DNA of 64,000 nucleotides, from assembly GCF_000009905.1 (NCBI RefSeq), contig NC_006177.1, positions 1,922,001-1,986,000 of the forward strand, given 5' to 3'. A model generated the notes under the pieces. That model was not told the DNA's origin, did no database searches, and saw nothing but the letters and a program-made list of their open reading frames with translations. Shown one piece after another: positions 1-64,000 of this stretch; position 1 is the first letter of the stretch; each line of letters begins with the position of its first letter. Made by a program: the position numbers and the translations under genes. The DNA is from Symbiobacterium thermophilum IAM 14863 (GTDB lineage: Bacteria > Bacillota > Sulfobacillia > Symbiobacteriales > Symbiobacteriaceae).

Positions 1-107
1 ACGATCACCGCATCCGCGCCGGTCTCCTTCACCAGCGGGGTCAGCCGCCGCGCCACCACCTCCCGACCCACTCGACCGTATACGTCACCGAAGAACAAAA
101 TGCGCAA
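1..107 (-). CDS. ymdB: YmdB-type metallophosphoesterase, N-terminal fragment
   Basis: Only the first 35 codons are inside the window; the gene continues past its left edge. The visible peptide begins MRILFFGDVYGRVGRE, which is the metal-binding start (GDVxGxxGR) of the YmdB/TIGR00282 metallophosphoesterase family, enzymes that hydrolyse 2',3'-cyclic nucleotides and influence the sporulation/biofilm choice in Bacillus. The start is taken as TTG at 107 because a GGAGG lies nine bases upstream and the family N-terminus begins here. It follows rny and an unknown gene on the same strand; rny-ymdB adjacency is common in Bacillota. Family assignment is good, but it rests on a short stretch. Confidence 0.8.
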   Translation of the reverse strand, partial: MRILFFGDVYGRVGREVVARRLTPLVKETGADAVI

Positions 108-161
108 GGCGCCGCGCCTCCAGTCTATAGCCCGCTTTTCCCACCGTTTGGGATATGCTTT

Positions 162-167
162 ATTATA
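162..167 (-). promoter_or_regulatory. Candidate -10 box for ymdB
   Basis: A perfect TATAAT reads leftward 54 bases upstream of the ymdB start, in a locally AT-rich patch. No good -35 hexamer is seen 16 to 18 bases further upstream, so the site is tentative. It lies downstream of the hairpin that ends the preceding gene. Confidence 0.35.
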
Positions 168-299
168 CCCGACCCGGTGGTTCAGGGGTTGACTGGAATC
201 GCAAGGTGCGCTCACCAATCAATACGCATCCCGGTGCACAAAAGTTCGCAACTCCCATAAGAAAGTTATGGCTCCGCCCCCTACCACCGCCCGGGCGCG

Positions 300-341
300 C
301 AAAGGCCGGTCGGCGCCCTCCGTCTGAGGGGCCGACCGGCC
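300..341 (-). terminator. Terminator hairpin after the 171-aa gene
   Basis: A long stem pairs 304-314 with 331-341 and continues as 316-320 with 326-330 around a five-base loop. On the minus strand it is followed by TTTGCGCG, a weak U-tract. It sits about 20 bases past the stop of the unknown gene and would separate that gene from ymdB. Confidence 0.6.
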
Positions 342-359
342 GGTCGCGTTGGCTACCAT

Positions 360-875
360 TTACTTATGGAAGATCATCAGCCTGCCGTTTTCCCGAATGG
401 CGATCAGGTTGGGCTGCTGCCGCTGGTTGCTGAGCGAGGCCATGACCTCCTCGATCAGCTCGTCCTGGGCCATCAGCTCCTCCTCGCCGAAGTACTCCAT
501 AGGCTCGGTCAGGAGCCGCTGCTGGAACAGTGACCGCACGACCGCCACCACGGTGTAGAGCTCCTCGGGGCTGAGGCTGTGCACGTCCCGTTCGACGGCA
601 ATGGTGTTCAGCTCCCCGAACGCCGTGCGGCGCACCTCGATGAGGTCAGCCTCCCGCTGGTTCATCAGGTGGTAAACCTCCAGCGTCTCCCGGATGCGGC
701 CTGCTGCCGCCGAGAACTCCTCGTCCGTCAGCGGGCCCTTCACCAGGAAGGAGAGACGCAGGGCCTGGCGCCCCGGATCGTACCGCACCGTGGCGATTTC
801 GGGGTAGCGGATGGCGTAGCTGACGAGCAGCTGAATGGTGCGAGCCGAGGGCTCGTCGCCCCTGCGCTTGTTCAC
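360..875 (-). CDS. Hypothetical protein between rny and ymdB
   Basis: A 171-residue soluble protein that I do not recognise. It begins with GTG, nine bases after a GGAGG. The sequence is rich in charged residues, has no signal peptide or membrane segment, and looks mainly alpha-helical, with an acidic stretch (EEELMAQDELIEEVM) before a C-terminal segment ending in NGRLMIFHK that looks like a short beta hairpin. It lies between rny and ymdB, both linked to RNA turnover, so a role there is possible but is only a neighbourhood guess. Codon use matches the neighbours and the frame is clean, so it is very likely a real gene. Confidence 0.7.
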   Translation of the reverse strand: MNKRRGDEPSARTIQLLVSYAIRYPEIATVRYDPGRQALRLSFLVKGPLTDEEFSAAAGRIRETLEVYHLMNQREADLIEVRRTAFGELNTIAVERDVHSLSPEELYTVVAVVRSLFQQRLLTEPMEYFGEEELMAQDELIEEVMASLSNQRQQPNLIAIRENGRLMIFHK

Positions 876-937
876 CCCATCATGCCTCCTTCACTGGGGA
901 AGCGATGTTCCCCGCACAAGCTCCCGCCCGAGCGACG

Positions 938-971
938 CTGCGCCGACAGCTCAGGACGAGTGTCGGCGCAG
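938..971 (-). terminator. Stem-loop between rny and the next gene
   Basis: A perfect 11-bp stem (938-948 with 961-971) with a 12-base loop lies in the 146-bp gap after rny. No U-tract follows on the minus strand, so it may be a weak terminator, an mRNA 3'-end stabiliser or a processing site rather than a full intrinsic terminator. Confidence 0.45.
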
Positions 972-1021
972 TGTGCGCTCTGTTCTTATGACGTCTGCGC
1001 CGGGAGAAAAGTTCGCCTGCG

Positions 1022-2575
1022 TCAGCGGGCGTACTCCACCGCGCGCGTCTCCCGCACGACGACCACCCGGATCTGTCCCGGGTACTCCAGCTCTTCCTCG
1101 ATCTTGCGCGCGATCTCCTTGGTCAGCTTCAGCGCGGCGTAGTCGTCGATCTTCTCCGGCTTCACCATGACCCGGATCTCGCGCCCGGCCTGGATCGCGT
1201 AGGACTTGTCGACGCCGTCGAAGCTGTCCGCCAGGGCCTCCAGCTTCTCCAGCCGCTTGATGTACGTCTCCAGGGTCTCCCGCCGTGCTCCGGGCCGTGC
1301 GGCCGAGATGGCGTCCGCCGCGGCCACCAGATGCGCCTCCACCGAGCGGGGCTCGACGTCGCCGTGGTGGCACTCCATGGCGTGGATCACGTCGGGATGC
1401 TCCTTGTACCGCCGCAGCAGGCTCACGCCGATGGCCACGTGGGAGCCCTCGATCTCGTGGTCCACCGCCTTGCCGATGTCATGCAGCAACCCGGCCCGCT
1501 TGGCCACCTCCACGTTGACACCCAGCTCGGCGGCCATGATGCCGGCGAGATGCGCGACCTCGATGGAGTGCTTCAGCACGTTCTGTCCGTACGACGTGCG
1601 GAACTTCAGGCGCCCCAGCAGCTTCACCAGCTCCGGGTGCAGGTTGTGGATGCCCAGCTCGAAGCAGGCGGCGTCACCCTCCTCGCGGATCCGGGCCTCC
1701 ACCTCCTTCTGCGCCTTCTCCACCATCTCCTCGATCCGGGCCGGGTGGATGCGGCCGTCCTGGATCAGCTTCTGCAGCGCGATCTTGGCGACCTCACGCC
1801 GCACCGGATCGAACGCCGAAAGCACCACCGCTTCGGGAGTATCGTCGATGATGAGATCCACGCCGGTGAGCGTCTCCAGTGTACGGATGTTCCGCCCTTC
1901 CCGGCCGATGATCCTGCCCTTCATCTCGTCGTTGGGCAGGGAAACCACCGTGACGGTCAGCTCCGAGGAGTGATCCGCGGCCACCCGCTGCACGGCCAGA
2001 CCCACCAGTTCCCGGGCGCGCTTCTCGGCATTCTCCCGGGCCTCGGCGTCGATCTCCCGGATCAGCTTGGCGGCATCCGCGCGGGCCTCCTGCTCCACCT
2101 GCTTCAGGAACAGCTCCCGCGCCTCCTCCATCGTGAGCTGGGAGATGCGCTCGAGCTCGGCCATCTGCTTGTTGACCAGCTCCTGTGCCTGCTGGTTCTT
2201 GCGGTCGAGCTCCCGCTCCTTCCGGCTGAGGGTCTCTTCCTTCCGCTCCAGCTGCTCCACCTTGCGGTCGAGCTGCTCTTCCTTCTGCAGCACCCGGCGC
2301 TCCAGCCGCTGGAGCTCCGCGCGCCGCTCCTTCAGCTCCCGCTCGGCCTCGGTGCGCAGCCGGTGCACCTCTTCCTTGGCCTCGAGGATCGCTTCCTTCT
2401 TCTTAGCCTCCGCCTCCCGCAGGGCCTCGTCGACGATGTGGCGTGCCCGCGCCTCGGCGGAGTTCAGCTTCTTCCGGGACTCGCGCTCGAACCAGTAGTA
2501 CCCGCCGGCCACACCGGCCGCACCACCGAGGATCAGCGCGATGACGGCAACGATCACATAGAGAATTGCCTTCAC
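1022..2575 (-). CDS. rny: Ribonuclease Y
   Basis: RNase Y is a membrane-anchored endoribonuclease that initiates mRNA decay. The 517-residue product has an N-terminal membrane segment (residues about 4-28), a long charged coiled coil (about 30-190), a KH RNA-binding domain with the [12 protein letters not shown] motif at about 220-231, and an HD domain whose HDIGK metal-binding motif is at about 365-369. Length is typical (B. subtilis 520). The start is uncertain. The GTG at 2575 overlaps the strong AGGAGG (2575-2580), so that Shine-Dalgarno cannot serve it; an in-frame ATT at 2566 lies eight bases from it and is the best placed codon. A promoter and a terminator-bearing leader lie upstream. 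Confidence 0.97.
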
Positions 2576-2616
2576 CTCCTGTCCGCATGAAAGTGATCAA
2601 GTCGCACAATCGAGGG

Positions 2617-2646
2617 AAAAGAAAAACGGACCACAAGCCGGTCCGT
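2617..2646 (-). terminator. Intrinsic terminator inside the rny leader
   Basis: A 7-bp stem (2626-2632 with 2640-2646) with a 7-base loop is followed on the minus strand by TTTTTCTTTTCCC, a good U-tract. It lies between the rny promoter (2870-2898) and the rny ribosome-binding site, so it would act as an attenuator of rny rather than as the end of the gene at 2917. Confidence 0.75.
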
Positions 2647-2862
2647 ACTCCGTGCTCGCCATATGGGTACACACGCCGCCCTCGCGGCCGGCGCGCGGGT
2701 TGTCGACCAGATCGGTTTTGCCAGTCGTGATAAACCCCAAGGCGAAATGACCTTAGGAGAAACTTCTATAGCAAAACACGGGGCGTCTGCCCGTGGTTAC
2801 CAGCTGAACCGGGTAACGGCACATCCATCGCACAACCAATGGCTCGCACAAAGTGGCGGACC
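2647..2862 (-). promoter_or_regulatory. Structured 5' leader of rny, candidate cis-regulator
   Basis: The leader from the predicted start near 2862 to the terminator is about 215 nt and contains no convincing gene. It is less GC-rich than its surroundings and can form several stems, for example GTTACC with GGTAAC (ten-base loop), followed at once by CACGGG with CCCGTG. I do not recognise a known riboswitch class in it. Its arrangement (promoter, structured region, intrinsic terminator, ribosome-binding site) is that of a transcription-attenuation leader. Confidence 0.5.
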
Positions 2863-2869
2863 TCTTTTC

Positions 2870-2898
2870 ATGATAACCCGCCACGCGCTTTCTGTCAA
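2870..2898 (-). promoter_or_regulatory. Sigma-A promoter of rny
   Basis: TTGACA (2893-2898) and TATCAT (2870-2875) are separated by exactly 17 bases on the minus strand, just past the stop of the preceding gene. This is one of the best vegetative promoters in the window and implies a 5' leader of about 290 nt for rny. Confidence 0.8.
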
Positions 2899-2916
2899 GG
2901 TTAAGAGAATTGCGTA

Positions 2917-3669
2917 TTAACCCATGTGCATGTCCGGTTCCCGCGACGCCAGCAGCAGCCAGGTGGCCAGCCCCACCGTCCCCCGGCCGTCCGGGCGCGC
3001 CTGTCCGAGGCCCAGCAGGTAAGGGCCCAGGTCAAAGTGCCACGTGGTGTTGATCTGCAGCAACAACCTGGCCACCTGCCCGTAACGCGGCCGGCTCTCC
3101 CGGCTCAGGCCCGAGAGCAGCCGGAAGGTGACCACCGCCTCCTCGTAAAGCCGCGCCAGCGTCCGGGCCACGGCCCGCTGGACGGCCTCCTCCAGCCCCA
3201 TGGTGGACAGCTTCAGGTCCAGCCGCTCGTACAGCAGGTGCCAGTGGCGGTACCGCCCGTCCAGTTTCGCCTCCTCCTCGGGGGAGAGCGCCCCGTTCGG
3301 CTCCGCCTCGACCTCCTCCCGTGCCGCGAGGGTCGACGGCTCCAGATCCAGGCTGTCCAGCAGCCGGTTGGTCGCGGCCGCCGTCTCCCGGGCCCAGGAC
3401 TCGGCGCTGTTGGCCCACCGCAGCAGGGCCAGCGCGTGGCGACGCCAGCCCGCCCGATCGCCATCGGCCACCTCCAGGAGGCTGTCCACCAGCTTCACCA
3501 GATCCGCGCAGAGGAGCTGGAGCGCCGCGAGATCGTACGCGGCGAGGTACGCCGCGTCGGGCTCCAGCCCCGCCTGCACGAGCCGCTGCCAGAGGCCCTG
3601 GCCCAGCGTCGCGGCCGACGTGGTGCGGTGGATGCGCGCCTCCGTTTCCTCCCACCAGTGCAACGCCAT
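2917..3669 (-). CDS. Hypothetical helical protein
   Basis: A 250-residue protein that I do not recognise. It is Leu/Ala/Arg-rich and predicted almost wholly helical, with no signal peptide and no clear membrane segment. It starts 31 bp after the 115-aa gene and is probably the last gene of a unit with that gene and the UgpC-type ATPase, because the rny promoter begins just after its stop. The ATG at 3669 is only three bases from a GGAGGAGG, so initiation at the TTG two codons later is also possible. No function is proposed. Confidence 0.65.
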   Translation of the reverse strand: MALHWWEETEARIHRTTSAATLGQGLWQRLVQAGLEPDAAYLAAYDLAALQLLCADLVKLVDSLLEVADGDRAGWRRHALALLRWANSAESWARETAAATNRLLDSLDLEPSTLAAREEVEAEPNGALSPEEEAKLDGRYRHWHLLYERLDLKLSTMGLEEAVQRAVARTLARLYEEAVVTFRLLSGLSRESRPRYGQVARLLLQINTTWHFDLGPYLLGLGQARPDGRGTVGLATWLLLASREPDMHMG

Positions 3670-3700
3670 CCTCCTCCCGCGAGCCGGACGGCCCCCCGGC

Positions 3701-4048
3701 TCAGAGCTGCCTGAGCCGGGCGGCCACCTCCTCCAGCAGGTAGTCCACAGCCTCCTCCAGCTCGTCCTTGTCGGCCTCGTACGTGCTGATCTCCGCCACC
3801 GTGCCGCGGTGCAGGTGGACGGTCAGCAGCGAACCCTTGGGGAACTGGAAGCACCACATCGCGTGCTCGTTGGGACCGTGGTGTGCGCTGGGCACGCCCA
3901 GCATCACGCGGATGATCAGCCGCACGCTGCGCTCCCGACCGCGGGTGAGGTGCAGCCAGTCCTCCTTCCGGTAGGTGAGCGGCTTGCACTTGGAGAGGTG
4001 GTTGCCGAACACCTTGTGGTGGATGAACGTTTGCAGGGTATAGGCCAA
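3701..4048 (-). CDS. Hypothetical 115-aa protein
   Basis: Unrecognised small cytoplasmic protein. It starts with TTG, seven bases after a GAGGAGGT. The N-terminal part is basic and contains a Cys (HLSKCKPL); the middle has MLGVPSAHHGPNEHAMWCFQ, rich in His, Cys and Trp, and the C-terminus is an acidic helix (EADKDELEEAVDYLLEEVAARL). It begins 22 bp after the UgpC-type ATPase gene and is probably co-transcribed with it. The His/Cys content could suggest metal or cofactor binding, but no standard motif is complete. Confidence 0.65.
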   Translation of the reverse strand: MAYTLQTFIHHKVFGNHLSKCKPLTYRKEDWLHLTRGRERSVRLIIRVMLGVPSAHHGPNEHAMWCFQFPKGSLLTVHLHRGTVAEISTYEADKDELEEAVDYLLEEVAARLRQL

Positions 4049-4070
4049 ACGTGTTACCTCCTCGGTGCGC

Positions 4071-5165
<1,095 letters not shown>

Positions 5166-5370
5166 GGAAATCGCTCACTCCTTTGGCCCCCTGAGCCCTG
5201 GCGTATTCGGGGCGGGGCGGACCCGGCCCACCCACCGGCCGCAGCGCCGGCCCGGCGGGATTTTCCCCTCGGGAGAACGCCGCCCTGACCTTCAGACACA
5301 GGAAGGCGCTCCCCTTACCACATTTCGGAGAGAGCCCTGCCTTTTCCTCTTCTGTCCTCGCGTCCGTCCC

Positions 5371-6354
5371 CTACCTGCGGCCCGCGCGGCGGGGCCTGCC
5401 GCCCAGCCTGAGCCCGGCCGCCCGGTACAGGTCCGCTACCTCCTGGTCGGTCAGGTAACGCCACTCGCCCACGGAAAGGTCGCCGAGCTTCAGCGGCCCC
5501 AGGGTCGTCCGGCGCAGGTGGATCACCTCGTGCCCCAGCGCCGCGAACATGCGCCGCACCTGCCGGTTGCGCCCCTCGTGGATGCGCACCGACAGGGTCG
5601 CGCTGTTGGGCGGGCGCACGTCCAGCATCTTTACCTCGGCCGGAGCCGTCGGGCCGTCCTCCAGCTCGATTCCCTCCTGCAGGGCCCGCAGCTTCGCCGG
5701 ACCGGGCACGCCGCGCACCTTGACGATGTAAGTCTTCTTCACCATGCGGGACGGGTGCATCAGGCCGTGGGCCAGGTCGCCATCGTTGGTGAGGAGCAGC
5801 AGCCCCTCCGTGTCAAAGTCGAGCCGGCCGACCGGATAGACCCGCTGGGCCACCTCGTCGCCCAGCAGGTCGATCACCTTGGGCCGCCCCTGGGGGTCGT
5901 AGAGCGTCGACACGTAGCCCTTCGGCTTGTTCAGCATCACGTACACCTTGGTCTCGGGCGTGCCGAGCGGGCGGCCGTCCACCTCGATCACGTCCTTGCC
6001 GGGGACCACCTTCGTGCCCAGCTGCGTGACGACCTGGCCGTTGACCGTCACCCGACCGGCCTGGATCAGGGCCTCACAGTGGCGGCGCGAAGCCACGCCG
6101 GCCCGGGCCATCACCTTCTGCAGCCGCTCGGCCACCTCGGCCTCGGCGGCGGTGAGCCGGCGGCCTCCGGCGGCCTTGCGGCCCCCGCCGGCCTCGTGCT
6201 TCGACTTGCGCGGGCTGCGCCGTCCTGTCAGGCCGCGCTCCAGCCGATAACGCAGCTGCTCGTCCACCGAGGTAAAGCCACCGCCGCCTGCGGCCCTGCC
6301 GGCCCGCCTCCCGGCGGCGCCCTGCCGCCCAGGTCTACGGGGTTGATCTGCCAT
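5371..6354 (-). CDS. rluB: rRNA pseudouridine synthase, RluB family
   Basis: Converts a uridine of 23S rRNA to pseudouridine. An N-terminal S4 RNA-binding domain (LQKVMARAGVASRRHCEALI) is followed by the synthase domain with MLNKPKGYVST and the [18 protein letters not shown] motif GRLDFDTEGLLLLTNDG. The start is set at the ATG at 6354, six bases after GGTGAGGTG; a GTG three codons earlier would overlap that site. The first 70 residues before the S4 domain are an Arg/Gly/Ala-rich, probably disordered basic extension. The start is divergent from the plus-strand gene at 6453. Confidence 0.93.
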   Translation of the reverse strand: MADQPRRPGRQGAAGRRAGRAAGGGGFTSVDEQLRYRLERGLTGRRSPRKSKHEAGGGRKAAGGRRLTAAEAEVAERLQKVMARAGVASRRHCEALIQAGRVTVNGQVVTQLGTKVVPGKDVIEVDGRPLGTPETKVYVMLNKPKGYVSTLYDPQGRPKVIDLLGDEVAQRVYPVGRLDFDTEGLLLLTNDGDLAHGLMHPSRMVKKTYIVKVRGVPGPAKLRALQEGIELEDGPTAPAEVKMLDVRPPNSATLSVRIHEGRNRQVRRMFAALGHEVIHLRRTTLGPLKLGDLSVGEWRYLTDQEVADLYRAAGLRLGGRPRRAGRR

Positions 6355-6452
6355 CGGATACACCTCACCATGCTCTGCTGCGGGTCATAGGATGGGGTGC
6401 TTCGTGAGGATGGCGGCCGCGGTTCCGCCGTTTCCAGGGAGGGAAGCCTGCC

Positions 6453-6911
6453 GTGAAACTCGGGATGGAACTCGTCGCGCGCCATCCGCTGCCGCTCAGT
6501 CTCGGGACGTTCTTCGAGACCTGGATCGCCACCGCTGCCGGCAGCGCCCGCCGCTCCCTGGGGCGGGACGAGTATCACCTGCGCATCCACGTCGACACCG
6601 GGGCCAGGCTGGCCGCCACCGGGCGCACGCACGTCTGCCAGGTCGACCTGGAGGCCGCGGGCCTCGGGCGCAACGGCGCCCGACCGGCGCTCCTCACCCC
6701 GGTGGACGTGCCGGATGGCAGCCCCGTCATCTGGGGCATCCGCACCAACCGCTTCCTCGACGTCGCCGACCTGATCGCCTCAGCCGGCGCCCGCCTGCTG
6801 CGGGAGGGGAGCGAGCCGGCGCCGTTCGCCCTCGACGACCCGCGGGTGCGCCTGGAGTGCGTCGCACCCGGGCGTTACATCGTCGACATCACCCGGCTGC
6901 TGGCCGACTGA
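6453..6911 (+). CDS. Hypothetical 152-aa protein
   Basis: Unrecognised protein of 152 residues, starting with GTG eight bases after AGGGAGGGA. It has no signal peptide or clear membrane helix and looks like a mixed alpha/beta cytoplasmic protein (YHLRIHVDTGARLAA, VRLECVAPGRYIVDITRLL). It is a single plus-strand gene between divergent rluB and convergent ridA, so it has its own promoter. No function is proposed. Confidence 0.6.
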   Translation: MKLGMELVARHPLPLSLGTFFETWIATAAGSARRSLGRDEYHLRIHVDTGARLAATGRTHVCQVDLEAAGLGRNGARPALLTPVDVPDGSPVIWGIRTNRFLDVADLIASAGARLLREGSEPAPFALDDPRVRLECVAPGRYIVDITRLLAD

Positions 6912-6912
6912 G

Positions 6913-6940
6913 CAAAGAACAGGCTGCTCCGCGCAGCCTG
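6913..6940 (-). terminator. Terminator between ridA and the 152-aa gene
   Basis: A perfect 8-bp stem (6920-6927 with 6933-6940) with a 5-base loop lies between convergent genes. On the minus strand it is followed by GTTCTTTGC, so it mainly serves ridA, but it may work in both directions. Confidence 0.55.
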
Positions 6941-6958
6941 CCCTCGGCCTTACATCGC

Positions 6959-7420
6959 CTATTCGGAGATGCGGGCGATCACCTCGACCTCCACCGCGGT
7001 GTCCATGGGCAGCTCCGACACGCCCACGGCGGACCGGGCGTGGAGGCCGGCTTCGCCGAAGACCTGCTGGTACAGCTCCGATGCGCCGTTGGCCACTGCC
7101 GGCTGCCCCGTGAAGCCGTCGGCGCTGTTGACGAACACGACCACCTTGACGATCTGGGCCACCTTGTCCAGCGACCCCACCGCGGACTTCAGCACCGCAA
7201 GGGTGTTGATGGCGCACAGCCGGGCCGCCTGGTACCCCTCCTCGGCGGTCAGGTCGCGGCCCACCTTGCCCTTGTACTTCAGCTGGCCGCCCTCCACCGC
7301 GATCTGGCCGCTGGTGAAGACCAGGTCACCGCTGCGGACGAAGGGGACGTAGGCCGCCACCGGCTTCGGCGCCTCCGGGATGGTGATGCCCAGTTCCTGC
7401 AACCGTTGTTCGACACTCAT
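6959..7420 (-). CDS. ridA: RidA family enamine/imine deaminase
   Basis: RidA/YjgF proteins are small trimeric enzymes that hydrolyse reactive enamines and imines formed by pyridoxal-phosphate enzymes. The 153-residue product has the family pattern: VPFVRSGDLVFTSGQI, the long helix with NTLAVLKSAVGSLDKVAQIVKVVVFVNS, and the C-terminal ELPMDTAVEVEVIARI strand. It belongs to the longer YjgF subgroup that has an N-terminal helix (RLQELGITIPEAPKPVAAYVP). The canonical active-site Arg/Glu pair of the short RidA group is not obvious, so the exact substrate is uncertain. It lies just downstream of spmB on the same strand. Confidence 0.88.
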   Translation of the reverse strand: MSVEQRLQELGITIPEAPKPVAAYVPFVRSGDLVFTSGQIAVEGGQLKYKGKVGRDLTAEEGYQAARLCAINTLAVLKSAVGSLDKVAQIVKVVVFVNSADGFTGQPAVANGASELYQQVFGEAGLHARSAVGVSELPMDTAVEVEVIARISE

Positions 7421-7473
7421 GTGCGGCGTATGCCTCCTCCCTGGGTTCGGTCCGCTCTATTTTTACCATAAGG

Positions 7474-8004
7474 TCACCGAAAAAACCACTGGCACACGTA
7501 AAGTGCGGCCAAAAATCCGACCAGGTCTGCCGTCAGGCCGACCGCGGCGCTGTACCGCACCCGCCGGATGCCCACCGAGCCGAAGTAGACCGTGAGGACG
7601 TAGAAGGTGGTATCCGTCGATCCCTGCATGATCGAGGCCAGCCGGCCGATGAACGAGTCCGGACCGTGGGTCTTCAGCAGATCGGCGGTCACCGCCAGCG
7701 CGCCGGCCCCGGAGAGCGGCCGCACGATCATCAGCGGGAGCACCTCGGGCGGAAATCCCAGCGCGCCCGTGACGCCGCTGAGGGCCGAAGCGAGCAGCTC
7801 CATCGCACCGGAAGCGCGGAAGATGGAGAGGGCGGTCAGCATCCCCACCAGGAACGGGATGATCTTGACCGCGATCTCCAGCCCCTCCTCCGCGCCTTCG
7901 ACGAAGGCCTCGTACACCGGCACGCGGCGGATGGCCCCCCACAGCGGGATCAGCGCGAGCATGCCCGGCACGGCCCAGAGCGAAAGCCCGTCCAAGAGCG
8001 ACAT
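7474..8004 (-). CDS. spmB: Spore maturation protein B
   Basis: SpmA and SpmB are membrane proteins of the nucleoside transporter/nucleoside-recognition (Gate) family, needed in Bacillus and Clostridium for full dehydration of the spore core. This 176-residue product has several hydrophobic segments and the conserved GAGALAVTADLLKTHGPDSFIGRLASIMQGSTDTTFYV region split by polar residues. Length matches B. subtilis SpmB (178). The ATG at 8004 has a GGGAGGTAGGCGGG ribosome site just upstream; the open frame continues upstream inside spmA, but that is the shadow of spmA. It starts five bases after the spmA stop. Confidence 0.93.
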   Translation of the reverse strand: MSLLDGLSLWAVPGMLALIPLWGAIRRVPVYEAFVEGAEEGLEIAVKIIPFLVGMLTALSIFRASGAMELLASALSGVTGALGFPPEVLPLMIVRPLSGAGALAVTADLLKTHGPDSFIGRLASIMQGSTDTTFYVLTVYFGSVGIRRVRYSAAVGLTADLVGFLAALYVCQWFFR

Positions 8005-8009
8005 CCCGC

Positions 8010-8600
8010 CTACCTCCCCCGTGCCCGGAGCGACATGCGCACCGCCCAGTCCAGCCCGATGGAGAAGACGCCGGCCACCGCCGAGGCGACCAGCGTGGCC
8101 GCCACGGTCTCCGCCGGATTCACCGATCCGTAGGTCGCCCGCAGGGCGATGACCGTGCCCGGCACCAGCGTGATGGACGCGGTGTTGAGCGCCAGGAACG
8201 TGCACATCGCCTCGGAGGCCGTTTCCTTTTCCGGGTTCAGCTCCTGCAGCTCCTGCATCGCCTTCAGGCCGAAGGGGGTCGCAGCGGAACCCAGCCCCAG
8301 CATGTTGGCCGAGATGTTCATCAACATGGCCCCGACCGCGGGGTGGTCCCGGGGCACGGAGGGGAAGAGCCAGCCCACCACGGGCCGCAGCAGCGCCGCC
8401 AGCCCCTCCATGAGCCCGCTCCGCTCTGCGATCTTCATGATGCCCATCCACAGGGCCATGGTCCCGGCGAGGCCGATGGCGGTCTCGATGGCCAGCTTTC
8501 CGCCGGAGAACGCCGCGTCGGTCACCTCCGCGGCCCGACCCGTGGCGCCGGCCACAGCGACCCCGACCAGGATGAGCCCCAGCCAGATCATGTTCAGCAT
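8010..8600 (-). CDS. spmA: Spore maturation protein A
   Basis: Membrane partner of SpmB in spore core dehydration. The ATG at 8600 is chosen because GGGGGGTG lies six bases upstream and the resulting length of 196 residues equals that of B. subtilis SpmA; a GTG three codons earlier is possible. The product has the Gate-domain motif ISANMLGLGSAATPFGLKAM and several membrane helices, with the conserved FLALNTASITLVPGT segment. spmA-spmB form a tight two-gene operon after the darA terminator. Confidence 0.94.
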   Translation of the reverse strand: MLNMIWLGLILVGVAVAGATGRAAEVTDAAFSGGKLAIETAIGLAGTMALWMGIMKIAERSGLMEGLAALLRPVVGWLFPSVPRDHPAVGAMLMNISANMLGLGSAATPFGLKAMQELQELNPEKETASEAMCTFLALNTASITLVPGTVIALRATYGSVNPAETVAATLVASAVAGVFSIGLDWAVRMSLRARGR

Positions 8601-8673
8601 GCGCTGCACCCCCCGCCCGCGATGGATATGCCGGGTGGGACAAATTCAGCCCTCGTCCGCGGACAAGGCGCGG

Positions 8674-8706
8674 AAAAGGGGCGCCCCCGCCGTCCGGGGA
8701 CGCCCC
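8674..8706 (-). terminator. Terminator of darA
   Basis: A GC-rich hairpin (8678-8683 with 8701-8706, extended inward by further G-C pairs) is followed on the minus strand by TTTTCC. It separates darA from spmA. Confidence 0.7.
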
Positions 8707-8722
8707 GCCGTCTGCAGCGAAG

Positions 8723-9019
8723 CTACACCTTCAGCATCCGCTCCACGCCCAGGATGAAGACCGTCGCGCTCGACTGGGGCGCCGTCTTGCCCCCCTTCAG
8801 ACTCCCCTGGCCCACCTGTGCGCCGGGACATGCGCCGCGGATGGCGTCGAGCGCCTCCTCCAGCTGATCATCCCGGACGCCGATGAGGAAGGTGGTGTTG
8901 CCGGCCTTCAGAAAGCCTCCCGTGGAAGACAGCTTGGTCGCCCCCAACCCCTTCCGGGTCAGCGCATCCGTCAGCGGCCCGGCGTACTCGTCGCGCACCA
9001 CGGCTACGATCATCTTCAC
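8723..9019 (-). CDS. darA: Cyclic-di-AMP receptor DarA (PII-like)
   Basis: DarA/PstA is a trimeric PII-like protein that binds cyclic di-AMP. The product begins MKMIVAVVRDE, almost identical to B. subtilis MKLIVAVVQD, and has the diagnostic TKLSSTGGFLKAGNTTFLIGV segment that forms the nucleotide pocket. The start is GTG at 9019, nine bases from an AGGAGG; the ATG two codons later is too far from it and would lose the conserved N-terminus. At 98 residues it is about ten shorter than the Bacillus protein, with a shorter B-loop. It is divergent from the polysaccharide deacetylase gene. Confidence 0.93.
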   Translation of the reverse strand: MKMIVAVVRDEYAGPLTDALTRKGLGATKLSSTGGFLKAGNTTFLIGVRDDQLEEALDAIRGACPGAQVGQGSLKGGKTAPQSSATVFILGVERMLKV

Positions 9020-9169
9020 GAAGCGATCCCTCCTGATGACCCTGCTCGGGCAAGACACCTTTCGGCACGCCACCCCGGTTTCCCTGCGCCCCGCGCCCGG
9101 TTTGACAGCCGCATAGCGCGGCCGCGGTGGACATACCGTGAAGCGAAGGCAGACGAGGGGTGGTTGGTC

Positions 9170-10255
9170 ATGTACCGGTCTTCCCGGGCGCAGTTCGTCG
9201 TCGTCCGGATCAACCGCTGGTGGGTGGCGGGCGCCCTCGCCCTGCTCCTGGCGGCCCTGGCCCTGCCCTGGGGCGGCAGGCGGCCCGCCGCCGACAACGG
9301 GGCGCTGCGGGTCGCCCAGGGCGTTACCCTGCTGGGGTTCGACTTCTCGGGGATGACGGAGCGCGAGGCCAAGGCGCTGCTCGGCGAGCTGGCCACCGGC
9401 TACCGGGCGCTGCCCGTATCCGCCCGCCGGTACGAGTCGGCGGACGGCATCGCCTATACCGTTCCTGAGCTCAACGGGTACGAGCTGGACGTGGAGCGTT
9501 CCTGGCTGCGGCTGGCCACGGCGCCGCCGGGCACGGCCGTGGAGCCCGCGGTGCAGGTGCAGCCTGCCGAGACGCGCCTTGCCGACCTGCCCCTCGGCGC
9601 GATCCGCCAGGGCAACAGCGAGAAGCAGGCCGTCGCCCTGCTGATCAACGTCGACTGGGGCACCGAGGAACTGACGCGCATGCTGCCGATCCTGAAGCGC
9701 AAGGACGCCAGGGCCACCTTCTTCCTCTCCGGCCGGTGGGCCGAGCAGAACCCCAACCTGACCCGCCTCATCGCCGCGGACGGCCACGAGGTGGCCACCC
9801 ACGGCCACAACCTGACCCACGGGCCGAAGGCGCTGGCCCGCGCCGGGCGGCTCAAAGACGACATCGCCCAATCGGTCCGCGTCATCGAGGAGATCACCGG
9901 CCGCAAGGTCAAGTACTACGCGCCCCACAAAGCCGAGGTCGACCAGGCGGTCCTGCAGACCGCGGCCGACCTGAACCTGCAGACGGTGCTCTACAGCCTG
10001 GACACGGTGGACTGGAACGAACAGTACGCCACGCCCGCGCGCATCCTGGAGACCTTCCAGAAAGCCAAGGCCGGCGACCTCATTCTGATGCACCCCAAGC
10101 CCAACACCGTCCAGGTGCTGGAGCAGGCCATCGACTTGCTGCAGAGCCGGGGCTACCGCCTGGTCACGCTGAGCGAGATGCTCTCGCCCGATCCGCTGCC
10201 GCCGGGCGCCACCGGGCTACAGCCGCCGGAAGAGGGCACCGGAGGATCCCGGTGA
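9170..10255 (+). CDS. Degenerate polysaccharide deacetylase (YlxY-like)
   Basis: A 361-residue protein with an N-terminal membrane anchor (about 17-36), a linker, and a NodB-homology domain (about 150-350). The NodB motifs are altered: motif 1, normally TFDDG, is NVDWG (the metal-binding second Asp is Trp); motif 2 is HGHNLTH, which keeps the His pair; motif 3, normally RxPxG, reads YAPHKAE and lacks the Arg. Such degenerate members (for example YlxY-type sporulation proteins) may bind peptidoglycan without deacetylating it. ATG at 9170 is nine bases after GAGGGG; an upstream TTG is too close. The stop abuts the stop of the convergent GH18 gene. Confidence 0.8.
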   Translation: MYRSSRAQFVVVRINRWWVAGALALLLAALALPWGGRRPAADNGALRVAQGVTLLGFDFSGMTEREAKALLGELATGYRALPVSARRYESADGIAYTVPELNGYELDVERSWLRLATAPPGTAVEPAVQVQPAETRLADLPLGAIRQGNSEKQAVALLINVDWGTEELTRMLPILKRKDARATFFLSGRWAEQNPNLTRLIAADGHEVATHGHNLTHGPKALARAGRLKDDIAQSVRVIEEITGRKVKYYAPHKAEVDQAVLQTAADLNLQTVLYSLDTVDWNEQYATPARILETFQKAKAGDLILMHPKPNTVQVLEQAIDLLQSRGYRLVTLSEMLSPDPLPPGATGLQPPEEGTGGSR

Positions 10256-11416
10256 CTACAGATGGTCCACGACGACCTCCCAGAGGCCGTCTTCATTGAG
10301 CCCCAGCCGCCAGATGGCGATCCCGCCGAGACCGTACCGCCCGACCAGTCGCAGCTTGGCCGCGGCGGAGCGGCTGTTCTCGAAGTAGACGATATGCTCC
10401 GCGCCGTCGGCGACGTAGCGGAACCAGGGAACCTGGGCCTCGTCGTCCCACCGCACCTCGGCGCCGTGCCTGGCCGCGAGGCTGTACGCACCGCCGGTGG
10501 AGAGCCCGCCGACAACCTGCCGCGTCCCGGCGATCCAGTCGTAGCCGTAGGCCGGGATGCCGAGCAGGATCTTCTCGGGCGGGATCTGGGTCACGGCGTA
10601 CGCGACGACCCGCTCCACCCAGGGCAGCGACGCCACCGGACCGTGGGGCAGGCCCCAGGTGTGTTCGTCGTAGGCCATGATGGCGATCTCGTCGGCGATC
10701 TCGCCCAACGCGGCGTAGTCAAAGGCGCCGCCCCAGTTGGAGGTGGTGTCGTCCCACGTCTTGGCCGGCACCGACAGCGTCAGCCGGATCCCGCCGGGCT
10801 TCAGGACCGCGGCCGCCTCCGCCGCCAGGGCGGTGTAGCCGGCGCGCAGGTCGCCCGGCACGTTCTCGATGTCGATGTCGATGCCCGCCAGGCCGTGCTC
10901 CCGGGCGATGGCCAGCATGTCGGCCACCGCGCGGCTCCGGCGCGCAGGATCGGACAGCACGGCCCGGGCGATCTCGGCGCTGAACTGACCGTTCTGCATG
11001 TTGTGGACCAGACCGTAGACGGGGACTCCCAACTCTGCGGCCGCCGCGGCGAGGGCGGGGTAGGACCGGGTCGTGACGGAGCCATCCGCGTGCAGCTCCA
11101 GGGCGAAGTTGACGACCCGGTCCACGCGCGCCCCCGCCCTGCGCAGCGCGTTCAGCGCGCGTACGTCGCCCTCCCAGTCCTCCGCGTAGTAGGCGACCAC
11201 CACCGGCCCTTCGTCCACCGCCGGCGGTTCGGCCGTCAACACCACCCACCCGTCGCCGGCCAGGTCGGGCAGGACCCATGACCGGCCGGACTGGAGCTCC
11301 GCCGGGACGGGCAGCGCCCCCGCCGGCAGTCCGGGTGCGCCGGCCACCACGGTGCCTGCCAGCAGCAGCGCCCCGATCAGCAACCCCACCCAGAGCGGTC
11401 TCCCCAGCCTGCGCAC
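10256..11416 (-). CDS. Secreted GH18-family glycoside hydrolase-like protein
   Basis: A 386-residue protein with a signal peptide (MRRLGRPLWVGLLIGALLLA...) and a GH18 TIM-barrel domain of the YaaH/SleL/YdhD spore-cortex type: YYAEDWEGDVRALN near the start, the catalytic-strand motif GIDIDIEN (residues 178-185) and LLGIPAYGYDW. The catalytic Glu (184) and Asp 180/182 are kept, but the first Asp of DxxDxDxE is Ala177. No LysM domain is present. The start is GTG at 11416 after GGGGGTGGGGCA; the open frame runs on upstream but codes nothing plausible. A promoter with an operator-like palindrome lies 23-75 bases upstream. Confidence 0.82.
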   Translation of the reverse strand: MRRLGRPLWVGLLIGALLLAGTVVAGAPGLPAGALPVPAELQSGRSWVLPDLAGDGWVVLTAEPPAVDEGPVVVAYYAEDWEGDVRALNALRRAGARVDRVVNFALELHADGSVTTRSYPALAAAAAELGVPVYGLVHNMQNGQFSAEIARAVLSDPARRSRAVADMLAIAREHGLAGIDIDIENVPGDLRAGYTALAAEAAAVLKPGGIRLTLSVPAKTWDDTTSNWGGAFDYAALGEIADEIAIMAYDEHTWGLPHGPVASLPWVERVVAYAVTQIPPEKILLGIPAYGYDWIAGTRQVVGGLSTGGAYSLAARHGAEVRWDDEAQVPWFRYVADGAEHIVYFENSRSAAAKLRLVGRYGLGGIAIWRLGLNEDGLWEVVVDHL

Positions 11417-11438
11417 TGCCCCACCCCCGATATAATCC

Positions 11439-11459
11439 AACACGAAAATGTGTCGTGTT
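11439..11459. promoter_or_regulatory. Operator-like palindrome at the GH18 promoter
   Basis: AACACGA-N7-TCGTGTT is a perfect 7-bp inverted repeat. It starts three bases downstream of the -10 box and spans the predicted transcription start, the place where a repressor would block initiation. Confidence 0.5.
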
Positions 11460-11461
11460 AG

Positions 11462-11491
11462 ATTGTAGCGGTGATGGCGATTCCCTGCCAA
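11462..11491 (-). promoter_or_regulatory. Sigma-A-like promoter of the GH18 gene
   Basis: TTGGCA (11486-11491) and TACAAT (11462-11467) are 18 bases apart on the minus strand. Predicted start is near 11455, giving a leader of about 39 nt to the GTG start. Confidence 0.55.
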
Positions 11492-11653
11492 TTGGGAGTT
11501 GTTGGCGGGGTGGTGGCGGGGTGGCCGCTTCACCCGCCCGTGCGGCGCCGAAGGATGTTGGAACAAGCATGCTGAAACAGTATGGGAAGTCGCAGACGCC
11601 ATAGCTGAACAGGTCAGGGTCTGCAGATCATCGCCACACGGGAGGCACCACGG

Positions 11654-12154
11654 ATGGGCATCCTCGACCAGATCACCGGAAAGGCCATCGCACAGCAGGT
11701 CACGGAGTACAGCGAGATCTACGGCGAAATCCTGATCGGTCTGCACCGGGATGTCGAGCACCTGCGGGACGACGTGGACCGGGCGCAGCAGGCCCTGGCA
11801 CGCGCCGAGCAGAAGGTCGAACGCCTCGACCAGCAAGCCACCCGCCTGGACCGGCAGCACGACGCGCTGCGCAGCGAGGTCCAGCAGGCGATTGCCCAGT
11901 TCCAGGGCCTGGTCGGGTGCCTGGAGGGCGCGGAGGCCGAACTGGTTTCCCTGCGCACCGCCGTCGCCAGATTAGACCCGACCCCGGCGGGGCACCCCGA
12001 GGACGGAGAACCCGGCTCCAGCGGCCTGTCGGTGGGCGCCCTGTGGCGGGAACTGGAGGTGCAGCGCCGGCGCGTGCGCACCCTCGTCTTCCTCTGTCTG
12101 CTGTCCCTGCTGTCTTCCGTGGTCCTGGGGGTCATCACATGGACGAAAGGCTGA
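11654..12154 (+). CDS. Coiled-coil protein with C-terminal membrane anchor
   Basis: A 166-residue protein I do not recognise. Residues about 15-110 form a long coiled coil (repeating Leu/Ala heptads such as HLRDDVDRAQQALARAEQKVERL), then a Pro/Gly-rich linker (about 111-125), an amphipathic stretch and a single C-terminal membrane helix (about 144-163), making it a tail-anchored protein facing the cytoplasm. Its last 16 bases overlap the start of the next gene, so the two are translationally coupled and probably act together. No homologue family can be named from sequence alone. Confidence 0.65.
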   Translation: MGILDQITGKAIAQQVTEYSEIYGEILIGLHRDVEHLRDDVDRAQQALARAEQKVERLDQQATRLDRQHDALRSEVQQAIAQFQGLVGCLEGAEAELVSLRTAVARLDPTPAGHPEDGEPGSSGLSVGALWRELEVQRRRVRTLVFLCLLSLLSSVVLGVITWTKG

Positions 12155-13119
12155 GGCGCCTCGCCGAGCGATACCGCGCCGGGAACGGGGATCGCAGACC
12201 CGTCAAGGAGCGAGTGGCCGCGCTTTACCGAACCTACGTTGCGAAGCGTGAAGGCGCGCTGATCGACGCGGCTGCGGCCGCCGCGGCCGTGCACAGCCTG
12301 TTCGCCGCAGACCCGGCGTCGGCGGTGGCCGTCGACCCCCGTCTGGAGGAGGCCTTCCGCCTGGCCTTTCCCAACGTGGACCCTGAGTCGCTCCGGGGGC
12401 TGGATCCGGACGCTCTGGCGCCGTACCTGCCCGCCCTCAAGGGGAAGTACTTTGAGGTGTTGGTCAGGGATCGGCTCAACGAGGGCCAATGGGTGGGCGA
12501 CATCCGGCTCGCGCCCGGGCAGAGGGCGGTCCTGGCGGACTCGGCCACGCAGCCCGGCTGGGACCTGCAGATCCTGAACGAGGACGGTTCGGTCGCCGAG
12601 CTCCTGCAGCTGAAGGCGACGAACTCCCTCAGCTACGTGAAGGCGGCCTTGGAACGGTATCCGGATATCCAGGTTCTCACCACGGATGAGGTGCTGGCCG
12701 CCGGCGGAGATCTTCAGGGTGTGCTGGGCAGCGGCTTCTCCGATGCGGAACTGGAGCAGGCCGTCGACCGGGGGATCGAGGCGCTGTTCGGAGACGCTTC
12801 GGAGTCCGTCCTGGGTGAAGTCCTGCCGGCACTGCCCTTCGTGCTGATCGCGCTCCGCGAGGGGCGGTGCGTCCTCATGGGTCGTAAGACCCTTGCGGTG
12901 GCGTGTCAGGACGGGCTCACGGGCGCAGCCAGGTCCGGCGTAGCGATCGGCGCCGGCGCGTTGGCGGCAAACCTCGTATCCCCCGGGTTCGGCATGGCCA
13001 CCGCGGCGCTGGTGCGGATGGGCATTCACCGCCACGACCGCCTGAGCCGGGCGTCCGGCCTGATCCAAGTGAGGCTGGAGCAGCTGAAGCGCCTGAGGGC
13101 CAGACCGGCGGCCCCGTAG
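12139..13119 (+). CDS. Unknown protein with PD-(D/E)XK nuclease-like pattern
   Basis: A 326-residue protein starting at ATG 12139 (GGGGG eight bases upstream) inside the end of the coiled-coil gene. Residues about 98-175 carry a pattern typical of the PD-(D/E)XK nuclease fold: a helix with KGKYFEVLV (Glu106), then GWDLQI (Asp142) and ELLQLKAT (Gln157-x-Lys159), followed by a helix and strand. The C-terminal part has a Gly/Ala-rich hydrophobic hairpin (about 275-305, GVAIGAGALAANLVSPGFGMATAALV) that could insert in a membrane. The nuclease call is by motif only. A membrane-linked DNA- or RNA-processing or defence role is possible but untested. Confidence 0.6.
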   Translation: MDERLRRLAERYRAGNGDRRPVKERVAALYRTYVAKREGALIDAAAAAAAVHSLFAADPASAVAVDPRLEEAFRLAFPNVDPESLRGLDPDALAPYLPALKGKYFEVLVRDRLNEGQWVGDIRLAPGQRAVLADSATQPGWDLQILNEDGSVAELLQLKATNSLSYVKAALERYPDIQVLTTDEVLAAGGDLQGVLGSGFSDAELEQAVDRGIEALFGDASESVLGEVLPALPFVLIALREGRCVLMGRKTLAVACQDGLTGAARSGVAIGAGALAANLVSPGFGMATAALVRMGIHRHDRLSRASGLIQVRLEQLKRLRARPAAP

Positions 13120-13122
13120 ACG

Positions 13123-13157
13123 CTCCCGGAAGCCGCCGACGGCGCCGGTTTCGGGAG
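13123..13157 (+). terminator. Imperfect hairpin after the PD-(D/E)XK-like gene
   Basis: CTCCCG pairs with CGGGAG around an inner GC-rich stem, just after the stop at 13119. No U-tract follows, so termination here is uncertain. Confidence 0.35.
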
Positions 13158-13326
13158 GGGCACCGGGGAAGGGAAGCCGGGGGTACAGGAAATCGTGAAG
13201 TCCGGGGCGAATCCGGCTATCGGGGGCTTTCCGTCCGCACACCCATCCGGAGACCACTCCGCCGGCAGGCGGTAAGGCGGCGGGCCCGGAGCCCGCCCGC
13301 GGCGGCGCGGAAGGAGGTCGAAAGCG

Positions 13327-13770
13327 ATGCGCGTTGCCGGCCAGTTCCGCTTCGATGCGCCACCGGAGATCATGTACAGACTGTTCAGCAACAAGGATGC
13401 GCTCCTGAACGCCACCATCGGCCTGCAGTCCCTGGAGGAGGTCGAACCCGACCGCTGGAACGCCACGCTCAAAGTGGGCATCGGCGGCTTCGCCCTCGTC
13501 TACCACGGCATCCTGGAAGTCACGGACCGCGTCCCCAACGAGAGCTTCCACCTGCACATCGCGGCCGAAACGCACAACGGCTCCGCCGAGGCAGAGGCCG
13601 ACCTGCGTTTCCTGCCTGACGGCGACGGCACCCTGGTCACCTACGAAGCCGACATCGAGTTCCTGGGGGCGCAGAAGCTCCTGCCCTCCCTGGCCAAAGG
13701 GCTCGTCGACTACTTCATGCACGGCATGCGGGAGTACCTGGAGAAGGCCAGGGCCCGTGCCCTGCTGTGA
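13327..13770 (+). CDS. SRPBCC-fold protein, CoxG-like
   Basis: A 147-residue protein of the START/SRPBCC superfamily, closest in pattern to CoxG (carbon monoxide dehydrogenase subunit G) proteins: FDAPPEIMYRLFSNKDALLNATIGLQSLEEV at the start and a long C-terminal helix (LLPSLAKGLVDYFMHGMREYLEKARARA). CoxG proteins help mature or anchor molybdenum hydroxylases, but no cox genes are nearby, so this member may instead bind a lipid or other hydrophobic ligand. ATG at 13327 follows GGAAGGAGG. The group II intron lies just downstream in the opposite orientation. Confidence 0.78.
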   Translation: MRVAGQFRFDAPPEIMYRLFSNKDALLNATIGLQSLEEVEPDRWNATLKVGIGGFALVYHGILEVTDRVPNESFHLHIAAETHNGSAEAEADLRFLPDGDGTLVTYEADIEFLGAQKLLPSLAKGLVDYFMHGMREYLEKARARALL

Positions 13771-13789
13771 TCCGTCAACCCCACAGGCG

Positions 13790-15669
13790 ATCGAGTAGGA
13801 GGGGGCGGCTAGCCCCCGTCCTCTCACACCACCGGACATGCGGGTCCGCATCCGGCGGTTCGCCAGGATTGACGAGTCGCTTCATAGCATTCGGTCAGGC
13901 TTATCAGCCCCTGGGCACGCCAGTAGGCGTCGCCCAGGGCGCTGTTTAGTGGGCCACCTGCCATCCGCCACGGGCCTTTGCGGCTGTTGGCGAGTTGGTA
14001 GACTGCCCATTCGGGCAAACCGAGGGCGCGTAACTCCCGAAAGCGCGTGCGTACACGCTTCCACTGCCTCCATACGCATGCTCGCAGCCGACGCTTCAGC
14101 CATCCTTCGAGTCTTTCAAAGGCTGACCTGGCATCGGAGAGCGCATAGTACCCAACCCAGCCCCGCAAGTAGGCATTCAGGCACCGGATTCGGTCCTCCA
14201 TGCTCTGGCTGCGGTTGCGGTCCGTCAGCGTGCGGAGCTTGTCCTTCACGCGCTTCAGGCTCTTCGGGGCCAGCCGGATGCGCACTCCCCGGTGCTTGTA
14301 GAAGCTAAACCCGAGGAACTGCCGCTTCCACGGCCGGTCCACTGCGCTCTTCTCCTCGTTGACCTTCAGCCGTAACCGCTCCTGCAGGAAGTGGCGCACG
14401 CTCCTGTAGACCCGTTCTCCCGCCCGCTTGCTGCGGACGTAGATGTTGCAGTCATCGGCGTACCGGACGAAGTGGTGCCCGCGGCGCTCCAACTCCTTGT
14501 CGAGGTCATCCAGCAGGATGTTCGCCAGCAGCGGGCTCAGCGGACCGCCCTGCGGCGTCCCTTCCTCCGTCGCCACGACTACCCCGTTCAGCATGACCCC
14601 GGCCTGTAAGTACCGCCGGATCAGCCGCAGCACACGCTTATCCGTTACCCGCCGCGCCACGCGGGCCATCAGCACGTCGTGGTTGACCCGGTCGAAGAAC
14701 TTCTCCAGGTCCATGTCCACGACCCAGTCGTACCCTTCCTCCACGTACTGACGTGCCTTCCTGACCGCATCATGACCCCGCCGCCCCGGCCGAAAGCCGT
14801 AGCTGGATTCGGAGAATGTCGGGTCAAAGATCGGCGTCAGTACTTGCAGGAGTGCCTGTTGGATCAGGCGGTCCATCACGGTGGGAATCCCCAGCATCCG
14901 CTTGCCGCCGCCCGGTTTCGGGATTTCGACCCGGCGGACTGGCTGCGGTCTGTAGGTCCCCTGGAGCAGTTCCTCACGGATGCGCTCCCACTCCGCGCGG
15001 ATCTGGTCCCGCAGCCGTTCGGTGGGGACACCGTCCACGCCGGGAGCGCCTCCGTTCCGCTCCACCCGTTTCAGGGCGGCCAGCATGTTCTCCCTGGCCA
15101 CCACCTGCTCCATCAGGTTGCTGTGCTCCCCGCGGGGTGACGTTCCGTCTTGTGCCGGCTGCCCACTCCGCCCTCTCGCCGTCCCTTGCGGCTTCACCGC
15201 TACCTCCGGCGAGCAGGTCCCGTTCGGGGTCTTCTGCGTTTGTCGCGGGCTGCTCGAACGCAACGGGTTCACCCCTTTCCTGACGTTCGGCCCTTCCCGG
15301 TTGGGGCGTCCCCCTGCCGGTACTATGGCCTTTGCTGACTTCTGCCGGTTCAGCTGCGTCTCCCGACGCAGGTTACCAGCGTTGCTGGCGTTCCCGGCAG
15401 ATCTCCCCGGGTAAGAACGCTGACCTTCACCCCGCACCCGCCCCATCTACCGCACCGCCCTTTGGCAGCTTCGGGTTTTGCTGTGTTCGGCCAGCTCACC
15501 CGAGCGGCACAGCCTCCTATGGGGTTCGTGTTCCTCGGGTCGTGGCTTTGCCTCCGGCTTCCTTCAGATTCCGCCTCACGACGGACACCCTTGCCTTTGG
15601 CTAACGGGCTGGTGCTGCCTCGCCCGTAGCGGACTTTCACCGCCAAGTCAGCGCCCATGCCGGGCACAC
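13790..15669 (-). mobile_element. Group IIC-type intron
   Basis: An 1880-nt intron on the minus strand. The 5' end is GTGTGCCCGG, matching the GTGYG consensus and followed by the conserved GGCGGTGAAAGTCCGC region. The 3' end has a recognisable domain V (about 13826-13861, CCGGATGCGG...CCGCATGTCCGG) and domain VI (about 13792-13822) with the typical TCCTACTCGAT ending at 13790. It encodes a maturase/reverse transcriptase. A terminator-like hairpin (15676-15699) lies six bases upstream of the insertion point, as expected for bacterial class C introns, which insert after intrinsic terminators. Ends are inferred from consensus and could be off by a base or two. Confidence 0.9.
13824..15197 (-). 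CDS. ltrA: Group II intron reverse transcriptase/maturase
   Basis: Intron-encoded protein that helps the intron splice and reverse-transcribes it during retrohoming. The 457-residue product has the RT motifs IPKPGGGKRMLGIP, SSYGFRPGR, DMDLEKFFDRVNHD and the catalytic FVRYADD (YADD at about 246-249), then the maturase X domain with LNAYLRGWVGYYALSDARSAFERL. No C-terminal endonuclease (HNH) domain is present, as usual for class C. The start is GTG at 15197, six bases after GGAGG; the upstream open frame is intron RNA. The stop overlaps domain V. Motifs are intact, so the intron may still be mobile. Confidence 0.95.
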   Translation of the reverse strand: MKPQGTARGRSGQPAQDGTSPRGEHSNLMEQVVARENMLAALKRVERNGGAPGVDGVPTERLRDQIRAEWERIREELLQGTYRPQPVRRVEIPKPGGGKRMLGIPTVMDRLIQQALLQVLTPIFDPTFSESSYGFRPGRRGHDAVRKARQYVEEGYDWVVDMDLEKFFDRVNHDVLMARVARRVTDKRVLRLIRRYLQAGVMLNGVVVATEEGTPQGGPLSPLLANILLDDLDKELERRGHHFVRYADDCNIYVRSKRAGERVYRSVRHFLQERLRLKVNEEKSAVDRPWKRQFLGFSFYKHRGVRIRLAPKSLKRVKDKLRTLTDRNRSQSMEDRIRCLNAYLRGWVGYYALSDARSAFERLEGWLKRRLRACVWRQWKRVRTRFRELRALGLPEWAVYQLANSRKGPWRMAGGPLNSALGDAYWRAQGLISLTECYEATRQSWRTAGCGPACPVV

Positions 15670-15675
15670 CGAAAT

Positions 15676-15738
15676 GAGCCGGTGCCGGCGCACCGGCTCC
15701 CACGGATGACCGGCCGCCTGCCACGGCGGCCGGTCATC
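15676..15738. terminator. Two tandem hairpins flanking the intron insertion site
   Basis: The first stem pairs 15676-15684 with 15691-15699 (6-base loop); the second pairs 15705-15718 with 15725-15738 (14 bp, 6-base loop) and is followed on the plus strand by GCTTTAAC. Before intron entry these probably formed the terminator of the CoxG-like gene. The first hairpin is the exon signal for the intron. Confidence 0.6.
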
Positions 15739-15788
15739 GCTTTAACACCGGAGCCCTGGTGCGCGACGTGGCCGTCTCGGGTGGCGGA

Positions 15789-16353
15789 CGCGCAGAACCT
15801 GCACTCACCAGTCGGTCCAGGGTGAACATTCTGCGCGCAACCTCTGCCGGGGCGATCGGTCAACGCGCAAAATCTGAACTCGCACGCTCCCCCCAAGTGC
15901 AGGTTCTGCGCGCGACGTGGTCATCTTGGGCGGCGCACGCGCAGAATCTGCACTCACCAGTCGGTCCAGGGTGAAGATTCTGCGCGCAACCTCTGCCGGG
16001 GCGATCGGTCAACGCGCAAAATCTGAACTCGCACGCTCCCCCTGAGTGCAGGTTCTGCGCGCAACGCAGCCGCCTTGGGTGGCCGACGCGCAGAATCTGC
16101 ACTCAGAGGCCAATCACGGGTGAAGGTTCTGCGCGTAACCTCCACCACTTTGGCCTGTCAACGCGCAGAATTTGAACTCACACGCTCCCCCCGAGTGCAG
16201 GTTCTGCGCGCAACGCAGCCGCCTCGGGTGGCCAACGCGCAGCACTCAGAAGCCGATCACGGCTGTAGGTTCTGCGCGGAACCTCCACCGCTGCAGCCTG
16301 TCAACGCGCAAGAACTGCATCCAACCGCTGACCCCGGATGCAGTTTCGGCGTG
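15789..16353. repeat. Array of eight 49-nt hairpin repeats, 75-bp period
   Basis: Eight copies of an interrupted inverted repeat (CGCGCAGAA-nTG-nACTC ... GnTTCTGCGCG) begin at 15789, 15864, 15938, 16013, 16087, 16162, 16236 and 16305. Each copy is 49 nt except the seventh (43 nt, an internal deletion); the eighth is diverged. Start-to-start spacing is 75, 74, 75, 74, 75, 74 and 69. Loops and spacers alternate between two types, so the true unit is a dimer of about 149 bp, best conserved in copies 1-4. The region carries long open frames on both strands only because the period is about 25 codons. From 16354 to 16516 I see nothing further. Confidence 0.85.
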
Positions 16354-16516
16354 CAAAGGTAGTTCCTGCGCGAGGGGAATGTACGGCGCCGCCCTTCCTC
16401 AGAACAGGTTGCCACCAGAGCGTTGTCTACCTCCACCCAGCCGGCACGACAGGGTGGCCGGGGCACTCCGGATGGGCCTAGCCGTTACCCTGCCGGAGGA
16501 TCGGAGTCCGGTGTGT

Positions 16517-17440
16517 TCACACACCTGTGAGATACCTCCTGAGCCGCTCCGTGGCCGCCTGCAGGTCCTGGGTGGCCTGCAGCATCGGCGCGAACAGGTC
16601 GCCCACCGCGGCCAGGCGCGCGGGCAGGGTGCGCATCGTGATCCGCGGCGGCTCGCCCTCCAGCTCCTCCCACGTGACCGGCGCGGACACCGGCGCCCCG
16701 GGCAGCGGCCGCAGTCCGTACACACTGGTGATCGTCTGCCCGCGCCGGTTCTGCAGGTAATCCACGTACACCTTCGGTCCGCGCCGTGCGACCGCGCGCT
16801 CGAGCGTCACCTTCTCCGGATACGCTCGCAGCAGGATCCGGCCCACCTGCTCGCAGAACGCGGCCGTCTCGGCGTAGGTCGTGCCCGGCGCCGCGGGACA
16901 GAAGATGTGGACGCCGGTGGCCCCCGACAGCTTGGGGAAACCCTGCACCTGCACCTCGCCCAGGATCTGCCGGACCAGCCGGGCGACGACCAGCACGTCT
17001 GCGAAGGTGGCGCCTTCCGCCGGGTCGAGGTCGATGACCGCCCAGTCCGGGTGGTCCGGCGAGTCGCAGGACGAGAGCCACGGGTGAAGTTCGATGGCTC
17101 CCAGATTGGCCACGTACGCCAGCGCCGCCGGCTCCTCGATGCGCAGGTAGCGGATGACGCGGCCGTCCTCCGCCCGGTCCGCCCAGGTCGGAATCCAGTC
17201 CGGGAGCCCCTGCGGGGCGTCCTTCTGGTAAAACCACTTGCCCCCGACTCCGTGGGGGTAACGGGTGAGCACCACCGGCCGCCCCCGCAGGTACGGCAGC
17301 AGGTAGGGAGCCACGGACACGTAGTGGGAGATCAGGTCCCCCTTGGTCAGCCCGTCGGCCGGCCACATGGGCTTCTCCAGGTTGGTCACCGCCAGCTCCC
17401 GCCCGCCGACCCGTACCCACCGCCTCTCGGTTCTGGCCAC
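16517..17440 (-). CDS. ligD: LigD-type polymerase/primase domain protein
   Basis: Stand-alone archaeo-eukaryotic primase-type polymerase that fills gaps during bacterial non-homologous end joining. The 307-residue product has YPHGVGGKWFYQKDAP, the catalytic DLDP (Asp137, Asp139), the FPKLSGATGVHIF strand and the third acidic residue in VYVDYLQN. The domain is normally fused to a ligase in LigD but is a separate gene here. The start is GTG at 17440, overlapping the stop of the preceding gene by one base, with GGAGGG 11 bases upstream. It is the last gene of the Ku operon. Confidence 0.92.
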   Translation of the reverse strand: MARTERRWVRVGGRELAVTNLEKPMWPADGLTKGDLISHYVSVAPYLLPYLRGRPVVLTRYPHGVGGKWFYQKDAPQGLPDWIPTWADRAEDGRVIRYLRIEEPAALAYVANLGAIELHPWLSSCDSPDHPDWAVIDLDPAEGATFADVLVVARLVRQILGEVQVQGFPKLSGATGVHIFCPAAPGTTYAETAAFCEQVGRILLRAYPEKVTLERAVARRGPKVYVDYLQNRRGQTITSVYGLRPLPGAPVSAPVTWEELEGEPPRITMRTLPARLAAVGDLFAPMLQATQDLQAATERLRRYLTGV

Positions 17441-18201
17441 TATGCCGGCCCGCCCTCCACGGGGATCCGACCGCCGTCCCCATCTCCCCGGCGCCCGGCC
17501 GGATACCCCCGCGCCTCCCCCGCGCCTGTGGGCAGCAGCCGCATCTCCTCCGGATCCCAAGCGGACACCAGCGCCATCACCTCGTCAACCTGGGTTGGGC
17601 GCGCGGAGACCTCCAGACGGAACCGCAGGGTCGCACTCTCCTGGGCCGCTGCGGCATCGCCTCCCTGGCCCGCCGGGTTCCCGCTGTCATCCCTGGCCTG
17701 GTCGGCCAGGTTGCCGAAGAAGCTGCCCAACCCGGCGCCGGCCAGTGTGGTCAGCATGGCGCCGGTGGCCGAGGCGGCGCCCAGCGGCGGCACCAGGTAG
17801 GTGGCAGCCAGGAACCCCGCCGTCGCGCCCACCGTGGCGCCGAGCACGGCCCCGCGCCCCATCCCCCGTTCGGTCATGACGGGGTCCTTCTCGCCGACCG
17901 AAGGACTGGCATGGATCGCCACAGGCCCCGTGTGCCCAGGCGGCGCCTCCTCCGCCAGCGTCACCCCCACGCCGCGCAGCTCCAGGGCGCGGAGACAGGC
18001 CCGGGCGCTGGACGCGTCGGCGAACCACGCCACAAGCACCGGAACGGAGTCCCCTGACGAGAGCGCCGCCTGCCCCTCCGACCGGCCCGGGTGGATCCCC
18101 TGCGGCCGCCCGCCGGGGTCGCCGCCCGGGAAGTGCGGTTCCTGCCCCGGAAGCGCCGGCACCTCGCGCTCCGGATGCTGCTGCCACTCCTGCTCCGTCA
18201 T
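17440..18201 (-). CDS. Hypothetical protein with glycine-zipper segment, inside the NHEJ operon
   Basis: A 253-residue protein I do not recognise as a named family. It has a Gly/Pro-rich N-terminus (1-48), a ferredoxin-like segment (PVLVAWFADASSARACLRALELRGVGVTL) resembling stress proteins of the YflT type, a central Gly/Ala-rich hydrophobic stretch (about 115-165, GAVLGATVGATAGFLAATYLVPPLG...) like a glycine-zipper membrane element, and a second ferredoxin-like strand pattern (ATLRFRLEVSARPTQVDEVMALV). It is positioned between the ligase (25 bp gap) and the polymerase (1-base overlap), so it is co-transcribed with the repair genes. Its role there is unknown. Confidence 0.65.
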   Translation of the reverse strand: MTEQEWQQHPEREVPALPGQEPHFPGGDPGGRPQGIHPGRSEGQAALSSGDSVPVLVAWFADASSARACLRALELRGVGVTLAEEAPPGHTGPVAIHASPSVGEKDPVMTERGMGRGAVLGATVGATAGFLAATYLVPPLGAASATGAMLTTLAGAGLGSFFGNLADQARDDSGNPAGQGGDAAAAQESATLRFRLEVSARPTQVDEVMALVSAWDPEEMRLLPTGAGEARGYPAGRRGDGDGGRIPVEGGPA

Positions 18202-18226
18202 CCGACTTTCCTCCTCGCTGCGTCTC

Positions 18227-19165
18227 TTACGGGATCACCGCCGCCTCCGGCGGCTCGGCCGAAAACCCGACCACCACCGGGTCCCGCAGCCGCCCCTCCT
18301 CGGTCCACTCGGTGAAGCTCACCCGCACCGTGAGGAGGGGCTCCACCCACACCACCGGTCCGGGGTCGCCGCCGAACCGCTCCCGGAGCCTCGGAATCTC
18401 CGCGAGGGGGCACGGGCCGGACGGCAGGTGGTGCCGGATCGCGGCCAGGTCCGCGCCGCTCAGCCCCGAGCCTACCCGGCCGATGTAGCGGAGCCGCCCG
18501 TCCCGGTAGGCGCCCAGCAGCAGCCCGCCCGGGCGGCCGGTCGGGTTGGTGTAGCCCACCACCACGGCCAGCATCTCCGACCGGCGCTTGACCTTCAGCC
18601 AGTCGCGGCTGCGCGCCCCCGGCACGTACCGGCTGGCACGCCGCTTGGCCACGACCCCCTCCAGCCCCCTGGCCACGGCGGCCGCGTAGAGCGCCGGCCC
18701 ATCGCTGCCCGGGAAGGACGAGACCACCTGCCACGCCTCGTCGGGCGGAACCACCGCCTCCAGCAGCGCCAGCCGCTCGGCCAGGGGCACGTCGTACAAC
18801 TCCCGGCCGTCCCACTCCAGCAGATCGAAGAGCATCAAGGTGGCCGGCCGCCTTCGGGCCGCCCCCGCCGTGCTGCCCGCCAGGTCCCGCTCCAGCACGG
18901 CCGAGAAGCTCGGCCGACCGTCCTGCAGCACGATGATCTCGCCATCCAGCACGGCCCGCCGCCCGGGGAGGGCCGCGGCCAGGCCGTCGAACTCGGGGAA
19001 CAGCGCCGTGCGCTCCCGCAGCCGACGGCTCCAGTGGCGCACCCGACCGCCCTCCACCAGCGTCAGGTTCCGCACGCCGTCCCACTTCACCTGATAGACC
19101 CAGTCGTCGTCCGCAAAGGGGGCCTCGGCGCGCTCCAGCAGCATGGGCGGGAAGGGCAGCCGCAC
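18227..19165 (-). CDS. ligD: ATP-dependent DNA ligase (LigD ligase domain)
   Basis: Seals double-strand breaks in the Ku pathway. The 312-residue product contains the nucleotidyltransferase motifs in order: I, KWDGVR (Lys27, adenylated); SRRLRE; DGEII; III, LMLFDLLEWDG; IV, GLEGVVAKR; V, DWLKVKR; then an OB-fold domain (VGYTNPTGRPGGLLLGAYRDGRLRYIGRVGSG). Length fits a stand-alone LigD ligase domain without polymerase or phosphoesterase domains. It starts two bases after the Ku stop. No 3'-phosphoesterase domain gene is present in the operon. Confidence 0.94.
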   Translation of the reverse strand: MRLPFPPMLLERAEAPFADDDWVYQVKWDGVRNLTLVEGGRVRHWSRRLRERTALFPEFDGLAAALPGRRAVLDGEIIVLQDGRPSFSAVLERDLAGSTAGAARRRPATLMLFDLLEWDGRELYDVPLAERLALLEAVVPPDEAWQVVSSFPGSDGPALYAAAVARGLEGVVAKRRASRYVPGARSRDWLKVKRRSEMLAVVVGYTNPTGRPGGLLLGAYRDGRLRYIGRVGSGLSGADLAAIRHHLPSGPCPLAEIPRLRERFGGDPGPVVWVEPLLTVRVSFTEWTEEGRLRDPVVVGFSAEPPEAAVIP

Positions 19166-19167
19166 GC

Positions 19168-20358
19168 CTACGGCCCTCCGGGCGCCGTCTCGTCCGGCCC
19201 GACCTCGGCCGCGCGGTCGCTCCCAGCGAACGGGCCGGGCGGGGCAGCCCCGTTGGGCGCGGTCTGCACGCCCGGCACGGACGTGGGCGACGTACCCGGG
19301 GCCGGCGCTGAGGGAACGCCCGGCGCCGTCGGCACGGGAGCCCCGGGCGTGCCGGGCACGGCCGTCGCGGGCACGCCCGGCACGGCCGCGGGCGGCGTAC
19401 CCGGGGTGGGCGCCCCGGTCACGCCCGGCGCACGCGGTACGGGAGCTGCGGGCACGCCGGGCACGGACGCCGCGGGGTCGCCAGGCAGTCCCGGGATCGC
19501 ACGCCGCGCGGGCGCCTCCGGTGACCTGGCCACTGGAGCTGGCGGGGTGCCGTCCGCGCCTGCGGCGCCGCCCGTCGCCCCGCCCGCGGCGCGCTGCGCC
19601 TCCGCCGCACGGATCGAGGCCCGCAAGGCCTCCATCAGGTCGACCACCCGACCCTGCTCCGGGGCCGGCCCGGGCTCGGCCGGAGGCGCCCCGGCGATCT
19701 TCGCCTGGATCAACTCCAGCAGCGCCTCTCGGTACGTGTTTTCAAACCGCTCAGGCGAGAACGGCATCGTCAGCGACTCGATCAGCCCGGTGGCCATCTC
19801 GATCTCCTGCGGGCGCAACTCCGGCTGGGCGATGCCGGTGAGGGCAGCCACCGGCCGGACCTCGTCGGGGAAGTGCATCGTCTCCATGGCGAGCACGCCC
19901 TCCCGGAAGACGCGCAGGGCTGCCAGCGACTCCTTTGCGCGCAGGACTACCCGCGCGATGGCCACGCGCCCGGTCACCTCCATCGCGTGGCGCAGCAGGC
20001 CGTAGGCCTTGGCGCCGCCCTCGCCGGGCTCGAGATAGTAGGTCTTGTCGAAGTAGATCGGGTCGATCTCCTCGAGGCGCACGAACGCCACGATCTCCAG
20101 CGTCCGCCGGGCCGCGAGCGGGATCGATTCGAAGTCCTCGTCCCGCAGCGTCACATAGCGTCCGCGGTCAAACTCGTATCCCTTGACGATCTCGCCGCTC
20201 TCGACCTCCCGCTCGCAGGTCGGGCAGTACTTCCGGTACTGCACAGGCGTCTGGCAGGGCTCGTGGAGCAGGTTGAAGCGCAGGTCCTTCGACTCCGTCG
20301 CGGCGTACAGCTTGACCGGGATCGTCACCAGCCCGAAGCTGATGGTCCCCTTCCACAT
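19168..20358 (-). CDS. ku: Ku DNA end-binding protein with long low-complexity tail
   Basis: Homodimeric Ku that encircles DNA ends and recruits the ligase. The core (about 1-260) starts WKGTISFGLVTIPVKLYAAT and has the zinc-like CPTCERE variant and the dimerisation region up to LLELIQAKIAG. The last 110-120 residues are a Pro/Gly/Ala/Thr/Val-rich tail with repeats such as PGTPGAPVP, not basic like most extended Ku tails. ATG at 20358 is used, but the family usually begins MRxxWKG; an in-frame CTG three codons earlier would give that start and is near GGGGGTGG, so the true start may be upstream. It is first in the NHEJ operon. Confidence 0.95.
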   Translation of the reverse strand: MWKGTISFGLVTIPVKLYAATESKDLRFNLLHEPCQTPVQYRKYCPTCEREVESGEIVKGYEFDRGRYVTLRDEDFESIPLAARRTLEIVAFVRLEEIDPIYFDKTYYLEPGEGGAKAYGLLRHAMEVTGRVAIARVVLRAKESLAALRVFREGVLAMETMHFPDEVRPVAALTGIAQPELRPQEIEMATGLIESLTMPFSPERFENTYREALLELIQAKIAGAPPAEPGPAPEQGRVVDLMEALRASIRAAEAQRAAGGATGGAAGADGTPPAPVARSPEAPARRAIPGLPGDPAASVPGVPAAPVPRAPGVTGAPTPGTPPAAVPGVPATAVPGTPGAPVPTAPGVPSAPAPGTSPTSVPGVQTAPNGAAPPGPFAGSDRAAEVGPDETAPGGP

Positions 20359-20429
20359 GGCACGCAGCGCGTCCACCCCCCGGTTCCTAGCGTAAGCCGC
20401 GGCAGTTCGGGCTATTCCGGGAGACCATA

Positions 20430-20459
20430 AGGAAAGGCCGGGCGTACCATCGCCCGGCC
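20430..20459 (-). terminator. Terminator upstream of ku
   Basis: A perfect 9-bp stem (20436-20444 with 20451-20459) with a 6-base loop, followed on the minus strand by TTTCCTT. It ends transcription coming from the gerW side and isolates the ku operon. Between it and 20580 there are short degenerate direct repeats around the word AGCACGTAAGG. Confidence 0.65.
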
Positions 20460-20580
20460 GGAAACCTCGGCATGAGGGCCACAGGGCAGCACGTAAGGCC
20501 GTAAGCCAGCACGTAAGGGCCATGGACCAGCAGCTACGGGCCGCAAGCCAGCCCGTGAGGGCCCAAGGCCAGTGATGAAT

Positions 20581-20607
20581 GGGCCACAGGCTGATCTCTG
20601 TGGGCCC
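20581..20607 (-). terminator. Hairpin just after gerW
   Basis: GGGCC-ACAG pairs with CTGTGGGCCC (one bulge), 8-base loop. On the minus strand it is followed by ATTCATC, so it is a weak candidate terminator of the ytfI-gerW unit. Confidence 0.4.
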
Positions 20608-20614
20608 CCCACCG

Positions 20615-21067
20615 TTACGTAAGCGTGGTCTTGGGCGTGCCGTCGGCCCCGGTGGTGTCGCTGACCTCGGGCTCGCAGGGCTCGTCCTGGGCGCGTCCGC
20701 CCAACGCGGCCCGCAGCTTGTCGATGAGCTGCGGCGCCAGGTCGATGATGCGATGGACCGGCTGCCCGCCGTCCACCGGCAGCATCCGCACCTGGTCCTT
20801 GCTCACCACCAGGAAGCCCACCGGGCTGACCGAGACCCCGGCCCCGCTGCCGCCGCCGAAGGGGTGGTCGTGCCCGGGCTCCCTCTCATGGGCCGGAACG
20901 AACTCGGACCCGCCCGCCGCAAAGCCGAAGGTCACGCGCGAAACCGGCACGATGACCGTTCCGTCCTGCGTCTCCACCGGATCACCGATGACCGTGTTCA
21001 CGTCCACCATGCTCTTCAGGCTGTCCATCGCCGTCTTCATGAGGGCTTGAATCGGGTGATCGGCCAT
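20615..21067 (-). CDS. gerW: GerW family sporulation protein (YtfJ)
   Basis: GerW/YtfJ is a forespore protein needed for normal spore germination in Bacillus. The 150-residue product matches in length (B. subtilis 151) and has the family features: IQALMKTAMDSLKSMVDVNTVIGDPVETQDGTVIVPVSRVTFGFAAGG, a Gly-rich GGGSGAGVSVSPVGFLVV segment and the C-terminal helix DLAPQLIDKLRAAL. ATG at 21067 follows AAAGGGGACAGG. The start lies 86 bp inside the ytfI-like gene, so the two are coupled. Confidence 0.93.
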   Translation of the reverse strand: MADHPIQALMKTAMDSLKSMVDVNTVIGDPVETQDGTVIVPVSRVTFGFAAGGSEFVPAHEREPGHDHPFGGGSGAGVSVSPVGFLVVSKDQVRMLPVDGGQPVHRIIDLAPQLIDKLRAALGGRAQDEPCEPEVSDTTGADGTPKTTLT

Positions 21068-21674
21068 CGGTCCTGTCCCCTTTCCTCCGCTGACGCTCCC
21101 GGATCCGGGCAAGCAGCGCCCGGCGCCGCAGGGCCGCGCGCAGCACCATGCCCGCTGCCCATGTAGCCTTTCCCAGGGGAACGCGCAATATGCAGTCGAG
21201 ATCCGTGCGCAGGAGCGGGCGCTGAAAGTTGGGAACGACGGCCACCGCGACCCCCGCCGGGTTCACCTGCACCAGCCGACCGAACTGCGCCAGCAGGTTG
21301 CAGACGAGGCTCCACCCCAGCCCCGCCAGCAGCGCCGAGTCGCAGGCGTCCAGCCCGCCCACCTCCACCCGCAGCCTCAGCCGCTCGCACCAGGTGGCCC
21401 GGCCCAGATAGCGCAGCCCCTGGACGGAGGCGGCCAGCAGATCGCGGACGTCCAACTTTTTCGCACCCGGCCGCCGCCGGGTGCGCGCCCGCACGCGGGG
21501 GGCCTTCTCCCCGAGGGTGATCGCGCGCGCAAAGCGCAGCCAACCCACCCGCAGTTCCACAAACACCTCGGCCTTCAGGTTCGCCTGGGCAAGCCGGAGG
21601 TGCAGCTGCACAGGCGCCAGCCACAGGAGCGCCATCGCCGCAGCCAGGCAGCCCACGGCGATCAGCCAGCCCAT
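20982..21674 (-). CDS. ytfI: YtfI-like DUF2953 membrane-anchored protein
   Basis: A 230-residue protein of the DUF2953 family, the usual partner gene of gerW/ytfJ. It has an N-terminal membrane helix (about 2-22), then APVQLHLRLAQANLKAEVFVELRVGWLRFAR, typical of the family, and a C-terminal positively charged to acidic tail (RERQRRKGDRTDGRSPDSSPHEDGDGQ). The tail is encoded by the 86-bp overlap with gerW. The start is ATG 21674, six bases after GGGGGTGG; a GTG two codons earlier is possible. Function is unknown, presumably in the forespore or spore envelope. Confidence 0.82.
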   Translation of the reverse strand: MGWLIAVGCLAAAMALLWLAPVQLHLRLAQANLKAEVFVELRVGWLRFARAITLGEKAPRVRARTRRRPGAKKLDVRDLLAASVQGLRYLGRATWCERLRLRVEVGGLDACDSALLAGLGWSLVCNLLAQFGRLVQVNPAGVAVAVVPNFQRPLLRTDLDCILRVPLGKATWAAGMVLRAALRRRALLARIRERQRRKGDRTDGRSPDSSPHEDGDGQPEEHGGREHGHR

Positions 21675-21799
21675 CTTCACCCACCCCCGGAAGCCTTTCC
21701 CGCACTGACGAGGTGAGTCTTGCCAAAGCGGAGGCGGTCCATTCCCCACCGCGACGGGCTCACCGTCGGAAACGTCCGGCGGCGGGAAAGACGAAGGCC

Positions 21800-21822
21800 G
21801 CCGGCCCCCCGTCGGGGCCGGC
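21800..21822 (-). terminator. Terminator after the HAD gene
   Basis: GCCGGCCCC (21800-21808) pairs with GGGGCCGGC (21814-21822), 5-base loop; on the minus strand GGCCTTCGTCTTTCCC follows. The U-tract is weak, but the position seven bases after the stop supports the call. Confidence 0.55.
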
Positions 21823-21828
21823 AGCCCG

Positions 21829-22548
21829 TCACACCGCCAGGCGGAACCGCTGGGCCAGAAGGCGCGGCAGTTCGCCGATGTGCGTCAGCCGGTGGTAGTT
21901 GGGATCCTCCTCGTCCACGTCCAGATGGTCGTAGGCCCACGTCTCCACATCCACGTGGTAGGCGGCGACCCCCAGCGTCAGGGCCGGCCGGATGTCCGAG
22001 TGGCGGGAGTTCCCGACCACGAAGCAGTGGCCGGGATCGCGGTCGCCGATGGCGTCCCGCAGCCGCTCGGCGGTCTTCTCCGGCACCACTGTCTGCCGGT
22101 GGATCCAGCGGGTCAGCCCCGACTCCTGGATCTTCCGCCGCTGCACCGCGTCCTCTCCCGCCGTCCAGATCGTCACCTCGAACCCGGCCTCGTGGAGCCA
22201 TCGGAGCGTCTCCGCCGCGCCGGGCAGCAGCTCCTGGCGGGTCTCGTAGGGGATGGCGCACAGCCGCCGCAGCTCGGCCTCCACGACCGGGTCGACGGGA
22301 CGCCCCGCCCGCCCGGCGAACTCCCGGTAACAGGTCAGCCAGGCGACGGCCAGCGACTCCCGCACCAGCCCCATCTGCCGGGCGACGGCCACGTCCAGCT
22401 CGGCCCCCCGCCGCTGCACCTCGTCCCGGTCAAACCCGGTCCGCCCGGCGATGAGCAGGCTGATCTGCGCCTCGACCTCCCGGAAGTAGCGGATGTTCTC
22501 GGCGATCGTGTCATCCCAGTCGACGAAGGCGTGCCCCGTGAACCCCAA
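21829..22548 (-). CDS. HAD superfamily hydrolase
   Basis: A 239-residue haloacid dehalogenase-like phosphatase. Motif I is VDWDDT (nucleophile Asp and general-acid Asp), motif II is TIWTAG, the Lys motif is in VVPEKTAERL and motif IV is FVVGNSRHSDIRPAL. A helical cap domain (about 20-110) lies between motifs I and II. It is probably a small-molecule or sugar/nucleotide phosphatase; substrate cannot be read from sequence. It starts three bases after the scpB stop, so it is the last gene of the scpA-scpB operon. Confidence 0.85.
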   Translation of the reverse strand: MGFTGHAFVDWDDTIAENIRYFREVEAQISLLIAGRTGFDRDEVQRRGAELDVAVARQMGLVRESLAVAWLTCYREFAGRAGRPVDPVVEAELRRLCAIPYETRQELLPGAAETLRWLHEAGFEVTIWTAGEDAVQRRKIQESGLTRWIHRQTVVPEKTAERLRDAIGDRDPGHCFVVGNSRHSDIRPALTLGVAAYHVDVETWAYDHLDVDEEDPNYHRLTHIGELPRLLAQRFRLAV

Positions 22549-22551
22549 CCG

Positions 22552-23211
22552 CTACTCCTCCTCCCCGTGCGTCGACTCCCCTGCGCCGCCGTCCGCCGCT
22601 TCGGCGGACGGTTCCTCCCCGCCCGCAAACAGCGAGGCCTGCACCTCCCGCTCCGCCTCGCCGCCCCCCGTGCGGGTGGGCACGATCAGGCCGGGCTCCG
22701 ACGTGTCGATCTCCACCGGCGGCAGCTCGCTCAGCTCCCGCAGCCCGAAGTACCGGAGGAACTCGGCGGTGGTGCCGTAGAGGATCGGCCGGCCCGGCGC
22801 CTCCTTGCGCCCCTTGTCCTCGATCAGCCCCCGCTCCAGCAGCGTCTCCAGGGCCCGGTCCACTTTCACCCCGCGCACGTTCTCGATCTCGGCCTTGGTG
22901 ATGGGCTGCCGGTACGCGATGATGGCCAGCGTCTCCAGGGCGGCGTGGGAGAGTCCCCGCGATTTGGGCTGCAGCAGCCGCTCCACGTACTCGGCGGCTT
23001 CGGGGCGGGTGGTCAGCACGTAGCCCCCCGCCATCTCCCGGATCGCCAGCCCCCGGTGCGGGGCCTCGTAGTCCTTCTGCAGGTCCGCCATGAGCAGGGC
23101 GGCGTCCCGCTCGTCGAGGCCGATCACCTCGGCGATGCGCTTGATCGTGAGCGGCTCCGGCGACGCCAGGAGCAAAGCCTCCAGGATCATCTTGCCATGG
23201 TTCCAGATCAT
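22552..23211 (-). CDS. scpB: Segregation and condensation protein B
   Basis: ScpB is the winged-helix (kite) subunit of the bacterial SMC condensin. The 219-residue product has the tandem winged-helix pattern with LSHAALETLAIIAYRQPITKAEIENVRGV and APGRPILYGTTAEFLRYFGL, the family signature. The C-terminal 45 residues are an acidic, Gly/Glu-rich tail. It overlaps scpA by four bases (ATGA), so the two are translationally coupled. Confidence 0.95.
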   Translation of the reverse strand: MIWNHGKMILEALLLASPEPLTIKRIAEVIGLDERDAALLMADLQKDYEAPHRGLAIREMAGGYVLTTRPEAAEYVERLLQPKSRGLSHAALETLAIIAYRQPITKAEIENVRGVKVDRALETLLERGLIEDKGRKEAPGRPILYGTTAEFLRYFGLRELSELPPVEIDTSEPGLIVPTRTGGGEAEREVQASLFAGGEEPSAEAADGGAGESTHGEEE

Positions 23212-23987
23212 CCGTCCTCCCGGCCTCCCTCGGCCTCATCCTGCGGCGGTTCCGCCTGCAGCACCAGGATCTCCCCGAAGAGCGCCTGCTGCACCACCCT
23301 CACCTGGCGCCGGCGCACGAGCTCCAACAGGGCCAGGAAGGTGACCACCACCTCCAGGCGGCTGCACCCCCGGGCGAACAGGTCCCGGAAGCGGACGCCC
23401 CCGGGCGAGCGGGACAGGCGGAAGCGGATCTCCCGGATCTTCTCCCGGAGCGGGATCTCCGCCCGGGGCACCTCGCGCCAGTTCCACTCCTCCTTCAAGA
23501 CCTCCTGGAAGGCCCTGACCAGATCCGCGAGGTCGAGCCCCTCCAGCGGGGGCGGGCCCCCGGGCTCCTCCACGAACAGGCCCCGGGTGTAGACCCGGAG
23601 CATCTCCCGCTCCCGCTCGCGCAGGAGCTCGGCCGCCTCCTTGAAGCGGCTGTAGGCGACCAGTTGCCGCACCAGCGCCTCGCGCGGATCCTCCTCCGGC
23701 TCCTCCGGCCCCTCCTCGTCCGCCGGGAGACGGGGAGGCTTGGGCAGCAGCATCTGCGACTTGATCCGGAGCAGCGTCGCCGCCATCACCAGGAACTCGC
23801 TGGCCCGGTCCAGGTCCAGGTCCGCCAGGTCCTGGATCGCGGCCAGGTACTGCTCGGTGATCCGCGCGATGGGGATGTCGTAGATGTTCATCTCTTCCCG
23901 GCGGATCAGGTGCAGCAGCAGGTCGAGGGGGCCCTCGAAGTTGGCCAGGTGAACCACGTACGGCTCAGGCCTGGTGGAGCGATCCAC
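23208..23987 (-). CDS. scpA: Segregation and condensation protein A
   Basis: ScpA is the kleisin that bridges SMC heads. The product (259 residues) begins with the SMC-neck-binding segment YVVHLANFEGPLDLLLHLIRREEMNIYDIPIARITEQYL, has an acidic linker (about 95-105) and ends with the winged-helix domain RLEVVVTFLALLELVRRRQVRVVQQALFGEI. The start is GTG at 23987, seven bases after GGGGG. A promoter lies 55-84 bases upstream. Confidence 0.96.
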   Translation of the reverse strand: MDRSTRPEPYVVHLANFEGPLDLLLHLIRREEMNIYDIPIARITEQYLAAIQDLADLDLDRASEFLVMAATLLRIKSQMLLPKPPRLPADEEGPEEPEEDPREALVRQLVAYSRFKEAAELLREREREMLRVYTRGLFVEEPGGPPPLEGLDLADLVRAFQEVLKEEWNWREVPRAEIPLREKIREIRFRLSRSPGGVRFRDLFARGCSRLEVVVTFLALLELVRRRQVRVVQQALFGEILVLQAEPPQDEAEGGREDG

Positions 23988-24041
23988 ACCCGTACCCCCT
24001 CTCTCCGGGCCGCGCAGCCCCGGACTTCATACAACCTCTTT

Positions 24042-24071
24042 ATATTACATGCATTTCAGCATCCCTGGCAA
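24042..24071 (-). promoter_or_regulatory. Sigma-A-like promoter of scpA
   Basis: TTGCCA (24066-24071) and TAATAT (24042-24047) are 18 bases apart on the minus strand in a small AT-rich island just past the stop of the site-2 protease gene. Confidence 0.6.
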
Positions 24072-24073
24072 CG

Positions 24074-24706
24074 CTACAGCAGCCGAAGCAGCGGCGACGC
24101 GACCCAGACCACCGCGTTGAAGATGCCGGTGTAGATCGGCGAGAGGTCGATCAGGTCCGTGACGAACAGGAAGATCAGCAGGAGCGGGCCGAACCGGTAC
24201 AGGGTCTGGACCAGTTGGTGCGCCCCCGGCGGGAAGGCATACGCCAGGACCCGGAAGCCGTCCAGCGGCGGGATCGGCAGCAGGTTGAACCCCACGAGGA
24301 ACACGTTGACCATGACGACCAGGTACAGCGTCTCGCTCAGCACCGGGTGCTGCCACCCCAGCCGGCCGGTCTCCGCGAGGACGAAGAGCACCACGAAGAC
24401 CAGCGCCAGGAGGAAGTTCATGGCCACCCCGGCCAGGGAGACCGCAATGTCTCCCAGGACCCGGGGCCGCAGCCGGGCGGGGTTCACCATGACGGGCTTG
24501 GCCCAGCCGATGCCCCCCAGCAGGAGCAGGAGGGTGCCGACGGGATCCAGGTGGGCCACGGGGTTCAGGGTCAGCCGGCCCTGCAGGCGCGGCGTGTCGT
24601 CGCCGAACCAGGTGGCCACCAGCGCGTGACCGAACTCGTGGAACGCGAAGCCCATGACGACGCCGGGGATGAGCATCACGATCTGCTGCAGGCTGGGCAG
24701 TGCCAA
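24074..24706 (-). CDS. Site-2 protease family (M50) membrane metalloprotease
   Basis: A 210-residue polytopic membrane protease. The zinc motif HEFGH is in the first helix (GFAFHEFGHALVATWFGDD) and the second metal-ligand motif is NLLPIPPLDG in a later helix; about five or six membrane segments are visible. It belongs to the short YwhC/YdiL-like S2P group without a PDZ domain. The TTG at 24706 is preferred because AGGAGG is ten bases upstream; the GTG at 24715, overlapping the CCA gene stop, is almost on top of that site. Such genes often sit before scpA in Clostridia. Confidence 0.92.
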   Translation of the reverse strand: MALPSLQQIVMLIPGVVMGFAFHEFGHALVATWFGDDTPRLQGRLTLNPVAHLDPVGTLLLLLGGIGWAKPVMVNPARLRPRVLGDIAVSLAGVAMNFLLALVFVVLFVLAETGRLGWQHPVLSETLYLVVMVNVFLVGFNLLPIPPLDGFRVLAYAFPPGAHQLVQTLYRFGPLLLIFLFVTDLIDLSPIYTGIFNAVVWVASPLLRLL

Positions 24707-24711
24707 GCGGT

Positions 24712-27345
24712 TCACTCCTCCTGTTGGGCTGCGTGGCGGCGGGCCAGCTCCAACTGCGCCGCCCGGTCCGGGGCCTCGCCCGAGAGCCGGGCGGCCAGCA
24801 CCCGCTGCAGGATCCGGCCCACCTGAGGCCCGGGGGGCACCCCCAGGGCCCGCACGTCGGCGCCGGTGATGTCCAGCCGAATATGGCGCCACGTCCGCCA
24901 GTACGTCGCTACGCGATCGCCGCCGCCCAGCAGGTGCAGGAGCAGCAGCCCCTCCGGCGGCCAGCCGTCCAGGTGCGCCACGATCGCCGCGGGGTCGGGC
25001 CGGGGGGCCGTCACCAGGTCGTGGGCGATTCGCCACCCGGCGAGCACCTGCAGGCAGGCCTGGGACTCCGCCCGCTTCAGCCGGAGCCGCTTCACCAGGG
25101 CTGCCCCCTGGTTCAGCGGGAGCGGGTGGAGCAGCACCAGGAGCTTGACCAGCCACAGCCGGCTGCCGGCGCTGATCTCCGGCTCCGCCTCGGGCAGGCC
25201 GTCGGCCGCGTCCAGAAGCGACAGCACCTCCGGGGTCAGGCCCACGCCGGGCAGAAGGTCCTCCAGCCCGCCCAGGTCGGCCAGCATCTGCAGCGCCCCG
25301 CCGCCCGCGGGCTCCTGCAGGAGCAGCAGCAGCTCGTTGCGCAGCCGCTCGCGGCTCACCCTCCCCAGGAAACCCTCGGCAATCGCGCGGCGGGCGCAGG
25401 CCTCCGTCTCCCGCTCCAGACGGAACCCGTAGCGGTGGGCGAACCGCACGGCCCTGAGCAGCCGCGTCGGGTCCTCGACGAAGCTGAGGGTGTGGAGGAT
25501 GCGCACCTGCCCGGCCGCCAGGTCCTTCAGGCCGCCGAAGAAGTCGATCAGCCCCGAGGGGCCGGCGGAGCCCAGTCGGATAGCCAGAGCGTTGATGGAG
25601 AAGTCCCGCCGGTACAGGTCCTCGTGCAGGTCCGCGTGCTCCACCCGGGGCAGCGCCGCCGCGTGCTCGTAGAACTCCCGCCGGGCCGTGGCCACGTCGA
25701 TCCGGGACGGCAGGTCCGGGTCGTCCGCATCCAGGTAGATGTGCGCGGTGCCGAACCGGGGCACCTCCTGCACCCGTCCCCCCAGCGCCCGGGCGAGGGA
25801 GTGGGCGAAGGCGATGCCGTCGCCCTCCACGACGATGTCGAAGTCGAGGTTCGGCCGGCCCAGGAGCAGGTCCCGCACGAAGCCGCCGACGGCGTACACC
25901 GCGACCCCCTCCTGCTCTGCGACCCGCCCGGCGGTGCGCAGCAGGGCGCGAATCCCCGCAGGGGCCGCCTCCACCGCCTCCAGCGCTTCCTGCACCGCCT
26001 TGTCCCGCAGGTCTTTGGGCATGTCCGGCGCCGCGTAGAGCCGGCGGTGCCACCGGGGCGGCGGGGCGCCGTAGATGAGGCCGAGGATGTCCGAGCGGGT
26101 GATGATGCCCACCAGGTTGCCGTCGGCCACCACCGGCACCCGGCCGATGTCCCGCTCGATCATCAGCTCCTGCACCTCGTCCGCCGGCGTGTCGGGGTGG
26201 ACGGCGATCACCTGCGACCGCATCACCGACTTGACCGGGGCGTGCTCCAGCCCGTGCCGCCGGGCCTTTTCCACGTCCCGCAGCGACACGACCCCCACCA
26301 CCCGGCCCTGCTCGTCCACCACCGGCAGGCCCGTGTGGCCGTGGCGCAGCATGAGCCGCTCCGCATCCCGGATGGGCTTCCGGGCCAGGATCGTCTTGAC
26401 GGGGGCGGACATGACGTCCCGGGCCATCAGCGGCCGCTCGACGCCGTCGGGCAGCACCTCTTCGAGCCGCTCCGCCGCCTCCTCCACCGAGAGCCCCTTG
26501 ACCACGGCGGAGGCCGCGGCGGGGTGGCCGCCTCCGCCGAACCGGGCCATCACGCGGGCCGCGTCCACCCACGGGACGGACGACCGGCCCACCAGGTGCA
26601 CCCGGTCGTCCATGCGCACCGCGGCGAACAGGGCCGGCACCGGTTCCAGCTCCATGAGCCGGTGCACCACCAGATTGAGACCGCCCACGTACTCCGGCAC
26701 CTCGGCCACCAGCAGCCGGATCCGGGCGCCGTGCACGTTCACCCAGCGGCCCCGGTTCTGCAGCTGCTGCAGGAGGGTCTGCTGGGCCGGCGACAGGGAC
26801 ACCTCCATGAAGCGGGCGGCCGCCTGCAGGCTCGCGCCGCGCGAGAGCAGAAACCCCGCGGCCCGGGCGTCCCGGTCGGTGGTGCCCAGGAGGCTCAGCG
26901 AGCCGGTGTCGGCGTAGATGCCCACCAGCAGGGCCGTCGCCTGGAACGGGGTCAGCGGCGCCCCGGCCTCCTCGATCAGTTCGGCGATCAGGGTGCAGGT
27001 GGCCCCCACCGGGGCCCGCACCTCCAGCCGGCCCTGCAGGTCGGCGGCCTCCGCGGGGTGATGGTCGTACAGGTGCAGCTCCACGTTGGGCAACAGCGTC
27101 CGCAGGGGCCCGAGCCGGGCAGCGTCGGCGGTATCCACGACTATCGCCCGCTGCACCTGCGTGAGGTCAATGTCCTTCACCCGGTAGACCCGCAGGTTGT
27201 ACCGGTGCAGGGAGATGAACTCGGCGGCCATCGGGTTGGCCGTGCCCGGCAGCACGATCTGCGCCTTGGGGTACAGCACCTGGGCCCCGATGGCTGCGCC
27301 GATGGCATCCAGGTCGGTATTCGTATGCGGCACGATGATCTGCAT
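24712..27345 (-). CDS. DHH phosphoesterase - twin CBS - CCA-adding/poly(A) polymerase fusion
   Basis: An 877-residue multidomain protein. Residues about 1-300 form a DHH/DHHA1 phosphoesterase (NTDLDAIGAAIG, VVDTAD, DHHPAE, GGGGHPAAAS); two CBS domains follow (about 315-445, MARDVMSAPVKTI... and VKSVMRSQVIAVHPD...). The rest is a class II nucleotidyltransferase with GGFVRDLLLGRPNLDFDIVVEGDG and the RRDFSINALA and EDPTRLLRAVRFAHRYGF motifs, then the helical body. This fusion type is known in deep-branching bacteria and adds A or CCA to tRNA 3' ends. ATG 27345 follows GAAGGGACC; four-base overlap possible with the downstream protease. Confidence 0.93.
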   Translation of the reverse strand: MQIIVPHTNTDLDAIGAAIGAQVLYPKAQIVLPGTANPMAAEFISLHRYNLRVYRVKDIDLTQVQRAIVVDTADAARLGPLRTLLPNVELHLYDHHPAEAADLQGRLEVRAPVGATCTLIAELIEEAGAPLTPFQATALLVGIYADTGSLSLLGTTDRDARAAGFLLSRGASLQAAARFMEVSLSPAQQTLLQQLQNRGRWVNVHGARIRLLVAEVPEYVGGLNLVVHRLMELEPVPALFAAVRMDDRVHLVGRSSVPWVDAARVMARFGGGGHPAAASAVVKGLSVEEAAERLEEVLPDGVERPLMARDVMSAPVKTILARKPIRDAERLMLRHGHTGLPVVDEQGRVVGVVSLRDVEKARRHGLEHAPVKSVMRSQVIAVHPDTPADEVQELMIERDIGRVPVVADGNLVGIITRSDILGLIYGAPPPRWHRRLYAAPDMPKDLRDKAVQEALEAVEAAPAGIRALLRTAGRVAEQEGVAVYAVGGFVRDLLLGRPNLDFDIVVEGDGIAFAHSLARALGGRVQEVPRFGTAHIYLDADDPDLPSRIDVATARREFYEHAAALPRVEHADLHEDLYRRDFSINALAIRLGSAGPSGLIDFFGGLKDLAAGQVRILHTLSFVEDPTRLLRAVRFAHRYGFRLERETEACARRAIAEGFLGRVSRERLRNELLLLLQEPAGGGALQMLADLGGLEDLLPGVGLTPEVLSLLDAADGLPEAEPEISAGSRLWLVKLLVLLHPLPLNQGAALVKRLRLKRAESQACLQVLAGWRIAHDLVTAPRPDPAAIVAHLDGWPPEGLLLLHLLGGGDRVATYWRTWRHIRLDITGADVRALGVPPGPQVGRILQRVLAARLSGEAPDRAAQLELARRHAAQQEE

Positions 27346-27443
27346 GGTCCCTTCTGGTCTCCCGGAAGCGCCTGCACGGCGCATGTTATCGACAACTATT
27401 CGGCTGCAGGGGGCACAAACCCTGCATAATCTTCCAGGTGGCC

Positions 27444-27472
27444 TTGCGCTCCGAACGGGGTTGCGGTATAAT
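27444..27472 (+). promoter_or_regulatory. Sigma-A promoter of tRNA-Val
   Basis: TTGCGC (27444-27449) and a perfect TATAAT (27467-27472) are separated by 17 bases, placing the start about five bases before the mature tRNA. The same promoter may drive purE-purK by read-through, since no terminator is seen between them. Confidence 0.75.
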
Positions 27473-27483
27473 GAGCAGGCACT

Positions 27484-27558
27484 GGGCGGTTAGCTCAGCG
27501 GGAGAGCACTTGCTTCACACGCAAGGGGTCACTGGTTCGATCCCAGTACCGCCCACCA
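27484..27558 (+). tRNA. tRNA-Val(CAC)
   Basis: Cloverleaf is complete: acceptor GGGCGGT (27484-27490) pairs with ACCGCCC (27548-27554), D-arm TAGCTCAGCGGGAGAGC, anticodon arm CTTGC-TTCACAC-GCAAG with anticodon CAC, T-arm with GGTTCGATCCC, discriminator A and genomically encoded CCA. Anticodon CAC reads GUG, a preferred Val codon in this GC-rich DNA. Confidence 0.97.
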
Positions 27559-27633
27559 GTTGGCTGGCAGCGGCCCAGAGGGGCCGCTGTCTCGTTGTAT
27601 GCGCACCACACGCACACAGGGGGTCAGCACCCG

Positions 27634-28131
27634 ATGGCGCAGACGGAGAGGACCGGACCGCTTGTGGGCATCATCATGGGCAGCCGCTCGGACCTGGAGA
27701 CCATGCAGGAGGCCGCCGCCGTTCTGGACGAGCTCGGCATTCCCTACGAGATGAAGGTCGTCTCGGCCCACCGCACACCCGACGCGATGTTCGCCTACGC
27801 CGAGTCGGCCGCGGCGCGGGGACTGAAGGTGATCATCGCCGGCGCCGGCGGAGCCGCGCACCTGCCGGGCATGACCGCGTCCAAGACCCTCCTTCCGGTG
27901 ATCGGCGTGCCGGTGAAGTCCTCGACCCTGAACGGGATCGACTCGCTGCTCTCCATCGTGCAGATGCCCGGGGGCGTGCCTGTGGCGACCATGGCCATCG
28001 GCAAGGCCGGCGCCCGCAATGCCGGGCTGCTGGCAGCCCAGATCCTCGCCCTGGAGGACCCGGGGCTGAGGGCCATCCTGGAGGAGTACCGGGCCTACAT
28101 GCGGCAGCAGGTGGAGGAGAGCCAGCCATGA
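27634..28131 (+). CDS. purE: N5-carboxyaminoimidazole ribonucleotide mutase
   Basis: PurE class I moves the carboxyl group of N5-CAIR to give CAIR in purine synthesis. The 165-residue product has the family active-site segments [25 protein letters not shown] with the catalytic His, and [12 protein letters not shown], followed by [33 protein letters not shown] at 27634 follows CAGGGGG by about 12 bases; an upstream in-frame codon would reach into the tRNA region. It overlaps purK by four bases (ATGA). Confidence 0.97.
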
Positions 28132-29270
28132 TCCGGCCCGGCGAGGTGGTCGGCATTGTCGGCGGCGGGCAGCTGGCCCGCATGTCGGCACTGGCCGCCA
28201 GGGCGATGGGATACCGGGTCGCCGTCGCCGATCCGGACCCCGACTGCCCGGCTGCGCCGGTGGCCGATCGGGTGATCGTGGGCGCGCTGAACGACCCGGA
28301 GGCCCTGGCGCCCCTGGCCGACGTGGCCTCCGTGATCACGTACGAGTTTGAGAACATCGACGGTGCGGTGCTGGACCGGCTGGCCGCGCGCCGGCCCGTG
28401 CACCCCCGGGTGGAGATCCTGCGCACCTGCCAGAACCGGATCTCCGAGAAGCAGGCCCTGGAGCGGCTGGGCATCCCCGTCGCCCCCTGGCGTCCCGTGC
28501 GCTCGGCGGACGAGATCCCCGCCGCCCTCGAGGCCGTCGGGCTGCCGGCCGTGCTGAAGACCGCGACTATGGGCTACGACGGCAAGGGGCAGGCGGTGAT
28601 CCGCACGACGGCGGAGGCGGAGCGGGCCCTCGAGGCGCTGGGCGGCGGTCCGCTGGTGCTGGAGCGGCTGGTGGACTTCGCCTGCGAGCTGTCCGTGGTG
28701 GTGGCCCGCAGCGCATCCGGCCATGTGGCCCCGTTCCCGGTCGCCGAGAACATCCATGCGCGGAACATCCTCGCGTACTCCATTGTGCCCGCCCGGGTCG
28801 ACCCGGCGGTGCAGGCCGCCGCCCGGGACCTCGCGGTGCGCATCGCCGAGGGGCTCGGGCTGGTGGGGCTGTTAGGCGTGGAGATGTTCTGCCTGCCCGA
28901 CGGCCGCCTGCTGGTCAACGAGCTGGCCCCGCGCCCGCACAACTCGGGCCACTACACCCAGGATGCCTGCGCGACGTCCCAGTTTGAGCAACACATCCGG
29001 GCCGTGTGCGACCTGCCGCTGGGCGCCGTGGACCTGCTCAGCCCGGTGTGCATGGTCAACGTGATGGGCGAGGACTTCCCGCTGGACGTGGGCGCGGCGC
29101 TCTCCGACCCGCACGTGAAGCTGCACCTTTACGGCAAGCGGGAGCCCCGCCCCCACCGGAAGATGGGCCACCTGAACGTGCTGGCCCCCACCGCCGACGA
29201 GGCCCTGGAGCGGGCCCGGGAGGCGAAGGCGGCGATCGCGGGGACCGCAGGGCAACCCAGGCAGGCGTGA
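28128..29270 (+). CDS. purK: N5-carboxyaminoimidazole ribonucleotide synthase
   Basis: PurK uses ATP and bicarbonate to carboxylate AIR, supplying PurE. The 380-residue ATP-grasp enzyme has the N-terminal [11 protein letters not shown], the [14 protein letters not shown] glycine-rich ATP loop, [18 protein letters not shown], and the metal site [16 protein letters not shown]. Length is typical. No other purine genes follow, so purEK form a separate unit behind tRNA-Val. Confidence 0.97.
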
Positions 29271-29410
29271 CGGTGGCGGGAGTTGCTCAGCGGCTGCTGC
29301 TGGCCGCCGCGCACCTGTGCGCGGCACACCGGCTGGGTTATGGCGACCAGAGGCTGGAGGGGGTCATGGCGAAGGCGCACTTCCTGGCAACCCGAACCCA
29401 CAGAGCGTAA
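29267..29410 (+). CDS. Possible 47-aa ORF coupled to purK
   Basis: A short frame opens at GTG 29267, overlapping the purK stop in a GTGA arrangement, and ends at TAA 29410 just before the terminator hairpin. Its product (VAQRLLLAAAHLCAAHRLGYGDQRLEGVMAK... in shortened form) is Ala/Leu/His-rich and matches nothing I know. The position between purK and the terminator supports translation, but the frame is also open far upstream within purK, as is common at this G+C, so it may be chance. Confidence 0.3.
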   Translation: MTVAGVAQRLLLAAAHLCAAHRLGYGDQRLEGVMAKAHFLATRTHRA

Positions 29411-29412
29411 AG

Positions 29413-29447
29413 GAAGGGGGCGGTGCATCAGCTGCACCGCCCCCTTC
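29413..29447. terminator. Bidirectional terminator, purK and MacB-type permease
   Basis: A perfect 15-bp stem (29413-29427 with 29433-29447) with a 5-base loop lies between convergent genes. U-tracts are poor on both sides (CTTTACG on the minus strand). Confidence 0.65.
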
Positions 29448-29492
29448 GCGCCTGCGATCAGAAACCGCCCCCGACACCCGCCGGCCCGGCCG

Positions 29493-30701
29493 CTACTCGT
29501 ACCGGAGCGCCTCGATGGGATCCATACGCGCGGCCTTCACCGCCGGGTAGACGCCGAAGATCAGCCCCACCGCGGCAGAAAAGCCCAGCGCCAGGGCGAT
29601 GGCGTAGAGGTCGAGGCTGAGTGGCGTCTCCAGGTACCGGGCGGCGATGGTCACCGGGCCTGCGGCCAGCACGATGCCGATGCCGCCGCCGATCAGGCAG
29701 AGGGTGAGCGCCTCCACCAGGAACTGCATCAGGATGTCCCGGCGCCGGGCGCCGATGGCCTTGCGCAGACCGATCTCCCGGGTGCGCTCGGTCACCGAGA
29801 CCATCATGATGTTCATGATGCCGACGCCGCCCACCACCAGCGAGATGCCGGCGATGGCCGCCATCACGCCGGTCACGATCGAGATCACCTGGTTGAACTC
29901 GCCCATGAAGTCGGTCCAGATGTAGGCCTCGTACCCCGTGCCGGGGTAGAGCCGCTCCATCACCCGCACAGCCAGGTCCTTGACCTCCACCGGGTCGTAG
30001 CCGTCCCGGACCCGCACCGTCAGGTGATCGTAGCTGTTCTGGCCGGTCACCCGGGTGATGTAGCTGCGCGGGACGTAGAAGTCGCCGCCCTGGCCGCCCA
30101 GCAGTTGCGACAGCATGCCGGTGTTGGGTGCGATCACGCCGATGATCTGGAAGGGGTAGCCATTGACCATCAGCTCGATCCCCAGGGGATTGACGCCCTC
30201 CCCCAGGATGTACTCCACACGGCTGGCCGAGAGCACCATCACCCGGTCGCCCCGGGCGATCTCCTCCTCGGTGAACCAGCGGCCGGCCGAGAGCTGGATG
30301 TTCATCAGGGCCGCGGTATCCGCGCCCGCGCCCCGGATCCAGTCCCACCACTCGACCTCCCGGCCGAAGGTGATCCGGCCGCTCATGCCCACCTGCGGGT
30401 CGATCAGGTCGATCTCCGGCAGGGCTTCCTTAAGGAGCGCAATGTCATCGTCGCGGAACATGCGCAGCCTCGCCGTGGGCTGGCCATCCTCCGACCACCC
30501 GGGGGTCGCCATGAGCTGGAAGACGCCGCCATTGAGCGCATCCAGCTCGGCGGCCACCGCCTTCTGGGTTCCCCTGCCGATGGCGATGATGGCAATCACC
30601 GAGCCGACCCCGATGATCAGCCCCAGCATGGTCAGCGCCGAGCGCAGCTTGTTGGCCCACAGGGCCGAAAGCGCGACGCTGAAGGTTTCCAGCAGGTTCA
30701 T
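29493..30701 (-). CDS. MacB/FtsX-type ABC transporter permease
   Basis: A 402-residue permease with the MacB topology: one N-terminal helix (SALTMLGLIIGVGSVIAIIAIG), a large extracytoplasmic MacB-PCD domain (about 45-270) and three C-terminal helices (FtsX domain, from about 280: VMAAIAGISLVVGGVGIMNIMMVSVTERTREIGLRKAIGAR). The C-terminus ends MDPIEALRYE, the usual FtsX tail. It overlaps the adaptor gene by four bases. The ATPase that normally accompanies such pairs is not encoded next to it. Confidence 0.93.
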   Translation of the reverse strand: MNLLETFSVALSALWANKLRSALTMLGLIIGVGSVIAIIAIGRGTQKAVAAELDALNGGVFQLMATPGWSEDGQPTARLRMFRDDDIALLKEALPEIDLIDPQVGMSGRITFGREVEWWDWIRGAGADTAALMNIQLSAGRWFTEEEIARGDRVMVLSASRVEYILGEGVNPLGIELMVNGYPFQIIGVIAPNTGMLSQLLGGQGGDFYVPRSYITRVTGQNSYDHLTVRVRDGYDPVEVKDLAVRVMERLYPGTGYEAYIWTDFMGEFNQVISIVTGVMAAIAGISLVVGGVGIMNIMMVSVTERTREIGLRKAIGARRRDILMQFLVEALTLCLIGGGIGIVLAAGPVTIAARYLETPLSLDLYAIALALGFSAAVGLIFGVYPAVKAARMDPIEALRYE

Positions 30702-32398
30702 CGCGCTGCGCCCCCCGTCGCGAGCCCCAGCGGAACAGCCCGGACACCCCCGGGCACCGTCCGCATCCGCCCGCCGCCCGGGCCCGTGGGGCCGCCCATG
30801 AAGGGATCCATCCCGGGCATCGCCTCGATCTGCACCGGGTCACCGTCCTGCAGCGTCTCGATCAGGCCGAAGGGGCCGGTGACGATCATCTCCCCCTCCT
30901 CCAGCCCCGCGACGACCTCCACCTCGCGGTTGGTGACCAGGCCGGTCTGGATGGGCCGCACCTCCACGGTGTAGTCCTCGTGGACCACGAGCACGAAGGC
31001 CTGCCCGGCTTCCTCACGCACGGCGAGGAGCGGCACCACGATCACGTCCTCCAGCTGGGCGGTCTGGATGCGCATCTCCACCGACATGCCGCTCTTCAGC
31101 CGGCCGTCGGCGTTCATGACCTCGCCCCGCACCTCGAAGGTGACGGTGTCACCCATGTAGTAGATCGGGCCGCCGTAGAACCCGTCGTTGCTCTGCGCGG
31201 TCTGCTGGCTGATGCGGGTCACGGTGCCCTCGAAGCTGGCCAGCGGCAGCAACGACGAGGTGACCATGATCGGCTGGCCGGGCTCCAGGCTGTCCAGGTC
31301 CACGGCCTCCACCTGGCCGATCAGCTCCATCCGCTCCATGTCGCCGACCCGCAACAGGGAAGCGCCCTGCTGCACCGGGTCGCCGTCCTTCACGTGCACG
31401 CTCAGCACCGTCCCCGGTGCGGCGGCGACGATCCGGGTCGCCTCCAGATTGGCGCGCAGTTTGTCCAGGGTCGCCTGGGCGGCCTCGACCCGGGCCCGGG
31501 CCAGCTCCACCTGGCCCATGTCGGGGCCGCGGCGCACCGCCTCCTCGGCCTCCTTCACCGCCACCTCCGCCAGGCTCACCTGGATCTCCGCCAGCCGCAC
31601 GTTCAACTCGCGGCTAGCCCCGTCCTGGCTGCCCTCCAGCAGCGCGGCCAGCTCCGCCTCGGCCTCCGCGAGCTTCTCCGCGGCCTCCTGCACCGTCGCC
31701 TGGCTCTTGCGCACCGCCTCGCGGTAGGCCTCCTCAGCCGCGCGATACGCCTGCGCGGCCTGGGAGTCGGAGGGGTTGGCGAGGTAGGCCGCCTCCGCGG
31801 CGGCCAGGTTCTCCCGGGCCTCCTCCACCGGCTGCTGTGCGGCGGCCACCTGGCTGCGGAGCTGGTCGATCTGCGCCCGCAGCCGCTCCACGTCGCTGCT
31901 CTCCCCGCCGCCTGCCTTCACCCGCGCCAGGTTGCTCTGGGCCTCGGCCAGCTGCTGGCGGGCCTCCTGCAGGTTCCGCTCCAGCTGCAGCGGCGCGCTC
32001 TCCATCTGGCGCAGCAGCTCCTCCAGCTCCCGCTGCGCCTGCAGGAGGTCGCGCTCCTTGGTCTTGACCTCCTCCTGCAGCTCGGTGGCGTCCAGCTCCA
32101 CCAGCAACTGCCCCTCCTCCACCTGCTGACCGGCCTCCACGTAGACCGTGACGCGCGGGCTTGTCAGCGGGGCCTTGTACTCCTGCAGGTTCCCGGCCTG
32201 CACCGTGCCGGGGGAGTAGATCTCCTGGATCAGCATCCCCCGGCTGACCCGCTGCACCTGCACCACCGGGGCGCCCTCGGGCCCCATGGCCGTCACGGTG
32301 ACGGCCGAACGCCCGCCGAAGAAGCGCTGGTAGCCGAACCAACCGCCGGCGCCCAGCACCGCAAGCACGAGAAGGATCACGATGACCTTACGCCTCAA
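30698..32398 (-). CDS. Efflux adaptor (HlyD/MacA/YknX family)
   Basis: A 566-residue membrane-fusion-type protein. It has an N-terminal membrane anchor (about 4-20), a lipoyl-like hairpin split around a very long alpha-helical coiled coil (about 100-320, Glu/Ala/Gln-rich) and a beta-barrel/membrane-proximal part (from about 330, GTVLSVHVKDGDPVQQGASLLRVGD). The C-terminus is Gly/Met/Pro-rich. In Gram-positive bacteria such proteins pair with MacB-type permeases to export peptides or drugs (YknWXYZ model). The start is TTG at 32398, seven bases after GAGGTG. The long coiled coil is larger than in MacA. Confidence 0.9.
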   Translation of the reverse strand: MRRKVIVILLVLAVLGAGGWFGYQRFFGGRSAVTVTAMGPEGAPVVQVQRVSRGMLIQEIYSPGTVQAGNLQEYKAPLTSPRVTVYVEAGQQVEEGQLLVELDATELQEEVKTKERDLLQAQRELEELLRQMESAPLQLERNLQEARQQLAEAQSNLARVKAGGGESSDVERLRAQIDQLRSQVAAAQQPVEEARENLAAAEAAYLANPSDSQAAQAYRAAEEAYREAVRKSQATVQEAAEKLAEAEAELAALLEGSQDGASRELNVRLAEIQVSLAEVAVKEAEEAVRRGPDMGQVELARARVEAAQATLDKLRANLEATRIVAAAPGTVLSVHVKDGDPVQQGASLLRVGDMERMELIGQVEAVDLDSLEPGQPIMVTSSLLPLASFEGTVTRISQQTAQSNDGFYGGPIYYMGDTVTFEVRGEVMNADGRLKSGMSVEMRIQTAQLEDVIVVPLLAVREEAGQAFVLVVHEDYTVEVRPIQTGLVTNREVEVVAGLEEGEMIVTGPFGLIETLQDGDPVQIEAMPGMDPFMGGPTGPGGGRMRTVPGGVRAVPLGLATGGAAR

Positions 32399-32483
32399 TC
32401 TGGTTCACCTCATTATGGGGACCTATCACCTCTTAGACAGACCCACCCGACCCATTGGTTCCACTTTCCTCCCCCAACGCCGC

Positions 32484-32552
32484 AGAAAAAACAGGCGCGA
32501 AACAGGGCCCGTCCCCCGATGCGGGCCGCACCGCCGGAGGAACGGGCCCCTG
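32484..32552 (-). terminator. Terminator of lysA
   Basis: CAGGGGCCCGT (complement of 32542-32552) pairs with ACGGGCCCTG (complement of 32503-32512) across a 29-base structured loop; on the minus strand TTTCGCGCCTGTTTTTT follows. Confidence 0.55.
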
Positions 32553-32556
32553 CGCA

Positions 32557-33888
32557 CTACGCCTCCGCCCGGGGGCGAAACCGGGGAGGCAGGACGTCGC
32601 AGGCGGCCATGTCGGCAAAGGTCTCGCGCCGGACCACCAGGTCCGCCCGGCCGTCCCGCACGAACACCACGGCCGGCGTGGGGAAGCGGTTGTAGCGGGA
32701 CGCCATGCTGTAGTTGTAAGCGCCGGTGGCGAAGACCGCCAGCAGGTCGCCCGGGGCGACATCCGCTGCCACGGCCGCGTCGGTCAGCAGCACGTCCCCC
32801 GATTCGCAATAGCGGCCGACGACGGTGACGATCCGGGTCCGTTCGCTGTCCAGCTTGTTGGCGACGGCGCACTCGTACCGGGCGTGGTAGAGCGCCGGGC
32901 GGATGTTGTCGCCCATGCCGCCGTCCACGGAGAGGTACGTGCGCACGCCGGGGATCTCCTTGATCGTGCCCACCGTGTACAGCGTGGTGCCCGCCTCGGC
33001 CACGATGGACCGGCCGGGCTCGACGATCAGCTTCGGCAGGGGCAGGGCGCGCTCGGCCGCCCCGCTGCGCACGGCCTCGGCAAGGCAGGCCACCAGATCG
33101 GCCGGCGGCAAGGGACGGTCGCCCTCCACGTAGCGCACGCCCAGCCCGCCGCCCAGGCTCAGCTCCGACGGCGTGAACCCGGTCTCCTCCCGGACCGCCG
33201 CGGCGAAGGCCAGCATCCTGTCGGCAGCCACCCGGTAGCCGGTCAGGTCGAAGATCTGCGACCCGATGTGGCAGTGGAAGCCCAACAGCTCCACGTGGTC
33301 CGCCTGCAGGGCGGCCCGCGCGGCGTCGAGGGCCTGGCCGCCCTCGATGGGGATCCCGAACTTGGAATCCAGCTGTCCGGTACTGATGTACTCGTGCGTG
33401 TGCGCCTCCACGCCCGGCGTCACCCGCAGCAGGGCGCGCGCCGTCGTGCCCCGCTCCCCGGCGAGCCGGTTCAGGAGCTCCAGCTCGTGGAGGGAGTCCA
33501 CCACGAAGCGGCCGACCCCGGCCTCCAGGGCGAGCCGGATCTCCTCGGCCGTCTTGTTGTTGCCGTGGAAGTAGGTGCGGTCCATCGGGAACCCCGCCTG
33601 CAGGGCCGTGGCGATCTCGCCGCCGGAGACGACGTCCAGCGACAGCCCCTCCTGGGCGACGAGGGCGGCCATGGCCGTGCACAGGAACGCCTTCGAGGCG
33701 TATGCCACATCGAAATCCGGATAATGGTCCCGGAACGCCGCGACGTAGGCGCGGCAGTTCTGCCGGATGAGCTCCTCATCCATGACGTACAGCGGCGTGC
33801 CGAACTCCCTCGCCAGGTCCACCACGTCGACGCCGCCGATGGTCAGGTGCCCCTGCCCGTTGCGGGATGCGGTGCCGTAGAAGTGCAT
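32557..33888 (-). CDS. lysA: Diaminopimelate decarboxylase
   Basis: PLP-dependent enzyme that makes lysine from meso-diaminopimelate, the last step of the pathway. The 443-residue product has the PLP-Lys motif VAYASKAFLC, the HGNNKT segment, GFHCHIGSQIFD, the phosphate-binding GGGLG, VEPGRSIV and the C-terminal CESGD and GAYNYSMASRYNRFP active-site motifs. ATG at 33888 follows AAGGAG by 11 bases; an upstream extension would run past the promoter start. lysA next to the sigF locus is also seen in Bacillus. Confidence 0.97.
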   Translation of the reverse strand: MHFYGTASRNGQGHLTIGGVDVVDLAREFGTPLYVMDEELIRQNCRAYVAAFRDHYPDFDVAYASKAFLCTAMAALVAQEGLSLDVVSGGEIATALQAGFPMDRTYFHGNNKTAEEIRLALEAGVGRFVVDSLHELELLNRLAGERGTTARALLRVTPGVEAHTHEYISTGQLDSKFGIPIEGGQALDAARAALQADHVELLGFHCHIGSQIFDLTGYRVAADRMLAFAAAVREETGFTPSELSLGGGLGVRYVEGDRPLPPADLVACLAEAVRSGAAERALPLPKLIVEPGRSIVAEAGTTLYTVGTIKEIPGVRTYLSVDGGMGDNIRPALYHARYECAVANKLDSERTRIVTVVGRYCESGDVLLTDAAVAADVAPGDLLAVFATGAYNYSMASRYNRFPTPAVVFVRDGRADLVVRRETFADMAACDVLPPRFRPRAEA

Positions 33889-33949
33889 CGTCCACAACTC
33901 CTTCCGCGGGCCGTAGCCGGTCCACATGACCGTCCCCGAAATTGTCCCC

Positions 33950-33979
33950 ACAATAGCATCCCGCGCGGTCGACTGTCAA
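33950..33979 (-). promoter_or_regulatory. Sigma-A promoter of lysA
   Basis: A perfect TTGACA (33974-33979) and TATTGT (33950-33955) are 18 bases apart on the minus strand. The leader to the ATG is only about 55 nt, too short for a lysine riboswitch. Confidence 0.75.
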
Positions 33980-34063
33980 CGGCACAGGGGCGCCGCTGCG
34001 GCTCCCGGGCAGCGCTCCTGGACGCGGAAGAATCAAGCCCGGGCGCGAAGCACGCACCCGGGC

Positions 34064-34615
34064 TCAGGAGCGCTCCAGGATCTGCCGGATCGCCCTGGCG
34101 GTGATCTCGCATCCCGCCTCCAGGTCGATCTCTCCTCCCGTCTTGCCGGGGTCGCCCACTCCCACGATAATCGGCACGGACAGCCGGTTGAGCACGTCCA
34201 CCGTATCGCCTTTGAGGCGCCCCCGCCTGCGAGGCTGGCCGTCTTTGTCCACCGGGCCGTCGCGGACCCGCCCCTCCCGGTCGATGGACACGTCCACCTC
34301 GACGCCCCGCGCCCGTGTGTTGGAGGCCACCGCCACGGCCCCCAGCACCCGGATGTCCGGGTGCCGGCAGATGTACGCGAGGGCCTCCTCGCCGGGCCCC
34401 GTGCCGGGGTCCCCCTTGTCGTCGACCATGACCAGCACGGGGTCGTGGACGGCCTGCTTGATCAACGCCACCAACTCCGGGCCGCTGAGCGGCGTGGGGT
34501 TTCCTGCGGACGCCGAGATGCAGCGGAGCCCCAGCCGCTGCGCCACGTTCTCGGCCACGCGCCGAGCGGCGGAATCGCCGTCGGTCAGGAGGATCACACG
34601 AACGGGCGGCTTCAG
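34064..34615 (-). CDS. spoVAE: Stage V sporulation protein AE-type (SpoVAEA)
   Basis: A 183-residue protein of the SpoVAE domain family that in Bacillus is encoded in the spoVA operon after sigF and helps move dipicolinic acid into the spore. It shows VILLTDGDSAARRVAENVAQRLGLRCISASAGNPT, the family start, then VDDKGDPGTGPGEEALAYICRHPDIRVLGAVAVASNT and RLSVPIIVGVGDPGKTGG. There is no ATG/GTG/TTG at the expected place; an in-frame CTG at 34615, six bases after AGGGGGG, gives the family N-terminus and is chosen. The open frame also continues upstream. The rest of the spoVA operon is absent here. Confidence 0.82.
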   Translation of the reverse strand: MKPPVRVILLTDGDSAARRVAENVAQRLGLRCISASAGNPTPLSGPELVALIKQAVHDPVLVMVDDKGDPGTGPGEEALAYICRHPDIRVLGAVAVASNTRARGVEVDVSIDREGRVRDGPVDKDGQPRRRGRLKGDTVDVLNRLSVPIIVGVGDPGKTGGEIDLEAGCEITARAIRQILERS

Positions 34616-34751
34616 ACCAATCCCCCCTGGCGCCGGGTCCGAGACGTGCACCGGGGGCCCCGCAGGCGGCGGGTCCGCCAGCCGAGCCGTGGGCGAAGCC
34701 GCTGCCTTGGACGGCCCCCGGACCCCTAGCATCCCACGGTGCCCGGCCCCG

Positions 34752-34922
34752 CTATGCGGCTCCGCCGGCCCCCGGCCGGTCGCCCACAAGCGTGGCCCCC
34801 GCCGGCGGCGGCTTGGGATGGGTGGCGTACCAGTACCAGGTACCGACGGCACCCGCCGCCAGGAGCAGAAGCACCGTCGCCCATCCCCACCACAGCCTGC
34901 TCCACGGGTTGACCGCGCGCAT
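34752..34922 (-). CDS. Small single-pass membrane protein
   Basis: A 56-residue protein with one membrane helix (about 8-30: LWWGWATVLLLLAAGAVGTWYWYA) and a Pro/Gly/Ala-rich tail (HPKPPPAGATLVGDRPGAGG). ATG at 34922 follows GGTGGCAGGAAG. It sits between sigF and spoVAE, so it is probably transcribed with the spoIIA operon in the forespore or predivisional cell. Not a family I can name. Confidence 0.55.
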   Translation of the reverse strand: MRAVNPWSRLWWGWATVLLLLAAGAVGTWYWYATHPKPPPAGATLVGDRPGAGGAA

Positions 34923-35000
34923 CTTCCTGCCACCCCTGCTCCTACCATTGCCCCGCAACCCGGCTCCTTACACGGGCCGTCTGCGCGCTGCCCGCGCTGT

Positions 35001-35768
35001 TCACGGGGCCGCGTTCACGTAGTTCCGGATCCGCTCCAGCGCCCTGCGCTCCAGGCGGGAGACCTGAACCTGGCTGCAGCCCAGGATCGACGCGACCTCC
35101 GTCTGGGTCTTGTCGCGGAAGAACCGCAGCAGGATGACGGTGCGCTCCCGCTCATCCAGCTGGTTCAGCCCTTCCCGCAGGGCGACGCGGTCGAGCCAGA
35201 CGCCCTCCCGCTGTCCGTCGTCCGCCGCCAGCTGGTCCAGCAGGTAGATCGGGTCGCCGTCGCCCTCGTGCACGGTCTGGTGGATCGAGGTCGGCGGACG
35301 CACGCCGTCCAGCGCCGCGACCACCTCCTCGGGCGAGACGCCCAGCTCCGCCGCCACCTCGGCGACCGTGGGGTCCCGCTCCATCTGCGCGGCCAGCCGC
35401 TCCCGCACCCGCCGGGCCTGCTGCGCCAGCTGCTTCAGGCTGCGGCTCACCCGCATCGGGCCGTCGTCCCGCAGGTGGCGCCGGATCTCGCCCATGATCA
35501 GCGGCACGGCGTAGGTGCTGAACCGCACGTCGTAGTTCAGGTCAAACCGGTCAATGGCCTTCAGAAGGCCGATGCAGCCGATCTGAAACAGGTCCTCGGG
35601 GTCGGCCCCGGAGGCGCTGAAGCGGGAGACCAGCGATCGCACCAGCCGGAGGTTCCCCTCCACCAGCCGGTCCCGGGCCTCCTTGTCCCCCGCCCTGGCC
35701 AGGGCCACCAGCCGCCGGACCTCCTCATCGGGCCAGCCCCGCTCCTCCAGGGTGTTCTCCTCAGCCAT
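35001..35768 (-). CDS. sigF: RNA polymerase sporulation sigma factor SigF
   Basis: First forespore-specific sigma factor. The 255-residue product has region 2 (EDLFQIGCIGLLKAIDRFDLNYDVRFSTYAVPLIMGEIRRHLRDD, quoted here as the well-known polymerase and -10 binding segment in two parts: EDLFQIGCIGLLKAI and FSTYAVPLIMGEIRRHLRD), region 3 with RVSRSLKQLAQQARRVRERL and region 4 with the helix-turn-helix TQTEVASILGCSQVQVSRLE. Length equals B. subtilis SigF (255). It is third in spoIIAA-spoIIAB-sigF, seven bases after spoIIAB, and is held inactive by SpoIIAB until SpoIIAA is dephosphorylated. Confidence 0.96.
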   Translation of the reverse strand: MAEENTLEERGWPDEEVRRLVALARAGDKEARDRLVEGNLRLVRSLVSRFSASGADPEDLFQIGCIGLLKAIDRFDLNYDVRFSTYAVPLIMGEIRRHLRDDGPMRVSRSLKQLAQQARRVRERLAAQMERDPTVAEVAAELGVSPEEVVAALDGVRPPTSIHQTVHEGDGDPIYLLDQLAADDGQREGVWLDRVALREGLNQLDERERTVILLRFFRDKTQTEVASILGCSQVQVSRLERRALERIRNYVNAAP

Positions 35769-35775
35769 CGCCCGA

Positions 35776-36225
35776 TCAGCTGCCCTTCAGCGAGGCGACG
35801 TCCCTGGCCGCGGGCCGCTTCCGCATGACCACCCGGGTGCCCTGTCCGACCTGCGACGTCACCTCCACGTGGTCCATGTGGGCCTCCATGAACGAGAAGC
35901 CCAGCCCCATCCGTTCGGGATCCGTGGTGACCGCCGGCTGCATGGCCATGGCGACGTCCTCGATGCCCCTGCCGTGGTCGATGACGACGATCACGAGCTC
36001 GCCGTCCTCCAAAGCCGCCTCCATCCGCACCATCCGGCTGCCGTCGCACCGGTAGCCGTGCACGATGGCGTTGGTCACCGCCTCGGAGACCGCCAGCTTC
36101 ACCTCGTCGACCTCGGCCACGGTGAACTCCCCCTGGGCCGCGACCACCGCGGCCATGAGCCGGGCGACGCCGACGTTCTCCGGGATGGCAGCCAGTTCCA
36201 GGATCACCCGGTTGTGCGTGACCAT
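35776..36225 (-). CDS. spoIIAB: Anti-sigma F factor/kinase SpoIIAB
   Basis: GHKL-fold protein that binds SigF and phosphorylates SpoIIAA. The 149-residue product has the N box (VDEVKLAVSEAVTNAIVHGY), the G1 box DHGRGIED and the G2 box MGLGFSFMEAHMD, with the Bergerat ATP site intact. ATG at 36225 overlaps the spoIIAA stop by one base. Length matches the family (146 in B. subtilis). Confidence 0.96.
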   Translation of the reverse strand: MVTHNRVILELAAIPENVGVARLMAAVVAAQGEFTVAEVDEVKLAVSEAVTNAIVHGYRCDGSRMVRMEAALEDGELVIVVIDHGRGIEDVAMAMQPAVTTDPERMGLGFSFMEAHMDHVEVTSQVGQGTRVVMRKRPAARDVASLKGS

Positions 36226-36596
36226 CACACTGCCCCCTCTCCTGCGCCGCTCCCCGCCCGGTCCGCGGAGAGCGCCTCCTGCTCCGAACGGAACTCCTCC
36301 ATGGTGCGGAAGACGCCAGAGAACTCCAGCGCCGAGCGCACCTGCGGCGGCACGCCGATCACGCCCACCCGTCCGCCCTCCCGGGTGATCCGCCGGTACC
36401 GCCCGAACAGCGCGCCGAGAAAGGCGCTGTCCACGAAGGTGACGCGCGCCAGGTTGACGTACAGGTGGCGGACCGGGCGCCGGTCCATGATATCCTCCAC
36501 CGTTTCCTTGAACCGGGCGGCCGCCACCAGGTCCAGCTCGCCGGAGAGCCGCACGATCAGGCTCTGCCCCACCAGCTCGTACTCCATCGATGACAT
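36225..36596 (-). CDS. spoIIAA: Anti-anti-sigma F factor SpoIIAA
   Basis: STAS-domain protein that frees SigF when dephosphorylated by SpoIIE. The 123-residue product has LSGELDLVAAARFKETVEDI and the phosphoacceptor segment VTFVDSAFLGALFGRYR (Ser in DSAFLG). ATG at 36596 follows AGGAAGGAG by 11 bases; the longer open frame upstream crosses the promoter and is not coding. First gene of the spoIIA operon. Confidence 0.95.
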   Translation of the reverse strand: MSSMEYELVGQSLIVRLSGELDLVAAARFKETVEDIMDRRPVRHLYVNLARVTFVDSAFLGALFGRYRRITREGGRVGVIGVPPQVRSALEFSGVFRTMEEFRSEQEALSADRAGSGAGEGAV

Positions 36597-36656
36597 GGCC
36601 GGCCACGCTCCTTCCTGCTCTGCACGGCCCGCCGCGGCCGCGCGTGGTTCAGGCAA

Positions 36657-36682
36657 CTTCTTCCTGTTACCAGCCATTTCCT
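36657..36682 (-). promoter_or_regulatory. Candidate sigma-H promoter of spoIIA
   Basis: AGGAAAT (36676-36682) and GAAGAAG (36657-36663) are 12 bases apart on the minus strand, close to the sigma-H consensus AGGAwWW-N11-12-RnnGAAT (last base G instead of T). In B. subtilis the same operon is read by sigma-H with Spo0A. Confidence 0.5.
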
Positions 36683-36701
36683 GCCTTCTTCCCCATCTTT
36701 C

Positions 36702-36719
36702 GGTCGACATTGTTCGACC
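36702..36719 (-). promoter_or_regulatory. Two Spo0A-box-like sites upstream of spoIIA
   Basis: TGTCGAC (36703-36709) and GGTCGAA (36713-36719) on the minus strand each match six of seven bases of the 0A box TGTCGAA. They lie 20-37 bases upstream of the sigma-H -35, where Spo0A activates spoIIA in Bacillus. Confidence 0.45.
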
Positions 36720-36734
36720 AAATACGCGCGAACA

Positions 36735-36763
36735 GGCCCGCCGGCACCTGACGGCCGGCGGGC
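36735..36763 (-). terminator. Terminator of dacF
   Basis: GGCCCGCCGG pairs with CCGGCGGGCC (36735-36744 with 36754-36763), 9-base loop, 15 bases after the dacF stop. The U-tract is poor (TGTTCGCG). Confidence 0.5.
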
Positions 36764-36777
36764 CCGAGACCATTCGC

Positions 36778-38073
36778 TCAATCAAAGCTGAAGATGTTCC
36801 GTACCGTGTGCACCACGGACTGCCACAGGTTGGCCTTTCCGACCGCCTCGGGGGCGACCAGCTCCATGCGGCCGACCTCCTGCCCGTCCAGCGTGGCGAC
36901 GATCTCCCCCACCGCCTGGCCCTTCTCCAGGGGCGCCGCGACCTGTTTCGGCAGCCGCACCTCCCACTTCACCTTGTCCTGGGAGCCCTTGGGCACGCTG
37001 ACCCCGAACGCCGCCCGCGGCACCGGTTCGATGGCAGCCACCGCCCCGCGGGCCACCCGCACGGGGCCGAACTTCTTGTCCGCAGGGGCGATCTCCACGG
37101 CCGTATAGTTGGCGAAGCCGTAGTCCAGCAGCCGGGCGACCTCGATGTTCCGCTGTTTCGCGCTCTCCGCGCCCATGACGACGGCGATCATGCGGGTGTT
37201 GTTCTGCACCGCCGTCGCCGCGAGGCAGTATCCGGCCGCCTGGGTCCAGCCCGTCTTCAGGCCGTCCGCCCCCGGGTACCACGTGAGCAGCTTGTTGTTG
37301 TTCCACAGCTGGAACTTCGGCCCGTTCTTGCGCCACGGCACGTTGAGCTCCGCGCCGTAGATCGCGGTCAGCTTCACCAGCTCGGGGTAGTGCAGCACGG
37401 CGTGGCGGCTCATGAGGGCGATGTCATAGGCCGTGCTGTAATGCCCCTCGGCCGAGAGCCCCGTGGGGTTCATGAACTGGGTGTCGTTCATCCCCAGCTC
37501 CTTCGCCTTCTTGTTCATGAGGGCCACGAACGCGTCCACAGACCCGGCCACGTGCTCTGCCACCGCCACCGCGGCGTCGTTGGCCGACCCCACCGCCACC
37601 GAGAGCAGCAACTCCTCCAGCGAGAAGGTCTCGCCCACGTCGGCGAAGATGGTGGTTCCCGGCTGCCGCTTGGCCTCCTCCGAGATGGTGACCGGGTCCT
37701 TCAGGCTCACCTTGCCATCCCGGATGGCGTCGAAGGCGACGATCAGGGTCATGATCTTGGTGACGCTGGCCGGGTTGCGCCGCTCGTGGGCGTTCTTCTG
37801 GTAGATGACCCGTCCGCTCAGGGGTTCCATCAGGATCGCGGACGGCGACTCGATCTTCACCGGTTCGCCGCTGCCGGCCTCTTCCGCCGCGGCAGCCGCC
37901 TCGACCGGCTCGTCCAGGCCGTAGGCCCCGCCGCCTTGCAGCAGCCGGTCGCCGTCCTCGACGTCAGGCGCCGGCGGCCAGCGCTCCATTCCCCGGGCGG
38001 CCGGCGAAAGCGCCGCCACCCAGAGGACGGCGCACAGCAGCGCCGCCCAGCAGCGCGTGCGCGTTCTCCACAT
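36778..38073 (-). CDS. dacF: D-alanyl-D-alanine carboxypeptidase DacF
   Basis: Low-molecular-weight penicillin-binding protein that trims peptidoglycan cross-links; DacF acts in the forespore on cortex structure. The 431-residue product has a signal peptide (1-28), the active-site SVTK (Ser103, Lys106), SAN (163-165) and KTG (273-275) motifs and the C-terminal beta-rich domain plus an amphipathic membrane-anchoring helix (LWQSVVHTVRNIFSFD). An acidic, Ala-rich linker (about 30-70) follows the signal peptide. ATG at 38073 is nine bases after AGGAGG. dacF before spoIIAA is the same order as in Bacillus. Confidence 0.95.
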   Translation of the reverse strand: MWRTRTRCWAALLCAVLWVAALSPAARGMERWPPAPDVEDGDRLLQGGGAYGLDEPVEAAAAAEEAGSGEPVKIESPSAILMEPLSGRVIYQKNAHERRNPASVTKIMTLIVAFDAIRDGKVSLKDPVTISEEAKRQPGTTIFADVGETFSLEELLLSVAVGSANDAAVAVAEHVAGSVDAFVALMNKKAKELGMNDTQFMNPTGLSAEGHYSTAYDIALMSRHAVLHYPELVKLTAIYGAELNVPWRKNGPKFQLWNNNKLLTWYPGADGLKTGWTQAAGYCLAATAVQNNTRMIAVVMGAESAKQRNIEVARLLDYGFANYTAVEIAPADKKFGPVRVARGAVAAIEPVPRAAFGVSVPKGSQDKVKWEVRLPKQVAAPLEKGQAVGEIVATLDGQEVGRMELVAPEAVGKANLWQSVVHTVRNIFSFD

Positions 38074-38238
38074 GGGTCATGCCTCCTCGCACAGACTCTA
38101 CCGCTAGTCTGCCCGCGGGACATGCACACTTGCGCGCGCCGGCCCCTGAAACCGGCAGGTCCGGGGCCGAATCCTGCCTGCGGCGGCTGACGTCCGAAAC
38201 GGTAGCAACAATCCTCTGAAATCGGAGTGAGGACGACC

Positions 38239-39018
38239 GTGGCCACCGAGCCCGCGATCCTGCTGGAAAACCTCACCAAGTCCTACAACGGTCACCCGGC
38301 GGTGCAGGGGCTGAACCTCGCCGTCCGGCCGGGCGAGATCTTCGGCTTCCTCGGACCCAACGGCGCCGGCAAGACGACGACCATGAAGATGATGGTGGGC
38401 CTGCTGCCGCCCACGTCCGGGCGCGTGGTGATCCTCGGGCACGACGTGTGGCGGAACCCGGGCCCGGCCAAGCGGGCCATCGGCTACGTGCCCGACACGC
38501 CGATCCTGCATGAGCTCCTCACCGCGCGGGAGTTCCTCTGGTTCATGGCCGACCTCTACGGGATGAGCCGCGCCGAAGGAAAGGCCCGGGCGGAGGAGCT
38601 GCTGCAGATGATGGGACTCACGCCCCAGGCGGACCGACTGATCCGCGACTTCTCGCTGGGGATGAAGCGGAAGATGGCCATTGCCACCGCGCTGCTGCAC
38701 CGCCCCCGGGTGCTGCTGCTGGATGAGGTGACCAACGGCCTCGACGCCCGGGCGGCCCGCGAGGTCAAGGACCTCATCCGCGCGTGGGCGCGCGCGGGCG
38801 TGGCCGTGGTTCTGACGACCCACGTCCTCTCGGTCGCCGAGGAGCTGTCGGACCGCATCGGCCTCATCCACCGGGGGCGGCTCATCGCCGAGGGCACCGC
38901 GGCCGACCTGGCCCGGCAGGCGGGCATCCCCGGCGCTAACCTGGAGGAGACCTTCCTGGCGCTCACCGGCGACGAGCTGCCTGCGGAGGACAGGGACACG
39001 GAGGGGGAGGCGCGGTGA
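38239..39018 (+). CDS. ABC-2 type transporter ATP-binding protein
   Basis: ATPase of a two-component exporter. Walker A GPNGAGKTT, signature DFSLGMKRKM (a variant in which LSGGQ is replaced by FSLGM, common in CcmA/YhaQ-like exporters), Walker B VLLLDEV and the H-loop VVLTTH are present in order. The 259-residue start is GTG 38239, seven bases after GTGAGG; a GTG four codons earlier lacks a ribosome site. It overlaps the permease gene by four bases (GTGA). Substrate unknown. Divergent from dacF. Confidence 0.9.
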   Translation: MATEPAILLENLTKSYNGHPAVQGLNLAVRPGEIFGFLGPNGAGKTTTMKMMVGLLPPTSGRVVILGHDVWRNPGPAKRAIGYVPDTPILHELLTAREFLWFMADLYGMSRAEGKARAEELLQMMGLTPQADRLIRDFSLGMKRKMAIATALLHRPRVLLLDEVTNGLDARAAREVKDLIRAWARAGVAVVLTTHVLSVAEELSDRIGLIHRGRLIAEGTAADLARQAGIPGANLEETFLALTGDELPAEDRDTEGEAR

Positions 39019-40574
39019 ACGGGATCCTTTCGCTGTCGCTGGCGGTGGCCCGCTCCGGATGGCTTGCGGGCTGGAACCAGCTGTTCCGCTTCTCCCGGAT
39101 GAAGGCGGGGCTCCTCCTGGTCGCACTGCAGGGCTTCCTGGTCTTCGTCGTCGCGCGGCGGGCGCCCGCGCTGGCCGCCGACTCGGCGGAAGCCGGCCTT
39201 GCGGGCGCCCTGACGCTGATGGGAGCGCAGATGGCCTGGTTCGGCCTGATGTACGGCTTCTCCCGGGGCCAGATGCAGCTCTACCAGGGGCTTCTGGTCC
39301 CGCTGTTTCAGATCACCCCGGCGCGCCCCCTGGCCTTCCTGCTGGGACGGGTCATCGAGGCGGTGCCCACCCGGGCCTGGACGACGCTGCTCTGGGCCTG
39401 GGCGTACTCCGCCATGGTCCCGGGTCCCGGCCGGTGGCCGGCGATGGCGCTGCTCTGGACCGCGGGCCTCGCAACGGGGATGCTGGCCCACCTGGCCGGG
39501 CTCCTGCTCCTCACCTTCTGGAGTCGCTATCACCCGCGATCCATGCGGCACGGCAACACCGCCTTCGGCGTGCTCACCATCGCCATGATGACCGCTGCGG
39601 TGGTCTACCTCATGGAGGGAGGCACAGCGACGGAGCTGGCGCTGGCCCTGCGCGCGGCCCGCCGGTCGGTGCTGACGGTCCTGACCGCGGCCGCCGGGCT
39701 GCCCGGGCTCATGCTGGCGCTGGCGCTGCTCATCCGCCCCCAGTGGGTGGAGAGCCACTACAGGGAGGGCCTGTACCGGGTGCTGGAGCTGGGCGAGCAG
39801 GACACCGTCCGCTCCGGCCGGTCCTGGTGGCTTCCGCTCCGGGGGGACGGCGTCCTGCGGGCGGTCCTCTCCCGGGAGTGGCTGCAGTGGGTCCGCTACC
39901 GGATGGCCCGCACGCAGCTGCTGATCTTCGCCGCCGGGGTCGTCTGCGTCTGGTTCGCCGGCCGGTCCGCGGCCGGCCGTGCGATGCCCCTGGCCGGCCT
40001 GGTCGGCTCGGTGGGCGGCCTCTCCCTGCTGGCGTGGTACAACGCCTTCGGCCACTGGGTCGCGAAGGTGTTCCAGCAGGAGCGGATCACCATCGCCCTC
40101 TACCGGCTCGCGGCGGTGCCCACCGTCCGGCTGGTGATCGCCAAGCTGGTCTCGGTCCTGGTGCCCTCGGTCCTGTTGGTGGCGGTCGCGGCGGCGGTGG
40201 GCAGCGCGGCTGCGCGGCTGCCCCTGTCCACGGCCGGCTCCCTGCTGCTGTGGACCGAGCTGGGACTGGTCTTCGGGGTGCTCGGCGGCTTCGGCGCGGC
40301 GGCCGCCACGGCGAACCAGGAGCCGGAGGAGCCCGAGGCCCCCGGAGCGCCCCGGATGGAACAGGGCGGCTCCGCGATGGTGCAGTCCAGCGCCTGGTCT
40401 TCCCTGGCGCGCACCTTCGGCCTTACCGTCTCCACCGCTCTGCCCCTCTGGGCCGCGGCCGGCCGCCCGTGGCTGGATCTGCCGCCGGCGTCTGCCTGGA
40501 CCATCGCCCTGGGGGTTCCGCTGGCGCTCTTCCTAGGCGGCGTCGGCTGGATGCTCCGCACGTGGCGCCTCTGA
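39015..40574 (+). CDS. ABC-2 type transporter permease
   Basis: A 519-residue polytopic membrane protein with roughly ten to twelve hydrophobic segments (for example MKAGLLLVALQGFLVFVVA and LVSVLVPSVLLVAVAAAVG), encoded directly after an ABC-2-type ATPase with a GTGA overlap. Size and layout fit large permeases of YhaP/EcsB-like exporters. The start is GTG at 39015. A cytoplasmic loop near the C-terminus (about 430-450) is Glu/Pro-rich (QEPEEPEAPGAPRMEQGG). The last 42 bases overlap the 3' end of the convergent lipoprotein gene. Substrate unknown. Confidence 0.82.
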   Translation: MNGILSLSLAVARSGWLAGWNQLFRFSRMKAGLLLVALQGFLVFVVARRAPALAADSAEAGLAGALTLMGAQMAWFGLMYGFSRGQMQLYQGLLVPLFQITPARPLAFLLGRVIEAVPTRAWTTLLWAWAYSAMVPGPGRWPAMALLWTAGLATGMLAHLAGLLLLTFWSRYHPRSMRHGNTAFGVLTIAMMTAAVVYLMEGGTATELALALRAARRSVLTVLTAAAGLPGLMLALALLIRPQWVESHYREGLYRVLELGEQDTVRSGRSWWLPLRGDGVLRAVLSREWLQWVRYRMARTQLLIFAAGVVCVWFAGRSAAGRAMPLAGLVGSVGGLSLLAWYNAFGHWVAKVFQQERITIALYRLAAVPTVRLVIAKLVSVLVPSVLLVAVAAAVGSAAARLPLSTAGSLLLWTELGLVFGVLGGFGAAAATANQEPEEPEAPGAPRMEQGGSAMVQSSAWSSLARTFGLTVSTALPLWAAAGRPWLDLPPASAWTIALGVPLALFLGGVGWMLRTWRL

Positions 40575-41984
40575 CAGGGACGCCGCCTCCGAGAACGGAA
40601 CGACGATGATCCGGTCCTCCAGCACGATGTAGAGCCGGAACCCGCCGAGACGGATCGCCTTCACCTCCCCCTCCACCTGCCAGGCGTGCTCAGTGCCTGT
40701 CAGGTGGTTTTTCGCGCGCACCGTGGCGCCGGTCACAGTAAACACCGTGACGCCGTCATCCCAGACGGCGATATGCGCGTTTTCCAGCGGGACGGCGTAC
40801 TGCCTGCCCGTGTAGTCGTGCGACCCGCGCAACACCTGGGCGATGAGCTGCCCGTCCCGGCGCTCCACCAGAGCGAAGAACCGCGCGTTCGGGCTCCACG
40901 TCAAGGTGACCGGTTCGACGCCGTCCGGCACCTGGTAGAAGGTGTAGGGTGAGCCGCCGGGGTTGGGATACGCCAGCCAGCCCCCGTCGGGCACCAGGTG
41001 GAGGTACTCCCCGAACAGGGTGCTCCAGGGCTGCGTCAGCCAGGACGGGAACCGGACAGCCCTGGCTACCGGATCGAAGATGCGCTTGGCCGGGAAGCGT
41101 CCCCACCGTCCGGTGTCGGGGCGGAGCGCCAGCCCCTCCGGTTCGCCTTCGGGGTCGGCCAGCACCAGCAAGGTGCCGGGGGGATAACTCTCGTTGTAGC
41201 CGGCGTACCACGTCTCGAGGGCCCAGTACGGGAAACGGACCGGGGCCTCCGCAGGCGCCTCGTAGACCTGATGAACGGCCGGCCCGGCCGGGCGCACCAG
41301 GTGCAGCCGGCGGCCGTCGCTGATGAACGCCAGCTGGTCCTCCTCCGGGTGCCAGACCAGGTCGTACCCGTCCACGTCGTACCGCTCCTGGGCCCTGCCG
41401 TCCGCGGCCCACCAGCCCACCCCGCCGTCCGCCAGGCGCGCCGCCAGGTAGCGGCCGCTGGGCGAGGGCAGGGCGTCCTGCAGGGTCCACCCCTCGGGGA
41501 CCGGCAGGGTCTGGGGTTCGGCGAAGTGCAGCTCGGTGGTGCGGACAAAGGCCCGGTAACCCGGCAGCGAGGCGTCGATGTGGTCCACCCCGGAGACCAG
41601 GACCTCGTGCGCCACCCACGCCCGGTAGTTGCGGTCGAACCGGGCCGTGCGGGCGACGCATTGCCACATGCCATCGTCCGGCAGCCCGCGGATGAGCTCA
41701 TCGACGCCCGGAGCGAGTTCGGAAAGGCCGAACCGCCTCAGGCAGTCCAGCATGGTTACCTCCTCGGCCGCCGGCTCGTCGTCCGGCGGGCGTTCGTCTC
41801 CCGCCGGACCTTCTCCGTCCCCGGAACCCGGCGTCGGCTGCTCTGACGGCTCCGTCGGATCCGACGGCTCCTGCACCGGCGCCACAGGCTCTTCCGACGG
41901 AGCTTTGGACAGGAAGCTGCAGCCGGTCAGCGCCACGGCCAGCAGGCCGATCGCGATCCACCTCTGCGTCGGTGTAGAGATCAT
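40533..41984 (-). CDS. Lipoprotein with beta-propeller-like repeats
   Basis: A 483-residue lipoprotein: signal peptide with lipobox LTGC (Cys22), then a Pro/Glu/Ser-rich linker (about 28-70) and a globular domain. That domain has repeated short strands with WW/WS motifs (GGVGWWAADGRAQERYDVDGYDLVWHPEEDQLAFISDGRRLHLV, in pieces; LTWSPNARFFALVERRDGQ) typical of TolB/WD40-type beta propellers. It is anchored outside the membrane. ATG 41984 follows GGAGGTGCC. It overlaps the ABC permease by 42 bp at convergent 3' ends. Role unknown. Confidence 0.75.
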   Translation of the reverse strand: MISTPTQRWIAIGLLAVALTGCSFLSKAPSEEPVAPVQEPSDPTEPSEQPTPGSGDGEGPAGDERPPDDEPAAEEVTMLDCLRRFGLSELAPGVDELIRGLPDDGMWQCVARTARFDRNYRAWVAHEVLVSGVDHIDASLPGYRAFVRTTELHFAEPQTLPVPEGWTLQDALPSPSGRYLAARLADGGVGWWAADGRAQERYDVDGYDLVWHPEEDQLAFISDGRRLHLVRPAGPAVHQVYEAPAEAPVRFPYWALETWYAGYNESYPPGTLLVLADPEGEPEGLALRPDTGRWGRFPAKRIFDPVARAVRFPSWLTQPWSTLFGEYLHLVPDGGWLAYPNPGGSPYTFYQVPDGVEPVTLTWSPNARFFALVERRDGQLIAQVLRGSHDYTGRQYAVPLENAHIAVWDDGVTVFTVTGATVRAKNHLTGTEHAWQVEGEVKAIRLGGFRLYIVLEDRIIVVPFSEAASLSEAPRAEHPADAA

Positions 41985-42063
41985 CACGGCACCTCCGCCC
42001 TGAGTGACGACAGAATCGTCTGGATGGTTTCTGCCCTGACCGCCCGAGGGACAGTATAGCCGC

Positions 42064-42324
42064 TTGCCGGCCCGAAGGCCACCCCGCCCGGGCGTCGGCG
42101 TGCGCGAGCCGGTGACGCTCAGCCGGGAGGAAGCCGTCGCCGCTACGTTGGATCAACTGGGCAATCGGAATCTGCAGATGGTGGACGCGACCTACACGGG
42201 GGAGTACGAGTGGCGGGGTAACCGCTGCCGCGCCTGGGCGCTTCGCCTCTCCACCGACATCGGGGAGGAGGTCACCGTCACCGTCGCCGTCCACGCCTGC
42301 ACGGGCGACCTGCTCAGCCCGTGA
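42064..42324 (+). CDS. Hypothetical 86-aa ORF, possibly a remnant
   Basis: The frame encodes LSREEAVAATLDQLGNRN... and YEWRGNRCRAWALRLSTDIGEEVTVTVAVHACTGDLLSP, which looks like a PepSY-type or small alpha/beta domain. A TTG at 42064 is the first start; no good ribosome site precedes it, and a GTG at about codon 13 is an alternative. The same frame continues after the stop with a non-initiated stretch ending in APVPLMKK, suggesting that this may be the tail of a decayed gene. From 42325 to 42540 I see no other gene. Confidence 0.35.
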   Translation: MPARRPPRPGVGVREPVTLSREEAVAATLDQLGNRNLQMVDATYTGEYEWRGNRCRAWALRLSTDIGEEVTVTVAVHACTGDLLSP

Positions 42325-42542
42325 GGGCGGCGCCGCGCGTCTGGCGGGGCGGTCCCGCCGCCGTGCAAGGCCGCCTTCTACGCCCTGGGTCTCAGCACCA
42401 TCGCAGGCGGCGCGCCCGTCCCGCTCATGAAGAAGTAGGTGCAGCCGTGACGTCCGGAAACGCGAACGAGCGCCCCCGATTTCTCCCGTTTCATTCCCCC
42501 TTCCCGTTCAGGCCGGCGCGAGGACAGCGCTCCCAGGCGCGA

Positions 42543-42569
42543 GGAAGCGCCCCGCTCGGGGGCGCTTCC
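42543..42569 (-). terminator. Terminator of deoB
   Basis: A perfect 11-bp stem GGAAGCGCCCC / GGGGCGCTTCC (42543-42553 with 42559-42569), 5-base loop, eight bases past the deoB stop. No U-tract follows. Confidence 0.6.
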
Positions 42570-42576
42570 CAGGGCC

Positions 42577-43758
42577 CTACTTTCTGATCTGGTCCGCAAA
42601 ACTCTCGCCGAAGCCGGTCTGCGGGACCCCCAGCAGATCCGCAACCGTGGCGCCCAGGTCCGCGAGCGACGCCCGGGTGCCCACATCGACGCCGGGCTTG
42701 ATGGGCTCCCCGTAAAGCAGCACCGGCACGTACTCCCGGGTGTGGTCGGTGCCGATGTAGGTCGGGTCGTTGCCGTGGTCGGCGGTGACCACCAGCACGT
42801 CCTCCGGTCCCAGCTTGGCCATGATGGCCGGCAGCGCCGCGTCGAACTCGAGCATGGCCCGTGCGTACCCCTCCACGTCCCGCCGGTGCCCGTAGAGCAT
42901 GTCGAAGTCGACCAGATTGGCGAAGATGAGCCCGGGCTCCTGCCGGTCCAGGCATTCGTGGATCTTCTCGATGCCGTCGGCGTTGGACTTGGTGTGCACG
43001 CTGTAGGTGATGCCGTGGCCCGAGAAGATGTCGCTGATCTTGCCCACCGCCAGCACCGAAAGGCCCGCGTCCTTCACCTCGTCCAGGAGCATCCGCGGCG
43101 GCTCCAGCGCGTAGTCGTGCCGGTTGGCCGTGCGGGTGAAGTTGGTCCGGTCGGTGCCCACAAAGGGCCGGGCGATGACCCGGCCGACCCGGTGCGGCGG
43201 CCGCAGCAGGTCCCGGGCGATCCGGCAGACCTCATAGAGCCGCTCCAGGCCGAACCGCTCCTCGTGCGCCGCGACCTGGAAGACCGAGTCGGCGCTGGTG
43301 TAGACGATGGGCCAGCCGGTGCGCAGGTGCTCCTCGCCCAGCTCCTTGATGATCTCCGTGCCCGAGGCCACCTTGTTGCCCAGCACGCCCTCCAGCCCGG
43401 CGCGGCGGCAGAACTCGGCGATCAGGTCCTCGGGGAAACCGTCGGGATACGTCCGGAACGGGGCCTCCGGCCGGATGCCCACCATCTCCCAGTGACCGGT
43501 CATGGTGTCCTTGCCGTGGGAGAAGATCGCCATGCGCCCGTAAGCGCCGGCCGGCGCGTCCACCGGCGGCGTGCCCTCGATCGCGCACAGGTTGCCCAGA
43601 CCCAGCCGCCCCAGGTTGGGCAGGGGCAGGCCGCCCCGCTGGCGGGCCATGTTGCCCAGGGTGTTCGCCCCGGCGTCGCCCCAGTCGGCGGCGTCCGGCA
43701 TGGCGCCGATTCCCACGCTGTCGATGACGATCAAGACGACTCGTCGGACTGCTGCCAT
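42577..43758 (-). CDS. deoB: Phosphopentomutase
   Basis: DeoB (Drm) interconverts ribose-1- and ribose-5-phosphate in nucleoside salvage. The 393-residue alkaline-phosphatase-fold enzyme has the metal motif VVLIVIDSVGIGAMPDA, the phosphothreonine-type GANTLGNMA, GKDTMTGHWEMVG, FANLVDFDMLYGHRRD and VTADHGNDPTYIGTDHTREYVPV. Length equals B. subtilis Drm (394). ATG at 43758 follows AAAGGAG. deoB after xerD and before dacF is the Bacillus order (without pupG). Confidence 0.97.
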   Translation of the reverse strand: MAAVRRVVLIVIDSVGIGAMPDAADWGDAGANTLGNMARQRGGLPLPNLGRLGLGNLCAIEGTPPVDAPAGAYGRMAIFSHGKDTMTGHWEMVGIRPEAPFRTYPDGFPEDLIAEFCRRAGLEGVLGNKVASGTEIIKELGEEHLRTGWPIVYTSADSVFQVAAHEERFGLERLYEVCRIARDLLRPPHRVGRVIARPFVGTDRTNFTRTANRHDYALEPPRMLLDEVKDAGLSVLAVGKISDIFSGHGITYSVHTKSNADGIEKIHECLDRQEPGLIFANLVDFDMLYGHRRDVEGYARAMLEFDAALPAIMAKLGPEDVLVVTADHGNDPTYIGTDHTREYVPVLLYGEPIKPGVDVGTRASLADLGATVADLLGVPQTGFGESFADQIRK

Positions 43759-43791
43759 GTCTCTTACTCCTTTGTCTGGACTTCGTCTCTC

Positions 43792-43820
43792 ACTATAGCA
43801 CTGGAACAGGGCAGGGAAAA
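43792..43820 (-). promoter_or_regulatory. Weak candidate promoter of deoB
   Basis: TATAGT (43792-43797) on the minus strand is a fair -10 box; the hexamer 17 bases upstream is TTTTCC, which overlaps the U-tract of the xerD terminator and is a poor -35. Confidence 0.3.
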
Positions 43821-43845
43821 GCGGGCCTGCGCTCGGCAGGCCCGC
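43817..43845 (-). terminator. Terminator of xerD
   Basis: GCGGGCCTGC (43821-43830) pairs with GCAGGCCCGC (43836-43845), 5-base loop, followed on the minus strand by TTTTCC. It lies 20 bases after the xerD stop. Confidence 0.75.
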
Positions 43846-43865
43846 GGACGTGTGCGCGTCGCCGC

Positions 43866-44750
43866 CTATGCCCGGGGATGGGTCCGCGCGTAGACCTCTT
43901 TCAGCCGGCCCTTGGTGACGTGTGTATAGATCTGCGTCGTCGAGATGTCGGCGTGGCCCAGCATCTCCTGAACCGACCGCAGGTCGGCGCCGTTCTCGAG
44001 CAGGTGGGTGGCGAAGGAGTGGCGCAGGGTATGCGGGGTGATCTCCTTGTCGATGCGGGCGTCCTCGGCGTACTTCTTGACGATCTTCCAGAAGCCCTGG
44101 CGGGTCAGCCGGTGCCCGTGGTGGTTGACGAAGAGAGCGGCCTCTTCCCGGTCCTTCACCAGCTTCGGCCGGCCCTGCTGCAGGTACTCCTTCACCCACT
44201 TGATCGCCAGGCTGCCCAGCGGCACGATCCGCTCCTTCGACCCCTTGCCGGTGCAGCGTATGTAGCCCGTCTCCAAGTTGACGTCCTCTATGTTCAGCGA
44301 GACCAGCTCCGACACCCGGATGCCGGTGGCGTACAGCAGCTCCAGCATCGCCCGGTCCCGGAGGCCTGCGGGCAGCGACGGGTCCGGCTGGGCGAGCAGC
44401 CGCTCCACCTCACTGACGGTGAGCACCCGCGGCAGCCGTTTCTCCAGCTTCGGCGACTCCAGGTTGGCGGTGGGGTCGGTCTTGATGCGTTTCTCCCTGA
44501 CAAGGAACTGGTAGAAGGCCTTCAGCGCCGCCAGCCGCCGGGCGATGGTCGCGGTCGCCTTCCCCTGCTTCTGCAGGTACATCAGGTAATTAATGATGGT
44601 CGAGCGAGAGACGGCGTCGAGGTCGACTTGATCCTCCCCGAGATACTGGTAGTACTGGCGCAGGTCGCGGCCGTACGACTCCAGGGTGTTGGTCGCCAGG
44701 CCCCTTTCCACGCTCAGGTAGTTGATGAACTCATGGATCAAGTTGTTCAT
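43866..44750 (-). CDS. xerD: Site-specific tyrosine recombinase XerD
   Basis: Resolves chromosome dimers at dif with a XerC partner. The 294-residue product has the SAM-like core-binding domain (1-95) and the catalytic domain with Arg145 (GIRVSEL), Lys169/172 (TGKGSKER), His240-x-x-Arg243 (HTLRHS), His266 (GHADI) and the nucleophile Tyr275 (TQIYTHV), all intact. ATG at 44750 follows GGGG by eight bases. xerD next to deoB and spoIIM matches the Bacillus locus. The promoter has a palindrome over its -35. Confidence 0.94.
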   Translation of the reverse strand: MNNLIHEFINYLSVERGLATNTLESYGRDLRQYYQYLGEDQVDLDAVSRSTIINYLMYLQKQGKATATIARRLAALKAFYQFLVREKRIKTDPTANLESPKLEKRLPRVLTVSEVERLLAQPDPSLPAGLRDRAMLELLYATGIRVSELVSLNIEDVNLETGYIRCTGKGSKERIVPLGSLAIKWVKEYLQQGRPKLVKDREEAALFVNHHGHRLTRQGFWKIVKKYAEDARIDKEITPHTLRHSFATHLLENGADLRSVQEMLGHADISTTQIYTHVTKGRLKEVYARTHPRA

Positions 44751-44804
44751 GTTGCATCCCCTTCGCGCCATTAGTGGTAATCATTCTCTCGCATATCGGG
44801 GCGG

Positions 44805-44835
44805 ATTATGCGTCAGACCTGACCGATTTTGTCAA
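44805..44835 (-). promoter_or_regulatory. Sigma-A-like promoter of xerD
   Basis: A perfect TTGACA (44830-44835) is followed 19 bases later by CATAAT (44805-44810) on the minus strand. The spacing is two bases longer than ideal. Confidence 0.5.
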
Positions 44836-44847
44836 TTCCACGGAATT
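44834..44847. promoter_or_regulatory. Palindrome overlapping the xerD -35 box
   Basis: AATTCC-AC-GGAATT is a perfect 6-bp inverted repeat with a 2-base centre that shares two bases with the TTGACA hexamer. It is AT-rich in a GC-rich region and placed like a repressor site. Confidence 0.4.
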
Positions 44848-44971
44848 CAGCCCATCCCCTCCTGCAAGCCCTGTGCCAGCCCCTTTCCGACGCGACTCCC
44901 GCACCGACACTTTATGACGACCGGCGCCGGGTTATGCCCCCCTCCCCGCCCTGCTTTCAACCAATAGCAAG

Positions 44972-44998
44972 GGCCCCGCATCAGTCCGATGCGGGGCC
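44972..44998 (-). terminator. Terminator of ald
   Basis: A perfect 11-bp stem (44972-44982 with 44988-44998), 5-base loop, followed on the minus strand by CCTTGCTATTGG. It lies 19 bases past the ald stop. Confidence 0.65.
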
Positions 44999-45017
44999 GT
45001 CCTCCGCCTCCTGCGGC

Positions 45018-46136
45018 CTACCTGAGCACGTTGTCCAGCTCCACGTACTCCAGCCCGTGGGCCTCGGCGACCGCCGGGTAGGTGACGTGGCCGCTGACCA
45101 CGTTGGCGCCCTTCGCCAGCGCCGGATCCTGACGCAGCGCCTCCTTCCAGCCCAGGTTGGCCAGCTTCAGGGCATAAGGCAGCGTCACGTTGGTCAGAGC
45201 CCAGGTGGAGGTCCGGGGCACCGCGCCAGGGATGTTGGCGACGGCGTAGTGAACGACGCCGAACCGCTCGTAGACGGGATCCTGGTGGGTCGTCACCCGG
45301 TCGATGGTCTCCACCGACCCGCCCTGGTCGATGGCCACATCCACGATGACGGAACCCGGGGCCATCCGCTTGACCATCTCCGCCGTTACCAGCTTCGGCG
45401 CCTTGGCGCCGGGGATCAGCACCGCCCCGATGACCAGGTCGGCCTGCGCCACGGCATTGGCAATTTCGAACTCGTTGGAGATCCGCGTCTCCACCCGGGA
45501 GCCGAAGATGTCGTCCAGGTAGCGCAGCCGATCGGCGTTGATGTCCAGGATGGTGACGTGCGCGCCCATCCCCAGGGCGATCTTCGCCGCATTGGTGCCG
45601 ACGGTGCCGCCACCGATGATCGCCACCCGGCCGGGGGCGACGCCGGGCACGCCGCCCAGCAGCACACCCCGCCCGCCGTGGGCCTTCTCCAGGTAGTGGG
45701 CGCCGATCTGGACGGCCATGCGGCCGGCCACCTCGGACATGGGCGTCAAGAGCGGCAGGGACCGGTCGGCCGGTTGCACCGTCTCGTAGGCGATGGCGAT
45801 GCTCTTCCGCTCGATCAGCTTCCGGGTCAGCTCCGGTTCGGCGGCCAGGTGCAGGTAGGTGAAGATGATCTGGCCCTCACGCATGAGATCGTACTCGGGC
45901 GGCAGCGGCTCTTTCACCTTGACGATCATGTCGGCGGTGGCCCAGACGTCCTCATTGCTGGGCAGGATCCTGGCGCCCGCGGCGACGTACTCCGAGTCGT
46001 CGAACCCGGAGCCCCTGCCGGCATCGTGCTCCACGTACACCTCATGGCCGGCCCTGACCATCGCCATGACGCCCGCGGGGGTCATGGCCACCCGGTTCTC
46101 GTAGGCCTTCAGCTCGCGCACTACGCCAACCCTCAC
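45018..46136 (-). CDS. ald: Alanine dehydrogenase
   Basis: Oxidatively deaminates L-alanine to pyruvate with NAD; in Bacillus it supports sporulation on alanine. The 372-residue product has the substrate Lys/His region ([33 protein letters not shown], in part), the Rossmann motif [15 protein letters not shown], and [15 protein letters not shown] near the C-terminus. The start is GTG at 46136, eight bases after AAGGAG, because the protein then begins [19 protein letters not shown] like the family; the frame open upstream crosses the operator. It is monocistronic. Confidence 0.97.
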
Positions 46137-46184
46137 TGCTCTCGCTCCTTCCGCGTTCGGCGCGCCGCGCCAGTAGTGAGATGG

Positions 46185-46204
46185 TGGTTTCACCGGTGAA
46201 ACCA
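46185..46204. promoter_or_regulatory. 20-bp perfect palindrome upstream of ald
   Basis: TGGTTTCACCGGTGAAACCA is perfectly symmetrical. It lies about 23 bases downstream of the ald -10 box and 49 bases before the ald start, a typical operator position. The binding protein is not identified. Confidence 0.65.
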
Positions 46205-46226
46205 TGCAAGCCCGACTCTCTTACGA

Positions 46227-46255
46227 ATTATCCCATGTGTGCGCCACCGGGACAA
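46227..46255 (-). promoter_or_regulatory. Sigma-A-like promoter of ald
   Basis: TTGTCC (46250-46255) and GATAAT (46227-46232) are 17 bases apart on the minus strand. The transcript start is predicted near 46220. Confidence 0.55.
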
Positions 46256-46290
46256 GACCGACGCGACCCTCAATTGGGAAGAGTGCCACA

Positions 46291-46932
46291 TCAGGGCGCT
46301 TCCAGAACCAGCCGCACCAGGTGCGGCGTCACGTACCCCTCCACCAGCGCCGCGGCCGCCAGCAGGACCGCCGCGCACAGCAACGTGTTGGAGTAGCGGG
46401 CCAGGGCGTCGTAGTACCCCGACAGTCGCCGCCGCACCCGCCAGGACGTAAGTACCTCCACCGCAAAGCCCACCGACGCCGAGGCGGCGAGGATCACCCC
46501 GGGAACCTCCAGCACCGTCTGGGGCAGGTGGCCGGCCGCCGCCAGCAGGACGCCCCGGGCGCCCAACTCGGCGGTCAGGTAGGCCACCGCGAAGCCGGAG
46601 GTGAAACCCCGCACCAGGGGCAGGGCCATCACCGCGACGCTGCCCACAAGGGAAACCCCCAGCACCCACATCAGCGCCACCGTGCGGGCTTGCCGGAAGA
46701 GCGCCTCCCGCAGCAGGGGCCCGGGCGCGGGCGGCTCCCCTTCCCGCAGCGCCTGCAACGCGCCCGAGATCTGCCGGGCCAGCTCCAGTTGGGTCTCCAC
46801 CTCCAGGCTGCGCAGGGCCAGCGCCCCGAACAGCAACCCGACCACGAACAGGGCCGTGTGCCAGAGCACCAGGCCCCCCCGTTCCAGCAGAAGCTCCTCC
46901 AGGTTCTCCCGCCACGCCGCATAGAGCTGCAT
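46291..46932 (-). CDS. spoIIM: Stage II sporulation protein M
   Basis: SpoIIM, with SpoIID and SpoIIP, drives engulfment of the forespore. The 213-residue polytopic protein has about five hydrophobic segments and the family pattern: an N-terminal LVLWHTALFVVGLLFGAL helix, an amphipathic loop, then LMWVLGVSLVGSVAVMALPLVRGFTSGFAVAYL and LLAAAGHLPQTVLEVPGVILAASASVGFAV, the conserved HxPxxxxExP-like segment. ATG 46932 is used; a hairpin lies just upstream of its ribosome site. Neighbours endoQ and nudF match the Bacillus order. Confidence 0.93.
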   Translation of the reverse strand: MQLYAAWRENLEELLLERGGLVLWHTALFVVGLLFGALALRSLEVETQLELARQISGALQALREGEPPAPGPLLREALFRQARTVALMWVLGVSLVGSVAVMALPLVRGFTSGFAVAYLTAELGARGVLLAAAGHLPQTVLEVPGVILAASASVGFAVEVLTSWRVRRRLSGYYDALARYSNTLLCAAVLLAAAALVEGYVTPHLVRLVLEAP

Positions 46933-46946
46933 CCTGCCCACCCCTG

Positions 46947-46973
46947 CCCATAGACTCACCCGGAGTCTATGGG
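46947..46973. other. Perfect 11-bp hairpin before spoIIM
   Basis: CCCATAGACTC (46947-46957) pairs with GAGTCTATGGG (46963-46973), 5-base loop. It sits 15-41 bases upstream of the spoIIM ATG, without a U-tract, so it could be a protein-binding site or an mRNA structure next to the ribosome site. Confidence 0.5.
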
Positions 46974-47030
46974 ACAGGCCCGGCAATTATGTCGTGCCGT
47001 TCGCCAGGGGTGAGGCGGCCGCCCTGCCGG

Positions 47031-48251
47031 TCAGTCGGCCGCGCTGACCCGCCCGTATATGCCCCCGCCACCGGACTCGATGGCAAGCCGCCCCTGCCGG
47101 GCCAGCACCACCAGCCGGGCCAGCCGTTCCCCCACCACCGCTACCAGGTCCGCCTCCTCGGCCGCGTGCAGCACGGCCATCTCGGTGCCGAAGGCGGCCA
47201 GCAGCCGCGCCATCCCCTTCCGCCCCAGCCCGGGCACGAAGCTGAGCGGCACCTGGTGGACGTAAGGCGGCCGCACCCGTTCCGCCCGGACAAAGCGGCC
47301 CTGCTGCCAGGCGGCGTAGTGCCGGATGCGGTCCAGCACCCCCAGCACCACCCGGTGGCCGGGGTCCACCGGGCAGCGCAGTACCGGCGGATCGCCCTCC
47401 ACCTTCCGGCCACAGTCCTCGCAGAAGGTGCGGTGGTACTTGCCGAGCCGGGGATCGAGGCCGAAGTTGGCCAGGATGCGCCGCCCGCCCTCCTCCCGCA
47501 GAGCCAGGAGCCACTCGTCGAAGGAGGGTTCCCTGAGCAGCAGCTGGTTGTACTCCCGGCCGATCCGGCCCAGGGAATGGGCGTCCGAGTTGGTGACGAA
47601 GGGGAACCGGCTGAGCTCCGGCAGCTCGTCCGCGAGGGCCGTGTCGGCGGAAAGCCCCAACTCCACCGCGGGCACCGACGCCCACAGCTCGGGCGGAATG
47701 ACCTCGGACACGGCCGGAGCCGCGGCCAGGGTAGCCTTGTGGGGCGTGAAGATGTGGGCCGGGATCACCACGCCGCCCCGGTCGGCCACGGCCTCCACCA
47801 CGTCCGCGGCGGTGGTCCCGTGGTGCCGCTGCGTCGAGAGGTGCCGGTTCCTGACCCGCGGCGCCTGCCACTCGGCGAAGGCGCGCAGCCCGTCCAGCCC
47901 GCCGAAGTAGCAGAGCAGGTGGACCGGCTTCCCCCGGTGCACCACCTCCACCTCGGCGCCGGGGATGAGCGTCAGCCCGCCGTAGGCCAGGCCGCCGCCG
48001 GGCCGCTCGGCCACGAGCCCCTGCGCCAGCAGCCGCTCCAGGTCCTGCAGGGCCCCGCTGGTGGCGGCGTCGATGACCCCCACCAGGCCCAGCCCCTTCC
48101 GGTCCCGGGCCTCGGCCAGTATGTTGGCCAGGGTCAGGTCCCTGGCGGCGGCGATCTTCACCCCGCCGCCGGGGTCGCCGGCCCAGCCCAGGTGCACGTG
48201 CAGGTCGGCATAGACGACCTGCAGGGGCTCAGCGGCCCCGGAGCCGGGCAT
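47031..48251 (-). CDS. Endonuclease Q (YqxK family)
   Basis: EndoQ nicks DNA 5' to deaminated or abasic bases. The 406-residue product has the PHP-domain metal motifs (YADLHVHLGWAG, TNSDAHSLGRIGREYN), a four-Cys zinc finger (CEDCGRK...LRCPVD region, of which CxxC is intact and the second pair is reduced to a single Cys), and a C-terminal helix-hairpin-helix (VPGLGRKGMARLLAAFGTEMAVL). ATG 48251 overlaps the nudF gene by 23 bp. In B. subtilis the homologue yqxK lies beside nudF and spoIIM. Presence with Ku/ligase suggests attention to damage in dormant spores. Confidence 0.88.
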   Translation of the reverse strand: MPGSGAAEPLQVVYADLHVHLGWAGDPGGGVKIAAARDLTLANILAEARDRKGLGLVGVIDAATSGALQDLERLLAQGLVAERPGGGLAYGGLTLIPGAEVEVVHRGKPVHLLCYFGGLDGLRAFAEWQAPRVRNRHLSTQRHHGTTAADVVEAVADRGGVVIPAHIFTPHKATLAAAPAVSEVIPPELWASVPAVELGLSADTALADELPELSRFPFVTNSDAHSLGRIGREYNQLLLREPSFDEWLLALREEGGRRILANFGLDPRLGKYHRTFCEDCGRKVEGDPPVLRCPVDPGHRVVLGVLDRIRHYAAWQQGRFVRAERVRPPYVHQVPLSFVPGLGRKGMARLLAAFGTEMAVLHAAEEADLVAVVGERLARLVVLARQGRLAIESGGGGIYGRVSAAD

Positions 48252-48747
48252 ACAGCAGCACCCCCGCCAGGGTCTTCGCATCCCGCAACTCGCCCGCCAG
48301 GGCCATGCGCAAGGCCTCGTCCAGGCTGAGCCGCACCAGTTCGATCTGCTCGTCCTCGTCCATGGGCAGGCGCGAGGGCGTCAGTTCCTCGGCAGCGAAC
48401 AGGTGAAGCTTCTCCGTGCAGAAACCCGGGGCGCTGTAGAACTCGGCCAGCCTGATGAGCCTCCCGGCCCGGAAGCCGGCCTCCTCCTGCAGCTCCCGTT
48501 GCGCGGCCTCCGCCGGATCCTCCCCGGGCTCCAGACCGCCCGCCACCAGTTCCAGCAACGTCTCGCCGGCCGCGTACCGGTACTGCCGGACCATCAGCAG
48601 GTCATCGCCGTCCACCGGCAGCACCACCACCGCGCCGGGGTGTGCCACCACGTCCCAGGTCCGTTCCTTCCCGTCCAGGTCGATCAGGTCCCTTCGGACC
48701 GCAATCACTCTGCCCCGGTAGATCTCTTCCTGTCGGATGACTCTCAC
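48229..48747 (-). CDS. nudF: ADP-ribose pyrophosphatase (Nudix)
   Basis: Hydrolyses ADP-ribose to AMP and ribose-5-phosphate. The 172-residue product carries a complete Nudix box, GGLEPGEDPAEAAQRELQEE-AGF (Gx5Ex7REUXEExGU), preceded by VVLPVDGDDLLMVRQYRYAAGETLLELVAG, typical of the ADP-ribose group. GTG 48747 follows GGGGAGG by seven bases and overlaps the buk stop (GTGA). Length is close to B. subtilis NudF (185). Confidence 0.93.
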   Translation of the reverse strand: MRVIRQEEIYRGRVIAVRRDLIDLDGKERTWDVVAHPGAVVVLPVDGDDLLMVRQYRYAAGETLLELVAGGLEPGEDPAEAAQRELQEEAGFRAGRLIRLAEFYSAPGFCTEKLHLFAAEELTPSRLPMDEDEQIELVRLSLDEALRMALAGELRDAKTLAGVLLYARLRGR

Positions 48748-49829
48748 TCGCCTGCCTCCCCGTACACCTGCGCCGGCTCCTCGCCCCGCAGCACCCGCAG
48801 GGCGCCGGCCGCCAGCGCGGCCATCTCGTCCTCGCCGGGGTAGACCGCCACCGGAGCGATCCACTCCACCTGCTCCGCGATCCAGCCCGTCAGCATCTCG
48901 GAGTGGGCCAGTCCGCCCGTCAGCACGATGCGGTCCACCTGGCCGCCCAGGGCCACCGCCGCCCGGCCCACCTCCTTGGCCACCTGGTACGCCATGGCCC
49001 GGTACGCGACCCGGGCTGCCTCGTCGCCCGCGGCGATCCGCTCCTCCACCCGCCGGGCGTCGTTGGTGCCCACGTGCGCCACCAGACCGCCGCGGCCGAC
49101 CAGCATCCGCCCCACCTCCCGCAGCGTGTGCTGCCAGGAGAACGCCAGGTGGACCAGCCCCAGGCTGGGCACCGTGCCTGCCCGCTCCGGCGCCATCGGC
49201 CCCTCGCCGTCCAGCGCGTTGTTGACGTCGACGACCCGCCCGCGCCGGTGCGCCCCCACCGAGATCCCGCCGCCCAGGTGGACGACGACCAGGTTGACCT
49301 CGGTGTAGGCGCGGCCCAGGTCGGCCGCGGCCCGCCGCGCCACCGCCTTCTGGTTGAGGGCGTGGAAGACCGACCGCCGCGGCATCTCCGGCAGGCCGGT
49401 GAGCCTGGCCACCGGCTCCAGCTCGTCCACCACCACGGGGTCGACGATGAAGGCCGGCACGCCGCCCGCGGCCTGGGCGATCTCGTGGGCGAGGAGGGCG
49501 CCCAGGTTGGACGCGTGCTCGCCGTGGGCAGCCCGGGAGAGCTCCGCCAGCATGGCCGCGTCCACCCGGTAGGTTCCCCCGCGCACGGGCCGCAGGAGCC
49601 CGCCGCGCCCCACCACGGCGGTGAGCGAGGAGAGCGACACGCCGTGGGCGTCGAGAGCCTCCAGGATCAGGTCCCGCCGGAAGGGGAACTGGGCGGCGAC
49701 GTCCCGGAAACACGCCAGGTCGGCCGCGCTGTGGCGCAGCGTCTCGGCGAACAGGGGGGAGTCGTCGTCGTACACGGCGATCTTCGTGGAGGTTGAGCCC
49801 GGGTTGATGATCAGCAGGCGCTGCTGCAA
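48744..49829 (-). CDS. buk: Butyrate kinase 1
   Basis: ASKHA-fold kinase that makes ATP from butyryl- or branched-chain acyl-phosphate. The 361-residue product keeps the phosphate-1 motif INPGSTSTK, HLGGGISVGAHRRGRVVDVNNA and VGTNDARRVEERI, and the adenosine motif VLTGGLAHSEML. The start is TTG at 49829 after GAGGAG. Ptb and Buk convert branched-chain acyl-CoA from amino-acid breakdown to acid with ATP gain. It follows bcd1 and is translationally coupled to nudF. Confidence 0.95.
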   Translation of the reverse strand: MQQRLLIINPGSTSTKIAVYDDDSPLFAETLRHSAADLACFRDVAAQFPFRRDLILEALDAHGVSLSSLTAVVGRGGLLRPVRGGTYRVDAAMLAELSRAAHGEHASNLGALLAHEIAQAAGGVPAFIVDPVVVDELEPVARLTGLPEMPRRSVFHALNQKAVARRAAADLGRAYTEVNLVVVHLGGGISVGAHRRGRVVDVNNALDGEGPMAPERAGTVPSLGLVHLAFSWQHTLREVGRMLVGRGGLVAHVGTNDARRVEERIAAGDEAARVAYRAMAYQVAKEVGRAAVALGGQVDRIVLTGGLAHSEMLTGWIAEQVEWIAPVAVYPGEDEMAALAAGALRVLRGEEPAQVYGEAGE

Positions 49830-49913
49830 GTTCGCTCCTCGTCCTTTCGCTGCTTCAGGGTCGCCGTGCGGGGGCCGGAGAGGGAGGCCCGCTCCCCCTC
49901 CGGCCCCCTGCGT

Positions 49914-50981
49914 TTACTCGGCCAGGTAGATCCGGTTGAGCTGATGGATCCTGTGCATGCGCTCCTCGGCCATGACGTCCGCCGCCTCGGCGGTGCTGAT
50001 GTTCCGCTGCTCGGCGATCTGGAAGACCCGCAGGAGCTTGTCGTAGATGGTCTCCACCCGCTTCAGGGCCCGCTCCCGGCTGTAGCCCTGGGGATGGTAC
50101 TCCTCGGCCACGTTGATCACGCCGCCGCCGTTGATGACGAAGTCGGGCGCGTACAGGATGCCGCGCTCCCGCAGCATGTTGCCGTGCCGCGGCTCCTTCA
50201 GCTGGTTGTTGGCCGCGCCGGCGACGATCCTGCACTTCAGGCCGGGGATGGTGTCGTCGTTCAAGATGGCGCCCAGGGCGCACGGGGCGAAGATGTCGCA
50301 CTCAGCGGTGTAGATCTCGTCGGGGGCGACGGCCTTGGCCCCGAACTCCTGCTTCGCCCGCTCCACGGCCTCCGGGTCGATGTCGGTGACGATCAGCTCG
50401 GCGCCGGCCTCGTGCAGGTACCGGCACAGGTGGTAACCCACCTTGCCGAGCCCCTGGACCGCGATCTTCTTCCCCTTCAACTCCTCGGTCCCGAACACCT
50501 GCTTGACACAGGCCTTGATGCCCATGAACACGCCGTACGCCGTCACCGGGGAGGGGTCGCCCGACACCTCAGCCCGGCCGCAGGCGTGGTCAGTCTCCAT
50601 GAGGACGTAGTTCATGTCCTCGACGGTGGTACCGACATCCTCCGCCGTGATGTACCGGCCGCCCAGCGTCTCGACGAACTTGCCGAACGCCCGGAACAGC
50701 TCCTCGCTCTTGTCGGTGTGCGGATCACCCCACAGCACGGCCTTGCCCCCGCCCAGGTTGAGGCCCATGGCGGAGTTCTTGTACGTCATGCCCCGGGCCA
50801 GCCGGAGCACGTCGGTGATGGCATCCTCCTCCCGCTCATACGGCCACATGCGGAGCCCGCCCAGCGCCGGCCCCAGCGTCGTATCGTGAATGGCGATGAT
50901 CGCGCGGAGCCCGGTGGACTTGTCATAGCAGAAGACCAGCTGCTCGTGTCCGTACTGCGCCATCTGCTCAAAGATCCCCAT
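49914..50981 (-). CDS. bcd: Leucine/phenylalanine dehydrogenase 1
   Basis: NAD-dependent branched-chain amino acid dehydrogenase (Glu/Leu/Phe/Val dehydrogenase family) that opens Leu/Ile/Val catabolism. The 355-residue product has [12 protein letters not shown] with the catalytic Lys region, [14 protein letters not shown], the Rossmann loop [11 protein letters not shown] and [17 protein letters not shown] at 50981 follows AAAGGAGGT. Length fits (B. subtilis Bcd 364). It resembles the paralogue at 52976 over the whole length. Confidence 0.95.
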
Positions 50982-51043
50982 GCGATGACCTCCTTTTGTG
51001 ATGGTGCTTGACCCATGCGTGTGGGCTATACGGGGGTGATCCG

Positions 51044-51886
51044 CTATGCAGAGGCGGCGAGGACCGCCAGTGCAATCGAGTTCAGCTTGAAGGCCGGCGG
51101 GTCGGAGCGGGAGAGGAGCACGATCGGGCACCGGGCGCCGACCACGATGCCCGCGGACGCCGCGCCCGCCAGGTGGATGAGCGCCTTGTAGAGCACGTTG
51201 CCCGTCTCCAGGTCGGGCATGATGAGCACGTCCGCCGCACCCACGACGGGGCCCGTGACCCCCTTCACGGCGCCGGCCTCGGCCGAGAGCGCGAGGTCCA
51301 GGGCGAGGGGGCCCTGCACGACGCAGTCCCCGAACTCGCCCCGCTCGGCCATCTCCTGCAGCGCGCGGGCGTCCACGGTGGCCGGCATGTCCGGGTTCAC
51401 CTTCTCGACGGCGGCGATGGCGGCCACCTTCGGGCACTCCAGGCCCAGGGCGCGGGCCACGGCCACCTGGTTGCGCAGGATGTCGGCCTTGCGTGCCAGG
51501 TCGGGTCGGATGTTCAGGGCAATGTCGCTGATGTGCAGCAGCCGGGGAAAGCCCGGCACCTGGACGACGCAGGCGTGCGAGAGGGCCCGGCCGGTCCGGA
51601 GCCCGGCGTCCCGGTTCAGCACCGCCCGCAGGATCTCAGCGGTCTGCAGCAACCCCTTCATCAACAGCTGTGCCTCGCCGGCGCGCACGGCGTCGACTGC
51701 GAGGCGCGCGGCCTCGGCGGGGTCCGCCCGCGAGATGCGGTACCCCCTCACGAGCCCCAGCCGTTCGGCCTCGGACACGGCTTCTTCGACGTGCGGATCG
51801 TCCGCCTGGGCCACCGCCATCACCGGCGGCCGGCCGCCCACTGCGGCCTGCGCGGCGGGAATCAACTGGTCCAGCGATGTGATCAT
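51044..51886 (-). CDS. ptb: Phosphate butyryltransferase
   Basis: Converts butyryl/isovaleryl-CoA and phosphate to acyl-phosphate for butyrate kinase. The 280-residue product shows the Pta/Ptb family features: [77 protein letters not shown] and [22 protein letters not shown] 51886 overlaps the buk2 stop by four bases. Confidence 0.95.
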
Positions 51887-52959
51887 GCGTATGTCCTGGC
51901 CTCCTCCTCTCCGCGGAGGACCCGCAGGGCGCCGGCCGCCAGGGCCCGGTTCTCCTCGCTGCCCGGGAAGCGGAGCACGGGGGCGATCCAGTCCACCCAC
52001 CCCGTGATCCAGTCCGTGAGCAGCCGGGAATGGGCCAGGTCCCCGGTCAGGACGACGGCGTCCGCCCGCGCGCGCAGGGCGACCGCCATCGCGCCGATCT
52101 CCTTGGCCACCTGGTACGCCATGGCCTGGTAGACCAGCCGGGCCTCCCCGTCCCCCGCGGCGATGCGCTTTTCCACCTCGCGCCAGTCCCGGGTGCCCAG
52201 GTGGGCGACCAGGCCGCCGCCGGACGTCAGCCGGCGGATCAGCTCCCGCTCGGTGTACCGACCCGAGAAACAGAGCCGCACCAGGTCGCCCGCCGGCAGG
52301 CGGCCGGCGCGCTCGGGCCCGAACGGACCGTCCTCCAGCGCGTTGGTGGCATCCACCATGCGCCCCTGCCGGTGTGCGGCCACCGAGATGCCGGCCCCCA
52401 GGTGCGCCATCACCAGGTTGCTCTCATCGTATGTCTTGCCCAGCGCGGCGGCCGCCCGGCGGCCGACCCAGCGCATGTTGAGCGCGTGGGCGAGGCTGGT
52501 GCGCCGGATCTGGGGGATCCCCGTGAGGTGCCCCTCGGGCCACATCTCATCCGTGGAAACGGGGTCCACGACGAACGCGGGGATGCCGAGGGCATGGGCG
52601 ATGCCGTAAGCCAGTATGCCCCCGAGGTTGGACGCGTGTTCGCCCTGAACGCCCGCCCGCAGGTCGTCGAGCATGGCACCGCTCACCCGGTAAACGCCGC
52701 CGGGAACCGGCTTCAGCAGCCCTCCCCGCCCCACGACGGCGTGCAGGCTCTCCAGCCGGATTCCCTCCGCCTGCAGCCGCTCCGTGATGCGGTCCTTCCG
52801 GTACAGGTACTGGTCCCAGACCCGCTCGAAGCGGGCCAGCTCGTCCGGGCTGTGGGCAAGGTCCGCTGCCAGCCGCTCCTCATCGTCGTCGAACAGTGCA
52901 ATCCGTGTGGCGGTAGCCGTGGGGTTGATCACGAGAATGCGGAATCCCTCAGCGGACAC
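51883..52959 (-). CDS. buk: Butyrate kinase 2, divergent
   Basis: Second butyrate-kinase-like protein, 358 residues, clearly paralogous to the gene at 48744 (for example GGLLKPVPGGVYRVSGAMLDDL and YQAMAYQVAKEIGAMAVAL). However, motifs differ: the phosphate-1 loop INPGSTSTK is INPTATATR, losing the Gly and the Lys, and HLGGGIS is HLGAGIS. It may have altered substrate use or lower activity. It lies between bcd2 and ptb and overlaps ptb by four bases, so it is the ptb-coupled copy. Confidence 0.9.
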   Translation of the reverse strand: MSAEGFRILVINPTATATRIALFDDDEERLAADLAHSPDELARFERVWDQYLYRKDRITERLQAEGIRLESLHAVVGRGGLLKPVPGGVYRVSGAMLDDLRAGVQGEHASNLGGILAYGIAHALGIPAFVVDPVSTDEMWPEGHLTGIPQIRRTSLAHALNMRWVGRRAAAALGKTYDESNLVMAHLGAGISVAAHRQGRMVDATNALEDGPFGPERAGRLPAGDLVRLCFSGRYTERELIRRLTSGGGLVAHLGTRDWREVEKRIAAGDGEARLVYQAMAYQVAKEIGAMAVALRARADAVVLTGDLAHSRLLTDWITGWVDWIAPVLRFPGSEENRALAAGALRVLRGEEEARTYA

Positions 52960-52975
52960 TCCGGTTCACCGTCCC

Positions 52976-54049
52976 TCACTCCGGGATGTAGATGCCCCGC
53001 CGCCGGCCGATCCGGTCGATGCGCTGCTCGGCCAGGCGGTCGGCGGCCTGGTAAGTCGGGATCCGCTCGTCCCTGCTGATGGCGAAGATCCGCAGCAGCA
53101 GGTCGTGGATGGCCGCGGTCTTGCGGCGGGCCCGCTCCGGGTTGAAGCCCAGGATCTCGTCCGCCACCTGGATCAACCCGCCCGCGTTGATGACGTAGTC
53201 CGGCGCGTACAGAATTCCCCGCGCGTGCAGCAGGTCGCCATGCCGCGCCTCGGCCAGCTGGTTGTTGGCGGACCCGGCCACCGCCGCGCACCGGAGCCGG
53301 GGGATCGTCGCGTCGTTGAGCACGCCGCCCAGCGCGCTGGGCGAGAAGATGTCGCACGGCACGTCATAGATGGCGTCCGGCTCCACCCCAACCACCTCGG
53401 GGTGGCGGGCGCAGACCGCCTCCACCCGCTCCGGGCGCAGGTCGGTCACCGTCACCCGGGCGCCGTCCTCCAGCAGGTGCGCCAGCAGGCGGGAGCCCAC
53501 TTTGCCCAGCCCCTGAAGGGCGATCCGCCGATTCCGCAGGCTGCTCTCCCCCCACAGGAACCGGGCGCAGGCCCGCATGCCCTGCCAGACGCCGTAGGCG
53601 GTGAGCACCGCCGTGTCGCCGGACCCGCCCTCGTCCTCGGGCAGGCCGACGAACCAGGGCGACTCCTGGCGGGCCCAGACAAAGTCGGTCTTGTCGGTGC
53701 CGACGTCGGTACCGGTGATGATCCGGCCCCGGAGCGTCCCGACGAACCGGCCGAGGGCCCGGAACAGCGGTTCGGACTTGTCCCTGGCCGGGTCGCCCCA
53801 GATGACCACCTTGCCCCCTCCGTGGTTCTGGCCCGAGGCGGCCGACTTGTAGGTCATGCCCCGCGCCAGCCGCAGCGCGTCCTCCAGCGCCTCCTCCTCC
53901 GTGGCGTAAGGCCACATCCGGCACCCTCCCAGGGCCGGGCCGAGGGTCGTGTCGTGTATGGCGATGATCGCCCTGAGCCCCGTGGCCTTGTCGTAGCAGA
54001 ACACCACCTGCTCGTGTCCGTCACGCATCATGCGCTCGAACACACCCAC
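52976..54049 (-). CDS. bcd: Leucine/phenylalanine dehydrogenase 2
   Basis: Second branched-chain amino acid dehydrogenase-like protein of 357 residues. It retains [15 protein letters not shown], the GGGK loop (QNHGGGKVVIWGDP), LQGLGKVGSRLL and AGSANNQLAEARHG. GTG 54049 is chosen because the product then begins MGVFERMMRDGHEQVVFCYDKATG, in line with paralogue 1 ([21 protein letters not shown]...). It is the first gene after the sigma-54 promoter. Differences in the substrate-side residues suggest a different amino-acid preference. Confidence 0.93.
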   Translation of the reverse strand: MGVFERMMRDGHEQVVFCYDKATGLRAIIAIHDTTLGPALGGCRMWPYATEEEALEDALRLARGMTYKSAASGQNHGGGKVVIWGDPARDKSEPLFRALGRFVGTLRGRIITGTDVGTDKTDFVWARQESPWFVGLPEDEGGSGDTAVLTAYGVWQGMRACARFLWGESSLRNRRIALQGLGKVGSRLLAHLLEDGARVTVTDLRPERVEAVCARHPEVVGVEPDAIYDVPCDIFSPSALGGVLNDATIPRLRCAAVAGSANNQLAEARHGDLLHARGILYAPDYVINAGGLIQVADEILGFNPERARRKTAAIHDLLLRIFAISRDERIPTYQAADRLAEQRIDRIGRRRGIYIPE

Positions 54050-54113
54050 GATGGCCGACCCCCCACTGGCAGCGGCCGGGCAAGGCCGCTGCCCGTCGCT
54101 GCCCCCAACTATC

Positions 54114-54128
54114 GCAAAATCCGTGCCA
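54114..54128 (-). promoter_or_regulatory. Sigma-54 (-24/-12) promoter of bcd2 operon
   Basis: TGGCAC-N5-TTGC (54123-54128 and 54114-54117) is a perfect match to the sigma-54 consensus, about 65 bases upstream of bcd2. The adjacent gene encodes a sigma-54 activator. Confidence 0.85.
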
Positions 54129-54215
54129 CCTGCGTCCGGCCTCGACCACCCGGCGTAACCCGCATGGGTCCGCCGGTCGTCGGAACCGATGCCTCCCCCT
54201 TGCACGGTTGCATAC

Positions 54216-54266
54216 GCAGGATCCTGCATCGTTCTGCAGCATGGTGCCTGCAAAAATGTGCAGAAC
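54216..54266. promoter_or_regulatory. Upstream activator sites (palindromes) for BkdR
   Basis: GCAGGATCCTGC (54216-54227) is a perfect 12-bp palindrome; GTTCTGCA (54231-54238) and TGCAGAAC (54259-54266) form an 8-bp inverted repeat 20 bases apart. They lie 88-138 bases upstream of the -24 box, the usual distance for a bacterial enhancer-binding protein. Confidence 0.6.
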
Positions 54267-54279
54267 CCCGTCGGCGCGC

Positions 54280-54306
54280 AAAAAGGCGAGGCCCGGTGAC
54301 CTCGCC
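54280..54306 (-). terminator. Terminator of bkdR
   Basis: GGCGAGG (54285-54291) pairs with CCTCGCC (54300-54306), 8-base loop, followed on the minus strand by TTTTTGCG. It lies four bases past the bkdR stop and upstream of the activator sites. Confidence 0.85.
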
Positions 54307-54309
54307 CGA

Positions 54310-56373
54310 CTACATGAGCCCATACCGTTCCAGCTTGTAGTAGAGGGTCCGCGGGGCGATCGCCAGCCGGCGGGCGGCCTCGGTCTTGTTGCCCTTGGTC
54401 TCCTGCAGCGCCTGCAGGAGGGCCGCCTTCTCCGCCTCCGCCACCACCTCGAACAGCGGCCGCACCCCCGGGCGGGCCCGGCCGTCCTCCGCGGGTGGGA
54501 CCTCGGGGGCCGGGGCAATGCCCAGCGGCGGCAGGAACCGCCGTTCGATGATGGTGTCGGTCACCGACATGGCGATCATCGCCCGGCCGATGATGTTCTC
54601 CAGCTCCCGCACGTTGCCCGGCCAGTGGTAATCCATCAGCACCCGCAGGGCGTCGGGGGCGATGTCCTGCACGCTGCGGCCGTACTCCTTGTTCAGTTTC
54701 TCAATCAGGTGCTTGACCAGCTTGGGGATGTCCTCCTGCCGGTGCCGCAGGGGCGGGATGACGATGGGGATGACGTTCAGCCGGTAGTAGAGATCCTCCC
54801 GGAACGTGCCCTTGGCGATCATCTCCTCCAGCGGGGCGTTGGTCGCGGCGATCACCCGCACGTCGACCTTGATGGGCTTCGCCTCACCCACCCGCACGAT
54901 CTCCTTCTCCTGCAGCACCCGGAGCAGCTTCGCCTGCAGCCCCGGCGGCAGCTCGCCCACCTCGTCCAGGAAGAGGGTGCCGCCGTGCGCCTCCTCGAAC
55001 AGCCCCCGCTTGCCGCCCTTGCGGGCGCCGGTGAAGGCGCCCTCGGCGTAGCCGAAGAGCTCCGACTCCAGCAGCGACTCCGCGATCGCGGCGCAGTTGA
55101 CCCGGATGAACTGGCCCCTCCGCCGGCTGGAGGCGTTGTGGATGGCGTGCGCAAAGAGCTCCTTGCCCGTGCCGCTCTCGCCCCGGAGCAGGACGGTGGC
55201 AGGGGTCTCCGCCGCCCGCCGGGCCTGCTCCACCGCCTGCTGCATCACCGGGCTGTCGGCGATGATCTCGTCGAAGGTGTACGAGGAGGTCAGCCGGCGC
55301 AGGAGCTTGCGGTGCTGCTCCAGCTCGGCGGAGAGCCGCGCGATCTCGGAGACGTCCCGGATCACGCCCACCGAGCCCTTCAGCTTCCCGTCCACCAGGA
55401 TCGGCGCCACGTTGACCACGACCTCCCGCTTGCGGGGGCCGACCCGGAGCGGCACGTTCCGCACCGGCTGCCGGGTGCGCAGCACCTGCAGGTGCATCGA
55501 CTCCTGCGACGGGTCGATGTCCACTGTCGCCGGCTTGCCGATGACCTCCTCCGGCTTCAACCCCGTCAGGGCTGAGTAGGCGGGGTTGACCATCCAACCG
55601 ATGCCGTTCTCGTCCACCACGGAGATCGCGTCCTGGGTGGAGTTGAAGATCGCCTCCAGGAGCACCTTCATCTCCCGGAGCCCGGTGATCTCCTCCGCGA
55701 GGGCCTTGACCTCGGTGATGTCCCGGAACACGGCCACGGCGCCAACGACCTGGCCGTCCTTGTTGCGCACGGGCACCCGGTTGGTGACGATGGTGGTGCG
55801 GCCCACCTCCTGCTGCTGGTTGAGTTCCGGCTCGCCGGTGGCCAGCACCACGTGCAGCCGGGTGTTGGGGATCACGTCCGCCGCCCTCCGGCCCAGCACC
55901 TGGTCGCGACTCACGCCCAGCAACTTCTCGGCGGAGCGGTTGAGCAGGGTGACGACGCCCTCGGCGTTCACGGCCACGATCGCGTCGTGGGTGGAGTCGA
56001 GCATCACGTCCCGCTCCAGCTCCCTCTCTTCGAGGGCGCGCAGGAGCCGGTGGCTCTCCTCCACGAAGCTGAGGATGAGGTTCATCGCCAGCCCCTCGAT
56101 GACCACCGCCCGCGGCCACTTCAGCCGCCGGATCTCTTCGTCAAGCCCGGGCTGTCCCGTCGCGTCGACGATGACGTCCACCTCGGGCAGGCAGACCAGC
56201 CCCGTGAAGTCGGTCGTCGTGGGGATGCCGTGGGCCGCCGCCAGGCCGAGGCCCGGGGCGTCGGGCCGCCGGTCGGCCACCCCCAGCACCCGCACCTGCC
56301 GCGACATCTTCAGCAGCGCGTTCAGCAGCGACGTGCCGCCCTTGCCCGCACCGACGATCACCACGTTCAGCAT
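54310..56373 (-). CDS. bkdR: Sigma-54-dependent transcriptional activator, BkdR type
   Basis: Enhancer-binding protein controlling branched-chain amino acid catabolism. The 687-residue product has an N-terminal Rossmann-like domain (about 1-120, VVIVGAGKGGTSLLNAL), two PAS domains (about 130-245 and 250-365), the AAA+ domain with Walker A GESGTGKE, the sigma-54 contact motif GAFTGA, and Walker B GGTLFLDEVGE, then a Fis-type helix-turn-helix (NKTEAARRLAIAPRTLYYKLERYGLM). ATG at 56373 follows AGGGGTG. The NAD-binding-like first domain may sense a metabolite. Convergent with no gene; it faces the bcd2 operon. Confidence 0.94.
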   Translation of the reverse strand: MLNVVIVGAGKGGTSLLNALLKMSRQVRVLGVADRRPDAPGLGLAAAHGIPTTTDFTGLVCLPEVDVIVDATGQPGLDEEIRRLKWPRAVVIEGLAMNLILSFVEESHRLLRALEERELERDVMLDSTHDAIVAVNAEGVVTLLNRSAEKLLGVSRDQVLGRRAADVIPNTRLHVVLATGEPELNQQQEVGRTTIVTNRVPVRNKDGQVVGAVAVFRDITEVKALAEEITGLREMKVLLEAIFNSTQDAISVVDENGIGWMVNPAYSALTGLKPEEVIGKPATVDIDPSQESMHLQVLRTRQPVRNVPLRVGPRKREVVVNVAPILVDGKLKGSVGVIRDVSEIARLSAELEQHRKLLRRLTSSYTFDEIIADSPVMQQAVEQARRAAETPATVLLRGESGTGKELFAHAIHNASSRRRGQFIRVNCAAIAESLLESELFGYAEGAFTGARKGGKRGLFEEAHGGTLFLDEVGELPPGLQAKLLRVLQEKEIVRVGEAKPIKVDVRVIAATNAPLEEMIAKGTFREDLYYRLNVIPIVIPPLRHRQEDIPKLVKHLIEKLNKEYGRSVQDIAPDALRVLMDYHWPGNVRELENIIGRAMIAMSVTDTIIERRFLPPLGIAPAPEVPPAEDGRARPGVRPLFEVVAEAEKAALLQALQETKGNKTEAARRLAIAPRTLYYKLERYGLM

Positions 56374-56452
56374 CCGCCACACCCCTGCTGCACTCTCTTG
56401 CAGACCATTTCGGCTGAAGAAGCGCAATTCCCTGCAGCGTGTGCGCGGAGCC

Positions 56453-57238
56453 TCAGCCCGCCGCGGAGCCGGCCCGGAGCCGGTCCACCACCGCGGCGAT
56501 GAACTCGGAGTTGCTGGGCTTGGTCCGCCTGCCCTCCGCGCCGCGGCGGAAGAGCTTTCGCAGCGGCTCGAGCCCCCGGTCCCACGCCATGCCGACCGCG
56601 TGGCGGATGGCCCGCTCGACCCGGGAGGCGGTGGTTCCGTGGCTGCGCGCGACCGCGGGATACAGCCCCTTGGTCACCGCGCCCAGGAGCTCGGGCTGCT
56701 CCAGAACCAGCAGGATCGCGTCGCCCAGGTACCGGTATCCCTTCAGGTGCGGCGGGATGCCCAGGGCGCGCAGCAGTGCATGCACCTCGTCCAGCGTGTG
56801 GCCGGCGGCGTGCGACGCCGGGGGAACGCGCGGCGAGTCGGCGAGGGCATCACCCCACGCGAGCTGCCGAACCCGCGCGGCGAGGATCTCCAAGTCGACC
56901 GGCTTGACCACGTAGTAGTCCGCGCCCATGGCCATCACCCGCCGGGCAATCGCCTCCTGGCCGAACGCGGACAGCATCAGGATCCTGGGCCGGGCGCTCA
57001 GCTTCGTCCGGGCCAGTTGCTCCAGGACGCCGATCCCGTCCATGTAAGGCATGATGATGTCCAGCAACACCACGTCCGGCTGCTGCTCCTGAATGGCCGC
57101 CACCGCGTCCAGGCCGTTGTGCGCCACGCCCACCACCTCCATGTCGGGCTGCAGCGCGAAATACTCCTGAAGCAGGGCGCAGAAGTCGCGGTTGTCGTCG
57201 CACACCAGGAGCCGAACTTTGTGGGCCGACATTCTCAT
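56453..57238 (-). CDS. spo0A: Sporulation transcription factor Spo0A
   Basis: Master response regulator for sporulation. The 261-residue product has a receiver domain with Asp14/Asp15, phosphoacceptor Asp60 (VVLLD), Ser90 and Lys112 (VVKP), and the Spo0A DNA-binding domain (about 150-261) with PPHLKGYRYLGDAILLVLE, the recognition-helix region GTTASRVERAIRHAVGMAW and KPSNSEFIA. ATG at 57238 follows TTGGGGGTTGA. The order spoIVB-spo0A is conserved. A hinge of about 20 residues (ADSPRVPPASHAAGH) separates the domains. Confidence 0.97.
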   Translation of the reverse strand: MRMSAHKVRLLVCDDNRDFCALLQEYFALQPDMEVVGVAHNGLDAVAAIQEQQPDVVLLDIIMPYMDGIGVLEQLARTKLSARPRILMLSAFGQEAIARRVMAMGADYYVVKPVDLEILAARVRQLAWGDALADSPRVPPASHAAGHTLDEVHALLRALGIPPHLKGYRYLGDAILLVLEQPELLGAVTKGLYPAVARSHGTTASRVERAIRHAVGMAWDRGLEPLRKLFRRGAEGRRTKPSNSEFIAAVVDRLRAGSAAG

Positions 57239-57308
57239 TCAACCCCCAACCTGACCGTACGTTCCCGGGGCCGCTCACCCACAAAAGGCGCAACCGGGAA
57301 CCGATAGT

Positions 57309-58718
57309 TTATAAGTATACACACATAGATGTTACACAAACGTTACCAGCTCGCCTGCCACCGCCGCGGACCGCCCGCCCAGACAAAACCTCCGGGAGGA
57401 GCGTGTCCTCCCGGAGGCCCGACTGGTTCGGTTCCGTATTGCGCTCGGCGGGCAGGAGGCCGGCCTCCTGCAGCATCCACTCGATCAGCACGCCGTATCC
57501 GCGCGTCGGGTCGTTGACGAAGACGTGGGTCACGGCCCCGACCACCCGGCCGTCCTGGATGATGGGACTGCCCGACATCCCCTGCACGATGCCGCCGGTC
57601 GCTTCCAGCAGCCGGGGATCCGTGACCTGCACGATCATGTTCTTCCCTTCAGCGGTGGGCTGGCGGATCAGGCGGACGATCTCGACTTGGAACCGCTCGA
57701 TCTTCTGCCCGTCGACGACGGTGAGCATCTCGGCCGGCCCCTCCTTGACCTGGCTGGCCATGGCCACCGGCAGTGGTTCCTCGTAAAGCGGGTTCTTGAG
57801 GGGGCTGTTCAGCCGGCCGAAGATGCCAAACGGCGTGTTCTTCTCGATGACGCCCAGCCGGCCGCCGGAGTCGGGGTGGCTGGTGATCTTCTCGCCCGGC
57901 GCGGCCCGCCTCCCCTTCTGGATCTTCACGACGTCGGCCGCGGTGATCTGCCCGTGGGCGAACTGGAACGGCCGCCGGCTCTCGCCCTCCGCGATCACGT
58001 GGCCGAGGGCGCCGAACTTGCGGGTGGGCGGGTGGTAGAAGGTGAGCGTTCCGACGCCCGAGGCGCCGTCGCGGATGTAGAGCCCGACCCGCCAGCGGCC
58101 CGTTTCCTTTTCCCGCACGGGCTTCACGGTCCGCTCCAGCCGCTCGTCGCCCCGGCGGACGGTGAGGGTGATCTCCCGGCCCCGCCGGCCGGCTTCCTGA
58201 AACAGGTGAACTGCGTGGTCCTCGCCGCGCACGGGCCGCCCGTCAATGGCGAGGATGGTGTCGCCGACCTGCAGGCCGGCCGCCCGCCCCGGGTGGTGGA
58301 CGCGCCCCTCTTCATCCTCGACGGCCGCGAACCCCACCACCTGCACCCCGTCGCTCTGCAGCCGCACGCCGATCGAATGGCCTCCGGGCACCACCCGGAT
58401 CTCGGGGACGACGTCCACCGTCATCCGCCGGATCGGGATCAGCCCGAACAGCTTCACATCCAAGGTGTACCGGCCGGTCTGCTCGGCGGCCAGCTGCAGC
58501 GGGGACCCGGACCGCTGCACCGCGAGCCCCTGGCCCGAGGTGGGCACGGCCGTGCTGAAGGGGATGCCCAGCGAGAGTTCGTGGGCCTGGCCCTGGGGAA
58601 GGCGCAGGTGATCGGGCAGGGAAACAAAGGTGCGGAACTCGGGTGTGGCACAGACGGAAAGGATCAGGACGACCAGCAGAAGGCCGGCGGCCCTCCGCCA
58701 CTTCTCCCGGGTTGACAT
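57309..58718 (-). CDS. spoIVB: SpoIVB peptidase
   Basis: Forespore-secreted serine peptidase that signals SpoIVFA to release SigK. The 469-residue product has an N-terminal membrane segment (about 10-24), a PDZ domain (about 125-200, GLQVGDTILAIDGRPV) and the S55 domain with FGALGHVI (His240) and QGMSGSPIIQDGRVVGAVTHVFVND (Ser384 region, quoted in part). The C-terminus is about 40 residues longer than in B. subtilis (426) and its codons 434-443 coincide with a terminator-like hairpin, so the genuine end may differ. ATG 58718 follows AGGGAGGGA. Confidence 0.95.
   Translation of the reverse strand: MSTREKWRRAAGLLLVVLILSVCATPEFRTFVSLPDHLRLPQGQAHELSLGIPFSTAVPTSGQGLAVQRSGSPLQLAAEQTGRYTLDVKLFGLIPIRRMTVDVVPEIRVVPGGHSIGVRLQSDGVQVVGFAAVEDEEGRVHHPGRAAGLQVGDTILAIDGRPVRGEDHAVHLFQEAGRRGREITLTVRRGDERLERTVKPVREKETGRWRVGLYIRDGASGVGTLTFYHPPTRKFGALGHVIAEGESRRPFQFAHGQITAADVVKIQKGRRAAPGEKITSHPDSGGRLGVIEKNTPFGIFGRLNSPLKNPLYEEPLPVAMASQVKEGPAEMLTVVDGQKIERFQVEIVRLIRQPTAEGKNMIVQVTDPRLLEATGGIVQGMSGSPIIQDGRVVGAVTHVFVNDPTRGYGVLIEWMLQEAGLLPAERNTEPNQSGLREDTLLPEVLSGRAVRGGGRRAGNVCVTSMCVYL
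57385..57417 (-). terminator. Terminator-like hairpin inside the spoIVB 3' end
   Basis: A perfect 12-bp stem (57389-57400 with 57406-57417), 5-base loop, followed on the minus strand by TTTTGTCTGG. It has the form of an intrinsic terminator but lies within the open frame of spoIVB, 78 bases before its stop. Confidence 0.6.
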
Positions 58719-58805
58719 CGGGGCGTCCCTCCCTGAAGCTTCTCTTCCCCAGGGCGGACCCCTTCTCCACTGCGTCTCCCACTTCTCTGTCTCTGTGTCT
58801 CTAAG

Positions 58806-58834
58806 AAAACGGCGGCGCAGTTGACCTCGCCGCC
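58806..58834 (-). terminator. Terminator upstream of spoIVB
   Basis: GGCGGCG (58811-58817) pairs with CGCCGCC (58828-58834), 10-base loop, followed on the minus strand by GTTTTCTTAG. It ends a transcript from the recN-spoIVB gap or attenuates spoIVB. Confidence 0.65.
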
Positions 58835-58913
58835 TCTGTGCACATTAAGTTACCCGGGTTGTCGCCGCGTTATGCAACCTGAGCCCGCTTCGATTGCGCG
58901 AACACTCATATCA

Positions 58914-59123
58914 CTACAGATCGCGGTTGGGGACCAGACCGGTGATCATGCCGGAACACGACGCGTCCCCGAGCGCGAACAGGGACCGCATCTTCTGACG
59001 GCCACAGTTTGTCCTCCACAGGAAGCCGATCTTGCAATCAAGGTCGATGCAGACGTACCTCGAAGGGGCACGGGCATCCGGGCGGCACCACAGCGCCAGG
59101 GCGGGCGGAGAAGGGAATCCCAC
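58914..59123 (-). CDS. Possible 69-aa ORF in the recN-spoIVB gap
   Basis: A short frame begins at GTG 59123 near ACGGGGACCG and ends in a stop at 58914. Its product contains four Cys (CIDLDCKIGFLWRTNCGRQ and ASCSGM) and matches no family I know. The remainder of the 635-bp gap (58719-59353) holds terminators, an AT-rich palindrome and nothing else I can name. It may be coding, a remnant, or part of a non-coding RNA. Confidence 0.25.
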   Translation of the reverse strand: MGFPSPPALALWCRPDARAPSRYVCIDLDCKIGFLWRTNCGRQKMRSLFALGDASCSGMITGLVPNRDL

Positions 59124-59183
59124 CGGTCCCCGTGTTGACCTGTCGGGGCCGAGGCTCAGGGAAAGCTCTGGAGAATCCGTCTG

Positions 59184-59208
59184 ATAATGTACCTTTCGTA
59201 AACATTAT
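59184..59208. promoter_or_regulatory. AT-rich palindrome downstream of recN
   Basis: ATAATGT-N11-ACATTAT is a perfect 7-bp inverted repeat in GC-rich DNA. The minus strand contains a perfect TATAAT (59204-59209) overlapping it, preceded by a GC-rich hairpin and no clear -35. Confidence 0.4.
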
Positions 59209-59295
59209 AGGCACCAGGCACCGCGCGGGTCGGTGCCGGCCCTGCACATGTCCTCATCCAGCCTGCACTTCAGTAGAGATCTCGGACGGGCAGGG

Positions 59296-59318
59296 AAAAA
59301 GGGGCCCGCCAGGGCCCC
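59296..59318 (-). terminator. Terminator of recN
   Basis: GGGGCCC (59301-59307) pairs with GGGCCCC (59312-59318), 4-base loop, followed on the minus strand by TTTTTCCC. It lies 36 bases past the recN stop. Confidence 0.85.
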
Positions 59319-59353
59319 CTCGCTCTTGATCACACACACCCGTTGCGATCCGC

Positions 59354-61144
59354 TCACACCGGCGCTGCCTGACCGCGCTGCAGCGCCTTCCACTCCTCCG
59401 CGGCCCGGATCAGGTCGCGCGCCGCCGCCAGGGTGTGCTGCGTCACCTCGGCGCCGCCGATCATGCGGGCGATCTCCTCGGTGCGCCCCTCGGGGCTGAG
59501 CACCCGACATCGGGTCGTGGTGCGGCTTCCGTCCGTCGCCTTCTCGATGTGGAAGTGCCGGTCCGCCAGCGCGGCCACCTGCGGCAGGTGGGTCACGCAC
59601 AGCACCTGCCGGTCGCCGGCGATGCGCGCCAGCTTCTCGCCCACGGCCTGGGCCGCGCGGCCCGAGATGCCCGTGTCCACCTCGTCGAAAACGAGGCTGG
59701 GGACGTTGTCCACCCGCGCCAGGATCGCCTTCAGCGCGAGCATGATGCGGCTCATCTCGCCGCCGGAGACGATCTTCGCCAGCGGCTTCACCGGCTCGCC
59801 GGGGTTGGGGGAGAACAGAAACTCCACCCGGTCCCAGCCCCGGGCCGTCACATCGCGGTAGGTGGGCTCCGGCGGCCGCTCCACCGAGACGAGGAAACGG
59901 GCGGCCGGCATGCCCAGGTCGGCCAGCTCCCGTGCCACCTGCTCGCCGAGGCGCGCGGCCGCCGCCTGCCGGGCCTCGCTGAGCGCCGCCGCCAGCGCCT
60001 CGGCCTCGCGGCCCAGCTCCGCCTCCCGCGCCTTCAGCTCCGCGATCAGCTCGTGACTGTGCTCCAGCCGCGACAGCTCCTGCTCGATCCGCGCGAGGTA
60101 GTCGAGCATCTCCTCCACGGTGTCGCCGTACTTGCGCTTCAGCGTGGCCAGCTGGTCCATCCGCCGCTCCACCTGCGCCAGCCGCTCAGGGTCCAGGTCC
60201 ACCCGCTCCCGGTAGTCCGCCAGCAGGTGGCTCGCCTCCTGGGCGTGCACCAGGGCCTGGCTGACCATCTCCAGCGCCTCGCCCAGGTCGGGGTCGAGCC
60301 GCAGCGCGTCCTCCAGCTCGGCCTTCACCTGCCCCAGCAGGTCCACGGCGCTGGGCTGGCCGGCCATCCCGTCGTACAGCAGGGCGTATGACTGCCCGGC
60401 AGTCCGCCTCAGCCGCTCGGCGTTAGCCAGCAGCCGGTGCTCGGCCTCCAGCTCCTCCTCCTCGCCGGGTCTGAGCCTGGCCCCGCGCAGCTCCTCCACC
60501 TGGAAGCGCAGCAGATCCTCCCGGCGGGCACGGTCACGCTCGTCGCCGACCAGCTCCTGCAGCTCCGCCTGCACCCCGCGGATCGCCTCCACCACCTCGG
60601 CCAGCCGGGCGCGCATCCCGGCCAGGTCGAGACCGGCGTACCGGTCCAGCAACTCCAGCGGCTTCGCCGCGTCCTGCAGGAGCGATCCGCCGTACTGGTC
60701 CAAGAGGTCCAGGTGCTTGTCCGTCTGCAGCAGGGACTGGTGCTCGTGCTGGCCATGCAGGTCCATGAGCCCCTGTGCGGCTTCCCGCAGCATGCCGGCG
60801 GTGACGGTGCGCCCGTTCATCCGGATGACGCCCCGCCCCTTCCGGGAGATCTCCCGCCGGATCACCAGCAGGCCGTCCTCGTCCACCGGCACGCCCAGCC
60901 GCTGCAGGGCCTCCTGCGTCTCGGGCGCGTCGGACACGTCGAACACGGCCTCGATCACGGCGCGCTCCTCCCCGGAGCGCACGACGTCGGGCGACGTGCG
61001 CCCGCCCAGCACCGCCTGCACCGCGTCCAGGATGATGGACTTGCCGGCGCCGGTCTCGCCGGTGAGGACGTTCATGCCCTCCGTGAACTGGAGGCGCACC
61101 TGGTCTATGAGAGCGAACTGTTCGATCGCGATTTCGACCAGCAC
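59354..61144 (-). CDS. recN: DNA repair protein RecN
   Basis: SMC-like ATPase acting early in double-strand-break repair. The 596-residue product has Walker A GETGAGKS near the N-terminus (LVEIAIEQFALIDQVRLQFTEGMNVLTGETGAGKS, in part), a long coiled coil with arms (about 150-350), the signature VSGGEMSRIMLALKAI and Walker B SLVFDEVDTGISGRAAQAVG. Start 61144 is 16 bp after the argR stop. Order argR-recN-spoIVB-spo0A is the classic Bacillota one. Confidence 0.97.
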   Translation of the reverse strand: MLVEIAIEQFALIDQVRLQFTEGMNVLTGETGAGKSIILDAVQAVLGGRTSPDVVRSGEERAVIEAVFDVSDAPETQEALQRLGVPVDEDGLLVIRREISRKGRGVIRMNGRTVTAGMLREAAQGLMDLHGQHEHQSLLQTDKHLDLLDQYGGSLLQDAAKPLELLDRYAGLDLAGMRARLAEVVEAIRGVQAELQELVGDERDRARREDLLRFQVEELRGARLRPGEEEELEAEHRLLANAERLRRTAGQSYALLYDGMAGQPSAVDLLGQVKAELEDALRLDPDLGEALEMVSQALVHAQEASHLLADYRERVDLDPERLAQVERRMDQLATLKRKYGDTVEEMLDYLARIEQELSRLEHSHELIAELKAREAELGREAEALAAALSEARQAAAARLGEQVARELADLGMPAARFLVSVERPPEPTYRDVTARGWDRVEFLFSPNPGEPVKPLAKIVSGGEMSRIMLALKAILARVDNVPSLVFDEVDTGISGRAAQAVGEKLARIAGDRQVLCVTHLPQVAALADRHFHIEKATDGSRTTTRCRVLSPEGRTEEIARMIGGAEVTQHTLAAARDLIRAAEEWKALQRGQAAPV

Positions 61145-61160
61145 TCGAGGCCCCTCCCCG

Positions 61161-61613
61161 TCAACGCATGAGCCCCTTCAGCCGCTCGGCCACCTCGCCG
61201 GTCGCGTCCGCGGGCTTCACCACGACGATCACGGTGTCGTCGCCCGCCACCGTGCCGATCATCTCCGGCCAGCCCGCGTGGTCGATGGCGGCAGCCACGC
61301 CCTGCGCCGTGCCGGGAAGCGACTTGATGACGACCAGATTGCCGCTGTGGTCGATGGTCAGCACCGCCTCCCGGAAGATGCGGCGCCAGCGCTCCCCCGC
61401 CGCGGCGCCCGGTTCCTCGGGCAGCGCGTACCGGTAACGCCCGTCCGGCATCGGCACTTTGGTGAGTTGCAGTTCCTTGATGTCCCGCGAAATCGTCGCC
61501 TGGGTGACGGGGATGCCCTCCGCAGCCAGCGCAGCGGCCAGCTCCTCCTGGGTCTCGATCACCCGCGTCCGAACCAGCTCAAGAATCTTGGCCTGTCGTC
61601 GTGCCTTCACCAC
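61161..61613 (-). CDS. argR: Arginine repressor
   Basis: Hexameric arginine-responsive regulator. The 150-residue product has an N-terminal winged helix (KARRQAKILELVRTRVIETQEELAAALAAEGIPVTQATISRDIKELQLTKV, in part, with the SR-rich recognition helix) and a C-terminal arginine-binding domain with VIKSLPGTAQGVAAAIDHAGWPEMIGTVAGDDTVIVV, including the GT-GDDT motif. ATG is clear. A possible operator lies upstream. Confidence 0.96.
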   Translation of the reverse strand: MVKARRQAKILELVRTRVIETQEELAAALAAEGIPVTQATISRDIKELQLTKVPMPDGRYRYALPEEPGAAAGERWRRIFREAVLTIDHSGNLVVIKSLPGTAQGVAAAIDHAGWPEMIGTVAGDDTVIVVVKPADATGEVAERLKGLMR

Positions 61614-61698
61614 GCGTCACCTCGCCCTGGAGTTGGACCGCACGTGCCCGAAGCGGCGGCCATCTCCCCTGCCAATTCGGCGGAACGCCCGGCAATCC

Positions 61699-61728
61699 CT
61701 GCATATTCATTCGCATACTTGCATATAC
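61699..61728 (-). promoter_or_regulatory. AT-rich operator/promoter candidate of argR
   Basis: Two TGCATA words flank ATTCATTCGCAT, giving an imperfect palindrome that resembles half of an ARG box (TGAAT). It lies about 90 bases upstream of argR in an otherwise GC-rich gap after nadK, so autoregulation by ArgR is plausible. Confidence 0.35.
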
Positions 61729-61743
61729 AGCGGTGCATTTCCG

Positions 61744-62595
61744 CTACGTGCCGGACAGCTTCTGCCGCAGCACATCGTAGAAGCGATAGCCCGGAAGCCG
61801 CACCAGCCGCGCCGTGTACGGCGCACGGCCCACCCGGACCACGTCGCCGGGCAGCAGCGGGAACGGGTCAGACCCGTCCGCCGAGAGGCCCACCTCGCCG
61901 GGGCTGGCCGCGACGCGGATCGCCAACGCGACGTCAGCCCCCACCACGATGGAGCGGGCGCTCATGGTGTGGGGGCAGATCGGCGTGACCAGCAGACAAT
62001 CCACCGTGGGCTCGACGACGGGCCCGCCCGCCGAGAGCGAGTACGCGGTGGACCCGGTCGGCGTCGCGACGATGACGCCGTCGGCCCGGTAACGGGCTAC
62101 CACCGTCTCGCCCACCGAGACCTCCAGGTGCACCATCCGGGCGCGGGGACCCTTGGAGATGACGGCGTCGTTGAGCGCGGGCATGGTCGCCAGGGCAAGC
62201 CCGTCCCGGACCACCGTCGCCTCCAGCATCATGCGCTCCTCCAGCAGGTAGCTCCCCGCCAGGACCCGGTCGAGCTCCGCCAGGGCATCGCCGCTCTCCA
62301 TGGCGGTGAGGAACCCCAGGTGGCCGGTGTTGATGCCCAGCACCGGCACGCCGTAGGGCGCGACCCGCTGCACCGCCCGGATCAGGGTGCCGTCGCCGCC
62401 CAGTACGATCAGCATGTCGACCTCGCCCCAGGCCGGCCCCTCGGGCGCGGCCAGGTCGGGCCTGCCCAGGCGGCCGGCCGCCGCGGGGTGAAGCAGGACG
62501 GCGGCACCGCTCGCCTCGAGCCGCTGCAGGATCTCTTCCCCGGTCGTTACGGCCATGGGCTTGTCTTCGTTGATGACGAGGGCGTACTTGGGCAT
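61744..62595 (-). CDS. nadK: NAD kinase
   Basis: Phosphorylates NAD to NADP. The 283-residue product has the diagnostic LGGDGTLIRAV (GGDG), GVPVLGINTGHLGFLTAM, and the adenine-binding NE-D-like ALNDAVISKG and ATPTGSTAYSLSAGGP motifs. ATG at 62595 follows GGGAGG. In Bacillota the usual order is tlyA-nadK-argR-recN; here three small genes separate tlyA from nadK. Confidence 0.97.
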   Translation of the reverse strand: MPKYALVINEDKPMAVTTGEEILQRLEASGAAVLLHPAAAGRLGRPDLAAPEGPAWGEVDMLIVLGGDGTLIRAVQRVAPYGVPVLGINTGHLGFLTAMESGDALAELDRVLAGSYLLEERMMLEATVVRDGLALATMPALNDAVISKGPRARMVHLEVSVGETVVARYRADGVIVATPTGSTAYSLSAGGPVVEPTVDCLLVTPICPHTMSARSIVVGADVALAIRVAASPGEVGLSADGSDPFPLLPGDVVRVGRAPYTARLVRLPGYRFYDVLRQKLSGT

Positions 62596-62780
62596 CCCGG
62601 CTCGGCCTCCCCGCGGGCAGACATCTTTGAGTAGTATTCGCTTCCTTCCTCATCCTTCCTCTTACCGCCCCGGGCGCCCGGATCCGGGCCGCGCCTTCCC
62701 GGCCCCGGTGGCCGTGCGCGGGCCCCCTGCGTACACTGATGCATGGCATCCACCCGCGACTGCCCGAAAGGAGGCTCCCC

Positions 62781-63227
62781 ATGCAGCGTACATATCCGGC
62801 GCCCGCGCCGCTGCCCTGGCCGCCTCCGGTCCTGCCCGCGCCGGGCCCCGCCGCGCTCGGCCCCGCCGGGGTCCAGGGCGGTCGGGGAACCGGGGTTCCG
62901 GGGGTCGCCTTCGTGCCCGTGACCGCGGTGGCGCCCCCGGCCCAGCCTGGCGGGCCGCATCCGCTGCCCGCCCTGCCCCCGTGCCCCCTGCCCTGGGGCT
63001 TTCCGAATCCCTTTGCGATCCGCGCCGCCGTGGTGCCGGCGCCGCCCGCGCAGTCAGGCTCTCAGAGCTGGCCGGCCCGGCCCGGAATGGTGACGGTCAC
63101 CGGCCCCGCCGGATACCTGCCCGGCATCGGGTACTTCGACCCGCTGCAGGTCGCGGCCGCCGCGGCGCCCCTGCTGGAGGCCGCTGCACAGACGCCGCCG
63201 GGACCGTACGCGCCCCCGGCGCCGTGA
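62781..63227 (+). CDS. Proline-rich spore-coat-like protein
   Basis: A 148-residue protein, about a quarter proline, with Ala/Gly/Pro-rich low-complexity stretches (PAPAPLPWPPPVLPAPGPAALGPAG). ATG at 62781 follows AAAGGAGG by eight bases, a strong ribosome site, which supports translation. No signal peptide. Such compositions are seen in spore coat or exosporium proteins, but no homologue can be named. It is the first gene of a plus-strand pair inserted between nadK and tlyA. Confidence 0.6.
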   Translation: MQRTYPAPAPLPWPPPVLPAPGPAALGPAGVQGGRGTGVPGVAFVPVTAVAPPAQPGGPHPLPALPPCPLPWGFPNPFAIRAAVVPAPPAQSGSQSWPARPGMVTVTGPAGYLPGIGYFDPLQVAAAAAPLLEAAAQTPPGPYAPPAP

Positions 63228-63270
63228 CCGCCGCCGGGTCGGCCGCATATGCTGGCCCGGGGGGGTTATG

Positions 63271-63438
63271 ATGTTCTACGGCTTTGGCAAACCGTTCTAC
63301 GGCAAGTCCTTCCTCGGCAAACCGTTTGTCGGCAAGCCCTTCTTCGGCAAGGGCTTCCCGGCCACGAAGGCTTCCGGGTTCAACTCGTTCATCCCCAACA
63401 CCACGGTAGCCACGACGCCGTTTCCCGGCGCGATCTGA
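63271..63438 (+). CDS. Small GKPF-repeat protein
   Basis: A 55-residue protein (one more if the ATG at 63268 is used) that is too short to be found easily. It starts MFYGFGKPFYGKSFLGKPF and goes on with VGKPFFGKGFP, a run of five short units ending in aromatic-Gly-Lys, about six residues apart. The C-terminal part is FNSFIPNTTVATTPFPG. GGGGGG lies just upstream of the ATG. The Phe/Gly/Lys repeat resembles spore coat or matrix peptides. It lies 43 bp after the proline-rich gene. Confidence 0.6.
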   Translation: MFYGFGKPFYGKSFLGKPFVGKPFFGKGFPATKASGFNSFIPNTTVATTPFPGAI

Positions 63439-63448
63439 CCGCCGCGGT

Positions 63449-63483
63449 GAGGCCCTCCCGGCCGGTAACGGCGGGAGGGCCTC
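63449..63483. terminator. Bidirectional terminator between small genes
   Basis: A perfect 12-bp stem (63449-63460 with 63472-63483) and 11-base loop lies between the plus-strand GKPF gene and the convergent zinc-ribbon gene. U-tracts are absent. Confidence 0.65.
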
Positions 63484-63496
63484 GTCGCGTCTCGGG

Positions 63497-63760
63497 CTAC
63501 TTCGCCCCGGAATCCTGCTGCGCCCCCTGCTGCTGCGCAGGCCGCTCGGGGAACGGCTTGGGCTTGATCGCCTGGGGGCTGAACATCTGGACGTATCCAC
63601 ACCGGGTGCAGCCCAGGAGCACCACCGGCATCGCCGGCCCCGGGAACGGCTGGTTGTTCTCGTTCAGGGGCATCGGCGTCCACTGCCCGGGGAGCTGGAC
63701 GAGCTTCCGGTTGCCGCAGTGTGCGCACTCGACCTCTATCTTGACCTCTGGAGCCTCCAC
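63497..63760 (-). CDS. Zinc-ribbon protein
   Basis: An 87-residue protein with two CxxC pairs, CAHCGNRK near the N-terminus and GCTRCGYVQMFSP in the middle, forming a four-Cys zinc ribbon, with a disordered Pro/Gln-rich tail (PKPFPERPAQQQGAQQD). GTG at 63760 follows GGAGGTG. Small zinc ribbons of this type are widespread; function unknown. It begins 21 bp after the tlyA stop, so it is probably co-transcribed with tlyA. Confidence 0.7.
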   Translation of the reverse strand: MEAPEVKIEVECAHCGNRKLVQLPGQWTPMPLNENNQPFPGPAMPVVLLGCTRCGYVQMFSPQAIKPKPFPERPAQQQGAQQDSGAK

Positions 63761-63781
63761 GAACGCACCTCCTCCCCCTCA

Positions 63782-64000
63782 TCATTCCCGGTCCGGCACC
63801 GCCGCTCCTTCCCGATGGGCCAAATTCGCCCCCGGCACAAACCAGGCCAAAAACTCCCGGTTCCCCTCCGTGCCCAGGATCGGTGAGTCGATGACCCGCA
63901 CGCAGGCCAGCCCCAGCTCAGCGGCGCGCCGCAGCACCCGGTCCACGGCCAGCCGGTGCTGCGCCGGATCGCGCACGATGCAGCCCTTGCCCACGCCGCC
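63782..64000 (-). CDS. tlyA: TlyA family rRNA methyltransferase, C-terminal fragment
   Basis: Only the last 72 codons are in the window. The segment GKGCIVRDPAQHRLAVDRVLRRAAELGL and RVIDSPILGTEGNREFLAWF is the conserved end of TlyA/YqxC, an S4-domain 2'-O-methyltransferase of 16S/23S rRNA (also called hemolysin A). The gene continues past the right edge. tlyA upstream of nadK/argR/recN is the usual order. Confidence 0.88.
   Translation of the reverse strand, partial: GGVGKGCIVRDPAQHRLAVDRVLRRAAELGLACVRVIDSPILGTEGNREFLAWFVPGANLAHREGAAVPDRE

Follow-up and report, generated by a model that had tools for sequence, protein, structure and literature searches.

A tandem array of short interrupted palindromes beside the ligD gene of Symbiobacterium thermophilum IAM 14863 raises the question of what kind of element it is and how it came to lie there. 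The window, i.e., the whole 64,000-nucleotide stretch analyzed here, spans G000:C1:1922001-1986000 of this genome (referred to as G000), which is one contig of 3,566,135 bp. The array and its units are as follows:

15789 to 16353, unstranded: A-type array of eight units with a 75/74-bp beat, dyad CGCGCARAAYCTGAAC, 17 nt, mirror
15789 to 15837, unstranded: unit 1, 49 bp, loop type a
15864 to 15912, unstranded: unit 2, 49 bp, loop type b
15938 to 15986, unstranded: unit 3, 49 bp, loop type a
16013 to 16061, unstranded: unit 4, 49 bp, loop type b
16087 to 16135, unstranded: unit 5, 49 bp, loop type a
16162 to 16210, unstranded: unit 6, 49 bp, loop type b
16236 to 16278, unstranded: unit 7, 43 bp, damaged, with 6 bp missing from the loop
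16305 to 16353, unstranded: unit 8, 49 bp, with degenerate arms, starting 69 bp after the start of unit 7

All eight interrupted palindromes of the first-pass annotation were recovered, with unit starts at 15789, 15864, 15938, 16013, 16087, 16162, 16236, and 16305, as were its two alternating loop types, which produce a 149-bp dimer whose three copies are 100, 90, and 77% alike. The annotation had also given a spacing of 74-75 bp throughout; this holds for the first six of the successive intervals (75, 74, 75, 74, 75, 74, and 69 bp), while the last interval is shorter and the last two copies are damaged. The arms of units 1-6 read CGCGCARAA / TTCTGCGCG, and the array has a Tandem Repeats Finder score of 656.

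The array is not confined to this locus, as it would be if it were the recent local duplication that the annotation had allowed for. A genome-wide count gave 167 occurrences of the arm CGCGCAGAA and 16 of the reversed control, which excludes chance, and about two dozen related arrays are present, with three dyad types, referred to as A, B (including a variant B'), and C. The A type comprises ten arrays, which were read unit by unit, nine having a beat of ~74.6 bp and one of 64 bp. The B type comprises about a dozen arrays found by tandem-repeat and palindrome scans, and its half-site GAGGCGRAATGTGCAC, like the B' half-site GGGGCAGAAWGTGCAC, aligns with that of A without gaps. The C type is represented by two arrays with the half-site TGCGACRGATTTTCACTT and a 48-bp dyad, probably related to the A and B dyads. 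Between 1.6 and 2.955 Mb of the genome, coverage came mainly from searches with models and patterns.

When half-sites were scored independently of spacing over 2.36 Mb and then paired at total lengths of 36 to 69 bp, 141 A and B dyads were found at 49 bp and at most two at any other length, each dyad consisting of two inverted half-sites of ~16 bp and a 17-bp centre. Between A arrays the loops are 36% identical (29% for random sequence) and the half-sites 82%; loops and spacers are alike within one array, and only the half-sites are alike between arrays. Loop length is kept and loop sequence is free, which points to selection on distance. Passive, satellite-like duplication, in which palindromes slip and amplify without a dedicated protein, would agree with this local homogeneity and with differences in copy number (e.g., 3 versus 4 units in an array with a 127-bp beat shared with a congener), but it leaves conserved arms around near-random loops, the invariant length, and the quantized beats and gene linkage described below without a cause, and we regard it as very improbable. 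The arrays do not resemble CRISPRs either, as the annotation had stated, because neither interval is unique within an array: both repeat, with a loop identity of 0.76. As for an origin from a MITE or IS, no common ends were found, and an all-against-all comparison of the 250-bp flanks returned an intron fragment only; neither inverted ends nor common flanks were found between arrays, and the flanking genes are mixed in function and orientation.

The beats of the different arrays (64, 74.6, 85.3, 106.6, 116.2, 126.6, and 138 bp) lie close to n x 10.6 bp, with n = 6, 7, 8, 10, 11, 12, and 13, and no other period from 4 to 30 bp fits better than 10.6 bp. Taking each beat class as a single value, Monte Carlo simulation gave p = 5e-5 for phase zero and p = 1.5e-4 for free phase; the A arrays share ancestry, so that these per-class values are the fair figures. 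Arrays found later, in the unread parts of this genome and in the congener G002, have beats of 75, 74.6, 75, 85.25, 128, and 139 bp, and at the fixed period yielded p = 1.5e-4, or p = 0.0025 with one value per class. In arrays belonging to other dyad families (beats, 151-241 bp), quantization was not significant (p = 0.13). The earlier suggestion of about seven helical turns per beat, with all copies on the same face of the helix, is thus supported by whole-turn beats of 6-13 turns across many arrays. Such beats with free spacer sequence, together with the strong homogeneity within arrays, might also arise if arrays were amplified by way of DNA circles or loops, each the size of one unit, whose closure is efficient only at whole turns, the phasing then being a mark of growth rather than of protein stacking. 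We consider this improbable, since on its own it leaves the fixed 49-bp dyad and the link to a nuclease gene unexplained.

An array of hairpins may act as DNA or as RNA, and processed RNAs were among the options of the first-pass annotation. RNA folding of the window-array units gives -19.6 to -30.2 kcal/mol, which is good folding and would suit tandem hairpins that are processed, stabilize transcripts, or terminate transcription. Where the A and B types differ within the stem, both of its sides are changed, as is necessarily so in any dyad. Among 141 units, however, stem position 7 has 72 Watson-Crick pairs (69.7 expected) and 47 mismatches, an A.C mismatch occurring in 42 of the 141, and stem position 10 has 83 Watson-Crick pairs (76.8 expected) and 41 mismatches. 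These two positions vary independently and pair no better than chance, which argues for a site in DNA and against an RNA stem, and they fit a half-site that would be read twice by a protein better than a selected RNA stem. Besides, an RNA needs neither an exact loop length nor helical beats, and Rfam gave no match within the array, matching only the neighboring intron. An RNA function is therefore disfavored and hardly to be expected.

The surroundings of the array bear on how it arrived, and contain the following features:

15700 to 16515, unstranded: segment comprising the array and its flanks, present here and missing in the congener G002
15676 to 15699, unstranded: terminator-like hairpin GAGCCGGTGCCGGCGCACCGGCTC, retained at the empty site of G002
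13788 to 15674, minus strand: group II intron with a reverse transcriptase/maturase ORF (13824-15446), on the other side of the hairpin and not part of the array
16517 to 17560, minus strand: ligD primase-polymerase gene, adjoining the array

In G002, the end of ligD lies a few bp from the hairpin equivalent to 15676-15699; because the two nearly abut there, 15700-16515 is extra DNA in the present genome. The window array is inserted between ligD and its terminator, and it is missing from both congeners examined, in which ~50-80 bp separate the flanking genes at this site. The array is flanked by a non-homologous end-joining (NHEJ) cluster at 16517-20523, in which the ligD primase-polymerase was identified by Pfam and ORFs resembling ligase and Ku were recognized by eye. 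dnaE and addB/sbcC are likewise flanked by A arrays, and these adjacencies are possibly due to chance. Four of the ten A arrays (those of the window and of loci L040, L048, and L049) adjoin a group II intron, intact in two cases and truncated in two. At least eight closely related copies of this intron are present in the sequence scanned, those in the window and at L040 following a terminator hairpin, and a fragment of an IS3-like transposase (by eye) lies between the truncated intron and the A array at L048:6009-6160.

The family is restricted in its distribution. In 154 genomes of the class, the A/B' dyad pattern was found only in the present genome and in G002 (0 in the control), and the B model found G002, with no convincing match in the relatives G001, G003, and G004. 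One array, with a 127-bp beat, is common to both genomes at the same place (700.6 kb here, contig C99 of G002), with 3 and 4 units, respectively. In the congeners, other palindromic repeats occupy the dnaE and addB/sbcC sites, G002 having a single C dyad at dnaE. In G001, which is without A and B arrays, a different 151-bp palindromic tandem repeat occurs at the addB/sbcC and dnaE sites (L129:1991-2443 and L121 ~2190-2290). A wide scan of genome contigs with the B/B' dyad pattern returned, apart from G002, two contigs of rumen Clostridia, each with a single-copy, terminator-like hairpin that fits the B pattern exactly (L237:1877-1919 and L239:2712-2754); these have the same geometry without an array, and were judged a chance similarity of a strong terminator. 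Searches for phage, plasmid, or viral copies of the array or dyad found none, and no description of these arrays was found in the open literature, a search scope that did not include the original genome paper.

Some of the dyad arrays immediately precede genes of one family, seven in this genome and 4 to 11 in each relative, which encode a winged-helix protein ending in an EDxHD/Vsr-like homing-type nuclease domain. Of 14 family genes examined across three Symbiobacterium-level genomes, 10 are preceded by a tandem array at a distance of no more than 1.2 kb, compared with the 2.8% of positions for which this is so (p ~2e-13), and in this genome alone the count is four of six (p = 8e-6). Most of these gene-upstream arrays have dyads of ~48-55 bp with differing sequences. 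The four of 14 genes without an array within 1.2 kb count against the linkage, although for one of them a C array lies at a distance of 1.25 kb, separated from the gene by a transposase-like ORF, and this may be taken as an eleventh case; so does the observation that most family genes in the more distant genera G003 and G004 are without an array.

The type of dyad follows the type of protein. The A, B, and B' arrays go with one protein subfamily, whose members are 65-70% identical and whose dyads align gaplessly, and the C arrays go with the C83 and 3136-kb genes of the other, whose proteins are 73% identical. The C3 array of G002 and the A array at 2927.2 kb are upstream of the same gene, and a paralog adjoins the B array at 1206 kb. 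For the window array, the presumed partner gene is G000:C1:2928435-2929472, ~0.99 Mb away. A 59/117-bp tandem repeat of another sequence is present at G000:C1:3132842-3133344, ~1.2 kb from the C array and close to one of the nuclease genes of the family.

The N-terminal half of the protein has a winged-helix DNA-binding sequence, with one winged helix supported by Pfam and a second read from the sequence; the region resembles phage replication initiators, and its profile matches are regulatory proteins (MarR, GntR, and IclR, among others). In the C-terminal part, N212, P213, D222, E232, G235, H238, T242, and K261 are invariant over 19 members, and D222, E232, G235, Q237, H238, and D258 remain invariant when phage EDxHD enzymes are included, so that the signature D...E..G.QH...D..K is present together with a Vsr-like fold. 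This fold comes from a structure model built from an alignment with phage relatives of the nuclease domain; the prediction is confident for the nuclease domain only, and of low confidence for the N-terminal part. Foldseek ranked Vsr first, and the model aligned to the catalytic domain of I-Bth0305I with Z 10.1 and an rmsd of 2.8 over 92 residues (Vsr, Z 9.2). By modeled fold and signature, the C-terminus is an EDxHD homing-type nuclease with a predicted cleavage activity. Sequence searches found no plasmid or viral relatives of the full-length protein (phage relatives being found for the nuclease domain only), the PDB gave winged-helix regulators only, and Padloc gave weak winged-helix matches and no defense system.

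In our view the array most probably (at a probability of about 0.6) consists of double-stranded DNA sites for this chromosomal family of winged-helix and EDxHD/Vsr-type nucleases, which would bind as dimers, stack at whole turns, and spread their sites by nuclease-provoked events. Each 49-bp unit would offer two inverted half-sites around a centre that is constant in length and free in sequence, and a protein dimer gripping both half-sites would hold its nuclease domains over the 17-bp centre, which would explain the dyad. Such a fixed centre is the geometry expected of a dimeric nuclease, and I-Bth0305I is reported to dimerize on a target site just under 60 bp long (PMC3943268). Whole-turn beats would set all dyads on one face of the helix, where neighboring complexes could touch, and would explain how many dimers assemble on one face; in iteron binding, cooperativity is lost at half-turn spacing (PMC4980987). 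Arrays might then spread and grow by repair copying provoked by the nuclease, as REPINs do with RAYT enzymes. Those linked to genes may also serve as autoregulatory operators, and the window array would be an "orphan" A-type copy with a distant partner gene. Binding, cleavage, nuclease-driven spread, and autoregulation are what we infer here.

The linkage to genes and the dyad could equally reflect a self-regulating repressor, and the main rival explanation is that the dyads are operators of domesticated regulators, acting on their own gene, on distant loci, or on the nucleoid, with a nuclease that is inactive or incidental. Arrays located just upstream of gene starts, the profile matches to MarR, GntR, and IclR, and the three of ten A arrays that adjoin dnaE, addB/sbcC, and ligD would fit such operators. 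We nevertheless think it unlikely, because the signature residues of the nuclease are (near-)invariant over the 19 members, array sites are not kept between congeners, and the flanking genes vary in function and orientation. A bolder reading, namely a selfish homing-type nuclease that spreads phased arrays of its own targets through intergenic DNA, with a REPIN-like lifestyle that arose independently on a homing-endonuclease scaffold and with helical phase under selection, is put forward only tentatively, as a possibility that we would not bet on.

Among known systems, REPINs are inverted doublets with a freer spacer, mostly intergenic and linked to RAYTs (PMC3116915, PMC3733652), and a REP is defined as a small palindrome tagged at its end by GTAG or CGTC (PMC3733652). 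The present dyads resemble REPIN and REP-BIME elements as inverted, likewise mostly intergenic doublets on a 16-bp scale with a freer spacer, which also occur in tandem arrays and whose types are each near a dedicated enzyme gene, and they share with REPIN/RAYT the combination of gene-linked arrays and dispersed orphans, with an unrelated enzyme. A REP-like system or a protein array, both proposed in the first-pass annotation, is plausible, but its proposed check for a RAYT was negative, Y1/RAYT (PF01797) being absent from G000-G004 with positive controls. Further, the half-sites CGCGCARAAYCTGAAC and GAGGCGRAATGTGCAC lack a GTAG or CGTC tag and are not hairpins. Unlike in REPIN/RAYT, the enzyme proposed here is an EDxHD nuclease with a winged helix, the dyad is fixed at 49 bp, and the beats are helically quantized.

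I-Bth0305I and the phage EDxHD/Vsr enzymes share the fold and signature residues of the catalytic domain, whereas the present family has a winged-helix N-terminus, is chromosomal with several paralogs per genome, and has tandem arrays of candidate sites rather than one target in an allele. Iteron origins, in which helical phase matters for cooperativity (PMC4980987), also have an array directly upstream of the gene for a DNA-binding protein, with a Rep-like winged helix. Iterons, however, are direct repeats of ~20 bp, and the sites here are dyads in alternating orientation with many dispersed copies and a nuclease domain in the protein. The arrays would work like REPIN/RAYT or iteron/Rep systems, and are a member of neither. 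The F plasmid centromere sopC consists of tandem units, each containing an inverted repeat to which a dimeric protein binds. It resembles these arrays in its tandem inverted-repeat units and dimeric binder (predicted in our case), and differs in having one locus per plasmid and no nuclease.

If the preferred reading is true, the family would be a second enzyme class, unrelated to RAYT and known after it, that runs a dispersed family of bacterial palindromes, and its sites would provide an EDxHD enzyme with a clean set of substrates. The arrays would also be a natural DNA ruler, in which beats of 6-13 turns hold helical phase as spacer sequences vary freely, and the several dyad types and cognate paralogs in one genome make the co-divergence of protein and DNA directly testable.

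Other repeats were noted in the same genome. At G000:C1:281100-281864, a 126-bp sequence with a strong hairpin, outside the dyad family, is repeated in six nearly identical copies, and two CRISPR-like arrays are present at G000:C1:355921-357483 and 721960-728878.
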